Source of the DNA: Alistipes sp.
GTDB taxonomy: Bacteria; Bacteroidota; Bacteroidia; Bacteroidales; Rikenellaceae
NCBI GenBank assembly: GCA_017437045.1
Contig: JAFSBY010000040.1
Location: 124,001 to 188,000, forward strand
Direction of reading: 5' to 3'
Length of the DNA stretch: 64,000 nucleotides
Below, in pieces: positions 1-64,000 of the stretch. Each line of letters begins with the position of its first letter. Position 1 is the stretch's first letter. The position numbers and the translations under genes were made by a program. The notes below the pieces were generated by a model, which saw only the letters and a program-made list of their open reading frames with translations, searched no databases and was not told where the DNA came from.

Positions 1-348
1 GCTGGTATCGAGCTCTTCAAGATGTTGGGCGAGAGTGACGAGCTGCACGATCGTCTGGTGGCCAATGTCGAGCACTTCCGCACGAAGATGATGGCTGCCG
101 GTTTCGATATCAAACCCACGCAGTCGGCCATTTGTGCCGTGATGCTCTACGACGCCAAACTCTCGCAGGAGTTTGCCGCCAAGTTGCAGCAGGAGGGGGT
201 CTTCGTGACGGGTTTCTACTATCCGGTTGTCCCGAAGGGTCAGGCCCGTATTCGCGTGCAGGTTTCGGCCGGCCATACGACTGAGCAGCTTGACCGTTGT
301 GTAGCCGCCTTTGTGAAGGTCGGCAAGGAGTTGAACGTGTTGAAATAA
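1..348 (+). CDS. kbl: Glycine C-acetyltransferase, C-terminal part
   Basis: This is the last 115 codons of a gene that enters from the left edge, read in frame from base 1. The residues match the C-terminal small domain of 2-amino-3-ketobutyrate CoA ligase, a PLP enzyme of the alpha-oxoamine synthase family that joins acetyl-CoA and glycine, or works in reverse in threonine breakdown. Family-typical strings seen are GFYYPVVPKG and ARIRVQVSAGHT. The PLP lysine lies outside the window. It ends 20 bp before the Lrp-type regulator, so the two are probably cotranscribed. The distinction from 8-amino-7-oxononanoate synthase rests on overall resemblance of this segment and is fairly firm. Confidence 0.9.
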   Translation, partial: AGIELFKMLGESDELHDRLVANVEHFRTKMMAAGFDIKPTQSAICAVMLYDAKLSQEFAAKLQQEGVFVTGFYYPVVPKGQARIRVQVSAGHTTEQLDRCVAAFVKVGKELNVLK

Positions 349-368
349 ACCTCAAAAAACGATAAGCA

Positions 369-839
369 ATGAAAGCCAATCTCGATGCCATTGATCGTAA
401 GATCTTGAAACTTTTAGTCAACAACGCCCGCATGCCCTATCTCGAAATCGCACGTGAGTGTGGCATTTCGGGTGCGGCTATCCACCAGCGTATCCACAAA
501 CTGACCGAGTCGGGGGTGATCCGCGGCAGCTATTTGGAGGTCAATCCGCGCGCGCTGGGTTTTGACGTCTGTGCTCACATCAACATCACGCTCAAGGACC
601 CGAAGCTCATGGAGAAGACGGTCGAGGAGCTGAAGCTGATCCCCGAGATCGTCGAGGCACACTTTATCTCGGGTAAGGGGTCGATCCAGGTCAAGCTCTA
701 CTGCTTGGACAACGAACACCTGATGCATACGGTCTATGACCGGGTGTTGAGCCTGCAGGGTGTGGCCACGACCGAGACGACCATTTCGCTGCGCGAGGTC
801 TTCCGCCGCCCGATTGATTTGAACTTTTTAGAGGAGTAG
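369..839 (+). CDS. Lrp/AsnC family transcriptional regulator
   Basis: A 156-residue protein of normal family length. An N-terminal winged helix-turn-helix (about residues 5-55, with DRKILKLLVNNAR and GISGAAIHQRIHKL) is followed by a RAM effector domain (about 65-145). Such proteins form dimers or octamers and respond to amino acids. Its place 20 bp after kbl suggests that it senses glycine, threonine or a related amino acid and may control kbl; this is inference from position. A rho-independent terminator follows about 60 bp later. Confidence 0.93.
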   Translation: MKANLDAIDRKILKLLVNNARMPYLEIARECGISGAAIHQRIHKLTESGVIRGSYLEVNPRALGFDVCAHINITLKDPKLMEKTVEELKLIPEIVEAHFISGKGSIQVKLYCLDNEHLMHTVYDRVLSLQGVATTETTISLREVFRRPIDLNFLEE

Positions 840-900
840 TATTTGCTTTGCCCTTTATTGTTTAATGTAGGATCGTTTCTATAATAGTAGATTTCTCTTC

Positions 901-938
901 AATCATCTCTTGCACAACTTGCAAGGGATGATTTTTTT
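901..938 (+). terminator. Rho-independent terminator of kbl-lrp
   Basis: Bases 901-914 pair with 920-933 (13 Watson-Crick pairs and one G-T), loop of 5, followed by a T run to 938. It lies about 60 bp after the lrp stop. Confidence 0.8.
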
Positions 939-971
939 GTATTCTATCCGAATAAGAACTTAAAAAGGGTA

Positions 972-1001
972 TTGTTATTTGCAAAACTTTACCTATCTTT
1001 G
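972..1001 (+). promoter_or_regulatory. Bacteroidota-type promoter
   Basis: TTG at 972-974, 19 bp spacer, TATCTTTG at 994-1001, matching the TTTG / TAnnTTTG consensus. Transcription would start near 1006-1008 and reach the exported protein at 1334 after a long leader. Confidence 0.6.
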
Positions 1002-1333
1002 TAATGTTGTGGGATTTATTCCATAACATTACATATTTGATGAAAGTGTAATCGCTTTTATCCTTGATCGGAAATCTGGAAAATTTCAAAGCAACAAGGA
1101 TAGCAATCACACTCGTCACTCGGTATTGGTACGTGTTATGTGGTTTTCTTGCCTCATACTCCAATACGAGTGTGGGGTATTGTTTATTTGTTGCAAGGTA
1201 TTCCAGAACCTCCGATCAGATAAACGATTCGGCTCCACACTTTTCTTTTTGTATATTAATTAAGCACTGACCATATGGGGCTGATGGTATTTGAATTTAG
1301 AAAACTGATTACAACCTTTTAAATTTAAGTACA

Positions 1334-1813
1334 ATGAAAAAGATTCTTTTATTCTTATTGCTGGCTGTATGTGCTATGCCGGTGGTTAATGCTCAAGTGA
1401 GAGGTAAGGCGAAGGTTGCTGTTTATGTAACCGGTAAGATGGGTAATGTAGAACGTAAGCTTATTAGCTCTAAAGCCTTATCGTGTCTTGTGCGTAGTGA
1501 CCGGTATGTTGCGCTTGAACGAACAGACTCTTTCTTGAATGCAATTATGAAGGAGCAGGACTTTCAACTCTCTGGTGAGGTGAGTGATGAACAGGTTGCT
1601 GAGATTGGAGCTAAATATGGTGCTCGTTATGTGGCGGTTTTTGATGCGAATAAAACGCCTGATGATTATTGTCTGATGTCTGCTAGATTGGTGGATGTAG
1701 AAACAGGAGTGATAATTAAGTCTGTAGATGGAGAGCGTATAATTGATTCTACAGCAGATTTGATAGGATTAACAAATAATCTTTCATATCGACTTTTTGT
1801 TCAATCTAAATAA
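1334..1813 (+). CDS. Exported LpoB/CsgG-like protein, paralog 1
   Basis: A 159-residue protein with a signal peptide (about 1-20, cleavage near VNAQ, no lipobox Cys). The mature part resembles the small alpha/beta domain found in LpoB, CsgG and TolB N-terminal proteins: KVAVYVTG, an ALERT/DSFL segment, an EQD..SGEVSDEQ segment and GARYVAVFDA. It lies 11 bp before a longer paralog with the same motifs in the same order, so the pair is a tandem duplication. Codon use and base composition are much more A+T-rich than the flanking genes, suggesting acquisition by transfer. The role is unknown; the domain usually acts in envelope assembly. Confidence 0.7.
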   Translation: MKKILLFLLLAVCAMPVVNAQVRGKAKVAVYVTGKMGNVERKLISSKALSCLVRSDRYVALERTDSFLNAIMKEQDFQLSGEVSDEQVAEIGAKYGARYVAVFDANKTPDDYCLMSARLVDVETGVIIKSVDGERIIDSTADLIGLTNNLSYRLFVQSK

Positions 1814-1824
1814 GACAGGCTATT

Positions 1825-2664
1825 ATGAAAAATATTATATTATTTCTGCTCTTGTTCGTGATTCCGTTTGGTGTTAAAGCTCAAGAGTCACCAGGTAAGG
1901 TAGCTATTTATATAACAGGAGATATCAATCAAGGATATAAAAAGGTGTTTGGTTCTAAAATTGTCTCCAATATTTCAAGTACAGGGTATGTCGCTGTGGA
2001 ACGTACCGCAGATTTTTTATCAACTCTTGCACGAGAGCAAGATTATCAAACATCAGGTGTGGTGAGCGATAGTCAGATAGCAAAATTAGGAGAACAGTTT
2101 GGTGTTCATTATGTTATTGCTGTAGATGCTACGGTTATATTCGAGTCTATTTTTATCTCGGCACGTATGATTAATGTTGAAAGTGCACAGATTGTAGCGT
2201 CAATTGAATGTAGTGGTAAGGTGGATTCAATGGAGAGTCTAATGAATCTTGCATCAGAAGTGTCCAATTCCTTGATTGGGGAGTTGAAGTATCCCGGACT
2301 GTTGAATGTAGTTGAAATTAGAGGCCCAATTTATACCACTGAACAAATTGGGCATCTTCTTTATGGGAATAGTTCAGGATATTACTGGGAAAAGGATGTT
2401 CAGCGTGTACAATATGCAATGAAAGCATTGGCCAAAAAAGGTCAAGTGCCTGGCTCTATACTAGTAGATTGTGACCACAGGATTCAAAACAACAACCCTG
2501 ATGATCCGGGGGATTTTTATGCCATATATAAAATAAACTTTATAAGACCGAATGGCTCAATGGGTAGCGAGGAGGCACGAGCTCATAATTATTATAATAA
2601 TGGTATTCGTGTGGATCACGGGAGGTTTAGTACGGGGTATTATTATTTTGTAGTCCCATTGTAA
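1825..2664 (+). CDS. Exported LpoB/CsgG-like protein, paralog 2
   Basis: A 279-residue paralog of the preceding gene. Signal peptide about 1-19 (VKAQ). Residues 25-145 repeat the motif series of paralog 1: KVAIYITG, YVAVERTADFL, REQDYQTSGVVSDSQIA and GVHYVIAVDA. It adds about 130 residues at the C-terminus, including YTTEQIGHLLYG and GSEEARAHNYYNNG, that I do not recognise. Same A+T-rich composition. It ends just before a terminator hairpin serving the opposite strand. Confidence 0.68.
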   Translation: MKNIILFLLLFVIPFGVKAQESPGKVAIYITGDINQGYKKVFGSKIVSNISSTGYVAVERTADFLSTLAREQDYQTSGVVSDSQIAKLGEQFGVHYVIAVDATVIFESIFISARMINVESAQIVASIECSGKVDSMESLMNLASEVSNSLIGELKYPGLLNVVEIRGPIYTTEQIGHLLYGNSSGYYWEKDVQRVQYAMKALAKKGQVPGSILVDCDHRIQNNNPDDPGDFYAIYKINFIRPNGSMGSEEARAHNYYNNGIRVDHGRFSTGYYYFVVPL

Positions 2665-2707
2665 AAATAAAAAAGCGGCTGTCTAACATTTCGTTAGACA
2701 GCCGCTT
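2661..2707 (-). terminator. Rho-independent terminator after kdsC
   Basis: A 15-bp perfect stem, 2673-2687 with 2693-2707, loop of 5. On the minus strand it is followed by a T-rich run (2672 down to 2661), so it ends the leftward kdsC transcript between convergent genes. Confidence 0.88.
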
Positions 2708-2729
2708 CTGTTGGATCGCACCGGACGCA

Positions 2730-3275
2730 CTACCGCGAAGCGACGAGCGACGAGGGGGTTACGCCCTCCGAATTTTTGGCCCAGTCGCCTCGGGCGCGCA
2801 GAACCTGCTCGACAATGTCGCGCACGGCACCCTGTCCGCCGTCAAATTCCGAGACATAGCGCGAGACCTCGATCACCTCGGAGGCCGAGTTTGCCGGACA
2901 GACCGGCATACCCACCTCGCGCATGCACTCCAGATCGGGAATGTCGTCGCCCATGTAGAGCACCTGCTCGGGCTTGAGGTCATATTTGGCCATATAGGCG
3001 CGCAGCGTGCTGATCTTATCCATGCAGTCGATGTAATAATCCTTTACGCCGAGCATCTTCAGACGCCGTTCGAGAATCGCACCATAACCCCCGGTGATGA
3101 TGCAGATTCGATAGCCGTGGCGAATGGCATAGGCCAGCGCGTAGCCATCTTTGCAGTTGTAGCAACGGATAAAATCCCCTTCGGCTGTGGGGATGATGCG
3201 TCCATCGGTCATGACGCCATCCACATCGAAGACCATCGCTTCGATCTGTGCTATATCTTCTTTGAAGTTTCCCAT
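2730..3275 (-). CDS. kdsC: KDO-8-phosphate phosphatase, HAD superfamily
   Basis: A 181-residue protein that hydrolyses 3-deoxy-D-manno-octulosonate 8-phosphate to KDO for lipid A core synthesis. HAD motif I is VFDVDGVMTDG (about 15-25), with the nucleophile Asp and general acid Asp; motif III Lys and motif IV MGDDIPDL (about 108-115) follow. There is no cap domain, as expected for the tetrameric C0 family. The last dozen residues after the usual end look like a variable tail. The start overlaps the end of the DUF2520 gene by 25 bp, as in a translationally coupled operon. Confidence 0.92.
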   Translation of the reverse strand: MGNFKEDIAQIEAMVFDVDGVMTDGRIIPTAEGDFIRCYNCKDGYALAYAIRHGYRICIITGGYGAILERRLKMLGVKDYYIDCMDKISTLRAYMAKYDLKPEQVLYMGDDIPDLECMREVGMPVCPANSASEVIEVSRYVSEFDGGQGAVRDIVEQVLRARGDWAKNSEGVTPSSLVASR

Positions 3276-4030
3276 ATTGTTTGACTAATTAGTTCGTAGA
3301 TAGTGCGTTGCCGATCGTCTCGGATCAGCTGGAGATGTTTCTGCTGCGTGGCCAGATCGCCTCGTCGTGCCGGACCGGTCTGTACGGTGCGGGGCGAGGG
3401 GGCAGCAAGGGCCTTTTCGGCCGTCTCGCGGATCAGCGGTTTGAGCACCTCGAAAGGCAGATCGACCTGCTGCAGAATCTCCTCGGCCATGCCGTACATG
3501 GCATTGGAGAAGTTGTTGCAAAAGACTCCGGCCAGATGGATGTGTGCGCGACGCTCCGAATCAGCGTGATAGATGTGCTCCGACAAGCAGGCGGCAAAGG
3601 CCTCCAGCGTCGGCATCAACCCCGCATCGGCCGTCTCTAAAAAGAGGGGAACGGCTCGAAAATCGACCTTGCGGCCGGCCGAGAAACCCTGGAAGGGGTA
3701 GAGGATGGCACGACGCGGGAAGCGGCGCAGGGCCTCGATCGAGACCGCTCCGGCCGTGTGTGCTACCACGGCATCGAGCGGGATGGGCAAAGTCTCGGCC
3801 AACGGCTGGACGGCGCGATCGCTGACAGCAAAGAGGTAGATATCGGCCTCGGCCAACGCTTCGGGGCGGTTAGACCACGTAGTATGGGCCATGGCGGCCA
3901 CCGTGCGACCGCGCTCCTCGTTGCGGGCGTAGAGTTGCACCAATTCCAATTCGGGTACGGCAGCAATGGCTCCGGCCAACGATTCGGCGACGTTGCCACT
4001 GCCGATCACAACAACACGTTTGAGCATCAT
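3251..4030 (-). CDS. Rossmann-like and DUF2520 domain protein
   Basis: A 259-residue protein with an N-terminal NAD(P)-binding fold (VVVIGSGNVAESLAGAI, residues 5-21) and a C-terminal helical DUF2520 domain (PFQGFSAGRKVDF, HLAGVFCNNFSNAMYG). This architecture resembles ketopantoate or pyrroline carboxylate reductases, but the substrate is not known. The ATG overlaps the TGA of the YihY gene (ATGA at 4027-4030) and its end overlaps kdsC, so all three are coupled. Confidence 0.85.
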   Translation of the reverse strand: MMLKRVVVIGSGNVAESLAGAIAAVPELELVQLYARNEERGRTVAAMAHTTWSNRPEALAEADIYLFAVSDRAVQPLAETLPIPLDAVVAHTAGAVSIEALRRFPRRAILYPFQGFSAGRKVDFRAVPLFLETADAGLMPTLEAFAACLSEHIYHADSERRAHIHLAGVFCNNFSNAMYGMAEEILQQVDLPFEVLKPLIRETAEKALAAPSPRTVQTGPARRGDLATQQKHLQLIRDDRQRTIYELISQTIWETSKKI

Positions 4031-5328
4031 ATCAGATCAATGAGTCGTCGGTTTTCTTTCGAGTGAAGAGCCTCACCGGTGAGGCGGTTGAGCACCTCTT
4101 CGACATGTTCAATATCGGACGAGGGGGTAAATTCGAGTCGTTTGTCACCGTGTTGCTCTACGGCTTGCAGCAGCCCGTAGACGGTCATCTGCGTGATGTC
4201 GTAGGCCGGGGCGTAGGATGTTTCGCGCTCGTCGTCGCTCTTGTGCACCTCGATGAGTTGTCCGGCACAGGTGAGCTGGAAGAGTACGTCGTTTACAACA
4301 CGGGTGGGCAGGTTGAGTTTTTCGCGCAGTTCATCGACCGGAATAGCCCCGCCCCGATCGCGGAAATTGCGCACGATGAGCAGCATCGTGGCCAGCATCA
4401 CCTGGCGTCGTTGGTCGTAGCTGATGTGTCGCCACTCCTGCTCCTCGCCAAAGCGGGCGATGTTTTGGTAGGTGAAGGAGAGCTCTCCACCGATGAGCAG
4501 GATCTCCCATGAGATCTGAATCCAAATCAGGAATAGCGGCAGGGCGGCAAACGAGCCGTAGATGGCGTTGTAGGAGGTCATTGCCTTTTGGGCATAGACA
4601 TATCCCCATTGGAAGAGTAGGAAGATCGTACCGGCGGCAATACCGGCTGTCAGGGCACTGCGCAGCTTCACCTTGGCATTGGGGATGATCAGATAGAGGA
4701 ACGTGAACATGATCCAAATGAAGATCATCGACATGAATTTCGAGAGCATCAGGAAGTACCAGGTATTCTCACCGAGCAGCTCTTTGGTGTAGCGACCGAC
4801 TGAATTGGCCACGACCCACAAGATCGGGACAATGAGGATCACGGCCAGATAATCGCCCCATTGGCGGGCGATGCTGCGGGTCGATTTGACCTCCCAGATG
4901 TTGTTGAAGGCACTTTCGATCGAGCTGAATACCTGAATGATACTCCAAAAGAGCATCACCAAGGCCACGGTGGCCACTAAGCCTCCCTGCGTACGAGCCA
5001 ACGCATTATCGACGAACGAGAAGAGGTAATCGAGCACCTCGGCCTGTTGGGGGAAGAGTTCGTAGAGCGAGGTTTGCAAGCGATCCGAGAAGCCGAAACC
5101 CTTGACAACGGCAAAGATGACGGCTACGACCGGCACGATGGACATGACCGTGTAGTAGGTCAGGGCGGCACTGCGCACCAACGTGCCGTGGCTCATCAGC
5201 CCGCGCACCATGAAATAGATCAGTTTGTAGAACCGCACCAGCAGTCGGGTAGCCGGATTGCGCCACTCGGTATCCTTCCGACGGAAGATCGTATCGGTGA
5301 AAAAGGTGTACAGCTCGTTGATTTTCAT
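4027..5328 (-). CDS. YihY/BrkB family membrane protein
   Basis: A 433-residue protein with a family-typical core of about six transmembrane helices (about residues 30-300; AALTYYTVMSIVPVVAVIFAVV, LFWSIIQVFSSIESAFNNIW, ALPLFLIWIQISWEILLIGGE). A cytoplasmic C-terminal part (about 320-410) looks like a winged helix. The family was once called RNase BN in error; its function is not settled. I start at MKINELYTFF because the open frame extends 123 codons further through the methyltransferase gene in another frame, and a promoter lies at 5352-5382, inside that extension. Confidence 0.88.
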   Translation of the reverse strand: MKINELYTFFTDTIFRRKDTEWRNPATRLLVRFYKLIYFMVRGLMSHGTLVRSAALTYYTVMSIVPVVAVIFAVVKGFGFSDRLQTSLYELFPQQAEVLDYLFSFVDNALARTQGGLVATVALVMLFWSIIQVFSSIESAFNNIWEVKSTRSIARQWGDYLAVILIVPILWVVANSVGRYTKELLGENTWYFLMLSKFMSMIFIWIMFTFLYLIIPNAKVKLRSALTAGIAAGTIFLLFQWGYVYAQKAMTSYNAIYGSFAALPLFLIWIQISWEILLIGGELSFTYQNIARFGEEQEWRHISYDQRRQVMLATMLLIVRNFRDRGGAIPVDELREKLNLPTRVVNDVLFQLTCAGQLIEVHKSDDERETSYAPAYDITQMTVYGLLQAVEQHGDKRLEFTPSSDIEHVEEVLNRLTGEALHSKENRRLIDLI

Positions 5329-5351
5329 AGGCTCATCGTTTGGCGAATATG

Positions 5352-5382
5352 CAAAGCTACTTATTTTAGGCGGATTGTCCAA
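5352..5382 (-). promoter_or_regulatory. Promoter of YihY gene
   Basis: On the minus strand: TTG (plus bases 5380-5382), 20 bp, TAGCTTTG (5359 down to 5352). Start of transcription would be near 5346, about 17 nt before the ATG at 5328. It overlaps the end of the methyltransferase gene. Confidence 0.65.
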
Positions 5383-6506
5383 TACTCCTCCCCGATTTTC
5401 GTGAAGGCAAGGCGCATTTCCCCACCCGGCTTGACCGCGAGGCGTTGGCGCAGCTCCTCGATGCTGATCGGGAAGTCGCGCTTGAGCAGCTCGACCCGAT
5501 GCCCATTGAGGGTCCGTTTGAGCAGTTTGGGGTTGAAACGCTCGATCGCCTCGATGGCCTCGATGCGTCCCAACACGCCTTCGGGGCGAACAGCTGCAAA
5601 TCCATAGCCATTTTCGCTCCAGCAGTCGGCCTTTCCGGCCAGATGCTCGCGTACGAGACGACACTTTTGCAGCGCCACATCGGGGATGATCAACCATTGG
5701 TAGGCGTGCGGATCGAAGACCGGTGGCTGGGCGATCGACGGGGTTTGTTGCCCATCATAGGAGCCTTGTCCGAGTGCTGTGGCGGTGATCAAAGGGCCTC
5801 CCCCATCGTCGTAGATCAGCACCTCTTTACACTCATCATCGAGCGAGAGCACCTCCACACGGCTCCGCGGGAAGTAGCGTAACGCCTCCTCGACATCGAA
5901 CAGCGGTGAGTTCTTGATGGCCAGCGCATCGGCCAACTCCCGCAGTCGGGGATAGAGGGCGACGATGTCGGGCGAACAATCCTCTAACCGCACCAATTTG
6001 CGCCCCTCGGTCGAGCGACGGTCGGGGTCGGCATAGATCCAATCGAAGTGGTCACGGCAGTGGGTTACATACTCCTCGGCCGAGGTGTGCACGACCTCGA
6101 CATTGGTGATTCCGAGCCGTTGGAGATTGATGCGGGCCACCTCGACCAACGCCTCGTTGCGTTCAAGGGTGACAACCCTCCGAAACCGTCGGCTCAAGGC
6201 CACGGCATCGACGCCTAAACCGCAGGTCAGATCGAGCACCCGATCCCCTTCGATGGGTTTGTAGGCGGCGGTCTGTTCGCTCGAGGCCTGCTCGAAGGCG
6301 CGGGGCGGCAGGATGCAGCAGGCTTGGGCGTAGCCGGGCAGCTTGCGTCGGGCGCGTTGCAGGTATTTGATTTGCGTGGCGACCAAACGCGCCTCGGGCA
6401 CCTGCCGATCGAGCGCGACCTGCAAGGGATCGCGGTCGAGGTTGGCCCGAATGGCTTGTTGTACCTCCGGACGGCATAAGATGGTTATCTCCTCACGGCT
6501 AATCAT
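5361..6506 (-). CDS. Class I SAM methyltransferase with THUMP-like domain
   Basis: A 381-residue protein. The N-terminal helical part (1-90) is followed by a Rossmann methyltransferase domain with motif I VLDLTCGLGVDAVALS (about 93-108), an acidic motif II TLERNEALVE and YADPDRR in the place of the catalytic motif IV. The C-terminal third matches the THUMP-like fold of Bacteroidota methyltransferases. The substrate is unknown; RNA is plausible because of the THUMP-like part. The ATG overlaps the last codons of comEC by 8 bp, and a TATCTTTG box ends only 4 nt upstream, so the mRNA may be leaderless. Confidence 0.82.
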   Translation of the reverse strand: MISREEITILCRPEVQQAIRANLDRDPLQVALDRQVPEARLVATQIKYLQRARRKLPGYAQACCILPPRAFEQASSEQTAAYKPIEGDRVLDLTCGLGVDAVALSRRFRRVVTLERNEALVEVARINLQRLGITNVEVVHTSAEEYVTHCRDHFDWIYADPDRRSTEGRKLVRLEDCSPDIVALYPRLRELADALAIKNSPLFDVEEALRYFPRSRVEVLSLDDECKEVLIYDDGGGPLITATALGQGSYDGQQTPSIAQPPVFDPHAYQWLIIPDVALQKCRLVREHLAGKADCWSENGYGFAAVRPEGVLGRIEAIEAIERFNPKLLKRTLNGHRVELLKRDFPISIEELRQRLAVKPGGEMRLAFTKIGEEYWTIRLK

Positions 6507-8004
6507 GCGACAAAGATAGCCCTTTTTTGCGAACTACGGCCCACCCGACGAGGGTAAGTAGCCCCATTAGCAGATAAATTATCACCATCCCCGTTGTCGA
6601 GAGGCTCACCTCAAGATGACCCCCTTCGAGCGAGGTGGCTTCTGCGGCAATTTGGTTGAGCCATTCGCCTATCGTGTTGCCGAGCGGAGCCAAACACCCG
6701 CGTAAGGGCGGAATGAGCAGCAACAAGAGACCGATCGCCACAATTCCCATACCAAGCAGCACGACAAAGGGGCTGATCAGAATGCCCACTGGGGAGATAA
6801 TGCCGAAGGTGTGGGCGATGAGCGGGGCGGTGGCAATCGAGGCTGTCAGGGCGATTGCATACCCTTGGGAGAGGTAATTGACGAACCGATTGCCCAGGCG
6901 AATCTCGCGTCCGAGGGGGATGCCCCAAGCCAAGATGGCCGCTACGGCCAAAAATGAGAGTTGAAAGCCGATATCGGCGATCCAACGCGGCTCCCAGATC
7001 AGCATACCCACAGCCGCTGCAGCCCAAGTGTTGAGTGTTTGGTGGGTGGAGATGCTGTTGAAGCTCCATTGCAGGAGGGTACACATCACCGCAGCACGCA
7101 CGGCGCTGGGTGGGAAGCCGGCTCCGGCCACAAAGAGCCACAGCGCAACGATGGTCAAGAGGTTGCGCAGGTGGAGCCCATAGCGCAGCATGGGCATCCA
7201 ATAGAGGAGCAGGTTGAGGAGCAAGAAGACGATGCCGGTATGCAGCCCCGAAATGGCCAACAGATGGGACATGCCGCTGCGGGAGTAGGTGTCGCGTAAC
7301 GTGCGTGAAAGGTCGCTTCGATCGCCCACGGTCATGGCGCGTACGACGGCCAACCCGGCTTGGTGGCTTTCGGGGAGTTGTGCAAGGGCGGCGGCGGCAC
7401 GTTGATGGAGCGAGAGGTGGTCGGTTGTTTCGCGCGATAGAATATGACGCTCGTTCAGGTAACAACGTCCGATAAATCCACGGGAGTGCATTAGCCGACG
7501 ATAGGAGGGCGATCCTCCGCGCAAAGGGTAGATGCGCCCCTCGAAGCAGATCTCCTCGCCCGGAGCGAGCTGGGTCAGGCTGTCCGCACGCAGCAGGAGG
7601 CAGCCTTGCGCAGTGTGCCACACGCCCGATTGTGGGTCGCGCCAAGCGGTAAGAGTCCCTTCGCCATCGCCAAAACCTTTCCGCAGGGCGACCGGCGTCT
7701 CCACCCGAATCCGAAACGAGGCCCGTTGTCCGATGGGCAGCTCTGCCGGCTCTTCCCGCAGGGCAATGTTCAGCACACCGGCCACCACCAGCAGACAGAA
7801 GGTATAGATCGCCCTGCGTGTAATCAGTGTAGCCACGCCGCAAAAGAGGAGCAAGGCCGTTAGATAGCCGATCGGCAGCGTATAGTGCATGGCCAGCACG
7901 ATGCCACATGCAAAGGGGAGTAGCACCCGCAGCATGGGCAGCCCCTGCAACCGTTGCCGGAGTCGGGCAGGCGAGAGTTTATAGGTGGTTTTGTCGTTGT
8001 CCAT
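6499..8004 (-). CDS. comEC: ComEC/Rec2-type competence membrane protein, short form
   Basis: A 501-residue inner-membrane protein with many hydrophobic helices. The N-terminal extracytoplasmic OB-like part (about 60-200) is followed by the competence channel domain (SGMSHLLAISGLHTGIVFLLL, then GAGFPPSAVRAAVM). It transports single-stranded DNA in competent bacteria. The C-terminal metallo-beta-lactamase-like nuclease domain of full ComEC is absent. I start at MDNDKT (8004), which leaves one base after the yidD stop; an upstream Met at 8034 would overlap yidD by 29 bp. Confidence 0.85.
   Translation of the reverse strand: MDNDKTTYKLSPARLRQRLQGLPMLRVLLPFACGIVLAMHYTLPIGYLTALLLFCGVATLITRRAIYTFCLLVVAGVLNIALREEPAELPIGQRASFRIRVETPVALRKGFGDGEGTLTAWRDPQSGVWHTAQGCLLLRADSLTQLAPGEEICFEGRIYPLRGGSPSYRRLMHSRGFIGRCYLNERHILSRETTDHLSLHQRAAAALAQLPESHQAGLAVVRAMTVGDRSDLSRTLRDTYSRSGMSHLLAISGLHTGIVFLLLNLLLYWMPMLRYGLHLRNLLTIVALWLFVAGAGFPPSAVRAAVMCTLLQWSFNSISTHQTLNTWAAAAVGMLIWEPRWIADIGFQLSFLAVAAILAWGIPLGREIRLGNRFVNYLSQGYAIALTASIATAPLIAHTFGIISPVGILISPFVVLLGMGIVAIGLLLLLIPPLRGCLAPLGNTIGEWLNQIAAEATSLEGGHLEVSLSTTGMVIIYLLMGLLTLVGWAVVRKKGLSLSHD
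6511..6518 (-). promoter_or_regulatory. -7 box before methyltransferase
   Basis: TATCTTTG on the minus strand inside the 3' end of comEC. The -33 element is poor. Its distance to the ATG at 6506 leaves almost no untranslated leader. Confidence 0.45.
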
Positions 8005-8005
8005 A

Positions 8006-8266
8006 TCAAGGGACCGGATCGTATCCGCTACCACCCCAGGGGTGGCAACGCGCCAAGCGACGCAACGTGAGCCACAAGCCCTTCAGAGGGCCGTGTTTGC
8101 GCAGGGCCTCGATGGCATATTGTGAACAGGTGGGGGTAAACCGACAGGTCGGCGGCGTAAAGGGGGAGATGCAGTAGCGATAGAACTGCACCAACAGGAT
8201 CAGCGGTAACGAAAGGAGCCATTTACAACCGCGCAGCAATCTGCTCCAGAATCCGTCGGACGGCAT
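8006..8266 (-). CDS. yidD: Membrane protein insertion efficiency factor YidD
   Basis: An 86-residue peripheral membrane protein that assists YidC/Sec insertion. Hallmarks are [11 protein letters not shown] (about 47-57), with three conserved Cys around it, and the C-terminal [12 protein letters not shown]. An amphipathic N-terminal segment is present. The gene overlaps rnpA by 44 bp, the usual arrangement. Confidence 0.95.
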
Positions 8267-8606
8267 GGGCTATCTTTTTATAGGGTACCACTTCGGAGGT
8301 CGAATAGATCAGGGCCAGATCGAGATTGTGCTCCTTCAGATGGAGCGAGAGTGTCTGTTTTTGCAGACGGTAGGCCTCTTTCGTGCGACGACGCACCAGG
8401 TTGCGACGGTTGGCTCGCTTGTGGTAACGCTTCGGGACCGAGAAGAGCACCTCGACCGAGGGTGCCGTGTCGGCCTCGGCATACCACATATAGCGTAGCG
8501 GAAAGACAAAACCACTCTCCCCCTCGGCAAAGAGCCGACGGATGGCACCGAGCGAACGCAGTCGCTCCTCGCGCTTGAGTGAGTAGTCTGCCATGGCAGT
8601 GCCCAA
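8223..8606 (-). CDS. rnpA: Ribonuclease P protein component
   Basis: A 127-residue basic protein, the protein subunit that helps the RNase P RNA mature tRNA 5' ends. The RNR-like motif [18 protein letters not shown] (about 62-79) and the N-terminal [15 protein letters not shown] are typical. [12 protein letters not shown] (ATG at 8594) is an equally likely start. Unlike in most bacteria it is not next to rpmH here; hemD-rnpA-yidD is seen in Bacteroidota. Confidence 0.93.
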
Positions 8607-8628
8607 GATTGGGGGTGTTGGTTCTTAT

Positions 8629-9486
8629 TTATTTGGTCGTCGTGGTCGTTGTACGACGCGTGCGGGTCTTCTTGGCCAGCTTGTGCTGCTGGGTGCGGAT
8701 AAACTCCTCGTTGCTGTTGTCGGTGGCGGGTTGTACCGGCTCGATCGGCTCACCTTTAGCCACCTTCTGCAGGTAGATATCGATCGCCTTGGCCATCGAG
8801 GGGACGGTCGGCGTCGGCGCATTGGCCAGCACCGTAAGACCAGCCTCCACGGCTGCACGCAGCGTGCCGGCACCGAAGACGGCAATCGGCGGGAGCTGCT
8901 CGGTGCCGAACTGCTCGACCAGCGCTTTGATGTCCGAAGGCGAGTAGAGGGCTACGAGCGAGTAGTCTGCCAGGTTGATGTTGGACAGATCGGCCGACAC
9001 CGTACGCGAAAAGATCACCGGATCGACTGCCAATTTGAGCGTCTTGAGCGTCTCGGGCAACTCGGGTTTGTGCGGCTCGGAGAGGGCCAGCAGGAAACGC
9101 TCCTCCTTGTGCTTGACGATCTGCTCGACGAGCGAGTTGAACGATCCGTCGGCAAACGAGATCTTGCGCTTGCGATAGATGATATATTTCTGGAGGTAGA
9201 GGGCGACTGCTTCGGTTTGGCAGATATACTTCATCGACTCGGGGACGGTGATGCGGGCCTCCTCACAGATGTGGAAGAAGCTATCAACGGTCGAACGCGA
9301 GGTGAAGATGACGGCCGTATGGTCGAGAATCTCAATGCGCTGGGCGCGGAACTCTTTCAGGGTTACACCGACAACACGAATGAAGGGCTTGTAAACCACC
9401 TCAATGTGGTGTTTCTGTACTAATTCGTAGAAGGGAGATTTTTCGAGAATGGCCGGTTGTGGTTGCGATACCAGAATCTTATTCAC
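8629..9486 (-). CDS. hemD: Uroporphyrinogen-III synthase
   Basis: A 285-residue protein with the two-lobed HemD organisation: an N-terminal VSQPQP strand, AVIFTSRSTVDSFF (about 70-83), then a C-terminal lobe with LVALYSPSDIKALVEQF and IAVFGAGTLRAAVEAGL. HemD closes and inverts ring D of hydroxymethylbilane in tetrapyrrole synthesis. The C-terminal 40 residues are a low-complexity basic tail (KKTRTRRTTTTTTK). The upstream DUF4271 gene is its usual partner in this phylum. Confidence 0.88.
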   Translation of the reverse strand: MNKILVSQPQPAILEKSPFYELVQKHHIEVVYKPFIRVVGVTLKEFRAQRIEILDHTAVIFTSRSTVDSFFHICEEARITVPESMKYICQTEAVALYLQKYIIYRKRKISFADGSFNSLVEQIVKHKEERFLLALSEPHKPELPETLKTLKLAVDPVIFSRTVSADLSNINLADYSLVALYSPSDIKALVEQFGTEQLPPIAVFGAGTLRAAVEAGLTVLANAPTPTVPSMAKAIDIYLQKVAKGEPIEPVQPATDNSNEEFIRTQQHKLAKKTRTRRTTTTTTK

Positions 9487-9577
9487 TTGCTCGGTTTTAG
9501 TTACTACTTGGGTTTACGTGCCGAAACCAAATTGCGCCTGACTCATTTTTAGGCGACAACACCCCACCAGCCATCCC

Positions 9578-10456
9578 TTACTGACGCAGTGCCAACAGGC
9601 AGAGAAGGCTGATTGGAAATATTTCGACGGCGCAAAGGTACAAAAACCAATGCAAAATTGAAATTTTTTTTGCAAGAAAGAGTGTTCTGGACTCGTGGAG
9701 GTATAAAATAAGCGAAACAATCAACTCGATGAAAATCACCCATAACCAAAAACGACCCTCACCCGGGGGCATCAAGAGCCACATGGCCATCGGTGGCGTA
9801 CAGAGGATCATGATCAGCGTCAGCATGGAGCGTTTCAGCAACCAGAGTTGCCCCATGAGGTGTTTCGAGAAGGTCAGCGTGCTGATGATTGCCATCGCAG
9901 CCAATCGGAGCAGCGTGGTGGCCAAGAGTGTACCGGTCACGATCAGGCTGCCGATCAGGGCTCCGCTCTCCCCGGCCGAGAGCACCCACTCCGCCGGCAG
10001 ATAGGGGACGACGATGCGGACCAAGACCAGCCCGAGCAGGCCGTAGGCCAAGAGTGTGCCGAAGGTCAGGAAGCGCGAAAAGCTGCTTCCCGAATCCTCT
10101 TGCAGGCGTTCGTCAGCCGCACGATCCAGGCGGAAGCGGCTCGTTAGACGGATCACATCGCCCGTATGGCGATACAAGAGCGTGACGTAGAGCAGCAGCA
10201 GCATGAGCAGCAACAGCCCATATCCGCTCGTAGCCACCGGATTGGGCAACGTACGCTCCAAGATAGGCAGCGAGGCCTGCTGGGCCTCCGTGCCAAAGAC
10301 CTCGGTCGGGGTGACATCGCGGAAGAGAGCCTTCGACTGCAACTCCTCGAGGTTCGTGTAGTGCGGCCAGAGAAACCAGGAGGGCATATCGGCCTCGACG
10401 ATCGGCGTCTGGGCCATCGTCAGCGTGTCGGTTGTATGGGGCGTCTGCTCGATCAT
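9578..10456 (-). CDS. DUF4271 membrane protein
   Basis: A 292-residue membrane protein with an unstructured N-terminus (about 1-70) followed by six or seven hydrophobic helices (GYGLLLLMLLLLYVTLLY, FGTLLAYGLLGLVLVRIVV). DUF4271 is a Bacteroidota family of unknown role that commonly lies beside hemD, as here. The ATG overlaps the histidine kinase stop (ATGA, 10453-10456), so it is translationally coupled to the kinase. Confidence 0.8.
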   Translation of the reverse strand: MIEQTPHTTDTLTMAQTPIVEADMPSWFLWPHYTNLEELQSKALFRDVTPTEVFGTEAQQASLPILERTLPNPVATSGYGLLLLMLLLLYVTLLYRHTGDVIRLTSRFRLDRAADERLQEDSGSSFSRFLTFGTLLAYGLLGLVLVRIVVPYLPAEWVLSAGESGALIGSLIVTGTLLATTLLRLAAMAIISTLTFSKHLMGQLWLLKRSMLTLIMILCTPPMAMWLLMPPGEGRFWLWVIFIELIVSLILYLHESRTLFLAKKISILHWFLYLCAVEIFPISLLCLLALRQ

Positions 10457-11640
10457 GCTTCGTGGCTGCGTTTGAGGGTGATGCGGAAGGTGGTGCCTTT
10501 ACCGATTTCCGATTCGAGCACCGCAATGCGCCCCTGGTGATACTCCTCGATGATGCGACGCGAGAGCGAGAGCCCCAACCCCCATCCGCGGGTCTTGGTC
10601 GTGAATCCAGGCTCGAAGATCCGCTTCCAGTTGCCTTTGGCGATCCCTTTGCCCGTATCTTTGACGTCGATATAGATGTGTTTGTCGTTGGCGGCAATCG
10701 TCACCGTAATAGCTCCGTGGCCTTGCAGCGCATCGAGGGCGTTCTTCATCAGATTCTCGACCACCCACTCGAAGAGAGCCACGTTGATGTTGGCCTGCAC
10801 GGGGGCCATGGCCAGTCCGTTATAGTCGAGCGTGACGTTGCGCGGAATGCGTTTGCGGAAATACATCACCGAGCCGCCGACCACCTCGTTGATGTTGGCC
10901 GGTGTGAGCGGGGTTTCGGAGCCGATCTTCGAGAAACGATCGACGATCTTCATCAGGTGGGTCAGGTCTTTGTTCATCTCCTCGACGGCACTCTGTTCGA
11001 TGGGCTGGGTGCGCAGATACTCGATCCAGCCCAGCAACGACGAGGTGGGCGTTCCCAGCTGGTGAGCGGTCTCTTTGGCCAGACCGATCCAGACGCGGTT
11101 TTGTTCATCCTGCTTCGTAGAGCGGAAGGCGATGAAGGCCAACAGGATGAAGACCACGATCACCGTGATCTGGATGTAGGGGTAGTAGTAGAGCGATTTG
11201 AGCAGTGCCGAGCGGCCATAGAAGATGATGTGGTAGTGTTGATCGGTCCACCAAAAACGGACCTGACGCGGGATATTCTCGTCGCTGAATTGGTCAATCT
11301 GTTCGCGCAGGCGATCGGGGTGGTTGATGATCTCGTCGGGCACGAGGTGCGAACTGATCACCTCCAGATTCTCGTTCGTGATGATGAATGGGATGTTGTT
11401 GTTGCTCGAAATCAGGTCATCGACCAGCGGATCCTGCACCTGGATCGTGCCGCTCAAGACATCGCGGTTGAGTCGCTCCATGGCATGGGCCCAGAGGGTC
11501 ACGTCGTGCTGCTCCTTCTCCTTCAGACGATGCGCCAGATCGTTCGTGTAGAGCAGCGACAAGCCACCCAACAAGACACCGATCACGATGATCACAACGC
11601 GGTTGCGGAACGAGAGCATTCTGTGGATTTTCATGGCCAT
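10453..11640 (-). CDS. Orphan sensor histidine kinase
   Basis: A 395-residue membrane kinase. Two transmembrane helices (about 12-28 and 148-168) flank a periplasmic region of about 115 residues with no sensor domain I recognise. The phospho-acceptor segment is KETAHQLGTPTSSLLGW (His near 192); the ATP domain has an N box (ENLMKNALDAL), DTGKGI and RGWGLGLSLSRRII. No response regulator is encoded in the window, so its partner is elsewhere. The start could be Met3 (MKIHRML). Confidence 0.9.
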   Translation of the reverse strand: MAMKIHRMLSFRNRVVIIVIGVLLGGLSLLYTNDLAHRLKEKEQHDVTLWAHAMERLNRDVLSGTIQVQDPLVDDLISSNNNIPFIITNENLEVISSHLVPDEIINHPDRLREQIDQFSDENIPRQVRFWWTDQHYHIIFYGRSALLKSLYYYPYIQITVIVVFILLAFIAFRSTKQDEQNRVWIGLAKETAHQLGTPTSSLLGWIEYLRTQPIEQSAVEEMNKDLTHLMKIVDRFSKIGSETPLTPANINEVVGGSVMYFRKRIPRNVTLDYNGLAMAPVQANINVALFEWVVENLMKNALDALQGHGAITVTIAANDKHIYIDVKDTGKGIAKGNWKRIFEPGFTTKTRGWGLGLSLSRRIIEEYHQGRIAVLESEIGKGTTFRITLKRSHEA

Positions 11641-11658
11641 GGCGACAATTGTGCAGCG

Positions 11659-13320
11659 TTATTTGCGAGCCGTATCCTGCTCCTTGAGGATGCGCTCGTA
11701 TTCGGGCTGATCGTTGAGCAGGCTGACCGCGTGGGCGATCTCCTGATCTCCGTCTATCGAGTTGGCGATCACGCCGCGTTGGTAGGCATGACGCAACACC
11801 AGATTGCTCGCAATCGACTCCTCGATCTGCTTGCGATAGGTGTAGAGATTCGTCTCGGTATCATCCTTGAGCTCGGCCTCCAAACTCTTGATTTGCTCCT
11901 CGATCTCCTTGAAACGGTCGTTTTGTGCCGCCTCTTTGATCAGCTTCAGCGCGCTGCGGGTCTCCGATTCATAGGGTACCTCTTTATCCTTCATGAAGGC
12001 GACAAAGTCGGCGAAATCCTGCTCCGTGATGCGGAACGTGCGCGGGTCGATCGTCTGATAACCCTTGCGGCGAATATACTCGTCACCAAAATCCTCGATA
12101 AAGCCCAACGCATAGAGCGTAGCGGCGAAGCGGCTGATGTATTGCGGCTGGGTGCGTAGGTCGGGCATGATGCCGCCGCCGTCATAGACCTTACGTCCGG
12201 CAGCCGTCTGAAACTCGTGGATCAGTGAATCGGGGATTGACTTGACCTCGCCCTGTTGTGAGTGCGAGTAGTCAATGGCTTGGATGCAACGTCCCGAGGG
12301 GATGTAGTATTTGGCCGTTGTGAGTTTGAGCACGGCGTTGTAGCCCACCGGCATGGTGCTCTGCACCAACCCCTTGCCAAAGGTGCGTTGGCCGATCAGC
12401 ACGGCGCGGTCCAGATCTTGCAACGATCCGGCAACGATCTCCGAGGCTGAAGCCGAATGGCTATTGACGAGTACGACGAGCGGAAGGTTCGGGAAGGCCG
12501 GTTCGTGGGTCGTGCGGAAGTGTTGCTCCTCTTTGCGCCCTTTGGTCACCACCACCTCGGTGTTGCGCGGCACGAACAGCCCGACGATTTTGACCGCCTC
12601 CTGCAAGAAACCGCCACCGTTCGAGCGATAGTCGAGGATCAGCCCCTTCAACTCGCCCTCCTTGCGCAGCCCCTCGATGGCGTTGCGCAGCTCCTGGTAA
12701 CACCCTTCGTTGAAGTCGCTGTGGCGGATGTAGCCGATCCCTTCGGCTGCCCATCCGGCATAGGGAACACCCGGAATCGAGATGCGCTCACGCTCGATCT
12801 CGCAGGCCAGACGCGAGCCGTCGAGATGCTCCACCTCGATGGCTACCTTTGTGCCCGGATCGCCCTTCAGACGCGAGGAGACCTGCTCGACGGTGAAGCC
12901 TTTGGCATCTTCGCCCGCAATCGAGAGAAAACGGTCGCCAATCTTCAGTCCGGCACGATCCGAGGGGCTTCCCTCATAGGGCTGTGCCACCATGACATAA
13001 TCGCCCTTTTGGCGAATCAAAGCACCCACACCGCCATATTTACCCGTAGTCATCGCCTCGAAACTCGAGACCTCCGATTCGGGGATAAACTCGGTGTAGG
13101 GGTCGAGCGAGCGTACCATGCCGTCGGCAGCTCCCTGCATGAGCCGATCCGTATCGACCGTATCGACATAGTTGATCGTCAGCTCGCGCATCACATTGAC
13201 GGCGATCTCCATGTTACGCCCCAACCCGAAGTCATCGCGGCGGGCAAAGGTGAAGGTAACAAGCAGCAGCAGGGCGATCATCCCCATGCGGCCCCACCTG
13301 TTCAATCTTTTATGCTTCAT
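11659..13320 (-). CDS. S41 family C-terminal processing protease
   Basis: A 553-residue exported serine protease of the CtpA/Tsp type. An N-terminal signal or anchor (about 10-28) is followed by a PDZ domain (about 75-150, GDRFLSIAGEDAKG) and the protease core with the Ser in SHSASASE and the Lys in RTFGKGLVQS, the Ser/Lys dyad. The C-terminal 150 residues are helical. Such enzymes trim C-termini of envelope proteins. I start at MKHKRLNRW (13320); the frame continues 18 codons upstream within the previous gene. It overlaps that gene by 11 bp. Confidence 0.92.
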   Translation of the reverse strand: MKHKRLNRWGRMGMIALLLLVTFTFARRDDFGLGRNMEIAVNVMRELTINYVDTVDTDRLMQGAADGMVRSLDPYTEFIPESEVSSFEAMTTGKYGGVGALIRQKGDYVMVAQPYEGSPSDRAGLKIGDRFLSIAGEDAKGFTVEQVSSRLKGDPGTKVAIEVEHLDGSRLACEIERERISIPGVPYAGWAAEGIGYIRHSDFNEGCYQELRNAIEGLRKEGELKGLILDYRSNGGGFLQEAVKIVGLFVPRNTEVVVTKGRKEEQHFRTTHEPAFPNLPLVVLVNSHSASASEIVAGSLQDLDRAVLIGQRTFGKGLVQSTMPVGYNAVLKLTTAKYYIPSGRCIQAIDYSHSQQGEVKSIPDSLIHEFQTAAGRKVYDGGGIMPDLRTQPQYISRFAATLYALGFIEDFGDEYIRRKGYQTIDPRTFRITEQDFADFVAFMKDKEVPYESETRSALKLIKEAAQNDRFKEIEEQIKSLEAELKDDTETNLYTYRKQIEESIASNLVLRHAYQRGVIANSIDGDQEIAHAVSLLNDQPEYERILKEQDTARK

Positions 13321-13786
13321 CTCTACGGACCATTTGAATGTATGAATCGAGGCGGTACACGACCCGTGCCACACCGCGGCGGATACCCTCGATTTGGATC
13401 ATTTTACCCTGTTGCGAGACGCAGATCTCATCCTCGAAGAGGAGGGTGAGGCGACGCATCAGACCCTCTCCCCGATAGATCAGCTTGCCCTGCTCCTCCC
13501 GAACGAATCGGAAGCCGGCAGCCTGGAATGCCGTGTCGATCTGCTGGCGATGACCAGCCACATCCCCCTCGACCTCACGCTTGATAAAACCGAAGCGCGG
13601 ATAGGTGGCCGAGAGGATCACTACGGCAAGGCCCAACAGCAGGAACCGATCCGAGTGAAACATCAGGTAGATGGTCTGCTCGGCTGTCAGCTGTGAGGTT
13701 CCCGTCAGCAACATGGCCAACATCAGCACCACACATAAAACGCACATGGCGCAAAAATATTTTACAGATCGAATCAGGTATTTCAT
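13310..13786 (-). CDS. Small two-helix membrane protein, unknown
   Basis: A 158-residue protein with two hydrophobic helices (about 8-30 and 46-62) and a soluble C-terminal half of about 95 residues (GDVAGHRQQIDTAFQAAGF, GEGLMRRLTLLFEDE). I do not recognise a named domain. It overlaps the S41 protease start by 11 bp and so is likely coupled to it. Confidence 0.75.
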   Translation of the reverse strand: MKYLIRSVKYFCAMCVLCVVLMLAMLLTGTSQLTAEQTIYLMFHSDRFLLLGLAVVILSATYPRFGFIKREVEGDVAGHRQQIDTAFQAAGFRFVREEQGKLIYRGEGLMRRLTLLFEDEICVSQQGKMIQIEGIRRGVARVVYRLDSYIQMVRRDEA

Positions 13787-13814
13787 GGTGATCGTGTGTT
13801 ATGTTTATGACTGT

Positions 13815-14693
13815 TTATAACGTTGTTTTGTGGGCATCGAGTCGAGCCGTTTCGGCCGCAACCTCCTCCATGAGCCATTTGGGGGTGGAGGTAGCCCCGC
13901 AAATACCCACCGTCGCTGCGCCGTCGAACCATGCGGCTTGCAGCTCCGAGGCCTCCTCGATGTTGTAGGTGCGGGCGTTGGCTGCGCGACATACCTCATA
14001 GAGCACCTTGCCGTTTGAGGACTTCCGGCCGCAGACAAAGAGGACGACATCGAATCGAGCGGCAAAGGCTGCCAGATGCTGCTCGCGCCCCGAGACTTGA
14101 CGGCAGATCGTATCGAAGAGTGTCACCCGCTCAGGGTCTTGGGCCCGCTGACGAATCATTTCGCCCAATCGGTTGAAGAGGGTGATGCTCTGTGTGGTTT
14201 GCGAAAGGAGGTAGATCGGCCGCGAGAAATCGATCTGATCGAGATCCTGCTCCCCCTCGATGACGATCGTCTGCGCCTCGACCTGGCCGGTCAGACCGAC
14301 CACCTCGGCGTGGCCGCGTTTTCCGAGGATCACCACCTGACCGCCGATGGGCTGCATCGCTTCGTGTGCGCGCACCACCCGCTCCTGAAGTTTGGCAACC
14401 ACCGGGCAGGTGGCATCAATGATCTCGATGCCGAGCTCCTTGGCCGTACGATAGGTCTTGGGGGGCTCGCCGTGGGCTCGGATAAAGAGGCGGGAGCCTC
14501 CGAGAGAGGCCATCTGATCGTGTGCAATGGTCTTCAGCCCCCGCGCTTCGAGGCGTTGCACCTCCATGCGGTTGTGGACAATATCGCCCAGCGAATAGAC
14601 CGTACCTCCTCGATCGAGGGCCTTCTCGGCCTCCGATATGGCGCGAACTACGCCAAAACAGAATCCCGATTTGTCGTCGATCTCGATCTGCAT
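13815..14693 (-). CDS. ispH: 4-hydroxy-3-methylbut-2-enyl diphosphate reductase
   Basis: A 292-residue iron-sulfur enzyme, last step of the MEP isoprenoid pathway (HMBPP to IPP and DMAPP). Cluster cysteines are visible in GFCFGVVRAI (Cys12), DATCPVV (about 95) and FDTICRQVSGREQ (about 200); GERGHAE-like GKRGHAEVVG also fits. It lies 15 bp after cmk. dxs, the first pathway enzyme, is encoded at 58085-59956. Confidence 0.96.
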   Translation of the reverse strand: MQIEIDDKSGFCFGVVRAISEAEKALDRGGTVYSLGDIVHNRMEVQRLEARGLKTIAHDQMASLGGSRLFIRAHGEPPKTYRTAKELGIEIIDATCPVVAKLQERVVRAHEAMQPIGGQVVILGKRGHAEVVGLTGQVEAQTIVIEGEQDLDQIDFSRPIYLLSQTTQSITLFNRLGEMIRQRAQDPERVTLFDTICRQVSGREQHLAAFAARFDVVLFVCGRKSSNGKVLYEVCRAANARTYNIEEASELQAAWFDGAATVGICGATSTPKWLMEEVAAETARLDAHKTTL

Positions 14694-14708
14694 TGTTCGG
14701 AAAGCGGT

Positions 14709-15407
14709 TTAGAGGGCTGCAATGCGCTCCATGACCCACTCCATCTGCTCCTCGACCGTCATGGTGCTGTTGTCGAGGACAATGGCGTCGTCGGCCTGAC
14801 GCAACGGGGAGATGGCACGGTGCATATCCTGGTAGTCGCGGTCGCGCACATTCTGCTCGATCTCTTCGAGCGATACGCGATCACCTTTGGCTGTCAATTC
14901 GTCGTAACGACGCTGTGCACGCACGTGCGGATCGGCCGTCATGAAGATCTTTAGCTCGGCGTCGGGGAAGACCACCGTCCCGATATCGCGGCCATCCATC
15001 ACCACGCCGCGGCGACGGCCCATCTCCTGCTGCATGCGCACCAACATCGTGCGCACCTCGGCAATGGCACTGACGGCACTCACGCAGTTGCTCACCTCGA
15101 TCGTGCGAATCTTACCCTCTACGCGGTCGCCATTGACGTAGATGTCGCTGGCTCCCCGCTCGGGGTTGAAGCGGAAGGTGATCGAGATCTGGTTGAGCAG
15201 GGCGACCACCTCCTCCTCGTGGACGATGCCCGAACGGATGGCGCCGTGCTCCAGCGCATAGAGCGTCACGGCACGATACATCGCACCGGTATCAATGAAA
15301 ATATAGCCTAATCGCGCTGCAATAGCTTTGGCGAAGGTGCTTTTGCCGCACGACGAGAAGCCGTCGATGGCAATGACAATCTTTTTATGGGGTTTAATGT
15401 CCGACAT
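14709..15407 (-). CDS. cmk: (d)CMP kinase
   Basis: A 232-residue P-loop kinase that phosphorylates CMP and dCMP. P-loop GFSSCGKSTFAKAIA (about 15-29), DTGAMYRAVTLYA and the CMP-binding DGRDIGTVVFPDA are all present. I start at MSDIKPHKK (15407), overlapping the stop of the LysE gene by 14 bp; the longer frame adds 18 unlike residues. Confidence 0.95.
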   Translation of the reverse strand: MSDIKPHKKIVIAIDGFSSCGKSTFAKAIAARLGYIFIDTGAMYRAVTLYALEHGAIRSGIVHEEEVVALLNQISITFRFNPERGASDIYVNGDRVEGKIRTIEVSNCVSAVSAIAEVRTMLVRMQQEMGRRRGVVMDGRDIGTVVFPDAELKIFMTADPHVRAQRRYDELTAKGDRVSLEEIEQNVRDRDYQDMHRAISPLRQADDAIVLDNSTMTVEEQMEWVMERIAAL

Positions 15408-16077
15408 CGGGGAAAATATCAAAAAAGGTGGATAAGATGGTATAGATGCCCAACAGACCAATAATCAGGCCGGCCACGCGGTTGATCGTCAACATGTGGC
15501 GGGGGCGGAAACGGCGACGGAACAGATTGATCACGCAGGCTACGAAGGTCCACCAGGCCACGGCTCCACCAAAGAAGCCGCCCAGTGTCAGCATGGCGCG
15601 TAAGAAACCCTCAAATCCATTGCCCGAGATGTCGTTCGACGAGATCTCAAAGACGGCAAAGAAGGCCAGGATGTAGGGGATGACCATGATGAAGTTGGCA
15701 ATCGTCAGGCCAAATATCGAGGCGAAATCCTGCCAAAGCGAGCTCTTGCCCGAGCGGTTGCGACGGATCTGCGGCACGGGGTTCTGCGTGAAGACATAGA
15801 CGCCGACCATCACCACGAAGATACCGCCCGAGACGCGCAGCAGCGTGTCGTATTGGTGGATGTAGTGTTCGAGCATCGAGTAGAAGAACAGAGCTGCAAT
15901 GGCCATGAAGGTGTCGGCACATGCAACACCGATGCCGGAAACGATGCCCGAGCGACGACTCTTCGAGAGGGTGCGCTGAATGCACAGTACGGCCACCGGG
16001 CCGACCGTAATCGAGGCGGCTATGCCGACCATAAAACCTCGATAGAGAACATCAAGAAGCGAAACAGGCAGATCCAT
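15394..16077 (-). CDS. LysE family amino acid exporter
   Basis: A 227-residue inner-membrane protein with about six transmembrane helices. The N-terminal GIAASITVGPVAVLCIQRTLSKSR carries the family's GP(x)n and basic loop. LysE/RhtB proteins export amino acids; the substrate cannot be read from sequence. It heads the lysE-cmk-ispH run, with a promoter box at 16104-16111. Confidence 0.88.
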   Translation of the reverse strand: MDLPVSLLDVLYRGFMVGIAASITVGPVAVLCIQRTLSKSRRSGIVSGIGVACADTFMAIAALFFYSMLEHYIHQYDTLLRVSGGIFVVMVGVYVFTQNPVPQIRRNRSGKSSLWQDFASIFGLTIANFIMVIPYILAFFAVFEISSNDISGNGFEGFLRAMLTLGGFFGGAVAWWTFVACVINLFRRRFRPRHMLTINRVAGLIIGLLGIYTILSTFFDIFPDVGH

Positions 16078-16103
16078 ACGTTTTGGTTAGGGTATTCAAC
16101 ATG

Positions 16104-16111
16104 CAAAGATA
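16104..16111 (-). promoter_or_regulatory. -7 box before lysE-cmk-ispH
   Basis: TATCTTTG on the minus strand, 26 bp before the ATG at 16077. The -33 element is weak. Confidence 0.5.
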
Positions 16112-16184
16112 CGAAAAAAAGGCGTGATACAGTATACCGAAATGCCAAGATGTTGATAAAATATCGAAAACTTTGGACTTAAAC

Positions 16185-16217
16185 TTGCATAACGGGTTTA
16201 AGAATCCGCTATTTTTG
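16185..16217 (+). promoter_or_regulatory. Promoter of DUF3467 gene
   Basis: TTG at 16185-16187, 22 bp, TATTTTTG at 16210-16217, 22 bp before the ATG at 16240. Confidence 0.5.
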
Positions 16218-16239
16218 CCGTAGAAAATCCGTACAAGCT

Positions 16240-16545
16240 ATGGGAGAGATGCAACAATATGGCGTTGAGATTGAGCTTGACGCACAGGTCGCCGAGGGTG
16301 TCTATTCAAATTTGGTCTTGATTACCCATTCGACCTCTGAATTTATTGTCGATTTTGCCAACGTGATGCCGGGTATGCCCAAAGCGCGCATCAAGAGCCG
16401 CGTGGTGCTCACACCCGAGCATGCCAAGCGATTGTTGCGCATCTTGCAGGATAATATCGTCCACTACGAGAGTACGATCGGCAAGATCGAGATCCCCACG
16501 CCGATGCCAAACCACAACACCGGTCCGAAGATGGGCGAGGCGTAA
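16240..16545 (+). CDS. DUF3467 domain protein
   Basis: A 101-residue protein of the DUF3467 family. Typical segments are GVYSNLVLITHSTSEFIVDF, MPGMPKARIKSRVVLTPEHAKRLL and NIVHYESTIG. The family is widespread in bacteria and in Bacteroidota often lies near RNA polymerase genes; its function is not known. It is monocistronic here and converges with the hemerythrin-LuxR gene, 4 bp away. Confidence 0.9.
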   Translation: MGEMQQYGVEIELDAQVAEGVYSNLVLITHSTSEFIVDFANVMPGMPKARIKSRVVLTPEHAKRLLRILQDNIVHYESTIGKIEIPTPMPNHNTGPKMGEA

Positions 16546-16549
16546 GCGG

Positions 16550-17479
16550 TTAATTGCCGCTGATTGTCTGTTGAATCTCCGAAAGTTCGACCAATTTATT
16601 GACAATGGCATAGATCGTCAGTCCGGCCGTGGAGTGAATCTGCAGCTTCGAGGCGATGTTGCGACGGTGGGTGATCACCGTGTGAGCCGAGATACACAAC
16701 TCTTCGGCTATCTCTTTGTTTGTCAGCCCCTTTACTACGCAAACGATGATCTCTTTTTCGCGCGTCGAGAGCTCCTGTTGCGGCTCGCTTTCCGCGGCAG
16801 GTTGCTCGCTGGCCAAACGCTCGACAGCCGGCACGAAAAGGTCGTTTTCGATATCGTTGTGCGATCGCAACTCCTGCTCGCAGGTGTAGATGTCATACAA
16901 GACATCATTCAGCTCGTTCGAGGTGCCTGACGGGTAGTATTTGATGATGATATTTTTCAACTCGCGCAACTGCTCCTCGATGCGGTCGTGCTGGCTGCGG
17001 AATACGGCAATCGAATAGTCGTTTTGTCGGCTGCCGGAGAGCAAAGCCTCGACATAGGGGAAGACGGTCTGCTCCTCATAGTCCAGATGTTTGATCACCT
17101 CGGCCACATACTCGTCGTAATAGCGCATGATGGCAAAGGCCACATCGTGTTGCGTGCAATTGACCGCTTCGATGAGTTTGCGGCGGATGGCCGGCAGGCG
17201 GAAATCTAAGAAATAGCGGTGGGCATTGCGCAGATAGTCGGTCAGCGTGCGTACCGAGATTTGTTCGATGTTCAGTTCGGCTCCGGGGTCGAAGATGCGT
17301 TGGACGACGGCCAGGAAGGTGGTCACATCGACCCGATAATCGGCGCACACCTCGGCTACGGTCTTGTCACCAAAGCCCGGCGAGATACCGAATCGGGCGA
17401 TGACCTGTAGCAGGTGGTAGTTGCGATCGATCAGATCGCACATCCGCTCTTGGCCGGCATAATAGTCTGATTTATACAT
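16550..17479 (-). CDS. DUF542-hemerythrin-LuxR fusion regulator
   Basis: A 309-residue protein with three parts. Residues 1-60 resemble the ScdA/RIC N-terminal domain (ISPGFGDKTVAEVC) but lack its CC pair. Residues 85-225 form a hemerythrin-like four-helix bundle with candidate iron ligands in NAHRYFLD, YEEQTVFPYVE, RSQHDRIEEQL and RSHNDIENDLFVPAVE. Residues 237-300 are a LuxR-type helix-turn-helix (LSTREKEIIVCVVKGLTNKEIAEEL). RIC proteins repair iron-sulfur centres after nitrosative stress, so this is plausibly a one-component di-iron sensor of O2, NO or redox state. Targets are unknown. Confidence 0.85.
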   Translation of the reverse strand: MYKSDYYAGQERMCDLIDRNYHLLQVIARFGISPGFGDKTVAEVCADYRVDVTTFLAVVQRIFDPGAELNIEQISVRTLTDYLRNAHRYFLDFRLPAIRRKLIEAVNCTQHDVAFAIMRYYDEYVAEVIKHLDYEEQTVFPYVEALLSGSRQNDYSIAVFRSQHDRIEEQLRELKNIIIKYYPSGTSNELNDVLYDIYTCEQELRSHNDIENDLFVPAVERLASEQPAAESEPQQELSTREKEIIVCVVKGLTNKEIAEELCISAHTVITHRRNIASKLQIHSTAGLTIYAIVNKLVELSEIQQTISGN

Positions 17480-17501
17480 CGTATAGTTTTATTTCGTCCA
17501 A

Positions 17502-17532
17502 CAAAAGTAACACCTTTGTCGCAGTTGTGCAA
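17502..17532 (-). promoter_or_regulatory. Promoter of hemerythrin-LuxR gene
   Basis: On the minus strand: TTG (17532-17530), 20 bp, TACTTTTG (17509-17502). Near-consensus; the ATG is at 17479. Confidence 0.6.
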
Positions 17533-17552
17533 TACCTAAAATCGGGGAGACA

Positions 17553-19391
17553 TTAGCGTCGATCAATGTCGAGGTAGGTCTGCTGCAACAACGTGCGTCC
17601 CCACGCGATATGCTCCTGCAGAGCCCCCTCGGTCGTGCGATCCGAGCCGGCATCCCAACCCGATTCACCCCGCTCGTCCACCACGACAAAACCCTCGTTG
17701 TAGGTGTAATAACCAAATTTGGGGAGCGCGGGATCGAGCAGATCCTTGCTGTAATCGAAGTCGCTGTGGTCGATACCCAGCTGCCCGAGCAGCGTGGCGG
17801 CAATGTCGATCTGCGAGCCGTAGGCCTCGATTGTCTGCGGTCCGCGGATAGCGCCTCCACACCAGATCATCGGGATGCGGTGGATCTCCGTCTCGCTCCA
17901 CGTGCCTCGGTGGTAGGTGGGCATACCGTGGTCGGGCACCAGCACGACGAGCAGATTCTCCCAGGCGGGTGACTCTTTCAAGCGGGCGATGAGCGAGCCT
18001 ACGGCCTGGTCGGTGAAGGCGGCCGAGTTGGCCTGTTTGTTTTCAAACCGCTGGTCGGGTACCTCGAAGGGCTCGTGGCTCGAGAGGGTGAGCCAACCCA
18101 CCAAGAAGGGCTCCTCGGAGTCGGCATGGCGCAGAACCTCGCGGGCCACCTCATCGGCTACCACGCGGTCGTCGTAGCCCCATTTCGAGGTGGGGGCATC
18201 GAGCGACATATCCTTCTGCCAATAGAGTTGCTGCCACCCCGTGGCATACATGTAGGAGGCTTGGTTCGTGAAGTTCAGGTCGCCGCCATAGATGAATTGC
18301 GTGGTGTAGCCTTCACGCCCCATCGAACGGGCTATGGAGGGCAGTTCGCGGCATTTGGTCGTCAGCTTCATGAGCGAGATACGCGTCTGTGCCGGGAATC
18401 CGCTCAAGAGGGCAATCTGTCCGCGATCCGTACGGAATGAGTTGGCGTAGAGGTTCTTAAAGTAGATGCCCTCGTCGCGTAATGCTTGCAGGTGAGGCAT
18501 GACGGGTTGTCCGTTTTCCTCGCCCTCGAGCACGGTCGTGCCGATGCTTTCGAGCACTATAAAGAGCACGTTTGGTCGCGGCGTACGAAGCAGCGTGTCG
18601 GCCGGCTGCGTTGCCGGTTGATTCCCCCGAATCTCCTCAAAGCGCGTAGCGAGCTCCTCGGTCGTGTAGAAGGGGTATTCGTCGGCATAGTTCTCTTGTT
18701 TGCCGAGAGTGGAGAGGAAGGAGAAGATGGGGTTCGTGGCAGCATGGTTCAAGAAGAGCTTCGAGGAGAAGCAGACCTTCGAGACATTGGCCACCGAGGC
18801 CCCCACACCTCCGCGAATCGCCAGAAAATCCAATCCGGCGACCAGCAACAGCACAAGGCTCCACGCCAGGGCTGTGAGCGGACGCGGGCGGGTAGCATCG
18901 TAGCGACGCACGATGCGGCGATAGACCGCGATCAGCAGTGCTCCGTAGAGCAGTGCCAACAGCGTTTGGCGCACCCAGGTCCACAGATCGACGCTGGCAG
19001 CCGCCTCCTTCGGATCGGAGAGGTAGATCAGAATCGTAGAATCGAGGCGGAAGCCCCAAAACTCATAAAGGCCCAGATCGACGGCAAAGAGGAGGGCCAC
19101 CAGGGCCGAAACCACTCCGAAATAGCCGTTGAGCAACCTTCTGCCGGCACGCTCCGAGAGCGGAATCCAACACGTGCAGAGGGTTAGCAGGATGGGCAGG
19201 GCCGTGATGTAACCGGCCACGGTCATGTCGAGTTTGAGTCCGTGCCAGATCACCTGCATCCACTCTCCGAAGCTGTGTTGAGCCGCCTGCTCGGCGTAGT
19301 AGAGCAGGAAGATCGGCTTCTGGAGGGCCATCAGCAGCACGGTCGCTCCCCAGATCAGGGCGAGCAGGGTTAGCTTGCGCCTCATCGCCAT
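17553..19391 (-). CDS. LTA synthase-like sulfatase, membrane phosphotransferase
   Basis: A 612-residue protein with about five N-terminal transmembrane helices (about 7-180) and an extracytoplasmic alkaline phosphatase/sulfatase fold (about 275-560). Metal and nucleophile motifs: NVLFIVLESIG, NSFRTDRGQIALLSG (Thr as likely nucleophile), LVPDHGMP and the C-terminal HRIPMIWCGG. In Gram-negative bacteria this family includes phosphoglycerol and phosphoethanolamine transferases acting on glycans or lipids. The exact donor is unknown. Its ATG overlaps the upp stop (TAATG); Met3 (19385) is also possible. Confidence 0.85.
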   Translation of the reverse strand: MAMRRKLTLLALIWGATVLLMALQKPIFLLYYAEQAAQHSFGEWMQVIWHGLKLDMTVAGYITALPILLTLCTCWIPLSERAGRRLLNGYFGVVSALVALLFAVDLGLYEFWGFRLDSTILIYLSDPKEAAASVDLWTWVRQTLLALLYGALLIAVYRRIVRRYDATRPRPLTALAWSLVLLLVAGLDFLAIRGGVGASVANVSKVCFSSKLFLNHAATNPIFSFLSTLGKQENYADEYPFYTTEELATRFEEIRGNQPATQPADTLLRTPRPNVLFIVLESIGTTVLEGEENGQPVMPHLQALRDEGIYFKNLYANSFRTDRGQIALLSGFPAQTRISLMKLTTKCRELPSIARSMGREGYTTQFIYGGDLNFTNQASYMYATGWQQLYWQKDMSLDAPTSKWGYDDRVVADEVAREVLRHADSEEPFLVGWLTLSSHEPFEVPDQRFENKQANSAAFTDQAVGSLIARLKESPAWENLLVVLVPDHGMPTYHRGTWSETEIHRIPMIWCGGAIRGPQTIEAYGSQIDIAATLLGQLGIDHSDFDYSKDLLDPALPKFGYYTYNEGFVVVDERGESGWDAGSDRTTEGALQEHIAWGRTLLQQTYLDIDRR

Positions 19392-20044
19392 TAGAGTTTA
19401 GCACCAAAGGCCAGATCACCGGCATCGCCCAAGCCGGGTACGATATAACATTTCGAGGTCAGCTCCTCGTCGATCGCACCGGCCCACAGGTGGGTCGATT
19501 GAGGCAGGTGACGCTGGGCGTAGTCCACACCCTGTTCCGAGGCGATTACGGCTGCTACGTGCAGTTGGGCAGGCGTACCGCCATGTTGGCACATCGCCTC
19601 ATAGGCCAGGACGAGCGATTGGCCCGTAGCCAACATCGGATCGACCAGCAGCAGCGTCTTGCCCTCGAGCGAGCCGCACGAGATATACTCCACCTTGACC
19701 GTGAACGAGCCATCCTTGTGGTTCTTGCGGTAGGCCGAAACAAAGGCATTCTCGGCATCGTCGAAGTAGTTCAAGAAGCCCTGATGGAAGGGCAGGCCGG
19801 CGCGCAGAATGGTCGCTACGACCACTCGGTCGTCGATCATATTGACGGTAGCTTCGCCCAGCGGGGTCTCTACGAGGCGCGTCGTGTAGTTGAGCGTCTT
19901 CGAGATCTCGTAGGCGGCCACTTCGCCAATGCGCTCCAGATTGCGACGAAAGCGCATCGAGTCTTGTTGGATCTCTTTGTCTCGAATCTCCGAGAGGAAC
20001 TTGTTCAGAATCGTGTTCTGTTCCGAAAGCAGGTGGGTTGTCAT
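19391..20044 (-). CDS. upp: Uracil phosphoribosyltransferase
   Basis: A 217-residue salvage enzyme that makes UMP from uracil and PRPP. The PRPP loop LLVDPMLATGQSL and the uracil-binding YIVPGLGDAGDLAFG near the C-terminus are clear. I start at MTTHLLSEQN; the frame runs 24 codons upstream into the hflX-upp gap without family resemblance. Confidence 0.95.
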   Translation of the reverse strand: MTTHLLSEQNTILNKFLSEIRDKEIQQDSMRFRRNLERIGEVAAYEISKTLNYTTRLVETPLGEATVNMIDDRVVVATILRAGLPFHQGFLNYFDDAENAFVSAYRKNHKDGSFTVKVEYISCGSLEGKTLLLVDPMLATGQSLVLAYEAMCQHGGTPAQLHVAAVIASEQGVDYAQRHLPQSTHLWAGAIDEELTSKCYIVPGLGDAGDLAFGAKL

Positions 20045-20069
20045 CGTATTGAGGTTGTTTGTAGGTTGA

Positions 20070-21260
20070 TCAATAGAGGAAATTGTTGAAGGGGTAGCGG
20101 CCTGCATGAATTTCACGCACCATGCCGTAGAGGTCGGTGCGGAACTTTTCGATGTTGATCCGCTCGATGGCCGAGAGGAAGATGCAGGGCGTATTGGCCT
20201 TGGCGATCCAGCTCTGTTTGAGCTCCTCGAGTGAGAGGTTCTCGCGTGTGGCAGGGGTCAGATCGTCGGGATCCTTTTCTATATAGGTATAGGCATCGAC
20301 CTTGTTGAAGACCAGATAGACCGGCTTATCGCCAGCCCCAATCTCCTGCAGTGTCTGTTTCACAACGGCTATCTGCTCCTCAAATTGCGGATGCGAGATA
20401 TCGACCACGTGGATCAGCAGGTCGGCCTCGCGTACCTCATCGAGGGTCGATTTGAACGATTCGATCAGCTCGGTCGGCAATTTACGGATGAAACCGACCG
20501 TGTCGGACATCAGGAACGGGAGGTTGTCAAAGACCACCTTGCGCACCGTTGTGTCGAGCGTAGCGAAGAGCTTATTCTCGGCAAAGACCTCGCTCTTCGA
20601 GATCAGATTCATCAGGGTCGATTTACCTACGTTTGTATAGCCGACCAAGGCCACGCGCACCATCTGTCCGCGGTTGGAGCGTTGCACGGCCATCTGGCGG
20701 TCGATCTTCTTCAGGTCCTCCTTGAGTTTCGAGATGCGGTTGCGCACGATACGGCGGTCGGTCTCGATCTCACGCTCACCGGCACCACCACGGGTTCCCG
20801 TGCCGCCTCGTTGGCGTTCGAGGTGGGTCCACATACCGGCCAGGCGAGGCAGCATATACTCGTAGTTGGCCAGTTGCACCTGGGTCTTGGCATAGGCTGT
20901 TTGGGCGCGTGCGAGGAAGATGTCGAGGATCAGGCGCGTACGATCCAGCACGCGACAAGGCATAGCCTGTTCGATGTTGCGTGTTTGTGAAGGGCTGAGT
21001 TCATCGTCGAAGATGACCACATCGATCTCCTGCTCTTTGCAGTAGTCGGCGATCTCTTGCAATTTACCCGGTCCGACATAGATACGCGACGAGGGTTGAG
21101 GCAGGCGTTGTGTGAAGCGACGCACCGTCTCGATGCTGGCCGTCTCGGCCAGAAACTCCAGCTCGGCCAGAAACTCCTCGACCTGGCGAGGTTCTTGGTT
21201 ATCTCTGATAACCGCTACTAAAACGGCTCTTTCCAATGTTTTTCTCTTCGTGTTGATCAT
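20070..21260 (-). CDS. hflX: GTPase HflX
   Basis: A 396-residue ribosome-associated GTPase that rescues or splits stalled 70S ribosomes. The N-terminal HflX domain (about 1-185, with IYVGPGKLQEI and RGGTGTRGGAGEREIETDRR) is followed by the G domain: VALVGYTNVGKSTLMNLI, LFATLDTT, DTVGFIRKLP and LVFNKVDA. A strong hairpin (21265-21296) lies five bases before the ATG, which could regulate translation. Confidence 0.95.
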   Translation of the reverse strand: MINTKRKTLERAVLVAVIRDNQEPRQVEEFLAELEFLAETASIETVRRFTQRLPQPSSRIYVGPGKLQEIADYCKEQEIDVVIFDDELSPSQTRNIEQAMPCRVLDRTRLILDIFLARAQTAYAKTQVQLANYEYMLPRLAGMWTHLERQRGGTGTRGGAGEREIETDRRIVRNRISKLKEDLKKIDRQMAVQRSNRGQMVRVALVGYTNVGKSTLMNLISKSEVFAENKLFATLDTTVRKVVFDNLPFLMSDTVGFIRKLPTELIESFKSTLDEVREADLLIHVVDISHPQFEEQIAVVKQTLQEIGAGDKPVYLVFNKVDAYTYIEKDPDDLTPATRENLSLEELKQSWIAKANTPCIFLSAIERINIEKFRTDLYGMVREIHAGRYPFNNFLY

Positions 21261-21264
21261 AAAC

Positions 21265-21296
21265 GAGGGGGTTTGCCTATGTGGCCGAACCCCCTC
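21265..21296 (-). promoter_or_regulatory. Hairpin directly before hflX start
   Basis: A 9-bp stem (21265-21273 with 21288-21296), rich in G-C, loop of 14, ending 4 nt before the hflX ATG on the minus strand. Little T follows, so it is a poor terminator; it may limit ribosome access or protect the mRNA end. Confidence 0.4.
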
Positions 21297-21415
21297 CTAA
21301 ATCTTGTTGTGCGGCAAGCCGCGATGATGCAACCGGGATGCCTCCTTTCGTGAGCGCATGCGAAGAGGTCGTTTCTTTCCCCCCCCCTCACGCGAGATTG
21401 CACCCTTCCGGCCAA

Positions 21416-22099
21416 TTAGTTCTGTACGCGGAAATCAACCGGCAACGTGTACTTCACACGTACCACCTGGTTACGCTGCTTACCCGGCGACCACTTCGGC
21501 GACTTATTCAGTACGCGTACGGCCTCCTCCGAAAGCGAACGGTCGGGCGTCTGGAGCACCTGGATGTTGGTCAGGCGACCATCCTTCTCGATCACGAACG
21601 AGAGAACTACGCGACCCTGGATACCATTCTCGAGGGCAATCTGCGGGAACTTCACGTTCGACTGCACCCAGTTACGGAACTTATTCAAGTCACCACCCTG
21701 GAACGAGGGCATCGTCTCGGCGATCAGGAACGGCTCGTCGTCCACTACGACCTCCTCGACTACCTCCACCTGCTGCAGCACCTCGGTATCCTCATCGAAC
21801 TCCGAGAAGTCCACCTCGGTGGTGATCTTCGTGTCGTTGGTTACCACCTGCAACAGGTCAGCAATCACCTTCACCTCGACCTTCTTCGGCGGCTCGGGCG
21901 GCTTCTGCTCCTGACGGGTAATCTCGGTGATCTCCTCCTCTACGATAGCGTAGTTCAGATCGACCTGCTCGATGCGGTGCTCTTTCGGTGTGTAGGCAAA
22001 GGCGATGATGACAACCAGCAACGCTACTGCCAAACCGATCTCCAGCAGAAGACCTCGTTTGTTTTGGAGGTCTGCTTTGGGACTCTTTTTAATCTCCAT
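21416..22099 (-). CDS. tonB: TonB family energy transducer
   Basis: A 227-residue envelope protein: cytoplasmic N-terminus, one transmembrane helix (about 18-38), a periplasmic linker with Pro/Glu/Lys (EQKPPEPPKKVEVKV) and a C-terminal TonB domain (about 140-225, with FRNWVQSNVKFPQIALENGIQGRVVLSFVIEKDG). It couples the proton motive force through ExbBD to outer-membrane receptors. No exbBD genes are present nearby. It is followed by 155 bp that include a run of nine C (21379-21387). Confidence 0.92.
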   Translation of the reverse strand: MEIKKSPKADLQNKRGLLLEIGLAVALLVVIIAFAYTPKEHRIEQVDLNYAIVEEEITEITRQEQKPPEPPKKVEVKVIADLLQVVTNDTKITTEVDFSEFDEDTEVLQQVEVVEEVVVDDEPFLIAETMPSFQGGDLNKFRNWVQSNVKFPQIALENGIQGRVVLSFVIEKDGRLTNIQVLQTPDRSLSEEAVRVLNKSPKWSPGKQRNQVVRVKYTLPVDFRVQN

Positions 22100-22173
22100 T
22101 TTATTGTAGTTTTTTAATTGTTATTTGCGCACTTCAAGCACGTCCGACAACAATTGCCGCACGCTATGCACCA

Positions 22174-22181
22174 CAAATATA
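22174..22181 (-). promoter_or_regulatory. -7 box before tonB
   Basis: TATATTTG on the minus strand, about 75 bp before the tonB ATG at 22099. The -33 element is not clear. Confidence 0.4.
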
Positions 22182-22235
22182 ATGAGAAAAAATCAAAAAT
22201 GATGCATCGAGCAGTAAAAATCTGCAAAAAAACCT

Positions 22236-22243
22236 TAATTTTG
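22236..22243 (+). promoter_or_regulatory. -7 box before rlmN
   Basis: TAATTTTG fits TAnnTTTG exactly. It overlaps the GTG of a longer reading frame, so it argues for the ATG at 22270 as the rlmN start. Confidence 0.5.
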
Positions 22244-22269
22244 TGCTCCGAAAGCTAAAAAATCATCCG

Positions 22270-23295
22270 ATGGACGACGCACGAGACGCTCTTTATGGCA
22301 AAAATCCGACCCAATTGGCACAACTTTGCAGCGAGTTGGGGATGCCTCGTTTTGCAGCGGGGCAGTTGGCGCGTTGGCTCTATGGCCGGCACGTGGAGGA
22401 CCCGATGGCCATGAGCGATCTCTCGCGCAAGCATCGTGAACTGCTGGCCGAGCGGTTTCGTCCGGTCCTCTCGGCCCCGATGCGGGTCTCGGAGTCGCAG
22501 GATGGCACCAAAAAGTATCTTTACAGCACGTTGCGGGGGGCATTGATCGAGTCGGCCTATATTCCCGATGGCGATCGGGCTACGCTCTGTGTCTCGTCGC
22601 AGGCGGGCTGTCGCATGGGGTGCAAGTTTTGTGCTACGGGGCGGCAAGGGTTGCAACACTCCCTCTCGGCGGCCGAGATTCTGAATCAGATCGTTTCGCT
22701 GCCCGAGCGGGATCGTTTGACCAATCTGGTGTTTATGGGGATGGGCGAACCGTTGGACAATACCGATGAGGTCTTGCGGGCGTTGGAGATTATCACGGCT
22801 CCCTGGGGCTGGGGGTGGTCACCGACGCGCATCACCCTCTCGACGGCGGGTGTCGTGCCCCAGCTGCGGCGATTCTTGGAGTCCTCGCAGGTCCATCTGG
22901 CGGTCAGTCTGCACAATCCTTTTCGGGAGGAGCGCGCCGAGATTATGCCCGTGGAGCGAGCCTGGCCGATTGCCGAGGTGGCCGAGATCTTGCGCGAATA
23001 TGACTTCACGCACCAGCGGCGCGTCTCGTTTGAGTATATCGTCATGAGCGGGCTGAACGACTCGCCGCGTCACATCAAGGAGTTGTGCCGGCTGCTGGAT
23101 GGCATCAAATGCCGCATCAACCTGATCCGTTTCCATAAGATCCCCTCGTCGCCCTATTTCTCGCCCGACGATGCTGCGATGCGTCGTTTCCGCGATACGC
23201 TGACAGCCAAAGGGATCCAAACGACGATTCGAGCCTCGCGCGGCGAGGATATTCAGGCCGCTTGCGGATTGCTCTCGACCGAGGCCAAACAATAG
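22270..23295 (+). CDS. rlmN: 23S rRNA/tRNA (adenine-C2)-methyltransferase
   Basis: A 341-residue radical SAM enzyme that methylates A2503 of 23S rRNA and A37 of some tRNAs. The cluster motif is CRMGCKFCATG (about 111-121); GMGEPLDN, TLSTAGVVP and the C-terminal methyl-carrying Cys in QAACGLL are present. I prefer MDDARDALYGK (22270) over a GTG at 22243 because the latter lies in the -7 box. Confidence 0.94.
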   Translation: MDDARDALYGKNPTQLAQLCSELGMPRFAAGQLARWLYGRHVEDPMAMSDLSRKHRELLAERFRPVLSAPMRVSESQDGTKKYLYSTLRGALIESAYIPDGDRATLCVSSQAGCRMGCKFCATGRQGLQHSLSAAEILNQIVSLPERDRLTNLVFMGMGEPLDNTDEVLRALEIITAPWGWGWSPTRITLSTAGVVPQLRRFLESSQVHLAVSLHNPFREERAEIMPVERAWPIAEVAEILREYDFTHQRRVSFEYIVMSGLNDSPRHIKELCRLLDGIKCRINLIRFHKIPSSPYFSPDDAAMRRFRDTLTAKGIQTTIRASRGEDIQAACGLLSTEAKQ

Positions 23296-23320
23296 GCTTT
23301 ACAGCCCTCCGACGACCTCC

Positions 23321-23767
23321 CTATTCCCGCTTACGCAGCTTATCGACCACCGATTGGCGTTGGTATTTTTGCACGATTTTGCGCAGATTGGCCAACAGCT
23401 CGTTGGCCGGAGAGGCTCCCTCGATACGCCCCAACAATTCACCTTGGCGATCGAAGATCAGCAGCAGCGGAATCCCACCATTGCCATAACGCTTGAGGAG
23501 TTCCCCGCCCGTGGGCTGATCAACATCGTAGCGCACAGCGACAAAATGGGCGTTCATGTAATTGCCGACTTCGGGTTGTGCGTAGACTTCGCTATCCATC
23601 CATCGGCAGTAACCGCACCAATCGGCCGTCAGGTCGATAAACACCAATTTTTGTTGTTGTTCGGCTAATTGACGAATCTTGTCCGTCGAGCCCTCACTGA
23701 AGCGCACCTGACCCCATGCGGTGGGTGCCAAAACGAGCAGGCAGAGCAGTAAATGTATCCGTTTCAT
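23321..23767 (-). CDS. Exported thioredoxin-family protein
   Basis: A 148-residue protein with a signal peptide (about 1-19, LAPTAWGQ) and one thioredoxin fold. The active site is DWCGYCRWMD (Cys about 51 and 54), with the cis-Pro in GNGGIPLLLIF. This resembles the thioredoxin_7/DsbD-C group, acting as a periplasmic reductant or disulfide exchanger. The start at 23767 places the Met directly before a good signal peptide; the frame is open for 16 more codons. It lies 83 bp after rsmG. Confidence 0.88.
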   Translation of the reverse strand: MKRIHLLLCLLVLAPTAWGQVRFSEGSTDKIRQLAEQQQKLVFIDLTADWCGYCRWMDSEVYAQPEVGNYMNAHFVAVRYDVDQPTGGELLKRYGNGGIPLLLIFDRQGELLGRIEGASPANELLANLRKIVQKYQRQSVVDKLRKRE

Positions 23768-23850
23768 AGGCTCAATTTTTTTTAGATGGATGTTGTAACG
23801 GTTGGGTATGAGCACAAATAGGGTGCCACCGACAGCGACGCCGGCCGCCG

Positions 23851-24471
23851 CTATTTGGAGCAGTAAACCACCTTCTTGGTCTCGAAAAACTCCTCTTCAA
23901 AGAGGTCGGAAATCGCAAACAGGTCCCATCTGCGACCGGTCAGAGCCAGCTCTTCGGCCAAATCGCCCCCCTTCAGATAGAGGATGCCGTTGGGGAGTGT
24001 GCCGCGCTGTCCGCGACGAATCTTGTGCCAGATCCACCCCACAAACTCGGGCATGGCCGTCACGGCACGCGAGACGACATAGTCGAAGTGTTGCGGCAGC
24101 TGCTCCACGCGGGTGCAGCAGGGGGTGATGTTTTGCAATCCGAGCCCTTTCACAACCCCCTCGACGACGGTGATCTTCTTGCGGATCGAGTCGGCCGCCA
24201 CGAATCGCGCCTCGGGAAAGAGGATGGCTAACGGCACCGACGGAAACCCACCGCCACACCCCACATCGAGGATCTCGGCTCCGGCCTCAAATTGACACAC
24301 CTTGCCGATGGCCAACGAGTGCAACACATGGCGCAGGTAGAGCTGGTCGAAGTCCTTGCGCGAGACAACGTTGATCTTGGCGTTCCACTCGGCATAGAGG
24401 TCGTAGAGGGCGGCAAAGCGGGCGCGTTGCTCCTCTGTCAGGTCGGGGAAGTATTTCAGTATCAGTTCCAT
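23851..24471 (-). CDS. rsmG: 16S rRNA (guanine527-N7)-methyltransferase
   Basis: A 206-residue SAM methyltransferase acting on G527 of 16S rRNA. ILDVGCGGGFPSVPLAILFPEARFVAADS is motif I/II, and VVSRAVTAMPEF matches the family's SRAV segment. The start lies 4 bp after the sigma factor stop. Confidence 0.94.
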   Translation of the reverse strand: MELILKYFPDLTEEQRARFAALYDLYAEWNAKINVVSRKDFDQLYLRHVLHSLAIGKVCQFEAGAEILDVGCGGGFPSVPLAILFPEARFVAADSIRKKITVVEGVVKGLGLQNITPCCTRVEQLPQHFDYVVSRAVTAMPEFVGWIWHKIRRGQRGTLPNGILYLKGGDLAEELALTGRRWDLFAISDLFEEEFFETKKVVYCSK

Positions 24472-24475
24472 AGCT

Positions 24476-25039
24476 TTAGATGTTGTCGCCGCGGCGAATC
24501 AGCTCGCACATCCGCTCGCGGGCACGGTGAATCTGTGTTTTGACCGTTCCGAGGGGCAGTTGGAGCTTCTCGGCGATCTCTTCGTAGGAGTACTCTTCGA
24601 GGAAGCGCATGCGGATCAGTCGGCCGTAGCGTTCGGGCAGGGCACTCAGGCAATGCTCGATCTGCGAGTGCTGCTGCAGGCGGATGACACTCTCCTCGGG
24701 GGTCGGTGTTGTGGCTGCGGGGGCGGCAAAACGCTCGTCGATCGGGGTCTCGTCGGGGCGACGGCGCACGTGGTCGATCAGCGTGTTGCGGGCGATCGTG
24801 TAGAGCCACTGCCCGAAGGTGTAGCTCGGGTTGTAGCTCTCGAGGCGCAGGTAGACCTTGATGAAGGTCTCTTGCAGCAGGTCGTCGGCATCGTCGGCCG
24901 AGCCTACGCGCTGGATTAGCAGGCGACGGATCGCCTCGCCATAGCGGTTGAAGAGGTACTCGAAGGCCACATCGTCACCCTCGAGGGCCAGGTGCACCAA
25001 CGTGCGATCCTCGGCTACGAGGTAGTCGGCTATCTCCAT
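24476..25039 (-). CDS. ECF-type RNA polymerase sigma factor
   Basis: A 187-residue sigma-70 family factor. Region 2 spans about 22-92 (FEYLFNRYGEAIRRLL, DADDLLQETFIKVYLRLESY, FGQWLYTIARNTLIDHVRRR) and region 4 about 125-180 (LPERYGRLIRMRFLEEYSYEEIAEKLQLPLGTVKTQIHRAR). No anti-sigma factor is next to it, so it may belong to the simple SigW/RpoE-like type with other control. It overlaps the glycosyltransferase stop by 10 bp, suggesting cotranscription. Confidence 0.92.
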   Translation of the reverse strand: MEIADYLVAEDRTLVHLALEGDDVAFEYLFNRYGEAIRRLLIQRVGSADDADDLLQETFIKVYLRLESYNPSYTFGQWLYTIARNTLIDHVRRRPDETPIDERFAAPAATTPTPEESVIRLQQHSQIEHCLSALPERYGRLIRMRFLEEYSYEEIAEKLQLPLGTVKTQIHRARERMCELIRRGDNI

Positions 25040-26187
25040 ACGCGTTCATCTTTGCGCAGCAGGAGCAAGCCCAACAGCAGGTTCCACAGGGGGCTGAAGA
25101 GGTCGTAGAGCAGGTAACTGCCCAAGATGCCCCGCTCTCCGAGGCGGCGTGTGAGGCGGTAGAGCTGCCATTGCAGCAGCAGGTAGCGCACCACGAGCAG
25201 TGCGGCGGCGCCCCAGCGGAAGGGTACCGGCATGGCGATCAGGGCATACATAGCCGTGGCGAAGAAGATGACGCGGGTGAACTGCTCGCTCACAAAGTGC
25301 CACTTCACCTTCCCGCTGTAAAAGCGGCTTGCAGCCCCGAAATAGCGCAGCTGCGAGATCCACCAACCCAGCGTGCTCCACAGCTTCCGATCGACCGAGG
25401 CCGAGGGGCTGAGCACGATGCTCGTATTTTGTTTTGTGGCAACCTGTTGCAGGAAGAGGTCGTGCTCGCCGATGTTCATGCTGAGGTGGTTGAATCCATT
25501 GACCTTCGGGTCGAAATAGAGCGAACGCGTGAACCCGAAGTTGTGCAGCGAGCCGCGGTAAGGCTTTCCCGAGGCGGCACGTGCCAACCAGGCCGCGCTG
25601 CGGAAGAGGTTGCCCGTGCGGACCATGCGGTTCACGAGGCCCGGTTTACGCTCCGGTGCGCTGTATCCGAGCACCACGTCGCCTCTCGTGAAGCCTTTGG
25701 CCATGAGCGAGATCCACCGCTTCGAGCGGGGGAGGGTGTCGGTCGAGGAGAAGATCATGCACTCGTTGTGTGCCGCCTTGATGCCGATGTTGAGGGCTAT
25801 TTTCCGCGATATGGGGAAGCGCGAATCAAGATGTACGCGCGTGACGACCAGATGCGGGAAGTGCATGCGCAGACGGGTCAGCTCTTCGTGGAAGTCGCTG
25901 TCCTGCCCCACATAGACGATGACCACCTCCAGCAGTGGGTAGTCCTGCTCAAAGAGCAGCGGCAGACGATCCTCGATAAAGGTGTAATCCTCGCCAAACA
26001 TCGGGATGATGAGCGAGACGGGTTGTCCCTCTTCGCGGATCGGCTTGCGACGTCCCATGCGGTAGGCGGCCACGCGGCTAAAACGCGTGACGGCACCTAT
26101 TTGGAAGAGGAAAAAGAGTACTCCGACGAGGGCGATCACCAGCCCCTCGGTGTGGTATGTAGCCAGAAAATTTTCAAACCATTGCAT
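25030..26187 (-). CDS. Membrane-bound family 2 glycosyltransferase
   Basis: A 385-residue protein: an N-terminal transmembrane helix (about 12-32), a GT2 catalytic domain (about 50-270; VSLIIPMFGEDYTFIEDRLPLLF, FSSTDTLPRSKRW) and two or three C-terminal hydrophobic helices. It likely adds a sugar to a lipid-linked or envelope glycan; donor and acceptor unknown. I start at MQWFENFLATYH (26187) because a TACCTTTG -7 box ends 9 nt upstream, within the longer frame. Confidence 0.85.
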   Translation of the reverse strand: MQWFENFLATYHTEGLVIALVGVLFFLFQIGAVTRFSRVAAYRMGRRKPIREEGQPVSLIIPMFGEDYTFIEDRLPLLFEQDYPLLEVVIVYVGQDSDFHEELTRLRMHFPHLVVTRVHLDSRFPISRKIALNIGIKAAHNECMIFSSTDTLPRSKRWISLMAKGFTRGDVVLGYSAPERKPGLVNRMVRTGNLFRSAAWLARAASGKPYRGSLHNFGFTRSLYFDPKVNGFNHLSMNIGEHDLFLQQVATKQNTSIVLSPSASVDRKLWSTLGWWISQLRYFGAASRFYSGKVKWHFVSEQFTRVIFFATAMYALIAMPVPFRWGAAALLVVRYLLLQWQLYRLTRRLGERGILGSYLLYDLFSPLWNLLLGLLLLRKDERVWR

Positions 26188-26195
26188 AGTGACGG

Positions 26196-26203
26196 CAAAG
26201 GTA
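26196..26203 (-). promoter_or_regulatory. -7 box before glycosyltransferase operon
   Basis: TACCTTTG on the minus strand, 8 bp before the ATG at 26187. It would give a very short leader and drives GT2, sigma factor and rsmG. Confidence 0.5.
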
Positions 26204-26321
26204 ATACAATAAATGCAGATTTGTAACACGCGCGATTCAATTTTTTCACCGCGCAAGATCCCTGCAAAACCGCCCATTTCCTACTTTAATCGGGGTATTT
26301 CGTACAATATCGACTAAAAAA

Positions 26322-26353
26322 GTTGCTCGGCGGCCTTTGTTTGACTACTTTTG
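26322..26353 (+). promoter_or_regulatory. Promoter of STK1
   Basis: TTG at 26322-26324, 21 bp, TACTTTTG at 26346-26353; ATG at 26380. It excludes the longer reading frame starting at 26323. Confidence 0.6.
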
Positions 26354-26379
26354 TTGTCAGAAAATCAATTTTTAACCCT

Positions 26380-28233
26380 ATGCTACTCAAACCCAATACC
26401 CAACTCAAGCATGGCGAGTATCGCATCGACGCGGTGCTCGGTCAGGGTGGTTTCGGCATCACGTACCTCGCTACGCAGGTGGCCCTGAACCGCAAGGTGG
26501 CCATCAAGGAGTTCTTCATGAAGGAGTTCTGCGAGCGCAATGCCGACACGTCGCACGTCACGCTCGGCACGAGCGGCAGCCGCGAGATTGTCGAACGCTT
26601 CCGCGCCAAATTTATCAAGGAGGCGCAGCATATCGCCCAGCTGAACCACCCCCATATTGTCCGCATCCACGACGTCTTTGAGACGAACGGTACGGCCTAC
26701 TATGTGATGGAGTACCACGATGGTGGCTCTCTGGCCGATCGGGTTAAACAGGGTCCTCTGCCCGAGGCTGCGGCGGTGGACTTTGTGCGCCAGGTGGCCG
26801 AGGCATTGGGCTATCTGCACAGCCGCAAGATGAACCACCTCGACGTCAAGCCGGGCAATATCCTGCTCGACGAGGAGCAGCGGGCCGTGCTGATCGACTT
26901 TGGTCTCTCGAAACGCTACGACGAGGCGGGTCATCAGACCTCGACCACCCCGGTGGGCATTTCGCACGGCTACGCCCCGATGGAGCAGTATCGCCCGGGC
27001 GGTGTGGGGACCTTCTCGCCCGCCACGGACATCTATTCGTTGGGTGCCACGCTCTATCGGCTCACGACGGGTCAGACCCCGCCCGATGCCGGCGAGGTGG
27101 ACGAGCAGGGGCTTCCGGCCCTCCCCGCGACCCTTTCGGCCGCTACGCGCACGGCCATTGTGCAAGCCATGCAGCCCCGCCGCAAGGATCGTCCGCAGTC
27201 GATCGAGGCCTTCTGCGCCCTGCTCGACGGCAAGGAGGTGGCCGCCGAGACGGTGTTGGATATTGCGGTCGATGAGGAGACCCATTTGGACGAGACTCCG
27301 AAACCAACTCCTAAACCCACCCCCAAGCCCGCACCGCAACCCACACCGCAGCCTACCCCTGTGCCTGCGCCGCCGAAAAAGCGGGGTGGCAAAAAGTGGC
27401 TGTGGACGGTGGTGATACTGCTGTTGGTAGCCGGTGGCTTCTGGGGCGGTCGCACCGCCATGACCCACCTCCGCGAACAACAAGCCATTGCCGACAGCAT
27501 TGCTCTGGCGGAGGCCGAACGTGCCGCCTTTGTTCAGGATAGCACCGAAAAAGCCAATGCTGCGGCTCAAAAAGCCGAGCGCGAGCGTCTTGCTGCTGAA
27601 CAAGCCGCCAAAGAAAAGGCTGAAAAGGAGCGTCGTGAGCGCGAAGCGCGTGAGGCAGCCGAGCAAGCCGAAAGATTGTCAGGTAAAGGGCGTAATGGCG
27701 TTTACAAAGTCGGCGACTACTACAATGTCAATGGCAAAGAGGGCGTCGTATTCTATGTGGATGCCTCGGGCAAACATGGCATGATTGTCAGCATGACACA
27801 ATCGAGTGAACGATTACATTGGTCATCAAACGAAAGCGAGCAAAAACAGTTGATCGGAGCCTCCAGCAAGACAAATGGCGCAGCCAATATGCGCGCTGTC
27901 CAACAACGCTCGAATTGGCGTGCGGACTATCCTGCCTTTGCCTGGTGTGCTCGGCTGGGGTCGGGTTGGTATCTGCCCGCTATTGAGGAGCTAAAGCTGT
28001 TTACGCTGAATAACAGCGTACACGACGCTGTAAATCGTACTTTAGCGGCCAAAGGGGGCACGAAATTATACAACAAGGGAGATGGCAAAAGGTATTGGTC
28101 TTCGACGGAGGATGATTATCAATTCTCCAGTGGTACGTCGTTCTGCGCGTGGCTTGTCCTTATGCTCAGTGGCTACACCGACACCGACGGTAAGAACCGC
28201 TTCAACTATGTGCGCGCTGTCTCCGCTTTTTAA
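26380..28233 (+). CDS. Receptor-like Ser/Thr protein kinase STK1
   Basis: A 617-residue protein. Kinase domain about 14-290: Gly loop GQGGFG, VAIKEFF Lys, catalytic loop HLDVKPGN (Leu in place of the usual Arg, a non-RD kinase), DFG in LIDFGLSK and GYAPMEQY. Then a Pro/Lys-rich linker (295-335), a transmembrane helix (about 338-358), an Ala/Glu/Lys coiled coil (370-435) and a C-terminal domain (437-617; GVVFYVDASGKHG, LGSGWYLPAIEEL, YWSSTED, NYVRAVSAF) of the Lcl/FISUMP type, presumably periplasmic. The layout matches PknB with the PASTA part replaced. The region from the transmembrane helix on, and the terminator, are nearly the same as in STK2 at 49566-51563. Confidence 0.9.
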   Translation: MLLKPNTQLKHGEYRIDAVLGQGGFGITYLATQVALNRKVAIKEFFMKEFCERNADTSHVTLGTSGSREIVERFRAKFIKEAQHIAQLNHPHIVRIHDVFETNGTAYYVMEYHDGGSLADRVKQGPLPEAAAVDFVRQVAEALGYLHSRKMNHLDVKPGNILLDEEQRAVLIDFGLSKRYDEAGHQTSTTPVGISHGYAPMEQYRPGGVGTFSPATDIYSLGATLYRLTTGQTPPDAGEVDEQGLPALPATLSAATRTAIVQAMQPRRKDRPQSIEAFCALLDGKEVAAETVLDIAVDEETHLDETPKPTPKPTPKPAPQPTPQPTPVPAPPKKRGGKKWLWTVVILLLVAGGFWGGRTAMTHLREQQAIADSIALAEAERAAFVQDSTEKANAAAQKAERERLAAEQAAKEKAEKERREREAREAAEQAERLSGKGRNGVYKVGDYYNVNGKEGVVFYVDASGKHGMIVSMTQSSERLHWSSNESEQKQLIGASSKTNGAANMRAVQQRSNWRADYPAFAWCARLGSGWYLPAIEELKLFTLNNSVHDAVNRTLAAKGGTKLYNKGDGKRYWSSTEDDYQFSSGTSFCAWLVLMLSGYTDTDGKNRFNYVRAVSAF

Positions 28234-28292
28234 GCATTAGGCTTTTTGCTTTGGGCTTTATGCTTTCAGCGCGACCCCGAAGGTCGCGCTGA
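27385..28292 (+). repeat. Long homologous segment shared with STK2
   Basis: From the transmembrane helix codons to the terminator hairpin, this segment matches 49506-50495 in inverted orientation with high DNA similarity, interrupted by length changes in the coiled-coil codons. The kinase halves are much less alike. Confidence 0.75.
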
Positions 28293-28300
28293 TTTTTCTT
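28266..28300 (+). terminator. Terminator of STK1 (GCGCGACC hairpin)
   Basis: An 11-bp stem, 28266-28276 with 28282-28292, loop of 5, then TTTTTCTT. The same hairpin occurs at 49506-49533 and, slightly shorter, at 55563-55586. Confidence 0.88.
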
Positions 28301-28333
28301 ACACCCCTCCTTCAAGAAGATGCCCGAAAAGCT

Positions 28334-28365
28334 ATTGCAGAATTTCGATTTGTGTTGTATCTTTG
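28334..28365 (+). promoter_or_regulatory. Promoter of tgt operon
   Basis: ATTG at 28334-28337, 20 bp, TATCTTTG at 28358-28365, 9 bp before the ATG at 28375. Consensus quality. Confidence 0.65.
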
Positions 28366-28374
28366 CGAGGTATT

Positions 28375-29511
28375 ATGGGCTTACAATTTACAGTACAACA
28401 TAAAGACCCCGCCTCGAAGGCGCGGGCTGCGGAGTTGGTGACCGACCACGGGGTCATCCACACCCCGATTTTTATGCCCGTGGGTACGGCCGCAACGGTC
28501 AAAGGGCTCTTCCACCGCGATGTGAAGCAGGAGGCAGGGGCCGAGATCATCTTGGCCAACACCTACCACCTCTACCTGCGCCCCGGCATGGAGATTATCG
28601 AGCGGGCGGGGGGTGTGCATCGCTTCTCGACCTGGGAGGGGCCGATGCTGACCGATAGCGGTGGTTTTCAGGTCTTCTCGCTGGCCGCATGCCGCAAACT
28701 CAAGGAGGAGGGGTGCCACTTCCGCTCGCACATCGACGGCTCGAAGCACCTCTTCACGCCCGAGAGCGTGATCGACACCGAGCGCACGATCGGCGCCGAC
28801 ATCATGATGGCCTTCGACGAGTGCCCGCCGGGCGATGCGGCACGCGACTACGCAGCGCGATCGTTGGGGCTGACCGAGCGGTGGCTCGACCGCTGCTTCA
28901 ACCGCTACCACCAGACGGCACCGAAATATGGCCACTATCAGGCACTCTTCCCGATCGTGCAGGGGTGCACCTACCCCGATCTGCGTGCCCATGCGGCCGA
29001 GAATGTCTTGCAGTACAAGGCCGACGGCTATGCCATAGGCGGCCTGGCCGTGGGTGAGCCGGCACCGGTGATGTATGAGATGATCGAGGTGGTCAATGCC
29101 ATCCTGCCCGAGGATCGTCCCCGCTACCTGATGGGGGTGGGAACACCGATCAACATCTTGGAGGCGATCGACCGCGGAGTGGATATGTTCGACTGTGTGA
29201 TGCCGACACGCAACGGCCGCAACGGCCAGCTCTTCACGGCCGAGGGGGTGATCAACATCCGCAACAAGAAGTGGGAGGATGACTTCTCACCGATCGACCC
29301 CGAGGGCGAGGCCTTTGTCGATCGGCTCTACTCGAAGGCCTACCTGCACCACCTCTGCGTCTGCCAGGAGATGCTGGCGGCCGAGATCGCCTCGCTGCAC
29401 AACATAGCCTTCTATCTGCGGCTGGTGCGCATGGCCCGCGCCCACATCGTGGCGGGCGATTTCCATGCCTGGAAGGAGCAGATGGTCGTAAAACTCTCCA
29501 AACGCTTGTAG
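28375..29511 (+). CDS. tgt: tRNA-guanine (queuine) transglycosylase
   Basis: A 378-residue enzyme that exchanges G34 for preQ1 in tRNAs with GUN anticodons. Seen: LTDSGGFQVFSLA, DIMMAFDECPPGD (catalytic Asp), FPIVQGCTYPDLR, GGLAVGEP and FDCVMPTRNGRNGQLFT. The CxCxxC zinc motif of the E. coli enzyme is not visible where expected; SKAYLHHLCVCQEMLA stands there, as I recall for other Bacteroidota. I start at MGLQFTVQ (28375); the frame is open 43 codons upstream through the STK1 terminator and promoter. Confidence 0.94.
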   Translation: MGLQFTVQHKDPASKARAAELVTDHGVIHTPIFMPVGTAATVKGLFHRDVKQEAGAEIILANTYHLYLRPGMEIIERAGGVHRFSTWEGPMLTDSGGFQVFSLAACRKLKEEGCHFRSHIDGSKHLFTPESVIDTERTIGADIMMAFDECPPGDAARDYAARSLGLTERWLDRCFNRYHQTAPKYGHYQALFPIVQGCTYPDLRAHAAENVLQYKADGYAIGGLAVGEPAPVMYEMIEVVNAILPEDRPRYLMGVGTPINILEAIDRGVDMFDCVMPTRNGRNGQLFTAEGVINIRNKKWEDDFSPIDPEGEAFVDRLYSKAYLHHLCVCQEMLAAEIASLHNIAFYLRLVRMARAHIVAGDFHAWKEQMVVKLSKRL

Positions 29512-29512
29512 C

Positions 29513-30616
29513 ATGATGAAATTAGGTTTCCCCGGATTCAAGATTCTGGATCGCTATATCCTGCGAAAGTTCTTGGCGACCTACTTCTTCGCCATTGCGA
29601 TGATCATCATCATCGTCGTGCTGTTCGACTATGTCGAAAAGGTCGATGACTTCACGGAGCTGCACGCGCCGCTGGGGGCGGTGGTGGACTACTACCTGAA
29701 CTTCATCCCCTACTTTGTCAATCAGTTCAGCTGTTTGTTTACCTTCATTGCCTGTATCTTCTTCACCTCGAAATTGGCCTATCAGACCGAGATCGTGGCG
29801 ATGTTGTCGGGCGGCATGTCGTTCCGTCGGCTGATGTGGCCCTACTTCCTGGGTGCGCTGATCATCGGGTCGTTGTCGCTGTGTCTGAATCTGTGGGTGA
29901 TCCCCATCACGCAGGGCAACATCGTGGAGTTTGAGGCGCAGTACAACAAACGCCGCCAAAATGTGCAGTTCGACCGCCACATCTACCGCCAGGTCGAGCC
30001 GGGCACTTATGTCTATATTCGTGGCTACCAGAACAGTTCGAAACGCGCCACCTTCTTTGCCATCGAACACCACGAGCAGGGGACGATCAACGGCCTGTTG
30101 GAGGCGGCCGACGTGACCTTCGACCCCGAAACGAAACGATGGACCGCCCCGCGCTACACGACGCGCGAATTTGACTCGTTGGAGGTCGAGACCTTTACCC
30201 AATATCGCAACCTCGACACGCTGATAAACTTGGATGTCAATGAGTTGGGCAATGTGAACGAGCTGGTCAAGACGATGAACATCCACGCGCTGAATGACTT
30301 CATCGACCAGCAGCAGGCCAAGGGCTCGGACTCGATAAACCTGATTTTAGTCGAGAAACATGCCCGCTATGCCTATCCGTTGGGTACGTTCATCCTGACG
30401 CTGATCGCCGTATCGCTCTCCTCGCGCAAGGTGCGTGGCGGTACGGGTCTGCACATCGGTGTGGGCATCGCGTTGTGCTTCTCGTACATCCTCTTCTACC
30501 GCTTCTTTGAGGAGTTTGCCAAGAGCGGCTCGCTGCCGGTCGGGGTGGCGATCTGGCTCCCGAACCTGATCTATTTGGTGATTGCGATCTACCTCTACCG
30601 CAAGGCTCCGAAGTAG
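29513..30616 (+). CDS. LptF/LptG family permease
   Basis: A 367-residue YjgP/YjgQ family inner-membrane protein with transmembrane helices at both ends (about 20-120 and 285-360) and a periplasmic jellyroll between. LptF and LptG pair with LptB to extract LPS. N-terminal DRYILRKFLATYFFAIAMIIIIVVLFDYVEKVDDF is typical. It starts one base after the tgt stop. Which of the two paralogs it is cannot be said; Met2 is also a possible start. Confidence 0.9.
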   Translation: MMKLGFPGFKILDRYILRKFLATYFFAIAMIIIIVVLFDYVEKVDDFTELHAPLGAVVDYYLNFIPYFVNQFSCLFTFIACIFFTSKLAYQTEIVAMLSGGMSFRRLMWPYFLGALIIGSLSLCLNLWVIPITQGNIVEFEAQYNKRRQNVQFDRHIYRQVEPGTYVYIRGYQNSSKRATFFAIEHHEQGTINGLLEAADVTFDPETKRWTAPRYTTREFDSLEVETFTQYRNLDTLINLDVNELGNVNELVKTMNIHALNDFIDQQQAKGSDSINLILVEKHARYAYPLGTFILTLIAVSLSSRKVRGGTGLHIGVGIALCFSYILFYRFFEEFAKSGSLPVGVAIWLPNLIYLVIAIYLYRKAPK

Positions 30617-30663
30617 GCCGCTCGCCCCGAAATAACCTGAATTGCAAGAAAAACGCTGCTACG

Positions 30664-31644
30664 ATGAAGAAACAGCCCGCGAAGAAGCCCTCCCTTTGGG
30701 CGAAGATACGCAGCATCAAGCTGCTCTACAACCTGCTGGTCATGGCCGTGTTGATCCTCGGCTTGGCCTTGCTGGCCCATCTGGCCATGCAGATCGGTAC
30801 GCGCCACGGTGCTCGCCGCACGGTGCCCGACTTTGCCGGTATTCCGCTCGCCGAGGCCGAGGAGCTGGCCGCCTCGTGCGACCTGCAACTGCACATCAAC
30901 GATTCACTCTTTGTCCCCGCCTACGAAGGGGGCATCGTCCTCGATCAGCTGCCCGAGCAGGGTGTGGAGGTCAAGCCGGGGCGCACGGTCTATATCACGA
31001 TCAACTCGTTCCGCCAAAAGATGGTGCCCATCCCCTACGTGGCAGGTCGCTCGCTGCGTCAGGCCAAGAATATGCTGGAGATAGCCGGCCTGGAGATCGA
31101 GGAGCTGCACTACCGCCCCGATATGGCGACAAACTACGTGCTGGAGGCCTTCTACGGCCGCGAGCAGCTCACCGAGGAGCGGGAGCTGCAGGCCGAGATG
31201 GGGTCGGGAATCACGCTCTATGTGGGTGTCGATCCCGAGAAGGATGCCACGGCCGTGCCGTTGGTGGTGGGGCTGTCGCTCCGTGAGGCCAAGAGCCGCA
31301 TCTGGGAGTCGGGTCTCAACGTGGGCAAGGTGCACTATGACGAGGGGATCAACCTGCTCAACCAGAAGGAGGCACGCGTCTACATGCAGTCGCTGGGTGC
31401 CGAGCAGATCACGACGCTGGGAAGTGCCGTGGCACTGCATCTGACACTCGATGGCGAGAAGAGCAAGGCTGCACGGGAGGTTGCAGTCAAAGAGGCCGCC
31501 GAGCGCGCCAAGGCACAAGCCGAGATGGAGCGCACGGCCGATTCGCTCGCTGCACTGGAGGGGGCGGGCCTGCTCGAAGAGACCCTGCAACGTGCCGTGG
31601 AGCAGAGCGAGGCGGCAACTACCGACGACGAATTTTTTGAGTAA
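30664..31644 (+). CDS. Stand-alone PASTA domain protein
   Basis: A 326-residue protein with a basic cytoplasmic N-terminus, one transmembrane helix (about 22-44) and about three PASTA domains (45-110, 115-180, 190-260: VPDFAGIPLAEAEELAASCDL, VPIPYVAGRSLRQAKNML, VPLVVGLSLREAKSRIWESGL). A charged helical tail follows. PASTA domains bind peptidoglycan or lipid II. In Bacteroidota such proteins occur without a kinase domain. The stop and the next start overlap by one base (TAATG). Confidence 0.9.
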   Translation: MKKQPAKKPSLWAKIRSIKLLYNLLVMAVLILGLALLAHLAMQIGTRHGARRTVPDFAGIPLAEAEELAASCDLQLHINDSLFVPAYEGGIVLDQLPEQGVEVKPGRTVYITINSFRQKMVPIPYVAGRSLRQAKNMLEIAGLEIEELHYRPDMATNYVLEAFYGREQLTEERELQAEMGSGITLYVGVDPEKDATAVPLVVGLSLREAKSRIWESGLNVGKVHYDEGINLLNQKEARVYMQSLGAEQITTLGSAVALHLTLDGEKSKAAREVAVKEAAERAKAQAEMERTADSLAALEGAGLLEETLQRAVEQSEAATTDDEFFE

Positions 31645-32792
31645 TGACCGAGTTGCAACATCCGACGATAGAGCCGCAGGAGGCTCAACCGATCCCCGAG
31701 GCGATGGCACAGCCGAGCGCGGCCGAGCTGCCGGAGCTCTCCGATGCGACCGACGCACTCGATGAAGAGGGCGAAGAGGGCGGCCTCTACGAACACTTCA
31801 ACGTAACGGTCGATAAGGGGCAGTCGCTGCTGCGCCTGGACAAATTCCTCAAGGCCCGCATGGAGCGTTCGTCGCGCAACCGCATCCAAGCGGCCATTGA
31901 TTCGGGCAACGTGCTGGTCAATGGTTCGGCCTCGAAATGCTCCTACAAGGTCAAACCGCTCGACTATATCCAGGTCGTGATGCCCTATCCGCGGCGCGAT
32001 GTATCGCTCATTCCGCAGGATATTCCGCTCGAGATTCCCTACGAGGATGACGATCTGCTGCTGGTCAATAAGCCGGCCGGCATGGTCGTGCACCCGGGGG
32101 TGGGTAACCACTACGGCACGTTAGTCAATGCCCTGCTCTACCACCTGCAAGGACCCGACGCCACGCCGGAGAGCTCCGAGGAGCGTGCCGGATTGGTCCA
32201 CCGCATCGACAAGGATACCTCGGGACTGCTCGTGATTGCCAAGAACGAACAGGCTCATGCCCGCCTGGCTAAACAGTTCTTCGACCATACGATCTACCGC
32301 CGCTATGTGGCCCTCGTCTGGGGTAATTTCGAGGAGGATGAGGGTACGATCATCGGCAATATCGGCCGCTCGCCCCGTGAGCGACAGAAGATGTATGTCT
32401 TTGAGGATGGGTCGGATGGCAAACATGCAGTGACCCATTGGCGGGTGTTGCGTCGCTATGGTTATGTGACGTTGGTGGAGTGCCGTCTGGAGACGGGTCG
32501 CACACACCAGATTCGTGTCCACATGGCTTGGCAGGGGCACCCCTTGTTTAACGATGCCCGCTATGGAGGCGACCGCATCCTGAAGGGTACGACCTTCTCG
32601 AAATACAAGCAGTTTATCGAAAACTGCTTTGAACTGATACCGCGTCAGGCCCTGCATGCCAAGGCGTTGGGCTTTACACACCCCACCACGGGCAAAGAGG
32701 TGGTCTTCGATAGCGAGCTGCCCGAGGATTTCAAGGCCGTGCTGGCCAAGTGGGACACCTACACACAAGCGGTCGATACGGCCGAGGTGTAG
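31644..32792 (+). CDS. rluD: RluA/RluD family pseudouridine synthase
   Basis: A 382-residue enzyme that isomerises uridines in 23S rRNA. After an acidic N-terminal extension of about 50 residues come an S4 RNA-binding domain (about 55-110, LRLDKFLKARM) and the catalytic domain with HRIDKDTSGLLVIAKN (Asp near 187) and RTHQIRVHMAWQGHPLFND. Placement after the PASTA gene is common in the phylum. The assignment to RluD rather than another RluA member is by overall form. Confidence 0.9.
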   Translation: MTELQHPTIEPQEAQPIPEAMAQPSAAELPELSDATDALDEEGEEGGLYEHFNVTVDKGQSLLRLDKFLKARMERSSRNRIQAAIDSGNVLVNGSASKCSYKVKPLDYIQVVMPYPRRDVSLIPQDIPLEIPYEDDDLLLVNKPAGMVVHPGVGNHYGTLVNALLYHLQGPDATPESSEERAGLVHRIDKDTSGLLVIAKNEQAHARLAKQFFDHTIYRRYVALVWGNFEEDEGTIIGNIGRSPRERQKMYVFEDGSDGKHAVTHWRVLRRYGYVTLVECRLETGRTHQIRVHMAWQGHPLFNDARYGGDRILKGTTFSKYKQFIENCFELIPRQALHAKALGFTHPTTGKEVVFDSELPEDFKAVLAKWDTYTQAVDTAEV

Positions 32793-32833
32793 GGGCTGAC
32801 AAACTATAAGAACCTTCAAAATTTCCAATCGAA

Positions 32834-34711
32834 ATGCGTAAAATCTGCTTGTTACTCTTCGCACTTTTGGCCGGCATGACTTCGGCCGAGGCGCAGAAAC
32901 AATTTTCGCTGGTCTTGAATGCTCCGTTCTGCATCTATGCAGAGCCGATCCATCAGGATCTGAAGCCTGAGCCCGTTCCGATGTGTATGCTCCCCAAAGG
33001 AACTTCCGTTACGGTGCTTGGCCATAGCTGGCACAAGGAGTTCTTGCAGGTGACACTCGGCGATGGCAGCTTGGGGTATATTCCGACGATGGCCATTGCC
33101 CTCTCCGAAGCGAGGATCTACAGCAAATACGGAGGTGATGGCTGGGTGAAGGGTACCTATCACCTGCAGTCGATCGGCGCATGGGACGGATTCCAGCCGA
33201 AAAAGTTGGTCTTCCGCCACGACAATGGCCGGACATACACCTTTGCAAAAAGCAGCAACTTCCTGCAGAACGAACGCTACAAAAAGGTCCTCGGACGCAT
33301 CGAGTATGGCGATTTCTTCGAGCGCAACGGCCTGGAGTACTACATGTCCGACCGCGATGACAGGGTGCTTCGGTTGGCGATGAAAGATGGGGAGCTGCCC
33401 CTCGCACTCATCGGTTGCTCGAAGAGTTACATCGACGAGCTGTTGAGCCCCGCTTTTGGCTATGCGGGTCCCTCGGTCAGCGAGTATAAAGGCTACGTCT
33501 ATGGTTTTTACGAAAACCTCATCTGGCCGATGCCCGAGGTGAGAGATGGCTTCTGGGGTGCGGGTGTGATCATCTATTTCGATCAAGAGTTGGTGGCCGT
33601 CCACATGGAGAAGATGCCGTGGACCTTCGATTTTGAGTCCGACTACTCCACGTTGCGCGTCTCGACAAAGCCGAGTGAAAGCTATTCGCCTGAGATAGCC
33701 ACGGCTATCCGAAAGGCCAAGGGAAAGCCTCGCTACCGCAAAGCCGCCCCGCTGACTGAACGTTATGTCGCCTTGGAGGGTGGTGCCGGCTTAAAATTGA
33801 AGGCGCTTTACATCTTCGAGAATCACCTGGGGATTACCAATCGTTGGGCCATTATCGGGTGGCTGCTCGGTGCACTCTTGGTGGTGCAGTTCTTTGCCTA
33901 CTACCTCGTGCGGTGGTTCTACAAGGGGCCGAATAAATATATTGGTTGGATCGGGTTCCTGATCGTCTTGCCCTTTACGATCTATGCGCTGATCTACGTG
34001 TCGCGTTTCTACATCATTGTGGCCATTATTGCCTTTATTTTTGTGGTTAGTTTCTCGCTCTACGCCTCGCTGGCCTTGTCTACGAATGCCGAGACCAATC
34101 GTTGCGATCGTTGCCGCAGATGGCTCGGCCCGTTCAAATATGATCTCTTGAGCACGGGCGTCCGCCAACGTCCGGTCAAAAGGGGAAAGCCCGCGGCTCG
34201 CATGATTTATCAAGAGGTGCGACCGCCCTTTATCTCGGGCGAGGTGAAGATCAAGTTGGGTTGGGGCTGTTTGATGTCGCGCTCCGGATCGAGTAGCGTG
34301 TCGGGAGGCGTACAGCACACCACCGAGACCCGTGCCTGGAATTTCAAGACGAGGGTTAAGATCGTCGTGCCCTATCGGGTGAAGTTGGAGTGTCCGTGCT
34401 GCGGCCATGTTTGGGAGCATAGTCTGTCGAGCGAGTACGAGGAGCCCGGACCGATATTGTACACCATCTATTCGGACTCGCGTGATAAGTGGACGGAGAC
34501 CGAACGCATCCAATGGCGAACGACCGATACCGGAGAGTTGGTCTACGAAGAGTCGCACGACCATGCGCGCTCGCGCTCGCATAGCTATTCGGGCCCTCGC
34601 AGCTACGATATAGCGCGTTATAATCACTATCTGAAACGCTACTTCAAAGGCGATCGTTCGGCCCTTGAGGCGTATGAACGCGAGGCGTTTGGCGATTATT
34701 GGGGCGATTAA
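32834..34711 (+). CDS. Large unknown exported/membrane protein with zinc ribbon
   Basis: A 625-residue protein I cannot name. Visible parts: signal peptide (1-20, MTSAEA); an SH3-like segment (about 25-88; LPKGTSVTVLGHSWHKEFLQVTLGDGSLGYIPTMAI); a region of about 240 residues of unknown fold; three transmembrane helices (about 337-360, 368-390, 392-414); and a C-terminal part with CDRC (about 422) and CPCCGHVW (about 519), a split zinc ribbon. The C-terminus is rich in Arg/Ser/His/Tyr. Separate from the rluD run by 41 bp. Function unknown; it may sense an envelope ligand through the SH3-like part. Confidence 0.75.
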   Translation: MRKICLLLFALLAGMTSAEAQKQFSLVLNAPFCIYAEPIHQDLKPEPVPMCMLPKGTSVTVLGHSWHKEFLQVTLGDGSLGYIPTMAIALSEARIYSKYGGDGWVKGTYHLQSIGAWDGFQPKKLVFRHDNGRTYTFAKSSNFLQNERYKKVLGRIEYGDFFERNGLEYYMSDRDDRVLRLAMKDGELPLALIGCSKSYIDELLSPAFGYAGPSVSEYKGYVYGFYENLIWPMPEVRDGFWGAGVIIYFDQELVAVHMEKMPWTFDFESDYSTLRVSTKPSESYSPEIATAIRKAKGKPRYRKAAPLTERYVALEGGAGLKLKALYIFENHLGITNRWAIIGWLLGALLVVQFFAYYLVRWFYKGPNKYIGWIGFLIVLPFTIYALIYVSRFYIIVAIIAFIFVVSFSLYASLALSTNAETNRCDRCRRWLGPFKYDLLSTGVRQRPVKRGKPAARMIYQEVRPPFISGEVKIKLGWGCLMSRSGSSSVSGGVQHTTETRAWNFKTRVKIVVPYRVKLECPCCGHVWEHSLSSEYEEPGPILYTIYSDSRDKWTETERIQWRTTDTGELVYEESHDHARSRSHSYSGPRSYDIARYNHYLKRYFKGDRSALEAYEREAFGDYWGD

Positions 34712-34729
34712 CCGCTAATTCATCGCACG

Positions 34730-36490
34730 ATGGCTTTTCTACCGACCACCCTCAAAGAGGTCCGCGCACGCGGCTGGGATGAATTGGATGTCATCCTCTT
34801 TACGGGCGATGCCTACATTGACCACCCCTCGTTTGGGGCGGCCGTGATCGGTCGTCTGCTCGAATCCGAGGGGTATCGTGTCGCCATTGTTCCGCAACCC
34901 AATTGGCGGGATGACCTGCGCGATTTTAAGAAGTTAGGCACTCCGCGCCTCTTCTTTGCCGTCTCGGGCGGTGCCATGGACTCGATGGTCAATCACTACA
35001 CGGCCAACCTGCGCCTGCGCCACGACGATGCCTATACGGCCGGTGGCGTGGCGGGTTTTCGTCCCGATCGGACGGTGACGGTCTATACCCAGATTCTCAA
35101 ACAGCTCTTTCCCCACACACCGGTGGTGGTGGGCGGTATCGAGGCCTCGTTGCGTCGTCTGACCCACTATGACTATTGGAGCAATCGGCTGCACCCCTCG
35201 ATTTTAGCCTCGTCGGGTGCCGATCTGGTAATCTACGGCATGGGCGACCGCACGATTTTGGAGGTGGCACGTGCCATGCGGAACGGCTATAATGCCAAGC
35301 TCTTGCGCAAACTGCCCCAGGTAGCCTTCCTGGCCGATGCGGCCTATGTCGATCGGCTCGATCCGGCGCAGACGCTACGGCTGCACTCCTTCGAGGAGTG
35401 TGAGGCCTCGAAGGAGGCCTTCGGCGAGAATTTTACGATTATCGAGCGCGAAAGCAATCTGCTGCACCCCACGGCAACGTTGGTAGAAGGGGTTGGTGAG
35501 CAGTTTGTGGTGGTCAATCCGCCGGGGGCAATTCTGACCACCGAGGAGCTGGATCGCTCGTTCGATCTGCCCTATGAGCGAGCGCCCCATCCGCGCTACC
35601 GCGACCGTGGAGCGATTCCGGCCTGGGAGATGATTCGCCATTCGGTCAATATCCACCGAGGTTGCTTTGGCGGTTGCTCGTTCTGTACGATCTCGGCCCA
35701 TCAGGGTAAATTTATCCATTCGCGCAGCGAGCAGTCGATCTTGCGCGAGGTGGAGCGTATCACCCAAATGCCCGATTTTCGGGGGTATCTCTCGGATGTG
35801 GGAGCCCCTTCGGCCAACATGTATCGCATGCAGGGCCGCGACCGTACGCTGTGCGAACGGTGTCGTCGCCCGTCGTGTCTGCATCCGAAGATCTGTCCCA
35901 ATTTGAACAACGACCATCGGCCGCTTTTGGATCTTTACGCCAAGATTCGCGCCGTGAAGGGGATCAAGAAGGCCTTTATCGGCAGTGGTATTCGCTACGA
36001 TCTGTTTGATGATTCGCCCTATCTGGCAACGGTGCTGAAACACCACACGTCGGGTCGCCTGAAGGTGGCCCCGGAGCACACCGAGGAGCATGTGCTGCAA
36101 CTGATGCGCAAGCCGCCGTTTGCCCTCTTCGAGCAACTCAATGCCGATTTTCAGACCATCTGTCGCCGTGAGGGGTTGCGCTACCAACTCATTCCCTACT
36201 TCATCTCTTCGCATCCGGGGTGCATGGAACGCGACATGAAGGCCCTCTCGGAGCGTGTGCTCGGCCGGTTGCATTTCACCTTGGAGCAGGTGCAGGATCT
36301 GACCCCGACGCCGATGACCCTCTCGTCGGTGATGTTCTATACGGGGATGAATCCCTACACAAAAAAGCCGCTCTTTGTGGCTCGCAATCAGGAGGACAAA
36401 AAGCGGCAAAAGAGTTATTTCTTTGCCTCAAAGGGGCGGAGTGCGTCTTCGTCGCAGCAATCGAAACGCAAACCGCACGGAAAGCGTTAA
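34730..36490 (+). CDS. YgiQ family radical SAM protein
   Basis: A 586-residue protein of the UPF0313/YgiQ type: an N-terminal B12-binding-like region (DVILFTGDAYIDHPSFGAAVIGRLLE), a radical SAM core with HRGCFGGCSFCTISAHQGK (about 308-326) and a C-terminal Cys cluster (CERCRRPSCLHPKICPNL, about 380-397). KVAPEHTEEHVLQLMRKP is diagnostic. The reaction is unknown. It ends 3 bp from the convergent esterase gene. Confidence 0.93.
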   Translation: MAFLPTTLKEVRARGWDELDVILFTGDAYIDHPSFGAAVIGRLLESEGYRVAIVPQPNWRDDLRDFKKLGTPRLFFAVSGGAMDSMVNHYTANLRLRHDDAYTAGGVAGFRPDRTVTVYTQILKQLFPHTPVVVGGIEASLRRLTHYDYWSNRLHPSILASSGADLVIYGMGDRTILEVARAMRNGYNAKLLRKLPQVAFLADAAYVDRLDPAQTLRLHSFEECEASKEAFGENFTIIERESNLLHPTATLVEGVGEQFVVVNPPGAILTTEELDRSFDLPYERAPHPRYRDRGAIPAWEMIRHSVNIHRGCFGGCSFCTISAHQGKFIHSRSEQSILREVERITQMPDFRGYLSDVGAPSANMYRMQGRDRTLCERCRRPSCLHPKICPNLNNDHRPLLDLYAKIRAVKGIKKAFIGSGIRYDLFDDSPYLATVLKHHTSGRLKVAPEHTEEHVLQLMRKPPFALFEQLNADFQTICRREGLRYQLIPYFISSHPGCMERDMKALSERVLGRLHFTLEQVQDLTPTPMTLSSVMFYTGMNPYTKKPLFVARNQEDKKRQKSYFFASKGRSASSSQQSKRKPHGKR

Positions 36491-36493
36491 GGG

Positions 36494-37411
36494 CTATTCA
36501 ACCCCGAAAATCCACTCCAGGGGGATGTGCAGACGGCTCTCCCACGAGCGCTCGTCGTGGGCATGACCGGCATAGAAGCGGCTGAGGTAGTGGGCCGCAT
36601 CCCATCCGCGAGCCTCGAAGAGCGAATCGACCTGCTGCTGATAGGGCGGGTAGAGGGCATCGAGCGTCTGATCGCCACAATCCATGTAAATCTTCACCGT
36701 ACCGGCCTCGGGTAGTTGTGCGTCGAGGTAGTCGCGCAAGGCCTTCGACCAAACGGGGGCCTCCTCGTCGATCTTGTCCAGCGCCATGGGGGTATGGGTC
36801 GAGAGGCAGGCAGCTGCCCCAAAGATGGTCGGGTACTCGGCGATGGCGTAGAGCGAGATCAATCCACCGGCACTCGAGCCGCCAATGGCTGTGTGGGCAG
36901 CCTCCGGGCGGGTGGGGTAGTGGCTGTCGATGAAGGGTTTGAGCTCCTCGACCAGAAAACGCAGATAGGCATCCGAGACGAATTTCTCCTTGTCGCATTG
37001 TTGCAGGAGCGGGTCGTTGTCGGGCACAAAGTCCAAGACGCGACGCGGCACATAATCGTAGAGGCGGGTAGCATCGTTGTTGTTGATGCCTACGACCAGG
37101 AAGGGGGCGACGCGCCCTTGATCAATCAGGGCTTGTGCCACCGAGTCGATGTTCCACGACTGTCCGTTCCAGGAGGTCGTCTTATCGAAGAGCATCTGGG
37201 CATCGTGCATGTAGAGTACTCCATAACGCTGCTCGGGCGAGTAATCCTCGGGCAACCAAACCAGCACATCGCGTGCAGCGAAATGTTCCGAAGCAAACGC
37301 GGGGTAGTAGTCGATCCGTCCGCGATCGACCTGTTGTGGCGATTGCGGTGTTTGAGGTGTCGAGCTGCACGCTGCAAGGAGCAGCAAGGCAAGCGTAAGA
37401 AGTTGTTTCAT
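36494..37411 (-). CDS. Lipoprotein alpha/beta-hydrolase esterase
   Basis: A 305-residue protein with a lipoprotein signal (LLLLAACSS, Cys about 15). The esterase fold of the Fes/esterase-D family follows: VLVWLPEDYSPEQRYGVLYMHDAQMLFD, nucleophile Ser in GGSSAGGLISLY (about 170), acid in the YMDCGDQT region and a C-terminal His in GHAHDERSW. Substrates of relatives include siderophores, acetyl-xylan and feruloyl esters. It follows xerD by 6 bp. Confidence 0.87.
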   Translation of the reverse strand: MKQLLTLALLLLAACSSTPQTPQSPQQVDRGRIDYYPAFASEHFAARDVLVWLPEDYSPEQRYGVLYMHDAQMLFDKTTSWNGQSWNIDSVAQALIDQGRVAPFLVVGINNNDATRLYDYVPRRVLDFVPDNDPLLQQCDKEKFVSDAYLRFLVEELKPFIDSHYPTRPEAAHTAIGGSSAGGLISLYAIAEYPTIFGAAACLSTHTPMALDKIDEEAPVWSKALRDYLDAQLPEAGTVKIYMDCGDQTLDALYPPYQQQVDSLFEARGWDAAHYLSRFYAGHAHDERSWESRLHIPLEWIFGVE

Positions 37412-37417
37412 GACGTG

Positions 37418-38314
37418 TTATAAAGTTAGATGTTCTTCGAGTGTTTTGCGCAGATGGCTGCTGTCGAGATGGGTATAGATCTCGGTCGTTAGGATACTTT
37501 CGTGCCCCAACAGCTCCTGCACCTGACGAATACCCGCACCCCCTTCGATCAGGTGAGTGGCAAACGAATGGCGCAACATGTGGGGGTGGATCTTCTGCTC
37601 AATACCGGCACGTTCGGCCGCCTGGCGCAGCAGGGTGAAGATCATCACCCGCGTGAGGGCCTTGCCGCGGTTGTTCAAGAAGAGCACATCCGAACGATGC
37701 TCCTCTTTGCGACGCTCGTCGAGGTAGGCATAGATAAACTCGCGGGCCTGCTGGCTGATCGGGACGAGTCGTTGTTTGTCCCCCTTACCGATCACACGGA
37801 TGTAGCCTTCGCCAAAGAAGAGGTCGCTGATGCGCAGCGAGGTGAGCTCCGAGACGCGTAACCCACAAGAGTAGAGCACCTCGACGATGGCCCGATCGCG
37901 CAGCCCCTTTTTGGTTGTGGTATCGAAGGTGGCCAGGATGCGGTCGATCTGCTCGGTCGAGAGTACATCGGGGAGCTGTCGGGGCAATTTGGGCATCTCG
38001 ATCAGTTCGGCCGGTGAGGTCTCAATCTTTTCGCGCAGGAGCAGGAAGTTGAAGAAACTGCGGATGCCACTCAAGCGACGGGCTTGGGAGGTCGATTGAG
38101 ACCCCTCCTCGTGCAGACGGGTGAGGTACTTCTCGATCATGGCCCGCTCGACATGGTGGGGTGCTACGTCAAAGCAGCGCAGAATGTAGTGCGCAAAATG
38201 GCGCAGATCGTGCATGTAGGCCTCTACCGAGTTGGCCGACAAGCGACGTTCCATGCGGATGTAGGCGCGATATTTACGCCCAGCATCCTCCCATTTTTTT
38301 AGGTTTTCCGCCAT
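37418..38314 (-). CDS. xerD: Tyrosine recombinase XerD
   Basis: A 298-residue recombinase that resolves chromosome dimers at dif with XerC. N-terminal SAM-like domain (about 1-95), then the catalytic domain with R in GLRVSELTSL, K in GKGDKQRLVPIS, HxxR in HMLRHSFATHL, H in LGHESILTT and Y in EIYTH. Length and neighbours are those of the housekeeping enzyme, not an element integrase. I start at MAENLKKWE, 17 nt after the predicted transcription start. Confidence 0.93.
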   Translation of the reverse strand: MAENLKKWEDAGRKYRAYIRMERRLSANSVEAYMHDLRHFAHYILRCFDVAPHHVERAMIEKYLTRLHEEGSQSTSQARRLSGIRSFFNFLLLREKIETSPAELIEMPKLPRQLPDVLSTEQIDRILATFDTTTKKGLRDRAIVEVLYSCGLRVSELTSLRISDLFFGEGYIRVIGKGDKQRLVPISQQAREFIYAYLDERRKEEHRSDVLFLNNRGKALTRVMIFTLLRQAAERAGIEQKIHPHMLRHSFATHLIEGGAGIRQVQELLGHESILTTEIYTHLDSSHLRKTLEEHLTL

Positions 38315-38322
38315 TTTATCCC

Positions 38323-38330
38323 TATCTTTG
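38323..38330 (+). promoter_or_regulatory. -7 box of recO
   Basis: TATCTTTG on the plus strand, 6 bp from an identical box in the other orientation, so the two form a perfect dyad. The -33 region (about 38299) is a T run inside xerD. Confidence 0.55.
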
Positions 38331-38336
38331 TAGAAG

Positions 38337-38367
38337 CAAAGATACAAATTTTGGGTCACCCGACAAA
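38337..38367 (-). promoter_or_regulatory. Promoter of xerD
   Basis: On the minus strand: TTTG (38367-38364), 19 bp, TATCTTTG (38344-38337). Near-consensus. It overlaps the recO promoter. Confidence 0.65.
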
Positions 38368-38376
38368 TTTTCTGCT

Positions 38377-39105
38377 TTGAAAAGCTACAAGGGGCGCGGC
38401 ATCGTGTTGCACACGCTCAAATATGGCGATTCGTCGATGATCGTCTACCTGCTGACCGACGTGGGTGGACGCCGCAGCTACATGGTGCAGGGGATTCGCT
38501 CCCGCATGGGGCGTGGCTCGAAGCAGGCGCTGTTTCAACCCGCCTTTCCGGTCGAATTCGAGGGGTTAGAGCCGGCACAGAGTAGCCAGATGCACCGCTT
38601 TCGGGAGGTGCGGAGCGGTTTTCTGCTGCGCGGTATCCCGTTTGATGTGCGCCGTTCGACGATGGCTATCTTCTTGGCTGAGGTGGTCTATCGTCTGGTG
38701 CGCGAGAGCGAACGCAACGATGCCCTCTTTGAATTTGTGTGGAATTCGGTGGCTGCTCTTGATGTGATGGAGCAGGGATTGGCCAATTTTCACCTGTGGT
38801 TTCTGGCCCATTTGGCCCCCATTGTCGGTTTCTGTCCGGGGAATAGCTACACGGAAGGCGATTGGTTCGACATCAAGGAGGGTCTCTATGTCTCGCTTCC
38901 ACCCCTGCACACACTCGCTATGCGCCCCGAAGAGGCGGCCTTGCTCGATCGGTTGCTGGCGTGCGATGTGGCGCAGTTGGATCAAATTGCCCTGCATCGC
39001 GGGCAGCGTGTCGCCTTTCTAAATGCCCTGCTCTCCTATTTCGGCTACCACCTCGATGCCATCCACTCGGTGCAGTCGGTGCGCATCCTGAGCGAGGTGT
39101 TCTAA
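38377..39105 (+). CDS. recO: DNA repair protein RecO
   Basis: A 242-residue RecF-pathway mediator that loads RecA onto SSB-coated DNA. N-terminal OB fold (about 1-80; KGRGIVLHTLKYGDSSMIVYLLTD, RRSYMVQGIRS) and a helical C-terminal domain. No ATG lies near the expected start; the family N-terminus points to TTG at 38377 (read as Met-Lys-Ser-Tyr-Lys). The frame stays open upstream through the promoter and into xerD, which cannot be coding. The zinc-finger cysteines of some RecO proteins are absent. Confidence 0.88.
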   Translation: MKSYKGRGIVLHTLKYGDSSMIVYLLTDVGGRRSYMVQGIRSRMGRGSKQALFQPAFPVEFEGLEPAQSSQMHRFREVRSGFLLRGIPFDVRRSTMAIFLAEVVYRLVRESERNDALFEFVWNSVAALDVMEQGLANFHLWFLAHLAPIVGFCPGNSYTEGDWFDIKEGLYVSLPPLHTLAMRPEEAALLDRLLACDVAQLDQIALHRGQRVAFLNALLSYFGYHLDAIHSVQSVRILSEVF

Positions 39106-39155
39106 TCCGGCGAATCGGAGGTTTTCACTCGTCCCTTAATATATTATAGGTATTT

Positions 39156-39182
39156 AAGCGTATTGTGAATACGCTTTTTTTG
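39156..39182 (+). terminator. Terminator of recO
   Basis: A 9-bp stem (39156-39164 with 39168-39176), loop of 3, T run to 39182. Confidence 0.82.
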
Positions 39183-39192
39183 CCGACCTTTG
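39163..39192 (+). promoter_or_regulatory. Possible promoter of porin gene
   Basis: TTG at 39163-39165, 19 bp, GACCTTTG at 39185-39192 (one mismatch to TAnnTTTG). It overlaps the recO terminator hairpin. Confidence 0.35.
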
Positions 39193-39253
39193 TTCAGTAA
39201 TATGCCAACGTGTGACAAAGGACAATATGTATCACTCAATAAATGTCAGAATT

Positions 39254-40315
39254 ATGAAGAAAATTTTCCTATGTTTGCTGTTGCTTGCCACCGGTTCGGT
39301 CTATGCACAAACCATGAGTAGCGAGGAGCAAGCTGCTGCTATCGAGCGTCTTACGCGCGAAGTGGAGCAGCTGAAGGCCGAAAGCCAGACCCATACGAAG
39401 TGGGATAAGGTAGTGGCTGCCATGCCCAAGATTTCGGGTTATGTGATGGGCCGCTATACCTACAACGGTGACGAATCGACCTTCCGTCTGCGCCGTGTAC
39501 GTCTGTCGGTTGCCGGTGATATCGGCAAAAAGATCGACTATAAGTTCCAGGCCGAGCTCTCGAGCTTCAAGTTGCTCGATGCCTACTTCAACTACAAGCC
39601 TTTCGAGCAGTTCAAGGTGAAGGTGGGTCAGTTCAAGGTTCCCTTCTCGATCGAGAATACGGAGTATTCGCCTACGAAGATCATCCTGATCGACCATCCG
39701 ATGGGTATGCAGCGTTTGATGGGTTTCGACGAGAAGATCGGTGAGACGACGCTGAAGAATACGGGTCGTGAGCTGGGTATCAACCTCCACGGTTCGGTGC
39801 TGAACAAGGCGTTGAGCTATGATTTGGCTGTATTCAATGGTGCCGGCCTGAACACGACCGACAACAACAAGTCGAAGGACGTAGTGGGTCGTTTGATCTA
39901 TTCGCCGATTCAGGGTCTGCGCGTTTCGGGATCGTACTATTGGGGTGAGTTCGGTGAGGAGTTCTATGCACGTGAGCGTTGGACGGTAGGTGCCGCCTAC
40001 GATAAGGGTGCGTTGATTGCTCGTGCCGAGTACATTGCCGGTACGACGGGCTTTGAGGATGCCGAAATCGACTCGGAGGGCTGGTATGCGTTGGCCGGCT
40101 GGCGTTTCTGCGACGGTAAGTGGTCGGTAGCTGCCCGCTACGACACCTTCTCGGAGAACACGGAGGTGTCGGCACTCGATCAGACAAACTATACGGTCGG
40201 TGTGGCTTGGAAGCCGATCAAAAACTTCCGCATGCAGCTCAACTACCAGCATGAGGATCGTGGTAGCAAGGGCCACCGCAATTGTGTGATGGTGCAGGCT
40301 ACGGCATCGTTCTAA
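39254..40315 (+). CDS. OprO/OprP-like outer-membrane porin
   Basis: A 353-residue protein: signal peptide (1-19, SVYAQ), a short coiled coil (about 25-45, IERLTREVEQLKAES), then alternating strands of a beta-barrel of the phosphate-selective porin family ending in aromatic Phe (ATASF). FKVKVGQFKVPFSIENTEYSP is typical. Selectivity for phosphate or another anion cannot be judged. It precedes the YeiH transporter by 35 bp and probably shares its transcript. I start at MKKIFLCLL, giving a proper signal peptide. Confidence 0.87.
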   Translation: MKKIFLCLLLLATGSVYAQTMSSEEQAAAIERLTREVEQLKAESQTHTKWDKVVAAMPKISGYVMGRYTYNGDESTFRLRRVRLSVAGDIGKKIDYKFQAELSSFKLLDAYFNYKPFEQFKVKVGQFKVPFSIENTEYSPTKIILIDHPMGMQRLMGFDEKIGETTLKNTGRELGINLHGSVLNKALSYDLAVFNGAGLNTTDNNKSKDVVGRLIYSPIQGLRVSGSYYWGEFGEEFYARERWTVGAAYDKGALIARAEYIAGTTGFEDAEIDSEGWYALAGWRFCDGKWSVAARYDTFSENTEVSALDQTNYTVGVAWKPIKNFRMQLNYQHEDRGSKGHRNCVMVQATASF

Positions 40316-40350
40316 TGAAGAGTATCTAATACGAAACAAACGAAATAAGT

Positions 40351-41649
40351 ATGAGTAAATTATTGAAAAAACTGCTCGTGGAGGATTGGGTGGTTGTGAT
40401 GCTGTCGATTCCGCTTCTCGTCCTCTGCTACTTTGCAAACTACCTGCCCTCGATCTCGATTCCGACGAATATGCTCGAGGCGGGTGCCTGGGGTAAGATC
40501 GGCATGTTGGCCCTCATCGCGCTGGTGGCTCTCTTTGCCGGTAACAAACTCTTGAGCCGTCCGATCAAGGGCATGCTGCTCTCGTTTATCGTGGTCTTTG
40601 CCATTGCTGCGTTGGCTATGGTCATCGGTAGCAATAAGTTCATCAAGAGCGACCTGGGCCTGGAGCCGGTATTCTTCTCGGTGATCTTTGGTCTGATCAT
40701 TCGCAATGCCTTCCATGTGCCGGAGTGGATGAAGCCGGCTATTCAGGGCGAGTTCTATATTAAGATCGGTGTGGTCTGCCTCGGTGCTACGATCATGATT
40801 GGTGACGTGATGAAGTCGGGTGTGGCCGGTCTGGTGCAGGCTTGTGTGATCGTGACGATCGTATGGCTCTTTGCCTACATCGTGGCGCGCAAGATCTTCA
40901 AGGTGGAGCGCTCGACGGCGATGACCATGTCGAGTGGTCTTACGATCTGCGGTGCTTCGGCAGCTATTGCAACGGCCGGTGTGGCCGGTGCCGATAAGAA
41001 GAGCCTTTCGTATATCGTGTCGGTCGTATTGATCATTGCCGTGCCGATGATCTATCTGATGCCCTGGTTGGGTAATTTGATTGTGCCCCTGCTGACCGAT
41101 AATCCGGATGTGCAGCAGCAGATTATGGGTGCCTGGATCGGTGGTACGGTCGATACGACCAGTGGTGTAGCTGCTTCGTCGGAGATGGCCGGTGAGATGG
41201 CCAATCAGACGGCTATCATTGTGAAGGCTACGCAGAACGTGCTGATCGGTGTGGTTGCCTTCTTCATCGCCTTGTATCTTTCGACCAAGGGCGAGAAGGG
41301 TGCCAGCCATAGCCCTTCGTTGAAGATCGTATGGGAGAAGTTCCCGAAGTTTGTCTTGGCGTTTGTGATTGCTTCGCTCGTATTCTCGTGGCTCAAAGAG
41401 GCTGATCTGTTGGCTCTGAATCCGAAGGGTAAGCCGATTGCCACCTCGCTTGCCAAGACCCTCTCGACGCTCTTCTTCTCGTTGTCGTTTGTCTGCATCG
41501 GTCTCGATACGCGCCTTAAGGAGATCGTGTCGAAGGAGAATCGCAATGTGCTCTATGCCTTCTTGACGGGTCAGGCCTTCAATATCGTGGCTACGTTCCT
41601 CGTGGCTTGGTTGTTGTTCGGCTATGTGAAGCCGTTGCTGGGCTGGTAA
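40351..41649 (+). CDS. YeiH family putative sulfate/sulfite exporter
   Basis: A 432-residue UPF0324 membrane protein with about ten to eleven transmembrane helices. Family strings: VFFSVIFGLIIRNAF, IKIGVVCLGATIMIGDV, LTICGASAAIATAG, GAWIGGTVDTTSGV and FSLSFVCIGLDTRL. Relatives are proposed to export sulfite or sulfate, for example after taurine breakdown; evidence is limited. With the porin just upstream it may form a small anion-transport unit. Confidence 0.85.
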   Translation: MSKLLKKLLVEDWVVVMLSIPLLVLCYFANYLPSISIPTNMLEAGAWGKIGMLALIALVALFAGNKLLSRPIKGMLLSFIVVFAIAALAMVIGSNKFIKSDLGLEPVFFSVIFGLIIRNAFHVPEWMKPAIQGEFYIKIGVVCLGATIMIGDVMKSGVAGLVQACVIVTIVWLFAYIVARKIFKVERSTAMTMSSGLTICGASAAIATAGVAGADKKSLSYIVSVVLIIAVPMIYLMPWLGNLIVPLLTDNPDVQQQIMGAWIGGTVDTTSGVAASSEMAGEMANQTAIIVKATQNVLIGVVAFFIALYLSTKGEKGASHSPSLKIVWEKFPKFVLAFVIASLVFSWLKEADLLALNPKGKPIATSLAKTLSTLFFSLSFVCIGLDTRLKEIVSKENRNVLYAFLTGQAFNIVATFLVAWLLFGYVKPLLGW

Positions 41650-41668
41650 GAGTAACCGCTATACACAC

Positions 41669-41710
41669 AGAGAGGGTGCTAACTCAAACGTTAGCACCCT
41701 CTCTGGTTTT
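41669..41710 (+). terminator. Terminator of porin-yeiH unit
   Basis: A 15-bp perfect stem (41669-41683 with 41690-41704), loop of 6, then GGTTTT. Between convergent genes. Confidence 0.82.
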
Positions 41711-41721
41711 GTCCATCATGC

Positions 41722-44196
41722 TTACAGCCACTCGATCTCGGGCAGCTGCCAGTCGGATACCACCTCGCAACGCTGGCCTGTCTGGCTCTTAATGCGGAGG
41801 CTCTTGATGCGACCCTGCTCCCAGCTCATCTCGATCTCGTAGCCGCCTCGTGCCTTCAAGCCGCGGATCGAACCGCTATGCCACGCTTTCGGCATGGCGG
41901 GCATCAATCGAATCTTGCCCTCGTGGCTCTGCATGAGCATCTCGCAGACACCGGCCGTGAAACCGAAATTGCCGTCGATCTGGAAGGGCGGGTGGGCATC
42001 GAAGAGGTTGGCATAGAGACCGCCACCATCCGATTGCAACGCCTCGGGGCCAAAGCCTACGGGTCGCAGCAGGGTGCCGATGAGCTTAAAGGCGCGCTCG
42101 CCGTCCATCAGACGTGCCCACAGATTGATCTTCCAGCCACTCGACCAGCCGGTAGCCTCGTCACCACGCAATTCGAGCGTCTGGCGTGCTGCGGCAAACA
42201 GATCGGGCGTCGAAGGGTTGATCTGCCCAAAGGGGTAGAGGCTCACCAGATGGGTGACGTGGCGGTGGTGCGGGTCTTGATCCTCGTAATCCTCGCGCCA
42301 CTCTTGCAGACGACCACCCTTACCGATGCGGAAGGGGAGCAGGTGGGCCAGACGATCGCGCAACGTATCTTGTAGGCCGGGATCTAAATTGCCCATCTCG
42401 GCCGTAGCCAGCGTGTGGGTAAACAGATCGCGGATCATCGACATATCGCCCGTCGAGCCTTGCGAAACGCCGCAACTTTGGTTCGTGCCGGGGATGATGA
42501 AGAGATTCTCGGGCGAGGTGCTGACCGGTGTGATGTAGTAGCCCTCCTTATCGCGGATGAGCCAGTCGATGTAGAATCGGGCTGCTTCGCGCATTGTCGG
42601 ATAGGCCTCCCGGAGTAGGAAGTCGCGGTCGAGCGTATAGGCGTAGTGCTCCCACAGGTGTGAGGAGAACCAAGCGCCCATCATGGGCCAAAAGACGGTG
42701 GCTGCACCACCATCGTTGGGGAAGGTCTCGCGCCAGATCGAGCAGTTGTGGTGCCCTACCCAGCCACGGCGGTGATACATCTTGCGCGCCGTCTCACGAC
42801 CCGTCTCGGCACACTCGCCAATCATCTGTAGGAAGGGCTTGTGACACTCCGAGAGGTTGGTCATCTCGGCCGGCCAGTAGTTCATCTCGACATTGATGTT
42901 GGCCGTGTAGCCGCTGTTCCACGAAGGAATCAGATCTTTGTTCCAGATGCCTTGCAGGTTGAGCGGTTGTCCCCCTTCGCGCGAGCCACTGATCATCAGG
43001 TAGCGGCCATATTGGGCCAAGAGGGCCACCAGAGCCTGGTCTTTCGGAGCACCGGTTTGTCGCGTAGCCGTGGCATAGCGCAGGATGCGCTGGTCGGTGG
43101 GCAGCAGCTCCGCCTCGGGATCAGCGGGTAGCGTGAGGGCAAAACGGCCAAAGAGGGCGCGGTAGTCGGCCTCGTGGGTGGCAAGCAGCTCGTCGTAGCT
43201 CTTTTTGCGCACCTGCTTGAGGTAGCCTTCGGCCAATTTGGCGGCATCGAGACCCTCGCGCGACGGACTCTTGTGGGGGCCGTTGTAGCTCGTTGCGGCC
43301 GAGAAGATCAGAACAATCTCCCGAGCATGGCGGATGCGCAGACGATCGCCCAGGTCGGTCACCTCACCTTTGGGGTCGATGACGCGTACCTCCAGACGTC
43401 CCTCGAAGAACATGCCCATGCCGTCGATATCCTCGCCATAGAGCACACGCGGCTTACCCGTGCGTGAGCCATCCTCGTTGAAGAGGTAGCGGTGGCGAGC
43501 CTCGTGGCCCCACGCCTCGAAGTCGGAGTAGTTGCGACGATCGACACGCCCGGGAGCCTGCCCGCTGAGCGAGAGGGTGCGACGACGGGCATCAATCAGA
43601 CTCTTTGCAGGGTGCAACGACGAGAGGCTGAGGCCGATATCCCAACCTACGGGGCAGTTGGTCGTCAGTCGCATGACGATCACCTGATCGGGATGCGAAG
43701 CGAAGATTTCGCGGCGGAATTGGTAGTTGTCTCGCTCGTATTGTACGGTAGCTACGGCACGCTCCAGATCTAAATAACGACGATAGGCCTTGGCCTTGCC
43801 CCCTCGGAAGTCGCGCAGGTGCCAATCCCCGAGCGGTTGGTAGCATTCGTGCAGTCGTCCGGTCCACTGCTTGAGCAGCTCGGCCGCCTCCGCATGACGC
43901 CCCTCCTCCAACAGACGTACCATCTCGGGATAGGTCGGAGTGATGTCCAGATCGGTGAAACGCGTAGCCGGCTCACCGCTATAGAGGGTGTTCTCGTTGA
44001 GTTGTAAGAGCTCGTTGTCGGCATCGCCGAAGATCATGGCGCCCAGGCGTCCGTTGCCGATCGGCAGCGCAGCGTTCCAATCTGCAGCGGGTTGCTTGTA
44101 CCAGAGTTTGAGTGCGCCGGCCTCTACGCGGTGGTGAGCCGTGGCAGGCAGCAGGATCGGGAGCAACAACGCAGCAAATAGTAGTTTTCGTAGCAT
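41722..44196 (-). CDS. GH95 alpha-L-fucosidase/galactosidase
   Basis: An 824-residue exported glycoside hydrolase. Signal peptide (1-21, LPATAHH); N-terminal beta domain starting [29 protein letters not shown]; an (alpha/alpha)6 catalytic core with [37 protein letters not shown] and [16 protein letters not shown]-terminal beta domain. GH95 removes alpha-1,2-fucose or alpha-L-galactose from host or plant glycans. I start at [11 protein letters not shown] (44196); the frame is open 125 codons upstream through the divergent cyclophilin promoter. No susCD pair is nearby. Confidence 0.94.
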
Positions 44197-44272
44197 AATC
44201 AGATTCGATTTAGTCGGTTGGGTTGCATAAAGCATGGGACAAGATAACAATTTTTTTTGGGATTTACCCGCT

Positions 44273-44306
44273 TTTGTGGCACAATTCCCTTTTTTTTGTA
44301 AATTTG
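44273..44306 (+). promoter_or_regulatory. Promoter of cyclophilin gene
   Basis: TTTG at 44273-44276, 22 bp, TAAATTTG at 44299-44306, only 5 bp before the ATG at 44312. Confidence 0.5.
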
Positions 44307-44311
44307 TAACC

Positions 44312-44902
44312 ATGAAACGAAAGCTGATTCGAGAATGCGTGGGATGCCTGCTGCTGGGCCTCGTTGTAGGAGCAGTGGTGACAGGATGGCGGTGGTGGCA
44401 GCAGACAAACCACGATAAGGTGCAAGAACAAACAGTTAAAACGATAGAAACGATGAGCGAAAAGATGATGTATGCCCTGATCGAGACCGAGAAGGGGACG
44501 ATGAAGGCCGAGCTGTATGCCGACGCAACACCCGGCACGGTGGCCAACTTCGTGGAGCTTGCCACCCACAATTTCTACGATGGACTGACCTTCCATCGTG
44601 TGATTCCCGACTTTGTGATCCAGGGTGGTTGCCCGCGTGGTGATGGTACGGGTGGCCCGGGCTATCGCATCAAGTGCGAGACGGATGCTCCGCGTCAGTA
44701 TCACGATCGTGGTGTCTTGTCGATGGCACATGCCGGCCGTGATACGGGTGGTTCGCAGTTCTTCATCTGCCATTGCCGCGAGAATACGCAACACCTCGAT
44801 GGCCGCCACACCTGCTTCGGTAAGGTGATCGAGGGGTTGGATGTGATTGACGACATCCGCCAGGGCGATCGCATCCTCTCGATCCGCATCGTGGAGGAGT
44901 AA
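44312..44902 (+). CDS. Membrane-anchored cyclophilin peptidyl-prolyl isomerase
   Basis: A 196-residue protein with an N-terminal transmembrane anchor (about 8-26) and a cyclophilin domain (about 48-195): [42 protein letters not shown] and [12 protein letters not shown]. It speeds prolyl isomerisation of envelope proteins. I start at MKRKLIREC because the -7 box at 44299-44306 lies inside the longer frame; the mRNA would be almost leaderless. Confidence 0.92.
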
Positions 44903-44939
44903 CCACCCCCCCCCAAAAAAAACTGACAAAGAGAACCTT

Positions 44940-46523
44940 ATGAGACGACTTTTTAGCCTGTTCTGCAGCCTCTGGGCCCTATCGGCTGTGGCGCAGACCA
45001 CCCAACCGCTGCCCACGATCGAACAGGTGGGACGCGATGCCCTGCCCGAGACGATTGCCCCGATCGAGGCTCCGTTCTACATGCCGCAACTGCAGAAACC
45101 TGCCATTCCCGATCGTCAGGTGCGCCTGTTGCCCGCCTCCGATGATCGGATGCAGACCCGGACGATTCAGCGTGCCATCGACCGCCTTGCCAAGCAGGGA
45201 GGTGGTCGTGTCGTGTTGGCCAAAGGTGTATGGCACACGGGACGCATCATCCTAAAGAGCAACATCGAGCTGCACTTCGAGGAGGGGACGGAGGTGCGCT
45301 TCAGTGGCGAGGTGGAGGATTTCTTGCCGGTGGTCTTTACGACCAATGCCGGCGTGGAACTCTACTCGCTCGGAGCTTGCATCTATGCCCACAATGCCGA
45401 GAATATTGCCGTGACGGGCCGTGCTCGTCTGATTGGCCCGGCACAAGGGGGTACGATTCGTCAAGGTCGCCCGCAAAACGATGGTGAGATAGACCCCGAT
45501 ACGCCCGTCGAGGAGCGCATCTTCGATGGTAAGGCGGGACGTATGATTCAGCTGCCCACCTTTTTTGGCCCGATCGGTTGCCGCAATGTCTATCTGGAGG
45601 GCCCGACCTTCGAGAATACCTCGTTCTGGAACATCGCGCCGGTCTATTGCGAGAATGTGGTCATTCGCGGTATCAGCGTCAGCTCCTATGGCATTCCGTG
45701 TGGCGATGGTGTCGATATCACCTGCTGCCGTTACGTGTTGGTGGAGTATGTGACGACCGATTGCGGCGACGATAATTTCGCGGTCAAAGGCGGTCGTAAT
45801 GAGTTTGGCTATCGCGTAGGTCGTCCGTCGGAGAATATTGTCTTCCGCCACAATCTGGCCTTGCGCGGCATGGGTGGCTTGACCGTTGGTTCGGAGACGG
45901 CCGGCTGGTGTCGTAACCTCTATGCACACGACTGCGTGCTGGAGGGTACGCGTGTCGGTATTCGTCTCAAGACGCGTCGCCCGCGTGGTGGTGGTGGCGA
46001 AAACCTCTATTTCGAGCGCATCCGCATGAAGACCGAGGCGGGAGCTATGGCCTGGGAGATGCTGGGCACCTCGAACTTTGTGGGTGGTTTGGCTTCGCGT
46101 CTGCCGGCTCCGCCGCTGACCCACATGACCCCGGCCTTCCGCAATGTACGCATTCGGGAGGTGGCCGTGGAGGGGTGCCGCGAGTTGGTCTATATACAGG
46201 GTATTCCCGAGAGCCCGGCGCAGAATATCTTGATCGAAAATGTCACGGCCGATACGCGCCGCGACACCTCCGTGACTGCCTATGGTCCCTATAAACCCAA
46301 ACCGTCGCCCTATGTGATCGACATTGTCGATGCCGACGGTGTGGTGCTGCGCAACTTCAAGGTGGTGAGCGACAAACGGGAGATGCGCATTGTCGATGGT
46401 CGTAACATCGCCTTCGAGCAGGTCGATCTCGATCTGTGTGGGCAGGAGTTGAAGTATGAGATTTCGGGCGACATGGTGCACCACCTGCGCTTTGAGCAGT
46501 GTACGCCGCAGATTGTGCCGTAG
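44940..46523 (+). CDS. GH28 family glycoside hydrolase (polygalacturonase-like)
   Basis: A 527-residue exported protein: signal peptide (1-19, SAVAQ), then a right-handed beta helix of the pectate/polygalacturonase type. Catalytic region: GIPCGDGVDITCC (Asp pair near 254-258), DCGDDNFAVKGG (Asp pair near 276), GMGGLTVGSE where most relatives have His, and GIRLKTRR (RxK). It would cut pectic galacturonan or a related polymer. It follows the cyclophilin by 37 bp; a run of eight C and seven A lies in the gap. Confidence 0.92.
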   Translation: MRRLFSLFCSLWALSAVAQTTQPLPTIEQVGRDALPETIAPIEAPFYMPQLQKPAIPDRQVRLLPASDDRMQTRTIQRAIDRLAKQGGGRVVLAKGVWHTGRIILKSNIELHFEEGTEVRFSGEVEDFLPVVFTTNAGVELYSLGACIYAHNAENIAVTGRARLIGPAQGGTIRQGRPQNDGEIDPDTPVEERIFDGKAGRMIQLPTFFGPIGCRNVYLEGPTFENTSFWNIAPVYCENVVIRGISVSSYGIPCGDGVDITCCRYVLVEYVTTDCGDDNFAVKGGRNEFGYRVGRPSENIVFRHNLALRGMGGLTVGSETAGWCRNLYAHDCVLEGTRVGIRLKTRRPRGGGGENLYFERIRMKTEAGAMAWEMLGTSNFVGGLASRLPAPPLTHMTPAFRNVRIREVAVEGCRELVYIQGIPESPAQNILIENVTADTRRDTSVTAYGPYKPKPSPYVIDIVDADGVVLRNFKVVSDKREMRIVDGRNIAFEQVDLDLCGQELKYEISGDMVHHLRFEQCTPQIVP

Positions 46524-46542
46524 TGGCCTGTGCCTGACCTAT

Positions 46543-46588
46543 CCCCCAAAAAAGAGAGGCTGCTTAACCGAAACGTTGAGCAGCCTCT
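46543..46588 (-). terminator. Terminator of nucleoside-gate gene
   Basis: A 14-bp stem with one G-T pair (46555-46568 with 46575-46588), loop of 6; a T run follows on the minus strand (46553-46548). It may also stop the convergent GH28 transcript. Confidence 0.8.
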
Positions 46589-46603
46589 TTCGTTGATGGA
46601 ATG

Positions 46604-47554
46604 CTATGCTTTTGCCCCTCGCAGATACCAATAGAGGCGGATCGTCCAGACCAGCAACGTCACCAGCACCCAGCGGGCGAGCAGGATCACCCACCAAATG
46701 CCCCCGATCGAGGTGTAGAGCAGCAGATCCTCCAGGTTGCTGTGCGAGATACCGATGTGGGTATTCAGCAGATGAATGTCGCGTCGGGAGAGGGTTCCGC
46801 GTTCCACCTCTTCGATCATGGCGGCCGAGCCATACGACAGCCCGATCACGTTGGCCACGATCCAGAGGAAGGATCCCTGACGGGGCAACCCAAAGAGGGC
46901 CAACAGCGGGTAGAGTAGCCGCGAAATCCACGCCATGATCCCAAATTCGTAGAGGATGCGTTGCAGGATATTCAAGAGGTAGATCAGCACGGTCATCATC
47001 ACGGCCAACCGAATCATCCCCTTGGCCCAATCGCAGAACAGGGGCCAAAAATCGCCCTGAACGGCGAAGAGCGGCACGTCGGAGAGGTTTACCGAGGCGG
47101 CGGCCAGCTCGGGTCGGCCGGGGAGCAAGAGGTTCAATGCCACACCGAGCAGGATTGAGGCTACGGTGCGCACAGCGATCGAGTAGAGGGGAGGGGTGCC
47201 CGTGCGATGCAGGACGGCCCCCTCGACAAAGATGGCGTGTGCGGCGGTGGACATCGTGGCCAGGATGGTGATCTCCCGAGCCGAGAGTTCGAGCGTCGAG
47301 ATCACACCGATCGAGGAGTAGATGTTGATGCAGTAGCCACTCACAAAGGCCATGGCGGCATCCCCCGGCAGACCGAAAATGTGGAATAATGGACTCAAGG
47401 CGGCCGAGATCCACGTCAGCAGCCCGGTATATTGCATCAAAAAGACGGCAAACGAGACCAGCATGGTCAGTTTGACGATCCAGATGATGGTTCGCATGGC
47501 TCGAGGCGTGGCCATCGAGACAATTCGCTTCAGTCGGGGAAAGAGTGCTTGCAT
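46604..47554 (-). CDS. Nucleoside-recognition (Gate) domain membrane protein
   Basis: A 316-residue membrane protein with about eight hydrophobic helices and two Gate-like segments (GDAAMAFVSGYCINIYSSIGVISTL and GSFLWIVANVIGLSYGSAAMIEEVERG), like fused SpmA/SpmB or nucleoside transporter gates. The role is unclear. I start at MQALFPRLKRIV (47554); the frame continues upstream across the promoter at 47575-47582 and even through the tRNA gene, which cannot be coding. Confidence 0.82.
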   Translation of the reverse strand: MQALFPRLKRIVSMATPRAMRTIIWIVKLTMLVSFAVFLMQYTGLLTWISAALSPLFHIFGLPGDAAMAFVSGYCINIYSSIGVISTLELSAREITILATMSTAAHAIFVEGAVLHRTGTPPLYSIAVRTVASILLGVALNLLLPGRPELAAASVNLSDVPLFAVQGDFWPLFCDWAKGMIRLAVMMTVLIYLLNILQRILYEFGIMAWISRLLYPLLALFGLPRQGSFLWIVANVIGLSYGSAAMIEEVERGTLSRRDIHLLNTHIGISHSNLEDLLLYTSIGGIWWVILLARWVLVTLLVWTIRLYWYLRGAKA

Positions 47555-47574
47555 GGTCGGTTGGGTTGTCGGGA

Positions 47575-47582
47575 CAAAGGTA
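47575..47582 (-). promoter_or_regulatory. -7 box before nucleoside-gate gene
   Basis: TACCTTTG on the minus strand, 20 bp before the ATG at 47554. The -33 element is weak. Confidence 0.5.
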
Positions 47583-47755
47583 CACTTTTTGGCGCGAATA
47601 GCCATGTTTTTGGTCGACCAAAGAACGAAAAACCCCTCAAACCCAAAAGAGCTTGAGGGCGTGGTAGAGAAATAGGTGGCTGAATTATTACAACACGCAC
47701 GGCTATAGCAAAAAACCTTTATATTGGCGTAAGATTTGGCAGATGAACCGAATGT

Positions 47756-47815
47756 GTGGTTACGAGCGATGTGCTGGTAGCCGGCAATCCGGCCGAGGTA
47801 ACGCGACACCTGTAG
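47756..47815 (+). pseudogene. 3' remnant of a sugar O-acetyltransferase gene
   Basis: Reads VVTSDVLVAGNPAEVTRHL and a TAG stop, matching the last 19 residues of the intact acetyltransferase at 48371-48922 (which ends VAGNPAVVKRHL). A TGA lies four codons upstream, and nothing similar precedes it. It is oriented opposite to the intact gene, with the tRNA between them. Bases 47763-47792 are an exact inverted copy of 48394-48423. Confidence 0.75.
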
Positions 47816-47914
47816 TTGGTACATACCGAGGTTTCCGAAGTAGATCCGGATTTTCGGACTGATCCCATTTTTCACAGTTTTTGATTGGGGGTGAATCGCC
47901 CTAACTGCTTCAGA

Positions 47915-47951
47915 ATGAATAAAAAATAAAGGAGTGCGATTGGCACTCCTT
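47915..47951. terminator. Bidirectional terminator after tRNA-Glu
   Basis: A 9-bp stem (47929-47937 with 47943-47951), loop of 5, with T-rich runs on both sides. On the minus strand it follows the tRNA by about 20 bp. Confidence 0.82.
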
Positions 47952-47970
47952 ATATTTTTTGTTTCTTTTG

Positions 47971-48042
47971 TAGTGGATAGGGGATTCGAACCCCTATGTC
48001 GTGCGTGAGAGGCACGTATCCTAGCCCTTAGATGAATCCACC
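47971..48042 (-). tRNA. tRNA-Glu (anticodon CTC)
   Basis: A 72-base cloverleaf on the minus strand: acceptor stem of 7 bp (first pair G-T), D arm, anticodon stem CGTGC/GCACG around the loop CTCTCAC (anticodon CTC), a 4-base variable loop and T arm AGGGG-TTCGAAT-CCCCT. CCA is not encoded. A consensus promoter precedes it and a terminator follows. Confidence 0.93.
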
Positions 48043-48370
48043 ATTGGTTTGATGGTGCAAAGATAAGGCAAGTTTTTCGTTCCTGCAAACTATTTCAGCA
48101 TTTTTTTTGAAAAAATCATACCAAAATTCGCCAACCGGCTGTTTTTTAGCACAATAAAAATTTGCTTATCACCGCCATCTTCTGTCTCGTTCGGGCGGTT
48201 TGGTGGACTCAAGGCTCTTTTCGGACAACAAAAGCCGCCCTCCGCTTCCCGCTCGCCAAAATCGCTATAGCTCGAAATCGCAGTAGCAGCAAGCCCTTCG
48301 AATCCGCCAATACCGCTTTGCCGCAGGCCAAATCACACCCCAGCTTGCATCGGCCGTAAGCCCGTTCGGC
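48043..48370. other. Intergenic region, no gene seen
   Basis: Apart from the tRNA promoter at its left end, I see only a short G-C hairpin after the acetyltransferase stop (about 48350-48372) without a T run. A 65-codon open frame on the plus strand has no signal of being real. Confidence 0.5.
48058..48089 (-). promoter_or_regulatory. Promoter of tRNA-Glu
   Basis: On the minus strand: TTTG (48089-48086), 20 bp, TATCTTTG (48065-48058). A perfect match to the Bacteroidota consensus, 15 bp before the mature tRNA end. Confidence 0.8.
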
Positions 48371-48922
48371 CTACAGGTGTCGCTTCACCACTGCCGGATT
48401 GCCGGCTACCAGCACATCGCTCGGTACGTCGCGCGTAACTACGCTTCCGGCGGCGACAATCACGCGATCGCCAATCGTGACTCCCGGGCAGACGATCACG
48501 CCCCCTCCGAGCCAGCAATCCTCGCCAATCGTGATCGGATAGGCCGTCTCCTTCGTCTCGCGGCGCAGGACGTGATCCTTCGGGTGGCTGGGCGTGTAGA
48601 GCTGGCAATTCGGCCCGATGAGCGTATTCCGCCCGATCGTCACCCATCCGCCATCCAAAATCGTACACCCATAGTTCAAGAAGGCCCCCTCGCCTAACCG
48701 TATGCCGTGGCCGTGGTCGCAATGAAAGGGCGGGCAGATCGAAGCCGATGCCGGAATCCCCGGTATCAACTCCTCCAACAACGGGCGACACTCAGCATCA
48801 TAGGGGCTCACCGTCTGCAGCCGTGCACACAACTGTTTGGCATGGCGCAGCGAGGCGTCAATTTCGGGATCCGAGAAGTCGTACAACTCCTCCGATCGCA
48901 TCTTTTCGATTTCACGTTTCAT
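48371..48922 (-). CDS. Maltose/galactoside O-acetyltransferase family protein
   Basis: A 183-residue left-handed beta-helix acetyltransferase. An N-terminal Mac domain (about 1-55) precedes hexapeptide repeats (PPFHCDHGHGIRLGEGAFLNYGCTILD, IGRNTLIGPN, IGEDCWLGGGVIVCPGVTIG) with the catalytic His in FHCDHG or TPSHPKD. It transfers acetyl from CoA to a sugar hydroxyl. The last residues occur again as the inverted remnant at 47756-47815. Confidence 0.92.
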   Translation of the reverse strand: MKREIEKMRSEELYDFSDPEIDASLRHAKQLCARLQTVSPYDAECRPLLEELIPGIPASASICPPFHCDHGHGIRLGEGAFLNYGCTILDGGWVTIGRNTLIGPNCQLYTPSHPKDHVLRRETKETAYPITIGEDCWLGGGVIVCPGVTIGDRVIVAAGSVVTRDVPSDVLVAGNPAVVKRHL

Positions 48923-48965
48923 GGTCTCTGGTTTTTAGACGAAAACGCCGCTGGATGGCCTCGGC

Positions 48966-49331
48966 CTATCGTGACTGACCGATATAGAGCTCCTTCAGAT
49001 TCTTCAGCGCATCCTTCGAGATATCGAGTGTGAAGGCAAATTGCTCGCCATCGCTCAAGATCAGCTTTTGTCGCTGCACCTGGATCTGGTAGAGGTACGC
49101 CAGATTCACGATATACTTCTTGCCCACGCGGGCAAAGATCGAGGCCTGATCCTTCAGACGCTCGCTGAGCACCTGCTGCATGTGGGTCAGATTCATGCAA
49201 ATGACCCCTTTGAGTTGGTTTTTCAACACAATATTCGTGTAGTTGCCGTCCGACTCGAAATAGACAATCTTCGAGACATCGATACGCAGATACTCATCGC
49301 GCGAATTGAGGTGAAGGTAGATGTTTTTCAT
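48966..49331 (-). CDS. Stand-alone LytTR DNA-binding protein
   Basis: A 121-residue protein made of a LytTR domain only (about 10-110): YLRIDVSKIVYFESDGNYTNIVL, LKDQASIFARVGKKYIVNLAYL, ILSDGEQFAFTLDIS. LytTR domains bind direct repeats and usually sit behind a receiver; here no receiver is fused. I start at MKNIYLHLNS because the promoter box (49354-49361) lies inside the longer version. It lies between the acetyltransferase and the STK2 terminator, reading leftward like both. Confidence 0.85.
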   Translation of the reverse strand: MKNIYLHLNSRDEYLRIDVSKIVYFESDGNYTNIVLKNQLKGVICMNLTHMQQVLSERLKDQASIFARVGKKYIVNLAYLYQIQVQRQKLILSDGEQFAFTLDISKDALKNLKELYIGQSR

Positions 49332-49353
49332 CCGTTTTCGGGTTTTTGTTCGA

Positions 49354-49385
49354 TAAAGATACAACTTTTTTCCGAGAAACCCAAA
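49354..49385 (-). promoter_or_regulatory. Promoter of LytTR gene
   Basis: On the minus strand: TTTG (49385-49382), 20 bp, TATCTTTA (49361-49354, one mismatch). Confidence 0.55.
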
Positions 49386-49494
49386 GCACCGCCACTATCG
49401 AATAATTTCTTCGCTCGGCCGACCGGCCGACGGCTTGATTGCTTACCCCCCCCATCGGCACAAACGATCAGCGCGACCCGATGGCGTTCGGGGT

Positions 49495-49533
49495 GTGAGA
49501 AAAAATCAGCGCGACCCCGAAAGGTCGCGCTGA
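49495..49533 (-). terminator. Terminator of STK2 operon (GCGCGACC hairpin)
   Basis: An 11-bp stem (49506-49516 with 49523-49533), loop of 6, and a T run on the minus strand (49505 down to 49500). The stem is the same as after STK1. A partial copy of its left arm lies at about 49468-49480. Confidence 0.87.
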
Positions 49534-50495
49534 AAGTATAAAGCCCAAAGCGAAAAGCCTAAAGATTAAAAAGCGGAGACGGCGCGCACATAGTTGTAGT
49601 TGCTCTTATTGGCGTTGTAGGGGTAGCCATCGCCCATATTGACATACCACGCGCAGGAATAACCGGAGTATTGACGATTCTCCTCCGTCGAAGACCAATA
49701 GCTCTTGGTCTCTCCCTTGTTGTATAATCTCGTACCCCCTTTGGCCGCTAAAGTACGATTTACAGCGTCGTGTACGCTATTATTCAGCGTAAACAGTTCT
49801 AACTCCTCGATAGCGGGCAGATACCAACCCGAACCTAAATTGGCACACCAGGCAAAGGCAGGATAGTCCGCACGCCAATTCGGGCGTTGCTGGACGGCTT
49901 GCATATTGGCTGCGCCATCTGTTTCGCTGGAGGCTCCGATCAGCTGTTTTTGTTCGCTCGTATTAGATGACCATTCCAATTCTCCACTCGATTGGGTCAT
50001 GCTGACAATCTTGCCATGTCGGCCCGAGGCATCCACATAGAAAACCACGCCCTCTTTACCATTGACATTGTAGTAGTCACCTACTCGGTAAACACCGTCT
50101 CGTCCTTTTCCTGCATTGACCATTGGAGCAAAACGTTCCTCTGTTTCCTTTTCAGCTGCCTCACGCGCTTCGCGCTCACGACGCTCCTTTTCAGCCTTTT
50201 CAGCCGCTAATCGCTCTTGCTCGGCCTTCTCTTTGGCAGCTTTCTCCTCGGCTAACCGTTTCTCCTCGGCTGCTTTCTCTTTGGCCAACCGCTCCTTTTC
50301 GGCTTTTTCAGCCGCAGCATTGGCTTTCTCGGTGCTATCTTGAACAAAAGCGGCACGTTCGGCCTCCGCCAGAGCAATACTATCAGCAATGGCTTGTTGC
50401 TCGCGGAGGTGGGTCATGGCGGTGCGGCCGCCCCAGAAACCAGCGGCTACCAACAACAGAATCACTATCGTCCATAACCATTTTTTGGATCCCTT
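49506..50495 (-). repeat. Long homologous segment shared with STK1
   Basis: Inverted counterpart of 27385-28292, spanning transmembrane helix, coiled coil, sensor domain, 3' tail and terminator. The coiled-coil codons are expanded here relative to STK1. Confidence 0.75.
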
Positions 50496-51563
50496 TTTCT
50501 TGGGGGTAGGGGTGATGGGATGCTCCTTGACTGCAGCCGATTGAGGTGCCGATTGTGGCGCAGGTTGTGGTGTAGGTTGCGGTTTTGGTTGCGGTGCGGG
50601 CTTGGGTGTGGGTTTAGAAGTCGATTTCGGAGTCTCGTCCACGGCTGTAGCCTCGACGGCAGGCTCATCGAACGAGGTCTCCTGCTCGTTCGCAGAAGCG
50701 GCAGGGGTCTCCAGGGCCTGCAAAAAGTCCGCCACCGAGCTGTAGCGGTCGCGCTTGGCGGGCGACATGGCGCGGCGAATGGGGGCAATAAGGTTTGCGG
50801 GGATTGTGGCAGGGAAGGTCAGCTCCTCGTTGATCAGTTTCGGGGCTTCGGTCGGGGTCTCGCCCGAGAGCAGGTAGTAGAGCGTAGCTCCGAGGGCATA
50901 GATGTCGGTCTCGGGGCTGAAGAGGCTGACACCGCCCGTATTGTATTGCTCCATCGGGGCGTAGCCGTGCGAAATGCCCACCGGGGTCGAGGTGGTTTGG
51001 TGACCTCCCTCGTCATACTGCTTTGCCAATCCAAAGTCGATGAGTGTCGGCTGACCGGTTGCCTGCGAGAGCATGATGTTGGCCGGCTTCACATCGAGGT
51101 GGTTCATCTTCAGGCCGTGGATGTAGCTCAAGGCATCGCCCACGCACCGCACCAGGTGCAGGGCACGCGCTGAAGCCAAGGGCCCTTCACGACGGACAAG
51201 CGCCGAGAGCGACTCGCCCTCGATGTAGTCCATGACGTAGTAGGCCGTATCGTTCTCCTCGAAGATGTCGTGAATCTGCACAATGGCCGAGTGCGAGAGG
51301 CGCGAGATATTGCGGGCCTCCTTGATGAATTTGAGGCGGAATCGCTCGACCAGCTCGGCCGCACTGAGCGTGCCCAGTACGACGCGGCTGGTGGAACTAT
51401 CGCGGTTGCAGAAGCTTTGGGGGAAGAACTCCTTGATGGCCACCCGCTTGTCGAGCATCGTGTGGCAGGCCAGGTAGGTGATGCCGAAGCCACCTTGTCC
51501 CAAGACGCGCTCGATGCGGTATTTGCCACCCAGGAGGGTCTTTCCAATAGCAAGCGTACTCAT
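49566..51563 (-). CDS. Receptor-like Ser/Thr protein kinase STK2
   Basis: A 665-residue paralog of STK1 and last gene of the signalling operon. Kinase domain about 14-290 (GQGGFGITYLA, VAIKEFF, HLDVKPAN, LIDFGLAK, GYAPMEQY), again non-RD. A Pro/Lys linker (about 300-358) precedes a transmembrane helix (361-382), a longer Ala/Glu/Lys coiled coil (395-480) and the Lcl/FISUMP-like domain (487-665; LGSGWYLPAIEEL, YWSSTEENRQYSG, NYVRAVSAF). The kinase is presumably cytoplasmic and the C-terminal domain periplasmic, so it could act as a receptor. It starts 36 bp after the phosphatase stop. Confidence 0.92.
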   Translation of the reverse strand: MSTLAIGKTLLGGKYRIERVLGQGGFGITYLACHTMLDKRVAIKEFFPQSFCNRDSSTSRVVLGTLSAAELVERFRLKFIKEARNISRLSHSAIVQIHDIFEENDTAYYVMDYIEGESLSALVRREGPLASARALHLVRCVGDALSYIHGLKMNHLDVKPANIMLSQATGQPTLIDFGLAKQYDEGGHQTTSTPVGISHGYAPMEQYNTGGVSLFSPETDIYALGATLYYLLSGETPTEAPKLINEELTFPATIPANLIAPIRRAMSPAKRDRYSSVADFLQALETPAASANEQETSFDEPAVEATAVDETPKSTSKPTPKPAPQPKPQPTPQPAPQSAPQSAAVKEHPITPTPKKKGSKKWLWTIVILLLVAAGFWGGRTAMTHLREQQAIADSIALAEAERAAFVQDSTEKANAAAEKAEKERLAKEKAAEEKRLAEEKAAKEKAEQERLAAEKAEKERREREAREAAEKETEERFAPMVNAGKGRDGVYRVGDYYNVNGKEGVVFYVDASGRHGKIVSMTQSSGELEWSSNTSEQKQLIGASSETDGAANMQAVQQRPNWRADYPAFAWCANLGSGWYLPAIEELELFTLNNSVHDAVNRTLAAKGGTRLYNKGETKSYWSSTEENRQYSGYSCAWYVNMGDGYPYNANKSNYNYVRAVSAF

Positions 51564-51599
51564 GGTATAAGTAGGGTTAATCGGTTTTGCGGCAGGGGA

Positions 51600-53054
51600 T
51601 TATTCCTCCTCCTCTTTCTCATCATCTTCGTCGTCGGGCTCGTCGGCAGCGAGAGCAGCAGCGGCTGCCTCCTGCTTTTGCTTGAGCTTATTGGTCGTCT
51701 CCTTGGCTTGCTGCTCGGCCTGTTTTGCCGCTTGTTCAGCCTGTTGAGCCGCGTTTTGGGCCGCCTGCTCGGCGTTTTGCACAGCCTGCTCGGCGTTTTG
51801 GGCGGCCTGCTGAACAGCCTGCTCGGCATTTTGTACAGCCTGCTCGGCCTCCGACGCGGCCTTCGACGCAGCCTCCGAGGCGTTCGTGACGGCTTGCTCC
51901 ACCATTTGCTGGGCATCCGGCATGGCCGGCTTCTCCTCTTCGGTAGTGCCCTCCATGGCTTTCGGAGTGCCTTTGGCCGATTTGCTCTGTCCTCGCGATG
52001 GTGAGCCGGTGAACTCCTTCTTGATATCGGATTTACTCAAGCGGGTATAGAGGTAGAAACCGCCACCGCCACACAGCAGGGCCATGAGCAGAATCAAGAG
52101 CCAGATCATCGGATTGGACTGCGGCTTCGCGGGCTTCGTGGGCTGCTTCGTCGGGGCAGCCTTCGTCGGGGCAGCCTTCGGACGTACGGTCGGACGGGCG
52201 GCCGGACGGGGCGAGGGCGAACCATACATCACCGCGATGCGCTCCGGTTGGGGGGCGGACAGCTCGAGCACCTCGGGCGTGCCAATCACCTCGTCGATGC
52301 GCACCAAGACGGCCGTGTGGTTGTCGTGGTTTTGCTCCGTGACGCGGATCAGCATGTCGGCCTTCTGCGCCAGGTTGCCCGTCTTTTCGGAGAAGATATA
52401 TTGCAGATTCTCATCCTCCATCTGCTCCAAGATGCCATCCGAGCACATCAGGAAATAGTCGCCGGCAGCCAGGTCGCTCGTGTGGTAGATGTCGGCCTTC
52501 GGACGACGCTCCATGTTGGGCTGCATGGCTCGCGTGATGACATTCTTATGGGGCGAGGTCTTGGCCTCCTCGGGCGTAAGCTCCCCGACGCGCACCAGGT
52601 CATTGACCAACGAGTGGTCGGTGGTTTGGAACAGAATGCGGGTCTCGGCAGCCGTAGCACCCGAGCGGATATGATAGACGCGGCTGTCGCCGATATGGGC
52701 GATGGTGCAACCTCCGCTGTGGAACTTCAGGAAGGTCATCGTCGTGCCCATCTTCTTGGCTGCGCCATTATCTTTGCTGTCGAGGGCATCGAATGCCTCG
52801 GAGAGGGCTTCGCGGAACTGATCGTCCGTAAAGGGGCCCTCGGCATTGGGCACATGGGCCAAGATGGCGTGTCCCATCGCCTCGGCTACGGTGCTGCTGG
52901 CTATATCGCCCGCATCGTGGCCGCCCATGCCGTCGCAGAGGACAAAGAGACGGTCCTCGGCCGTGATCTTGCCATAGGGCGGGAAGATCGAATCCTCTTG
53001 GCGGGCACGCTGCCCCAGCTCCCAGATGTTACAGGCCTGTAATTTTAATTTCAT
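51600..53054 (-). CDS. PP2C-type Ser/Thr phosphatase with membrane anchor and coiled coil
   Basis: A 484-residue protein. PP2C domain (about 1-250): RQEDS, CDGMGGHDAGDIAS, GTTMTFL, AHIGDSRVYH, TTDHSLV, MCSDGI and DNHTAVLVRI supply the metal-binding Asp set. A Pro/Lys/Thr linker (275-310), transmembrane helix (about 313-336) and an Ala/Gln/Glu coiled coil of short repeats (EQAVQNA-type, about 380-450) follow, ending in an acidic tail (DEPDDEDDEKEEEE). It would reverse the phosphorylation by STK2. The anchor and coiled coil parallel those of the kinase and could let the two proteins pair outside the membrane. Confidence 0.92.
   Translation of the reverse strand: MKLKLQACNIWELGQRARQEDSIFPPYGKITAEDRLFVLCDGMGGHDAGDIASSTVAEAMGHAILAHVPNAEGPFTDDQFREALSEAFDALDSKDNGAAKKMGTTMTFLKFHSGGCTIAHIGDSRVYHIRSGATAAETRILFQTTDHSLVNDLVRVGELTPEEAKTSPHKNVITRAMQPNMERRPKADIYHTSDLAAGDYFLMCSDGILEQMEDENLQYIFSEKTGNLAQKADMLIRVTEQNHDNHTAVLVRIDEVIGTPEVLELSAPQPERIAVMYGSPSPRPAARPTVRPKAAPTKAAPTKQPTKPAKPQSNPMIWLLILLMALLCGGGGFYLYTRLSKSDIKKEFTGSPSRGQSKSAKGTPKAMEGTTEEEKPAMPDAQQMVEQAVTNASEAASKAASEAEQAVQNAEQAVQQAAQNAEQAVQNAEQAAQNAAQQAEQAAKQAEQQAKETTNKLKQKQEAAAAALAADEPDDEDDEKEEEE
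51690..51900 (-). repeat. Degenerate 21-bp coding repeats in PP2C gene
   Basis: Repeated codons for the unit EQAVQNA and variants (EQAAQNA, EQAAKQA) encode the coiled coil. Such tracts can change length by slippage. Confidence 0.65.
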
Positions 53055-53078
53055 GGTAGTTGCAATTTTTGTGAATGG

Positions 53079-53663
53079 TTACAAACCGGTATGTGGCTCG
53101 TCGTTAATCTCGAACCGTAGCACCGTATCGGGCAGACGCAGGAGGTCGCCCGAGCGCAAGATGACGCAATCGCCAAATTCGAGGCGCACGTCATTGACAA
53201 AGGTAGCATTGCAACGCTCCTTGTAGAGCGAGGCGTAGTGCACCAACCCCTTGCCCGGCACCTCTTTGGCCTCGATGACCAGATGCTCGCGGCTCAAGCG
53301 GTTGCTCGAGACCACCTGGACGGTTGCCGACGAACCCTCGGCTTTGCGTCCGACGACGTTGCGACCCATCTGCAACGGATAGCGCTCGGCTGCGGCCGTC
53401 AGGGTCAGAAGATAGCCCAATTGGGTATTCTTCGTGCCCCCATAGTGGGTCGGGCCCTCGCCGCCGTATTGGGTGCGCTCGCTGCCGCCATACTGCGTGC
53501 CCGGCTCGGCCTCCTCGCGCACGCGTTTGTAGGCCGTGAAGGGAGATTTCTCCTTGCAGACAGGGCAGGTGATCGACTTTTGCTCAAGCCCCGGGATGTT
53601 ACTGTTGAGCTTGAGCGTCACACCGCAATGGGGACACTTGATCTTTATGATTGATTCTTCCAT
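53079..53663 (-). CDS. Zinc-ribbon FHA domain protein
   Basis: A 194-residue soluble protein. N-terminal zinc ribbon (CPHC about 10-13, CPVC about 34-37), a linker with a TQYGG-like unit in four versions (TQYGG, TQYGG, THYGG, TQLGY; about 56-84) and a C-terminal FHA domain (about 97-185; MGRNVVGRKA, SNRLSREHLVIE, NATFVNDVRLEFGDCVILRSGDLLRL). FHA domains bind phosphothreonine. The Thr repeats before the FHA domain resemble the position of the phospho-switch in GarA/OdhI, so the protein may be a kinase substrate that folds back on itself. It lies between phosphatase and caspase genes. Confidence 0.9.
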   Translation of the reverse strand: MEESIIKIKCPHCGVTLKLNSNIPGLEQKSITCPVCKEKSPFTAYKRVREEAEPGTQYGGSERTQYGGEGPTHYGGTKNTQLGYLLTLTAAAERYPLQMGRNVVGRKAEGSSATVQVVSSNRLSREHLVIEAKEVPGKGLVHYASLYKERCNATFVNDVRLEFGDCVILRSGDLLRLPDTVLRFEINDEPHTGL

Positions 53664-53681
53664 GGTTTTCGTTTGTTAAAA

Positions 53682-54413
53682 TTACCACTGCATGACCGTC
53701 ATCGTGTGGGGGAAGTTGCCCCACATGACCGGATGTTGTTGGTCATCCGTGATCCGCACGACCTGGTTGTGTACATAGTCGAACAACTCGCGGGCCGTGA
53801 TGATGCGGTTCCGATTTTTGTCGGCACCACCGCGCAATCCTCGCTCCAGATAGGTCGTGAAGAAGCCATTCTTCATGCCGGGATTTTCGAGGGAGTACTC
53901 GTTGCTCCGCGATGAGAGAAAGAGCATCACATTGGCCCGTTTGGCAGCATTCACCTCGCTCTGTGACGAGCGTTGCTGTTGGCGAATCCTGCCCGAGAAG
54001 CAGGCATCGGCAAAGACCATCTTGTTGCGCGATTTGCTGCGCGCCATCGCTTTGCGAATCTCCTGGTAGCTCAATCCGCCATCATAGAGGGCAAAGGCCC
54101 CCGGATAGCCGTGGCCACTGAAGAAGAATACGACGATGTCATTGGGTCCTGCCACCGCATACAGGCGGTTCATCGCCGCACGCGTGGCGGCTACCGTCGC
54201 CCGCTGATTGAGCAGCTGGATCGACTCGACTCCGGTGTTGCGGTTGTAGAGCTGCGTGATGGTTTGTGCATCACGGGCCGGCAGTCTCAGGTCATTTTTT
54301 GTGCCCGGGTAATCGGCTATACCGACTGATACCAGGTACACCTTCGAGAAGGTGTACGCCGGTATCAGCAGGATAATGAGTAACAGAATCAGACGGCGAT
54401 TATACCATGTCAT
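53682..54413 (-). CDS. Exported caspase-like cysteine peptidase (C14)
   Basis: A 243-residue protein with an N-terminal signal or anchor (about 6-22, RRLILLLIILLIPAYTF) and a caspase p20-like domain: VYLVSVGIADYPG, catalytic His in VFFFSGHGYPG (about 96) and Cys in FADACFSGRIR (about 132), with the GLSYQEI segment between. The C-terminus (ITARELFDYV, HPVMWGNFP) fits the p10-like part. Both dyad residues are kept, so it is likely active, probably with Arg/Lys or other specificity unknown. It overlaps the acidic protein gene by 14 bp (start at MTWYNRR). Confidence 0.88.
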   Translation of the reverse strand: MTWYNRRLILLLIILLIPAYTFSKVYLVSVGIADYPGTKNDLRLPARDAQTITQLYNRNTGVESIQLLNQRATVAATRAAMNRLYAVAGPNDIVVFFFSGHGYPGAFALYDGGLSYQEIRKAMARSKSRNKMVFADACFSGRIRQQQRSSQSEVNAAKRANVMLFLSSRSNEYSLENPGMKNGFFTTYLERGLRGGADKNRNRIITARELFDYVHNQVVRITDDQQHPVMWGNFPHTMTVMQW

Positions 54414-55353
54414 AACCCGTGTCGGCATCGTTTACATAGTCGGGCTCACCCTCGTAGGAGGCATAGGTAGGATCCTCCACACCGGCTGCCGCAGCTACAT
54501 CGGCCACCGACAGGTTCTCCTCCGTGATATCCACGATCTCGTTGTCGCTGATCTCACCGTCGTGGTTGGCGTCGGCCACCAAGGCGTCGAACGTACCGTC
54601 GGTATCCACATCGATGAGCAGTACCTCCTCACCGTCCACCGTCACAGCACCTACCGTGCCCAGTTCCTCGTCGTGAACTACGCCCAGGATCTCCACCTCG
54701 GGATCAACTTCAGCTACGGGCTCCTCAATAGTGGGCTCCTCAACAACAGGCTCCTCAACGACAGGCTCCTCAACGACAGGCTCCTCTGCGGCAGGCTCCT
54801 CTGCGGCGGGCTCCTCTGCGGCAGGCTCCTCCGGCTGGGGCTCAACCACCTCACCATCGCCATCTACGGGCTGTACATCAGCCTCTGAGCGGTTATTCCA
54901 GTTGAAGTTGTCCTGATAAGCCTCACGCTCCTCGGCGGTCATATTGGCCCACTCGTCAGCCGTATAGGTGCCATAGACACCACCGCGCCACTCGAATGCA
55001 CCACCCGGGCCTACCTCTGCGCGTGCTGCGGCAAAGGCCTCGCCGAACGACATCTCGTCCGTTACGCCCGTAGCAACAGCCATTGCCTCCTGCGCCCACT
55101 CCGGAACTACCTCATCGACCATCTCCTCGGCCTCCTCGGTCAGCTCATCGATCATGGCCGTCGTACCAAACGAGGTCAAACCACCGATCAAAATACCGGC
55201 ACCTACGCCAAGGGCTACCTTACCGGCTACGCCACCCTTCTTGGGCTCCTCTTTTACCTCTTCGGCGGCCTGCTCCTGCAGCTGCTCGGGGGCCTCATTG
55301 ACTGCCTGGTTCTCCATGCGCTCGTTGTCGTAAATAGTCTCTTCAGTTTTCAT
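54400..55353 (-). CDS. Acidic membrane protein with EEP repeats and EF-hand-like loop
   Basis: A 317-residue protein, first gene of the operon. N-terminal 38 residues are acidic and end in KK; a Gly-rich transmembrane helix follows (about 41-66). Next come a conserved-looking block (about 105-150; FGEAFAAARAEVGPGGAFEWRGGVYGTY), a tandem five-residue repeat (EEPAA/EEPVV, about 170-215) and a C-terminal region with DANHDGEISDNE, a good EF-hand calcium loop, preceded by a second Asp-rich loop (DVDTDGTFD). Charge suggests a cytoplasmic N-terminus and periplasmic C-terminus. I know no function. The repeat tract may vary in length. Confidence 0.8.
   Translation of the reverse strand: MKTEETIYDNERMENQAVNEAPEQLQEQAAEEVKEEPKKGGVAGKVALGVGAGILIGGLTSFGTTAMIDELTEEAEEMVDEVVPEWAQEAMAVATGVTDEMSFGEAFAAARAEVGPGGAFEWRGGVYGTYTADEWANMTAEEREAYQDNFNWNNRSEADVQPVDGDGEVVEPQPEEPAAEEPAAEEPAAEEPVVEEPVVEEPVVEEPTIEEPVAEVDPEVEILGVVHDEELGTVGAVTVDGEEVLLIDVDTDGTFDALVADANHDGEISDNEIVDITEENLSVADVAAAAGVEDPTYASYEGEPDYVNDADTGYDMV
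54718..54840 (-). repeat. 15-bp tandem coding repeat (EEPxx)
   Basis: About eight units of a 15-bp sequence (GGCTCCTCnnnnnnn on the plus strand) encode EEPAA/EEPVV/EEPTI. The three EEPAA and three EEPVV units are nearly identical in DNA, a sign of recent expansion. Confidence 0.82.
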
Positions 55354-55405
55354 AGTTGTAAAATTTTAAGGTTATTAAATTGTGTTTATTTCCTGTTTCC
55401 GAAAG

Positions 55406-55413
55406 CAAAGATA
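55406..55413 (-). promoter_or_regulatory. -7 box of the kinase-phosphatase-caspase operon
   Basis: TATCTTTG on the minus strand, 52 bp before the ATG at 55353. The -33 element is weak, so an activator may be needed. Confidence 0.55.
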
Positions 55414-55550
55414 GGGGGTAAATCTCCGTTTTCCTAACATTTTTGGCCATTTTACACAAAACCCCCGGATTAATGTATGAAATTGCTCGTCAGCAAAGGA
55501 TCTTTGTTTTTCCCCATCCCTACGTACGCGTACGCGCGTGAGTGCATCCC

Positions 55551-55586
55551 TATAAAAACATAAGCGCGACCCGAAAAGGTCGCGCT
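55551..55586 (-). terminator. Terminator after FHA-like/zinc-ribbon gene (GCGCGACC hairpin)
   Basis: A 9-bp stem (55563-55571 with 55578-55586), loop of 6; T-rich run on the minus strand. It separates the upstream gene from the operon starting at 55413. Same stem core as after STK1 and STK2. Confidence 0.82.
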
Positions 55587-55683
55587 CAAGGGTGTTATGC
55601 AAGAAGGCCTCCGCTTAAAATGTGGCGACGATACTTCTCATTCTGAAGTAGTGCTCCAATCGGCAGGTGTGACGTGGCGCAGA

Positions 55684-56454
55684 CTATTTCTCGTTGTACT
55701 TACATTTGCAATAAGGGCAGGTGTCGGCTTGAGCCATCAGGCGGTAGGATTGATACCCCTTGAATCGACCACATTTGGGGTTCGGGCAGATGTACCGACG
55801 CTCGAAATCCTCCTTGATACGCTCGCGCTCGGCAATGCTATCATCCGATTTGGTCTTATAAAAACCATAGAGCATAACGGCCAAACTGAGCACGGTGAAG
55901 ATCACGGCATAGGGACGGATCGCATCGCCACCAAGCGTTGTCACCAAACCACCAATCAAGGTGGGGACCATCGTTAAACGAGCCAGCAAACCGGTGTTGC
56001 GCTGCCGATACTGAATCTCCAACTCCTTCTTGTGGTAGTCGTCCCACACCTTCTCTAACGGTTTGATCGAAAACTCCTGCGGCGGGGGAGGAAGCGTGCC
56101 GACCAACTTTTTGGAGGCCTCCAAAACCTGCGTCAGATTGAGCGGATATTTGTCGCGCGAGAGGGCAATGTGGCTCGTCGGGTTGATCACTTTGGATTGA
56201 ATCTCCACGCCATTGACCCAGGTGACATTCTGCGGTTTGATGTTGGTAATCTTCATCACACCGGCCCCATCAATCTCGATTTTGCAGTGGGCAATCTCCT
56301 CGGCCGGTTGGCAACGGCTCACGCTGCCGGGGACGGACTGCACCTCACCGAGGAAGCCCGACTTGTATTGTCCAGCCAACTTCATGGCGATCTGCAAACG
56401 CCCGTTTTTAGGATCTTTTCCGATCAGAATGGTTTGATTTTTTAAGGTCTCCAT
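55684..56454 (-). CDS. FHA-like membrane protein with C-terminal zinc ribbon
   Basis: A 256-residue protein. Residues 1-105 look like a divergent FHA fold (QTILIGKDPKNGRLQIA, IKPQNVTWVNGVEI, ISHIALS-like strand). A helical linker, two transmembrane helices (about 150-168 and 172-190) and a C-terminal zinc ribbon (CPNPKCGRF about 218, CPYCKCKYNEK about 246) follow. The FHA call is tentative because the Ser/His phospho-binding pair is not clear. Its place, transcription direction and shared terminator suggest it belongs with the kinase operon. Confidence 0.7.
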   Translation of the reverse strand: METLKNQTILIGKDPKNGRLQIAMKLAGQYKSGFLGEVQSVPGSVSRCQPAEEIAHCKIEIDGAGVMKITNIKPQNVTWVNGVEIQSKVINPTSHIALSRDKYPLNLTQVLEASKKLVGTLPPPPQEFSIKPLEKVWDDYHKKELEIQYRQRNTGLLARLTMVPTLIGGLVTTLGGDAIRPYAVIFTVLSLAVMLYGFYKTKSDDSIAERERIKEDFERRYICPNPKCGRFKGYQSYRLMAQADTCPYCKCKYNEK

Positions 56455-56556
56455 GCTTTTTTTAGAGGGTTAAAGGTCGCAAGAAACGACATCACACCCT
56501 CCTCCCGATTCCGTGGGCGGATCGTCGAAAGGAGAACTGCAACGCGATTCTTTATG

Positions 56557-56564
56557 CAAATATA
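56557..56564 (-). promoter_or_regulatory. -7 box before FHA-like gene
   Basis: TATATTTG on the minus strand, about 100 bp before the ATG at 56454. No clear -33 element. Confidence 0.4.
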
Positions 56565-56659
56565 ACAAGAAAATTGCTTCTTTCCACCTTTTTGTCGGCT
56601 AATTTGGTGCGGATGGATGCTTTTCGGTTTTTTCGGCACTCTTCGAGGGGCGGCAGGCG

Positions 56660-56690
56660 TTGGAAATCTCGGATCGAAACACTACCTTTG
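56660..56690 (+). promoter_or_regulatory. Promoter of radical SAM gene
   Basis: TTG at 56660-56662, 20 bp, TACCTTTG at 56683-56690; ATG at 56721. Confidence 0.65.
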
Positions 56691-56720
56691 GGGCAGAAAA
56701 ACCGCTAAAAAAGAGAATCC

Positions 56721-57494
56721 ATGACAGCCCTGTTTGAAGAGGTGATTTTTGGTCCCGTGCGCTCGCGCCGTTTGGGCGTTTCGTTGGGGGTGAATCTGCT
56801 CCCGATTCACGCCAAGCTCTGTTCGTTCGACTGCATCTACTGCGAGTGCGGCTGGAATGCCGAGCGGCGCGGTCAGATGCGTTTCAACAGCCGCGAAGAG
56901 GTCCGCGAAGCGTTGGCTGCCAAGCTGATGCAGATGCAGGCCGAAGGCGTGTTGCCCGACGTGATCACCTTTGCCGGCAATGGTGAGCCGACGCTCCATC
57001 CCGATTTTGAGGCGGTGATCGACGATACGATCGCCTTGCGCGATCGCTTTGCCCCCTCGGCCAAGATCTCGGTGTTGTCCAACGCCACACAACTCCACCG
57101 CGCCGAGGTGGTGCGTGCCCTGCGACGCGTCGATAACAACATCCTGAAACTCGATTCAGCCTTTGATGAGACGGTGCGACGGATCAATCGTCCGCAGCAG
57201 GCCTCCTACTCGGTTGCTCGCCTGGTCGAACAGCTCGGCTGCTTTGAGGGGGCTTTCATCCTTCAGACGATGTTTCTGCGGGGTTGTTGCGAGGGGGAGC
57301 CGATCGACAATACGACGCCTGCCGAGGTGGCAGCCTGGCTTGACATTGTTGCCAAACTGCACCCACGGCAGGTGATGGTCTATTCGATTGATCGGGATAC
57401 GCCATGCCAAACCTTAGAGCGCGTCTCGCGCGAAGAGTTGCAACAGATCGCCGCGCAGGTCGAGGCGCTCGGTGTTGCCTGCTCGGTCGCCTAA
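56721..57494 (+). CDS. Radical SAM protein of the wyosine-related group
   Basis: A 257-residue radical SAM protein with the cluster motif CSFDCIYCECGW (about 34-45) after FGPVRSRRLGVSLGVNLLP, then FAGNGEPTLHPDF and VLSNATQLHR. This is the COG0731-like group, distant relatives of TYW1; the bacterial reaction is not known. It converges with the lipocalin gene, overlapping it by 4 bp. Confidence 0.88.
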   Translation: MTALFEEVIFGPVRSRRLGVSLGVNLLPIHAKLCSFDCIYCECGWNAERRGQMRFNSREEVREALAAKLMQMQAEGVLPDVITFAGNGEPTLHPDFEAVIDDTIALRDRFAPSAKISVLSNATQLHRAEVVRALRRVDNNILKLDSAFDETVRRINRPQQASYSVARLVEQLGCFEGAFILQTMFLRGCCEGEPIDNTTPAEVAAWLDIVAKLHPRQVMVYSIDRDTPCQTLERVSREELQQIAAQVEALGVACSVA

Positions 57495-58021
57495 TGGGTT
57501 GGCATCGGGCGGTTCCAGATCAGTTTTGAGGTCGAATAACCCCGCTGTTGTGCCAATCGCAGGATGTAATTGAGTGTCTGCATGTCGAGGTGTGGCGTAC
57601 GCGACAGAATCCAAAGATAGTTGGGCGATTTACTGCCGATTAAGGCCCACTCGTAGTTCTCATCCAGCTCTAAAATGTTGTAATCGGAGTAGAAGAAGAG
57701 GAAAAACGACACCCGCAGCCGACCCGGTTGGTCGGTCAGCTTGGCCTTGCCACGAGCTACCTTCTCCTTGCCTGTACGGCGGTCGATGCCACGATTGACC
57801 ACCTCGATCTTCCCGTTGGGAAGCAACGTGTAATCAGTCTCGACCGACTCTAAATTCCGCTCAAAGGAGTGGTCATAGCGGGCAATCTCATACCAATGGC
57901 CCAAAAAACGGTTCAGATCGAGCGTCGGAACGGTCTGACGATCGAGCGTGGGGGCTGCCGATGCAGATAGTACACAGCTCACGAGCAGCACAACGGTCAA
58001 AGTAATCAGGATATATTTCAT
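57491..58021 (-). CDS. Lipocalin family protein (Blc-like)
   Basis: A 176-residue exported protein: signal peptide (about 1-22; VVLLVSCVLSASA, with a possible lipobox Cys16), then one lipocalin barrel. GxW motif in FLGHWYEIARYDHSFER, C-terminal SRTPHLDMQTLNYIL. Blc proteins bind lysophospholipids or fatty acids and aid membrane maintenance. Lipoprotein status is uncertain because the lipobox is not ideal. Confidence 0.9.
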   Translation of the reverse strand: MKYILITLTVVLLVSCVLSASAAPTLDRQTVPTLDLNRFLGHWYEIARYDHSFERNLESVETDYTLLPNGKIEVVNRGIDRRTGKEKVARGKAKLTDQPGRLRVSFFLFFYSDYNILELDENYEWALIGSKSPNYLWILSRTPHLDMQTLNYILRLAQQRGYSTSKLIWNRPMPTH

Positions 58022-58084
58022 AGCGAGCTATCCTCCGCACAGACCGTGCCATAGCTCACGAAAGGCCTCTTTGACGAGATGGAT

Positions 58085-59956
58085 TTATTGCCGAATAGCC
58101 GCCAAGATGGCTGCACTGTCATACCCGCAGGCGGCGTGCAGTTGAGCCGGTGTGCCGTGTTCTACCCATTGATCGCCAATGCCGAGGCGGATCACCTCGG
58201 GGTGTAACCCCTGATCGCTCAAGCAGGCCACGACCGCCTCGCCGACACCTCCGCGCAAGACCCCATCCTCGACCGTAATAATACGGCGATAGGTGCGCCC
58301 TATGGTGGTAATCAGCTCCTGATCGAGCGGTTTGGCAAAGCGCAGGTCGTAGTGAGCCACTTCGATACCCTCGGTAGCAGCCTGCTCAATGGCCTTGATC
58401 GCCGCTTGGGCGGTTGTTCCCAACGTCAGCACGGCAATTTCGCTGCCGGCACGCAACATCCGTCCCCGACCCTCCGGCAACAGCTCGAAAGGCTCATTTT
58501 CCCAAGCCACACCGGCACCTTCGCCGCGCGGATAGCGGATCATCCAGGGCGTGCCGCTTTGCAGGGCAGTGTACATCATGTTGCGCAATTCGCGCTCGTT
58601 GGCCGGAGCTGCAATTGTCAGCGAGGGAACGGCTCCATAGGAGGCCAAATCGAACACACCGTGGTGTGTGACACCATCTTCGCCCACCAGACCGCTCCGA
58701 TCGAGGCAGAAGACTACCGGTAGATTTTGAATCGCCACGTCGTGGATCACGTTGTCGTAGGCGCGTTGCATAAAGGTCGAATAGATGGCACAGAAGGGCA
58801 CTTTCCCTCCGGCGGCCAATCCGGCTGCAAAGGTCACGGCGTGCCCCTCGGCAATGCCGACATCGAAGGTGCGCTCGGGCATCTGTTCCATCATGCGGGT
58901 CATGCCGCATCCTGAAGGCATGGCGGCCGTAATGCCGACTACGCGCTCGTCTTGTTGTGCCAGATCAACGAGCGTCTGTCCGAAGACATCTTGGTAGCGA
59001 GCCACCTTTTTGGGCGAGCTGGCGCGTTGACCGGTCTCGACCTCGAAACGGCCCGGCGCATGCCAGGTGGTGGGGTCCTGCTCGGCCGGTGCATAGCCCT
59101 TGCCCTTGCGGGTCATGACATGGAGCAGCTTGGGCCCCGGAATGTCGCGCAGCGCACGCAGTGTGCGCACCAACTCGGTGAGATTATGGCCGTCAATCGG
59201 GCCAAAATAGCGAAAATTCAGACTCTCGAACAGATTGCTCTGGTGCAACAACACCTGTTTGATGGCGTTGCCCGTTTTTTGGCAGAGACGCAACAGGCGC
59301 GGCGTATGGGAGAGCAGATTCCATAGGCGTCGCTTGAAGCGGTTGTATCGTTTCGAGGAGGTGATCTTCACCAGATAACTCTTCAGGGCGCCGGTGGCCT
59401 GGTCGATGGCCATGTTGTTGTCGTTGAGGATCACCAGCAGATCGCTCTTGCGATCGGCTCCGGCATTATTCAAGCCCTCGAACGACAGGCCTCCGGTCAT
59501 CGAGCCGTCCCCGATGATGGCCACAATCTTCTCGTCCCGACCCGCCAATTCGGCCGCCTTTGCCATGCCGAAAGCTGCTGATATCGAGACCGATGCGTGA
59601 CCTCCGCCAAAGGCATCGTATTCGCTTTCGCTCATGCGCGGGAAGCCGCTGATGCCGCCCACCTTGCGTTGCGAAAGGAAGGCTTCGCGTCGCCCCGTGA
59701 TCACCTTGTGGGCATAGGTTTGGTGGCCCACATCCCACACCAATTTATCCTTGGGTGTGTCGTACACATAGTGCAACGCAGCCGTCAGCTCAATGGCTCC
59801 GAGGCTCGATCCGAGGTGTCCCGGATTGTCCGAACAGCAGGCAATGATGTATTGACGCAGCTCGTCGCAGTAGAGACGCAACTCTGCCTCCGAGAGTGCT
59901 TTGAGCTCCTTCGGAGAGTTGATCTTTTCCAAATATTTTTGCTGCTGTTGGCTCAT
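58085..59956 (-). CDS. dxs: 1-deoxy-D-xylulose-5-phosphate synthase
   Basis: A 623-residue thiamine diphosphate enzyme, first step of the MEP pathway (pyruvate plus glyceraldehyde 3-phosphate). GHLGSSLGAIELTAALHYV, DVGHQTYAHKVITGR, GDGSMTGGLSFEGLNNAG (ThDP motif) and DRSGLVGEDGVTHHGVFDLA are clear. I start at MSQQQQKYLEKINSP (59956), the family N-terminus; a consensus promoter at 59964-59995 lies inside the longer frame and leaves almost no leader. Confidence 0.96.
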   Translation of the reverse strand: MSQQQQKYLEKINSPKELKALSEAELRLYCDELRQYIIACCSDNPGHLGSSLGAIELTAALHYVYDTPKDKLVWDVGHQTYAHKVITGRREAFLSQRKVGGISGFPRMSESEYDAFGGGHASVSISAAFGMAKAAELAGRDEKIVAIIGDGSMTGGLSFEGLNNAGADRKSDLLVILNDNNMAIDQATGALKSYLVKITSSKRYNRFKRRLWNLLSHTPRLLRLCQKTGNAIKQVLLHQSNLFESLNFRYFGPIDGHNLTELVRTLRALRDIPGPKLLHVMTRKGKGYAPAEQDPTTWHAPGRFEVETGQRASSPKKVARYQDVFGQTLVDLAQQDERVVGITAAMPSGCGMTRMMEQMPERTFDVGIAEGHAVTFAAGLAAGGKVPFCAIYSTFMQRAYDNVIHDVAIQNLPVVFCLDRSGLVGEDGVTHHGVFDLASYGAVPSLTIAAPANERELRNMMYTALQSGTPWMIRYPRGEGAGVAWENEPFELLPEGRGRMLRAGSEIAVLTLGTTAQAAIKAIEQAATEGIEVAHYDLRFAKPLDQELITTIGRTYRRIITVEDGVLRGGVGEAVVACLSDQGLHPEVIRLGIGDQWVEHGTPAQLHAACGYDSAAILAAIRQ

Positions 59957-59963
59957 AATTGCA

Positions 59964-59995
59964 CAAAGATACATATTTATGTGTGTTTTTTCAAA
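59964..59995 (-). promoter_or_regulatory. Promoter of dxs
   Basis: On the minus strand: TTTG (59995-59992), 20 bp, TATCTTTG (59971-59964). Perfect consensus, 7 bp before the ATG. Confidence 0.72.
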
Positions 59996-60004
59996 GAATT
60001 TTGC

Positions 60005-60012
60005 TATCTTCG
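60005..60012 (+). promoter_or_regulatory. Possible -7 box of pyrH operon
   Basis: TATCTTCG, one mismatch to the consensus, 33 bp before the pyrH ATG. It overlaps the divergent dxs promoter region. Confidence 0.4.
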
Positions 60013-60045
60013 CGTAACGAAGCAACGAATCCAACTTTTTGAACG

Positions 60046-60753
60046 ATGAAATACAATCGCATATTACTTAAATTGAGCGGCGAATCGCTCCAGGGGGCAC
60101 AAAAGTATGGCATCGACCCCGCGATGCTCCAATCCTATGCCGAGCAGATCAAGACGGTGGCCGAGGCCGGTGTGCAGGTCGGTATCGTGATCGGTGGCGG
60201 CAATATTTTCCGTGGCATGAGCGGCGCCAAACGCGGTTTTGATCGCGTCAAGGGCGACCAGATGGGCATGCTCGCGACGATCATCAATTCGCTGGCTCTG
60301 CAGTCGGCCTTGGAGGATAATGGCGTGAAGGCCAAGGTCCTCACCTCGATCCGCATGGAGCCGATCGGCGAATATTTCTCCAAGGCGCGCGCCATCGAAT
60401 ACCTCGAGCAGGGTTATGTGGTCATCATTGGTGGCGGCACGTCGAATCCCTACTTTACGACCGATACGGCATCGGCTTTGCGTGGTATCGAGATCGAGGC
60501 CGAGGTGATGCTCAAGGGTACGCGCGTCGATGGTGTCTATACAGCCGATCCGGAGAAGGACCCCACGGCGGTGAAGTTCGACGAGATTACCTTTGACGAG
60601 GTGATTGATCGCCGCCTGAAGGTGATGGATCAAACCGCCTTTACCCTGTGTCGCGAAAATAAATTAGAGATTATCGTCTTCGATATGGATACACCGGGCA
60701 ACCTCGAGAAGGTGCTTTCGGGCGAGACGGTAGGCACACTTGTAAAACTTTAA
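60046..60753 (+). CDS. pyrH: UMP kinase
   Basis: A 235-residue hexameric nucleoside monophosphate kinase of the amino-acid kinase fold. LLKLSGESLQG, GIVIGGGNIFRG, GTSNPYFTTDTASALR and DQTAFTLCRENKLEIIVFDM are characteristic. First gene of a pyrH-tlpA-frr run. Confidence 0.96.
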   Translation: MKYNRILLKLSGESLQGAQKYGIDPAMLQSYAEQIKTVAEAGVQVGIVIGGGNIFRGMSGAKRGFDRVKGDQMGMLATIINSLALQSALEDNGVKAKVLTSIRMEPIGEYFSKARAIEYLEQGYVVIIGGGTSNPYFTTDTASALRGIEIEAEVMLKGTRVDGVYTADPEKDPTAVKFDEITFDEVIDRRLKVMDQTAFTLCRENKLEIIVFDMDTPGNLEKVLSGETVGTLVKL

Positions 60754-60757
60754 TAGT

Positions 60758-61390
60758 ATGGCTATTCAAACACGTAAAAAGCGCAAGAGCGCGCTTCAGT
60801 TATGGATCATGTTGGCCCTCATCATTGCCATCTTGGTCGTCTTGGCACTTCCCTTTGGCGAGCAGAACGAGCCGGCTCAAGAGCAGGCTACCGAGCAAAC
60901 CGAGGAGCCGACAGATGTCTATGCCGCCACGACGCTGGTCAAGGAGGGCATGGAGGCACCTGATTTCACGGTGCAGATGTTCGATGGGAGACAGATCACC
61001 CTCAGCAACGAGCGTGGCAAGGTTGTGTTGGTCAATTTTTGGGCTACCTGGTGCCCTCCTTGCCGCGAGGAACTTACGCGTGTCGGGAGCGATCTGATCG
61101 AGCGTTTCAAGGGACAGAACTTCCTCTTCCTCCCCATCTCGCGTGGTGAGGAGCGTGAGGCCGTAGCCGATTTCCGTACGCAGATGGGCTACACCTTCCC
61201 GATGGGTCTGGACCCCGAACGGAAGATCTACGATCTGTATGCCTCAAATTACATTCCGCGCAACTTCTTGATCAACGAGGAGGGTAAGGTGGTCATGACC
61301 TCGATCGGCTATACGGCCGAGGAGTTTGACGCGCTGATTGCCAAGATCGAGTCGCTGCTGCAGGCACAACAAGAAGTCAATAAACAATAA
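60758..61390 (+). CDS. TlpA-like membrane-anchored thiol-disulfide protein
   Basis: A 210-residue protein with a basic N-terminus, one transmembrane helix (about 14-32) and an AhpC/TSA-type redoxin domain (about 60-200) carrying NFWATWCPPCREEL (Cys about 98 and 101). It probably reduces periplasmic disulfides. It lies 4 bp after pyrH and 13 bp before frr, an insertion into the usual pyrH-frr pair. Confidence 0.9.
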   Translation: MAIQTRKKRKSALQLWIMLALIIAILVVLALPFGEQNEPAQEQATEQTEEPTDVYAATTLVKEGMEAPDFTVQMFDGRQITLSNERGKVVLVNFWATWCPPCREELTRVGSDLIERFKGQNFLFLPISRGEEREAVADFRTQMGYTFPMGLDPERKIYDLYASNYIPRNFLINEEGKVVMTSIGYTAEEFDALIAKIESLLQAQQEVNKQ

Positions 61391-61403
61391 AAACAAGAGA
61401 ACT

Positions 61404-61961
61404 ATGGATACCAAAACGATTCTTAATGATGCCTCTGTTCGCATGCAGAAGGCTGTGGACCACCTCGAGGAGGAGCTGCTCAACATTCGCGCTGGCAAGG
61501 CTTCGGTCAATGTGCTCAATGGTGTGATGGTCGACTATTATGGCTCGCAGGTACCCGTTTCGGGAGCTGCATCGGTGACCGTACCCGATGCCAAGACGGT
61601 GCTCATTCAGCCGTGGGATAAGAATTTGATTCGTGTGATCGAGAAGGCGATCATCGACTCGAACATCGGTCTGACCCCCTCGAACAACGGTGAGCAGATT
61701 CGTCTGACGATGCCGCCGCTGACCGAGGAGCGTCGTAAGGAGCTGGTGAAGCGTTCGCGAGGCGAGGCCGAGACGGCACGTGTCAGCCTGCGCAATGCCC
61801 GTCGTGATGCTATCGAGGCCTTCAAGAAGGCACAGAAGGAGGGTATGCCCGAGGATGAGGCAAAGGATGGCGAGACGCAGGTGCAGAAGCTCCTGGATAA
61901 ATTCTCGAAGCAGCTCGATGAGGTGCTGGCCAAGAAGGAGAAGGAGATCATGACCGTATAG
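61404..61961 (+). CDS. frr: Ribosome recycling factor
   Basis: A 185-residue factor that splits post-termination ribosomes with EF-G. RAGKASVNVLNGVMVDYYGSQVPV, LTEERRKELVKRSR and the helical C-terminus are diagnostic. I start at MDTKTILND; the frame continues 22 codons upstream in the tlpA-like gene. Confidence 0.97.
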   Translation: MDTKTILNDASVRMQKAVDHLEEELLNIRAGKASVNVLNGVMVDYYGSQVPVSGAASVTVPDAKTVLIQPWDKNLIRVIEKAIIDSNIGLTPSNNGEQIRLTMPPLTEERRKELVKRSRGEAETARVSLRNARRDAIEAFKKAQKEGMPEDEAKDGETQVQKLLDKFSKQLDEVLAKKEKEIMTV

Positions 61962-61986
61962 TGTACGGTGCTTCCTGCAAAAAAAA

Positions 61987-62021
61987 GGGCTGTTCAACAT
62001 CGGTTGAACAGCCCCTTTTTG
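61987..62021. terminator. Bidirectional terminator between frr and nfnB
   Basis: A 12-bp perfect stem (61987-61998 with 62003-62014), loop of 4. T run on the plus strand (62016-62020) and on the minus strand (61986 down to 61979). Confidence 0.88.
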
Positions 62022-62040
62022 TAGGCAGATCGCCCGAGCC

Positions 62041-63432
62041 TTACGCTTTGCTCTTCAGATAGGCGTCGATGGCTTTGGCAGCCTTGCGTCCTGCCCCCAT
62101 GGCCAGAATAACTGTAGCGGCACCCGTCACGGCATCACCACCGGCAAAGACCCCCTCACGGGTGGTTTGTCCCTGCTCGTCAGCCGTGATGCAACCACGA
62201 CGGTTGGTCTCCAAACCGGCCGTAGTCGAGGCAATCAGCGGATTGGGCGAGGTGCCTAACGCCATGATGACCACATCGGCCTCGATCTCAAACTCCGAAC
62301 CGGCCTTGACCACGGGCGAACGACGTCCGCTCTCGTCCGGCTCACCCAGCTCCATCTCCACACAACGGATGCCGGCGACCCAGCCCTGCTCATTGCCCAA
62401 GATAGCCACCGGGTTGGTCAGCATGCGGAATTCGATGCCCTCCTCTTTGGCATGATGTACCTCCTCGACACGTGCCGGAAGCTCCTTCTCGCTACGACGA
62501 TAGACGATCGTAGCCTCAGCGCCCAAGCGTTTCGCCGTGCGCACGGCATCCATGGCTACGTTGCCACCGCCCACGACGACGACGCGCTTGCCGACATAGA
62601 TCGGCGTATCGTAATTTGCATCATAGGCGTGCATCAGATTGGCGCGCGTCAGGAACTCGTTGGCCGAGACCACACCATTGAGGTTTTCGCCCTCGATCCC
62701 CATAAAACGGGGCAGACCGGCGCCCGAACCGACAAAGACCGCCTCGAAACCCTCCTCGTCGAGCAGGGAGTCGATCGTTACGGTACGACCAACGATCACG
62801 TTGGTCTCAAATTTTACGCCCAGACGCTCCACGTTGCCAATCTCACGAGCCACGATGCGCTCTTTGGGCAGACGGAACTCCGGAATACCATAGACCAGCA
62901 CGCCTCCCACCTGATGCAGTGCCTCGAAGATCGTCACCTCGTAGCCCCATTTTGCCAAATCGCTGGCGCAGGCTAAACCGGCCGGGCCACTACCGATAAC
63001 CGCCACCTTGTGTCCGTTGCGCGGCGTCGTGGCAGCAGCCTCTGCAGTCGGATTCTCCAACTTCCAATCGCCGATGAATCGCTCGATCTTGCCGATGGCC
63101 ACCGGCTCACCCTTAATACCCAGGATGCAAGCCCCCTCGCATTGGCTCTCTTGCGGACAGACGCGGCCGCAGATCGACGGCAGCGAGCTGTCGGCGGCAA
63201 TCACTTCAGCAGCCAAAGGCAGATCCCCGGCATGCAGGGCCGCAATGAAACGCGGAATCTGCAAACCTACCGGGCAGGCGGCTACACAACGTGGATTTTT
63301 ACAATCGAGGCAACGCGACGCCTCTAACCGAGCCTCCTCGAGATTATAGCCATAGCAGACCTCCTCAAAATTGGTAGCACGAATGGCCGGATCTTGCTCG
63401 CGCACCGGCACGCGCGGTATCTTATTTGCCAT
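62041..63432 (-). CDS. nfnB: NADPH-dependent oxidoreductase large subunit (NfnB/GltD-like)
   Basis: A 463-residue flavoprotein. N-terminal [4Fe-4S] region (CLDCKNPRCVAACPVGLQIP, CGRVCPQESQCEGACILG), then two Rossmann domains (IGSGPAGLACASDLAKWGYEVTIFEA; VVVVGGGNVAMDAVRTAKRLGAEATIVYRR) and AGGDAVTGAATVILAMGAGR. Such subunits occur in glutamate synthase, NfnAB (electron-bifurcating ferredoxin:NADP oxidoreductase) and SudA. The FNR-like partner immediately upstream supports the Nfn/Sud type rather than glutamate synthase. Confidence 0.88.
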   Translation of the reverse strand: MANKIPRVPVREQDPAIRATNFEEVCYGYNLEEARLEASRCLDCKNPRCVAACPVGLQIPRFIAALHAGDLPLAAEVIAADSSLPSICGRVCPQESQCEGACILGIKGEPVAIGKIERFIGDWKLENPTAEAAATTPRNGHKVAVIGSGPAGLACASDLAKWGYEVTIFEALHQVGGVLVYGIPEFRLPKERIVAREIGNVERLGVKFETNVIVGRTVTIDSLLDEEGFEAVFVGSGAGLPRFMGIEGENLNGVVSANEFLTRANLMHAYDANYDTPIYVGKRVVVVGGGNVAMDAVRTAKRLGAEATIVYRRSEKELPARVEEVHHAKEEGIEFRMLTNPVAILGNEQGWVAGIRCVEMELGEPDESGRRSPVVKAGSEFEIEADVVIMALGTSPNPLIASTTAGLETNRRGCITADEQGQTTREGVFAGGDAVTGAATVILAMGAGRKAAKAIDAYLKSKA

Positions 63433-63442
63433 AACTCTCTCG

Positions 63443-64000
63443 CTATTTATCCAAACCGATTCTACATTTGTGTCCCGCCTCGCGCTCGGCCTCTATGGCG
63501 GCGGCGCGCTGCTCCTGGCTACGATACATGCCTTGGCGACGCATCGCCTCGTCGAAATCAACCTTGTGAGCATCGAACTCAGGGCCCTCAACACACGTAA
63601 AGCGCGTCTTCCCATCGACCGTGACGCGGCAAGCACCACACATACCCGTTCCATCGACCATCAGAGCGTTGAGTGAAACGGTCGTCTTGAGTGCATATTT
63701 CAAGGTGGTCAGCGCGACAAACTTCATCATGATCATCGGACCGATGGCCACACACTCGTCGTAGTGGTTGCCCGCAGTGATCAACTCCTCGAGCTTGGCC
63801 GTCACGAGCCCCTTGGAGCCGGCCGAACCATCGTCGGTCGTGATATGGAGCGTATTGCAGACGCGTGCCATCTCCTCGGTGTAGATCAGCATATCGCGGT
63901 TTTTGGCACCGATGATCACATCGACAGCCACGCCGTGCTCGTGCAGCCACTTCACCTGCGGATAGACCGGAGCTGTGCCAACGCCACCGCCAATAAAGAC
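63443..64000 (-). CDS. nfnA: NfnA-like FAD/NAD-binding subunit, partial
   Basis: The last 185 codons of a gene running off the right edge. Visible from the edge: GGGVGTAPVYPQV (NAD(P)-binding part of a ferredoxin reductase fold), IGPMIMMKFVALT, then a [2Fe-2S] site in GTGMCGACRV and RFTCVEGPEFDAHKVDF. This matches dihydroorotate dehydrogenase electron-transfer subunit/NfnA proteins. It ends 10 bp before nfnB. Together they transfer electrons among NADH, NADPH and ferredoxin. Confidence 0.88.
   Translation of the reverse strand, partial: VFIGGGVGTAPVYPQVKWLHEHGVAVDVIIGAKNRDMLIYTEEMARVCNTLHITTDDGSAGSKGLVTAKLEELITAGNHYDECVAIGPMIMMKFVALTTLKYALKTTVSLNALMVDGTGMCGACRVTVDGKTRFTCVEGPEFDAHKVDFDEAMRRQGMYRSQEQRAAAIEAEREAGHKCRIGLDK

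Follow-up and report, generated by a model that had tools for sequence, protein, structure and literature searches.

The threonine phosphorylation pathway of Pseudomonas type VI secretion is formed by PpkA-PppA-Fha, GarA and OdhI are FHA switches with phospho-Thr sites in their own N-terminal segment, and the TerY-P triad unites a vWA protein with a PP2C and a kinase. To our knowledge, the roles of bacterial caspases and of Bacteroidota Ser/Thr kinases are little settled. In the sections cited here, the EACC1-caspase 'System 4' comprises a single-pass protein with a glycine-rich membrane helix beside a caspase, for which action at the membrane was proposed, with variable effector domains at the C-terminus of the caspase; the system is described as prevalent in actinobacteria (Kaur et al. 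2020, PMC7159879). The kinase-kinase-phosphatase module KKP is described, in the cited part of its report, as prophage-encoded in Pseudomonas and as containing several kinases (PMC11341870).

In the current study, the gene set in a window of 64,000 nucleotides (the whole stretch of DNA analysed) is identified as a recurring Bacteroidota signalling kit, in which Hanks-type kinase, PP2C and FHA domains are encoded together as judged by Pfam, NCBIfam and linkage counts. Literature searches found no description of this gene combination, in agreement with the original prediction, which knew of no described system with the exact set.

Architecture of the locus

Between a -7 box and a terminator lie five closely packed, leftward-reading genes. 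The ORF listing confirmed all five at the coordinates and on the reverse strand first proposed for them, and both signals were located in the sequence where they had been predicted. By their ORF coordinates, the genes are separated by gaps of 36, 24 and 18 bp, while the CASP and ACID ORFs overlap by 14 bp, as originally claimed, when the internal ATG at 54413 is used but by 29 bp from the first ATG at 54428. All five genes of the original set are present, but the set was incomplete: FHA2 and LytTR also belong to it on account of their conserved linkage to the same genes elsewhere, and the module thus consists of seven genes, namely the five-gene unit, FHA2 and LytTR. Its features are as follows.

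48966..49364, reverse strand: LytTR, 132-aa single-domain DNA-binding protein (Pfam LytTR, 2.7e-11)
49495..49533, reverse strand: terminator hairpin 3' of STK, arms GCGCGACC and GGTCGCGC, followed by T's (sequence)
49566..51563, reverse strand: STK, Ser/Thr kinase with transmembrane segment and extracytoplasmic Lcl_C domain (Pfam kinase, 1.2e-36; Lcl_C, 1.1e-10)
51600..53054, reverse strand: PP2C-type phosphatase with transmembrane segment and coiled acidic C-terminus (Pfam PP2C_2, 1.2e-12)
53079..53663, reverse strand: FHA1, 194 aa, zinc ribbon, Thr-rich linker and FHA domain (Pfam FHA, 4.4e-6)
53415..53501, reverse strand: FHA1 linker repeats TQYGG/TQYGG/THYGG/TQLG, with Thr56, 64, 72 and 80 as predicted phosphosites (sequence, enrichment)
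53682..54428, reverse strand: CASP, exported metacaspase-like C14 protease, start at 54428 or 54413 (Pfam C14, 1.7e-18)
54400..55353, reverse strand: ACID, 317-aa single-pass acidic membrane protein (anchor of the linkage search, AlphaFold2 model)
54484..54702, reverse strand: C-terminal beta domain of ACID with D-x-D-x-D-G loops, about aa 218-290 (AlphaFold2)
54904..55065, reverse strand: mini-domain of ACID, SFxEAFxxARxExGxGGxFxWxGxxYxTxxxEEW, about aa 97-150 (alignment, AlphaFold2)
55327..55344, reverse strand: ACID tail motif E-E-T-I-Y-D, aa 4-9, predicted phospho-Thr FHA ligand (motif enrichment)
55406..55413, reverse strand: -7 box TATCTTTG (sequence)
55563..55586, reverse strand: terminator-like hairpin between FHA2 and the five-gene unit (inverted repeat)
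55684..56454, reverse strand: FHA2, 256 aa, N-terminal FHA-like domain, two hydrophobic segments and C-terminal zinc ribbon (alignment, linkage)

The Bacteroidetes -7 box has the consensus TAnnTTTG; inspection of the sequence near TATCTTTG gave no clear -33 box. The hairpin upstream of the unit has arms of 9 nt each (55563-55571 and 55578-55586) that are 100% complementary and is of the same type as that at 49533-49495, and its position between FHA2 and the five genes fits a separate transcription unit. The window LytTR gene sits beyond the terminator of the five-gene unit, and a quick repeat search of 55354-55690 found nothing convincing as a LytTR binding site.

Linkage and distribution in Bacteroidota

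Linkage was assessed by scanning genome contigs with a 60-aa ACID motif as the sole anchor. The search returned 174 relatives, of which 80, representing 79 loci, were kept, so that the counts are weighted towards the closest matches. Of the 79 loci, 60 had FHA1 within 8 kb of the motif, 57 PP2C, 52 the kinase, 49 FHA2, 46 the caspase and 39 LytTR, where FHA matches counted from 25 bits upwards and LytTR ORFs only if shorter than 200 aa. Partner genes lay on the same strand as the motif in 345 of 348 cases, and 35 of the 49 loci flanked by 5 kb or more on either side had at least four of five partners. Mechanical ORF calling lost the ACID ORF in five loci and possibly missed some partner genes; two pairs of loci, L074 with L077 (from one MAG) and L109 with L116, seem almost identical, and both members of each pair were counted. 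The synteny check that the original prediction had named as a possible refutation did not refute it: across many Bacteroidota the families recur as a same-strand set.

The spread of the module is patchy, as the ACID motif occurs in 14 of 393 Bacteroidales genomes and in none of the four other listed genomes of the window's own family. The gene set is also seen in further families, and a plasmid of the cultured Runella rosea carries it as well. A vWA gene adjoins the Runella copy. In 16 loci the module includes genes for BspA-like exported repeat proteins; further exported proteins recur there, as do FGE-sulfatase and Sel1 proteins (89 of the 151 unlabelled locus ORFs were in the set). A small LytTR ORF is present in 40 of the 79 loci, the 39 within 8 kb of the motif all being on its strand.

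Kinase, phosphatase and FHA proteins

A Pkinase match was obtained for all 77 aligned module kinases (76 of 89 listed locus kinases and that of the window), whose C-terminal domains vary between FGE-sulfatase (13), Lcl_C (10), MORN (5) and Sel1 (3). The Lcl_C domain of the window STK had not been named in the original prediction. The PP2C matches the NCBIfam Stp1/IreP-type model at 1.8e-47 with 161.8 bits, below the cut-off of 230, and a membrane segment is present in 51 of 54 PP2C relatives longer than 300 aa.

The core residues of the FHA1 domain are well kept among 58 aligned sequences (G 57, R 57, S 57, R 58, H 52 and N 53). FHA2 scores 17.7 bits (0.005) against Pfam FHA, under the cut-off of 20.7, and its Cys pairs are invariant in an alignment with five counterparts. 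Where FHA domains usually carry GR, the window FHA2 has GK, which makes phosphopeptide binding by this copy less certain.

The acidic membrane protein

ACID defines a new membrane-protein family, without a Pfam match over the curated cut-off. It is ordered as a cytosolic tail bearing the Thr motif, a glycine-rich transmembrane segment, the mini-domain, an acidic linker and the beta domain. Across 66 aligned sequences (65 of 77 locus ACID ORFs and that of the window), K+R make up 12.3% of the tails against 2.0% beyond the membrane segment, a charge distribution that points to a topology with the tail inside; the extracytoplasmic part holds 23.9% D+E, and the median K+R of the extracytoplasmic parts of STK and PP2C is 10% and 13%, respectively, against 2.0% for ACID.

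Residues A106, A110, R111, G118, F120, Y127, T129 and E134 of the mini-domain are invariant (66/66), and AlphaFold2 models this region as a helix, a hairpin and helices with pLDDT above 90. Residues 221-290 are modelled as strands with pLDDT 90-97. The EF-hand label originally given to the acidic protein is accordingly rejected: no Pfam EF-hand match was obtained, and the D-x-D-x-D-G stretch falls in modelled beta strands.

The exported caspase

CASP is a stand-alone caspase of 248 aa, its catalytic dyad of His106 and Cys143 being invariant in all 44 aligned caspases (43 of 45 listed locus caspases and that of the window). An N-terminal hydrophobic stretch is present in 45 of 47 relatives, and a long N-terminal extension precedes one in the other two. 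The nearest solved relatives are GSU0716 and metacaspases. Of the TbMCA2 S1 residues used for comparison (Asp95, Ser156 and Asp211), S104 and D141 of CASP match two by their spacing to the dyad, and the invariant D53 is a candidate counterpart of Asp95 in unaligned sequences. Metacaspases are described as having a strict Arg/Lys preference in the section cited (PMC4357240), and by analogy CASP probably cuts after Arg or Lys.

The original prediction of an exported caspase is supported, although not as a constant member of the set, since it is missing within 8 kb in 17 of the 49 well-flanked loci. A genome-wide search covering 16 of these 17 loci (15 genomes) found a close caspase match elsewhere in eight genomes and none at E 1e-50 or better in the other seven. 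CASP is best read as a frequent but optional output of the module. The median K+R of ACID is 1.75% where the locus contains a caspase (n=45) and 2.9% where it does not (n=15; Mann-Whitney p=0.0035), a difference that is suggestive only, the groups having been defined post hoc with kinship uncorrected.

A threonine motif enriched in cytosolic segments

Sites of the form [DENQ]-T-x-hydrophobic were counted and compared with 500 shuffles, which ignore relatedness. One count of ACID tails gave 72 sites against a shuffled mean of 16.2 (maximum of 500 shuffles, 29) and a second count 71 against 16.4 (4.3x), the motif being present in 58 of 75 tails with the logo N-[ED]-[ED]-T-[IV]-[YF]-D-[EN]; some FHA domains prefer pT-x-x-D. 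The 58 aligned FHA1 linkers hold 35 sites against 12.9 (2.7x), a number reached by none of the 500 shuffles. For the juxtamembrane segments of STK the figures are 43 observed and 22.6 shuffled (1.9x). The FHA domain of FHA1 is mildly enriched as well (42 against 27.2). PP2C juxtamembrane segments are not enriched (8 against 13.9), nor are the extracytoplasmic segments of STK (43 against 63.5), PP2C (20 against 19.6) or ACID (73 against 108.7). The serine version shows no significant enrichment in any segment, its top ratio of 1.22 (ACID tail) being reached by 123 of the 500 shuffles.

Proposed mechanism and alternative explanations

From the gene parts and their linkage, the residues for catalysis and the Thr motif with its preference for one compartment we infer, with about even confidence, a self-contained trans-envelope phospho-threonine signalling system, in line with the transmembrane phospho-signalling module and exported caspase first envisaged. 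In this scheme (i) at least one membrane kinase (STK) would provide the input, its variable extracytoplasmic end probably sensing; (ii) STK would phosphorylate the ACID tail Thr (N-E-E-T-I-Y-D type), the FHA1 linker Thr residues and sites near its own membrane segment; (iii) FHA1 and FHA2 would bind the phospho-Thr residues, assembling a complex at the membrane, which the membrane-bound PP2C would reset; (iv) ACID, whose outer part comprises the conserved mini-domain and acidic beta domain, may pass the signal outward, and the small LytTR protein may carry it inward to transcription; and (v) the output in most loci may be the periplasmic metacaspase-like protease, for which ACID is a possible substrate or tether. 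Several observations sit less well with this explanation: 17 of 75 ACID tails lack the motif, PP2C juxtamembrane segments are not enriched and the FHA domain of FHA1 mildly is; the window FHA2 falls under the Pfam cut-off and has no GR at the usual place; 17 of 49 well-flanked loci have no caspase nearby; the invariant Arg111 of ACID sits in a confidently modelled helix and so makes a poor simple cleavage site; and LytTR is found in only half of the loci, lying beyond the terminator in the window.

The strongest alternative, which we consider tentatively plausible, is envelope-stress or surface-development signalling, in which ectodomains would sense the surface and proteolysis and LytTR would remodel the envelope, without death. 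The varied extracytoplasmic ends of the kinases, the BspA-like and other exported proteins as well as the FGE-sulfatase and Sel1 proteins inside the module, the LytTR output and the housekeeping flanks agree with it, yet the patchy distribution is unusual for a housekeeping stress pathway.

That same patchiness, together with the plasmid copy, would suit an anti-phage or abortive-infection role, in which an envelope-sensed phage cue would activate the kinases, a periplasmic protease would harm or kill the cell, and the ACID mini-domain might mimic or meet a phage protein. Proteins encoded on 25 predicted viral contigs, which fall into about 12 distinct groups, contain the mini-domain too, scoring 27-54 bits against the mini-domain profile, and kinases and caspases are known in conflict systems as described in the sections cited (PMC7159879, PMC8195603). 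However, ten of the viral proteins have no Pfam match, and among nine scanned none has a PHROG of clear function, two weakly matching a tape-measure family. In an annotated phage collection the viral form had no match, and the ACID form matched one unannotated 5-kb faecal contig. Nor are the flanks defence-rich: Pfam assigns mostly housekeeping genes, and the best-represented PADLOC families have two matches each among 102 of the 144 listed flanking proteins. By these counts, which have no matched background, the flanks show no enrichment of the kind that a defence island would have. Within the module, STK matches PD-T4-6 (1.1e-51), but its matches spread over many kinase models and say little; CASP weakly matches one model (1.7e-9), and FHA1, FHA2 and ACID match none in PADLOC. 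A defence role is possible, and this anti-phage explanation is on balance unlikely.

Less probable still is a phospho-Thr-gated execution system with ACID as membrane bait, cut by the periplasmic metacaspase at the invariant arginine. Cytosolic kinases and FHA readers would set the state of the ACID tail, the trigger would be either a phosphorylation change or phage material touching the phage-shared outer mini-domain, a cut in the nearly Arg/Lys-free outer part would lead to cell death or envelope closure, and LytTR would prime transcription. In five ACID outer parts there is a single basic residue, always Arg111; in the AlphaFold2 model, Arg111 lies in a confidently predicted helix, which argues against a simple cleavage site and weakens that candidate.

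Control of type VI secretion after the fashion of PpkA-PppA-Fha shares the same enzyme trio, and we regard it as very improbable overall and as unlikely in Bacteroidales. Runella rosea carries TssK, TssN, TssF, TssD and a Clp-type ATPase gene on the 75.9-kb record of its module, and TssN is found in three of four motif-bearing genomes outside Bacteroidales. TssN exceeds the cut-off in none of the 14 motif-bearing Bacteroidales genomes, that of the window included (two of them have matches below it); among 45 genomes without a known ACID motif, 5 have TssN. In the window genome it was the sole marker sought, in an assembly 92.8% complete. The earlier claim that no secretion genes adjoin fits the window genome, but the Runella plasmid carries both the module and type VI secretion genes. 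Although Lcl_C-type lectin-like ends resemble diversity-generating retroelement targets, such a role for the STK C-terminus is dismissed, as no reverse transcriptase (PF00078) was found in the 92.8%-complete window genome, whereas the control search found it in 3 of 14 genomes.

Returning to the trans-envelope signalling system, its metacaspase-like protease lies on the outer side of the inner membrane, seemingly under phospho-Thr control from inside. A named family, exact candidate phosphosites (ACID Thr6; FHA1 Thr56, 64, 72 and 80) and a candidate protease partner allow direct tests of how bacterial phospho-signalling connects with regulated proteolysis, also in cultured Runella rosea.

Comparison with known systems

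Like PpkA-PppA-Fha, the module contains the kinase, PP2C and FHA trio, but the window genome lacks TssN and the module adds ACID, the caspase and LytTR. As in GarA and OdhI, the phospho-Thr sites proposed for FHA1 are located N-terminally in the FHA protein itself; FHA1 differs in its N-terminal zinc ribbon, several Thr repeats and linked membrane partner and protease. No vWA match was obtained among the nine proteins of 48966-58021, which places the module outside the TerY-P triads. KKP likewise combines a phosphatase with several kinases, while the cited part of its report mentions no FHA, caspase or ACID component (PMC11341870). CASP shares with bacterial metacaspases (orthocaspases, C14B) the His-Cys dyad, candidate basic-pocket residues and the nearest solved relatives, but is exported, single-domain and tied to a phospho-signalling operon. 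As in System 4, so far as the cited sections describe it, a single-pass protein with a glycine-rich membrane segment is paired with a caspase; unlike in System 4, the caspase of the module scores 82.7 bits against the EACC1-caspase model NF047832 (NCBIfam cut-off 140) and is a stand-alone, exported protein encoded among kinase, PP2C, FHA and LytTR genes.

Gene set and transcription unit

The five open reading frames of the original prediction were all found on the minus strand with small gaps between them, and the kinase, PP2C, FHA and caspase labels were borne out by Pfam; the acidic single-pass membrane protein (ACID) received no Pfam assignment. In the kinase (STK), a membrane segment is followed by an Lcl_C domain. 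The claimed bounding elements are likewise present: a TATCTTTG box precedes the genes and a terminator hairpin follows them. Since a second hairpin separates the five genes from the upstream gene (FHA2), they look like a single transcription unit on sequence grounds.

Genes of the module in the window
54400-55353, minus strand, ACID
53682-54428, minus strand, caspase
53079-53663, minus strand, FHA1
51600-53054, minus strand, PP2C
49566-51563, minus strand, STK
55684-56454, FHA2, sixth gene, found via conserved neighbourhoods in other genomes
48966-49364, small LytTR gene, brought up by neighbour clustering

Conservation and distribution

The caspase alone as query matched 24 of 295 Bacteroidales genomes (1e-10), the window's own counted. 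Among the six best-matching genomes apart from the window's, five show several of the same families around the match in one direction, and the sixth (G139) carries caspase and PP2C together with counterparts of FHA1, FHA2 and ACID, the last without the motif described here. These six neighbourhoods revealed the FHA2 gene and a 60-aa ACID motif. With this motif as sole query (alignment A1), a genome-contig collection of 84,980 species yielded 278 pattern matches, 174 relatives and finally 79 loci, labelled Prevotella, Bacteroides, Muribaculaceae, Alistipes, Tannerella, Odoribacter, Paludibacteraceae, Lentimicrobiaceae and Bernardetiaceae, with numerous rumen and gut MAGs among them.

Partner genes no more than 8 kb from the motif were FHA1 at 60 of the 79 loci, PP2C at 57, STK at 52, FHA2 at 49, caspase at 46 and small LytTR at 39 (LytTR: 30 loci in first-pass neighbour clustering, 40 by profile), and 345 of 348 partner genes share the strand of ACID. 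Where at least 5 kb was available on each side (49 loci), at least four of five partners occur in 35 and all five in 15; the window's order, ACID-caspase-FHA1-PP2C, recurs at 25 of the 79. The families are conserved together, and the set is larger than five, with FHA2 and the small LytTR added.

The motif has a patchy distribution, with matches in 14 of the 393 genomes searched from the order and in six of the 395 from the phylum, one of these six being weak; both figures include the window's own genome. Outside the order, FHA2-ACID-FHA1-PP2C-caspase-STK lies on one strand in one genome (a single 7-Mb contig), three more genomes hold partial sets, another holds ACID, FHA2 and FHA1 only, and no partners were found beside one further weak match. 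Runella rosea HYN0085 carries a plasmid-borne FHA2-ACID-FHA1-PP2C-caspase, with no kinase annotated within the two stretches examined; TssK, TssN, TssF and TssD lie on the same 75.9-kb plasmid record (NZ_CP030851.1), and a VWA-domain gene lies directly upstream of FHA2. Two loci bear distant labels, Gammaproteobacteria (L087: ACID, FHA1, FHA2, PP2C and kinases) and Clostridium (L117: ACID gene only), which may reflect mis-binning or transfer.

Accessory genes occur inside the module. Exported BspA-like repeat proteins (L051:8099-9157 and 15 other loci) and a small exported protein (12 loci) are encoded between FHA2 and ACID. Up to three tandem kinases with differing C-terminal domains occur in one module (L099:12936-17677, L112:10485-14567 and others), as if several sensors fed a single relay.

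ACID and the caspase

Modelling of ACID (66 sequences) confidently placed a helix-hairpin-helix mini-domain at aa 91-150 and a beta domain at aa 221-290, the tail, membrane segment and acidic linker being unstructured (overall pTM 0.36). The mini-domain also occurs in 25 predicted viral contigs (L152-L176), as a 35-aa FGEAFAAARxExGxGxTFxWxGKxYxT commonly near the C-terminus of otherwise unassigned proteins; that of L152 has 142 aa and an N-terminal hydrophobic segment. At 13 loci (e.g. L051:7386-8066, L084:8874-9548) the module also encodes another acidic protein that resembles ACID but lacks the motif; it has a glycine-rich membrane segment and a D-x-D-x-D-G domain, most copies being nearly Arg/Lys-free.

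A hydrophobic signal-like stretch begins 45 of 47 caspase relatives, the remaining two having long extensions ahead of one, and the catalytic His and Cys are invariant (44/44). Among solved sequences, GSU0716 and metacaspases lie closest. The outer part of ACID contains 2.0% Arg/Lys (66 sequences), unlike those of STK (10%) and PP2C (13%), and its Arg111 is invariant (66/66) and the sole basic residue there in five proteins. Because metacaspases prefer Arg/Lys (PMC4357240), this suggests that ACID is a substrate or partner of the caspase, although the position of Arg111 in a confident helix counts against a simple cleavage site there. The caspase is dispensable, since 17 of the 49 well-flanked loci lack one nearby; among 15 such genomes searched, a strong match lay elsewhere in eight, a weak one in one and none in six (1e-10). 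The module core would then be a phospho-relay with ACID, and the caspase a frequent output.

Candidate phospho-threonine motif

At their start, ACID tails read N-[ED]-[ED]-T-[IV]-[YF]-D-[EN], and [DENQ]-T-x-hydrophobic occurs in 58 of 75 (72 sites against 16.2 in shuffles). When compartments were compared with shuffles, which do not remove relatedness among sequences, the site was enriched 4.3x in ACID tails, 2.7x in FHA1 linkers, 1.9x in STK juxtamembrane segments and, mildly, 1.5x in FHA domains. No enrichment was seen in PP2C juxtamembrane segments (0.6x), in extracytoplasmic parts (STK 0.7x, PP2C 1.0x, ACID 0.7x) or for serine control versions (0.5-1.2x). The window's FHA1 linker holds four T-x-[YL]-G repeats, and core FHA residues of FHA1 are kept in 52-58 of 58. 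This pattern would be the trace expected from an intracellular phospho-Thr/FHA circuit and is not proof of phosphorylation.

Discussion

No description of this gene set was found among the titles and abstract starts searched, subscription papers and bioRxiv being mostly outside that search, so that absence in print is not established. A trans-envelope mechanism, in which STK would phosphorylate threonines, FHA1 and FHA2 read them, PP2C reset them, and LytTR and the caspase serve as outputs, seems to us an even call, and it is compatible with any of the following purposes. As a purpose, envelope or stress signalling with a protease as output is roughly as probable as any other. Defence is possible: the phage-related reading is kept mainly because the ACID mini-domain recurs in predicted viral contigs, and the patchy distribution also favours it, but the genes flanking the module are ordinary. 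Control of a T6SS would fit Runella, where T6SS genes share the plasmid with the module, but not Bacteroidales, since TssN was above cut-off in none of the 14 motif-bearing genomes of that order.
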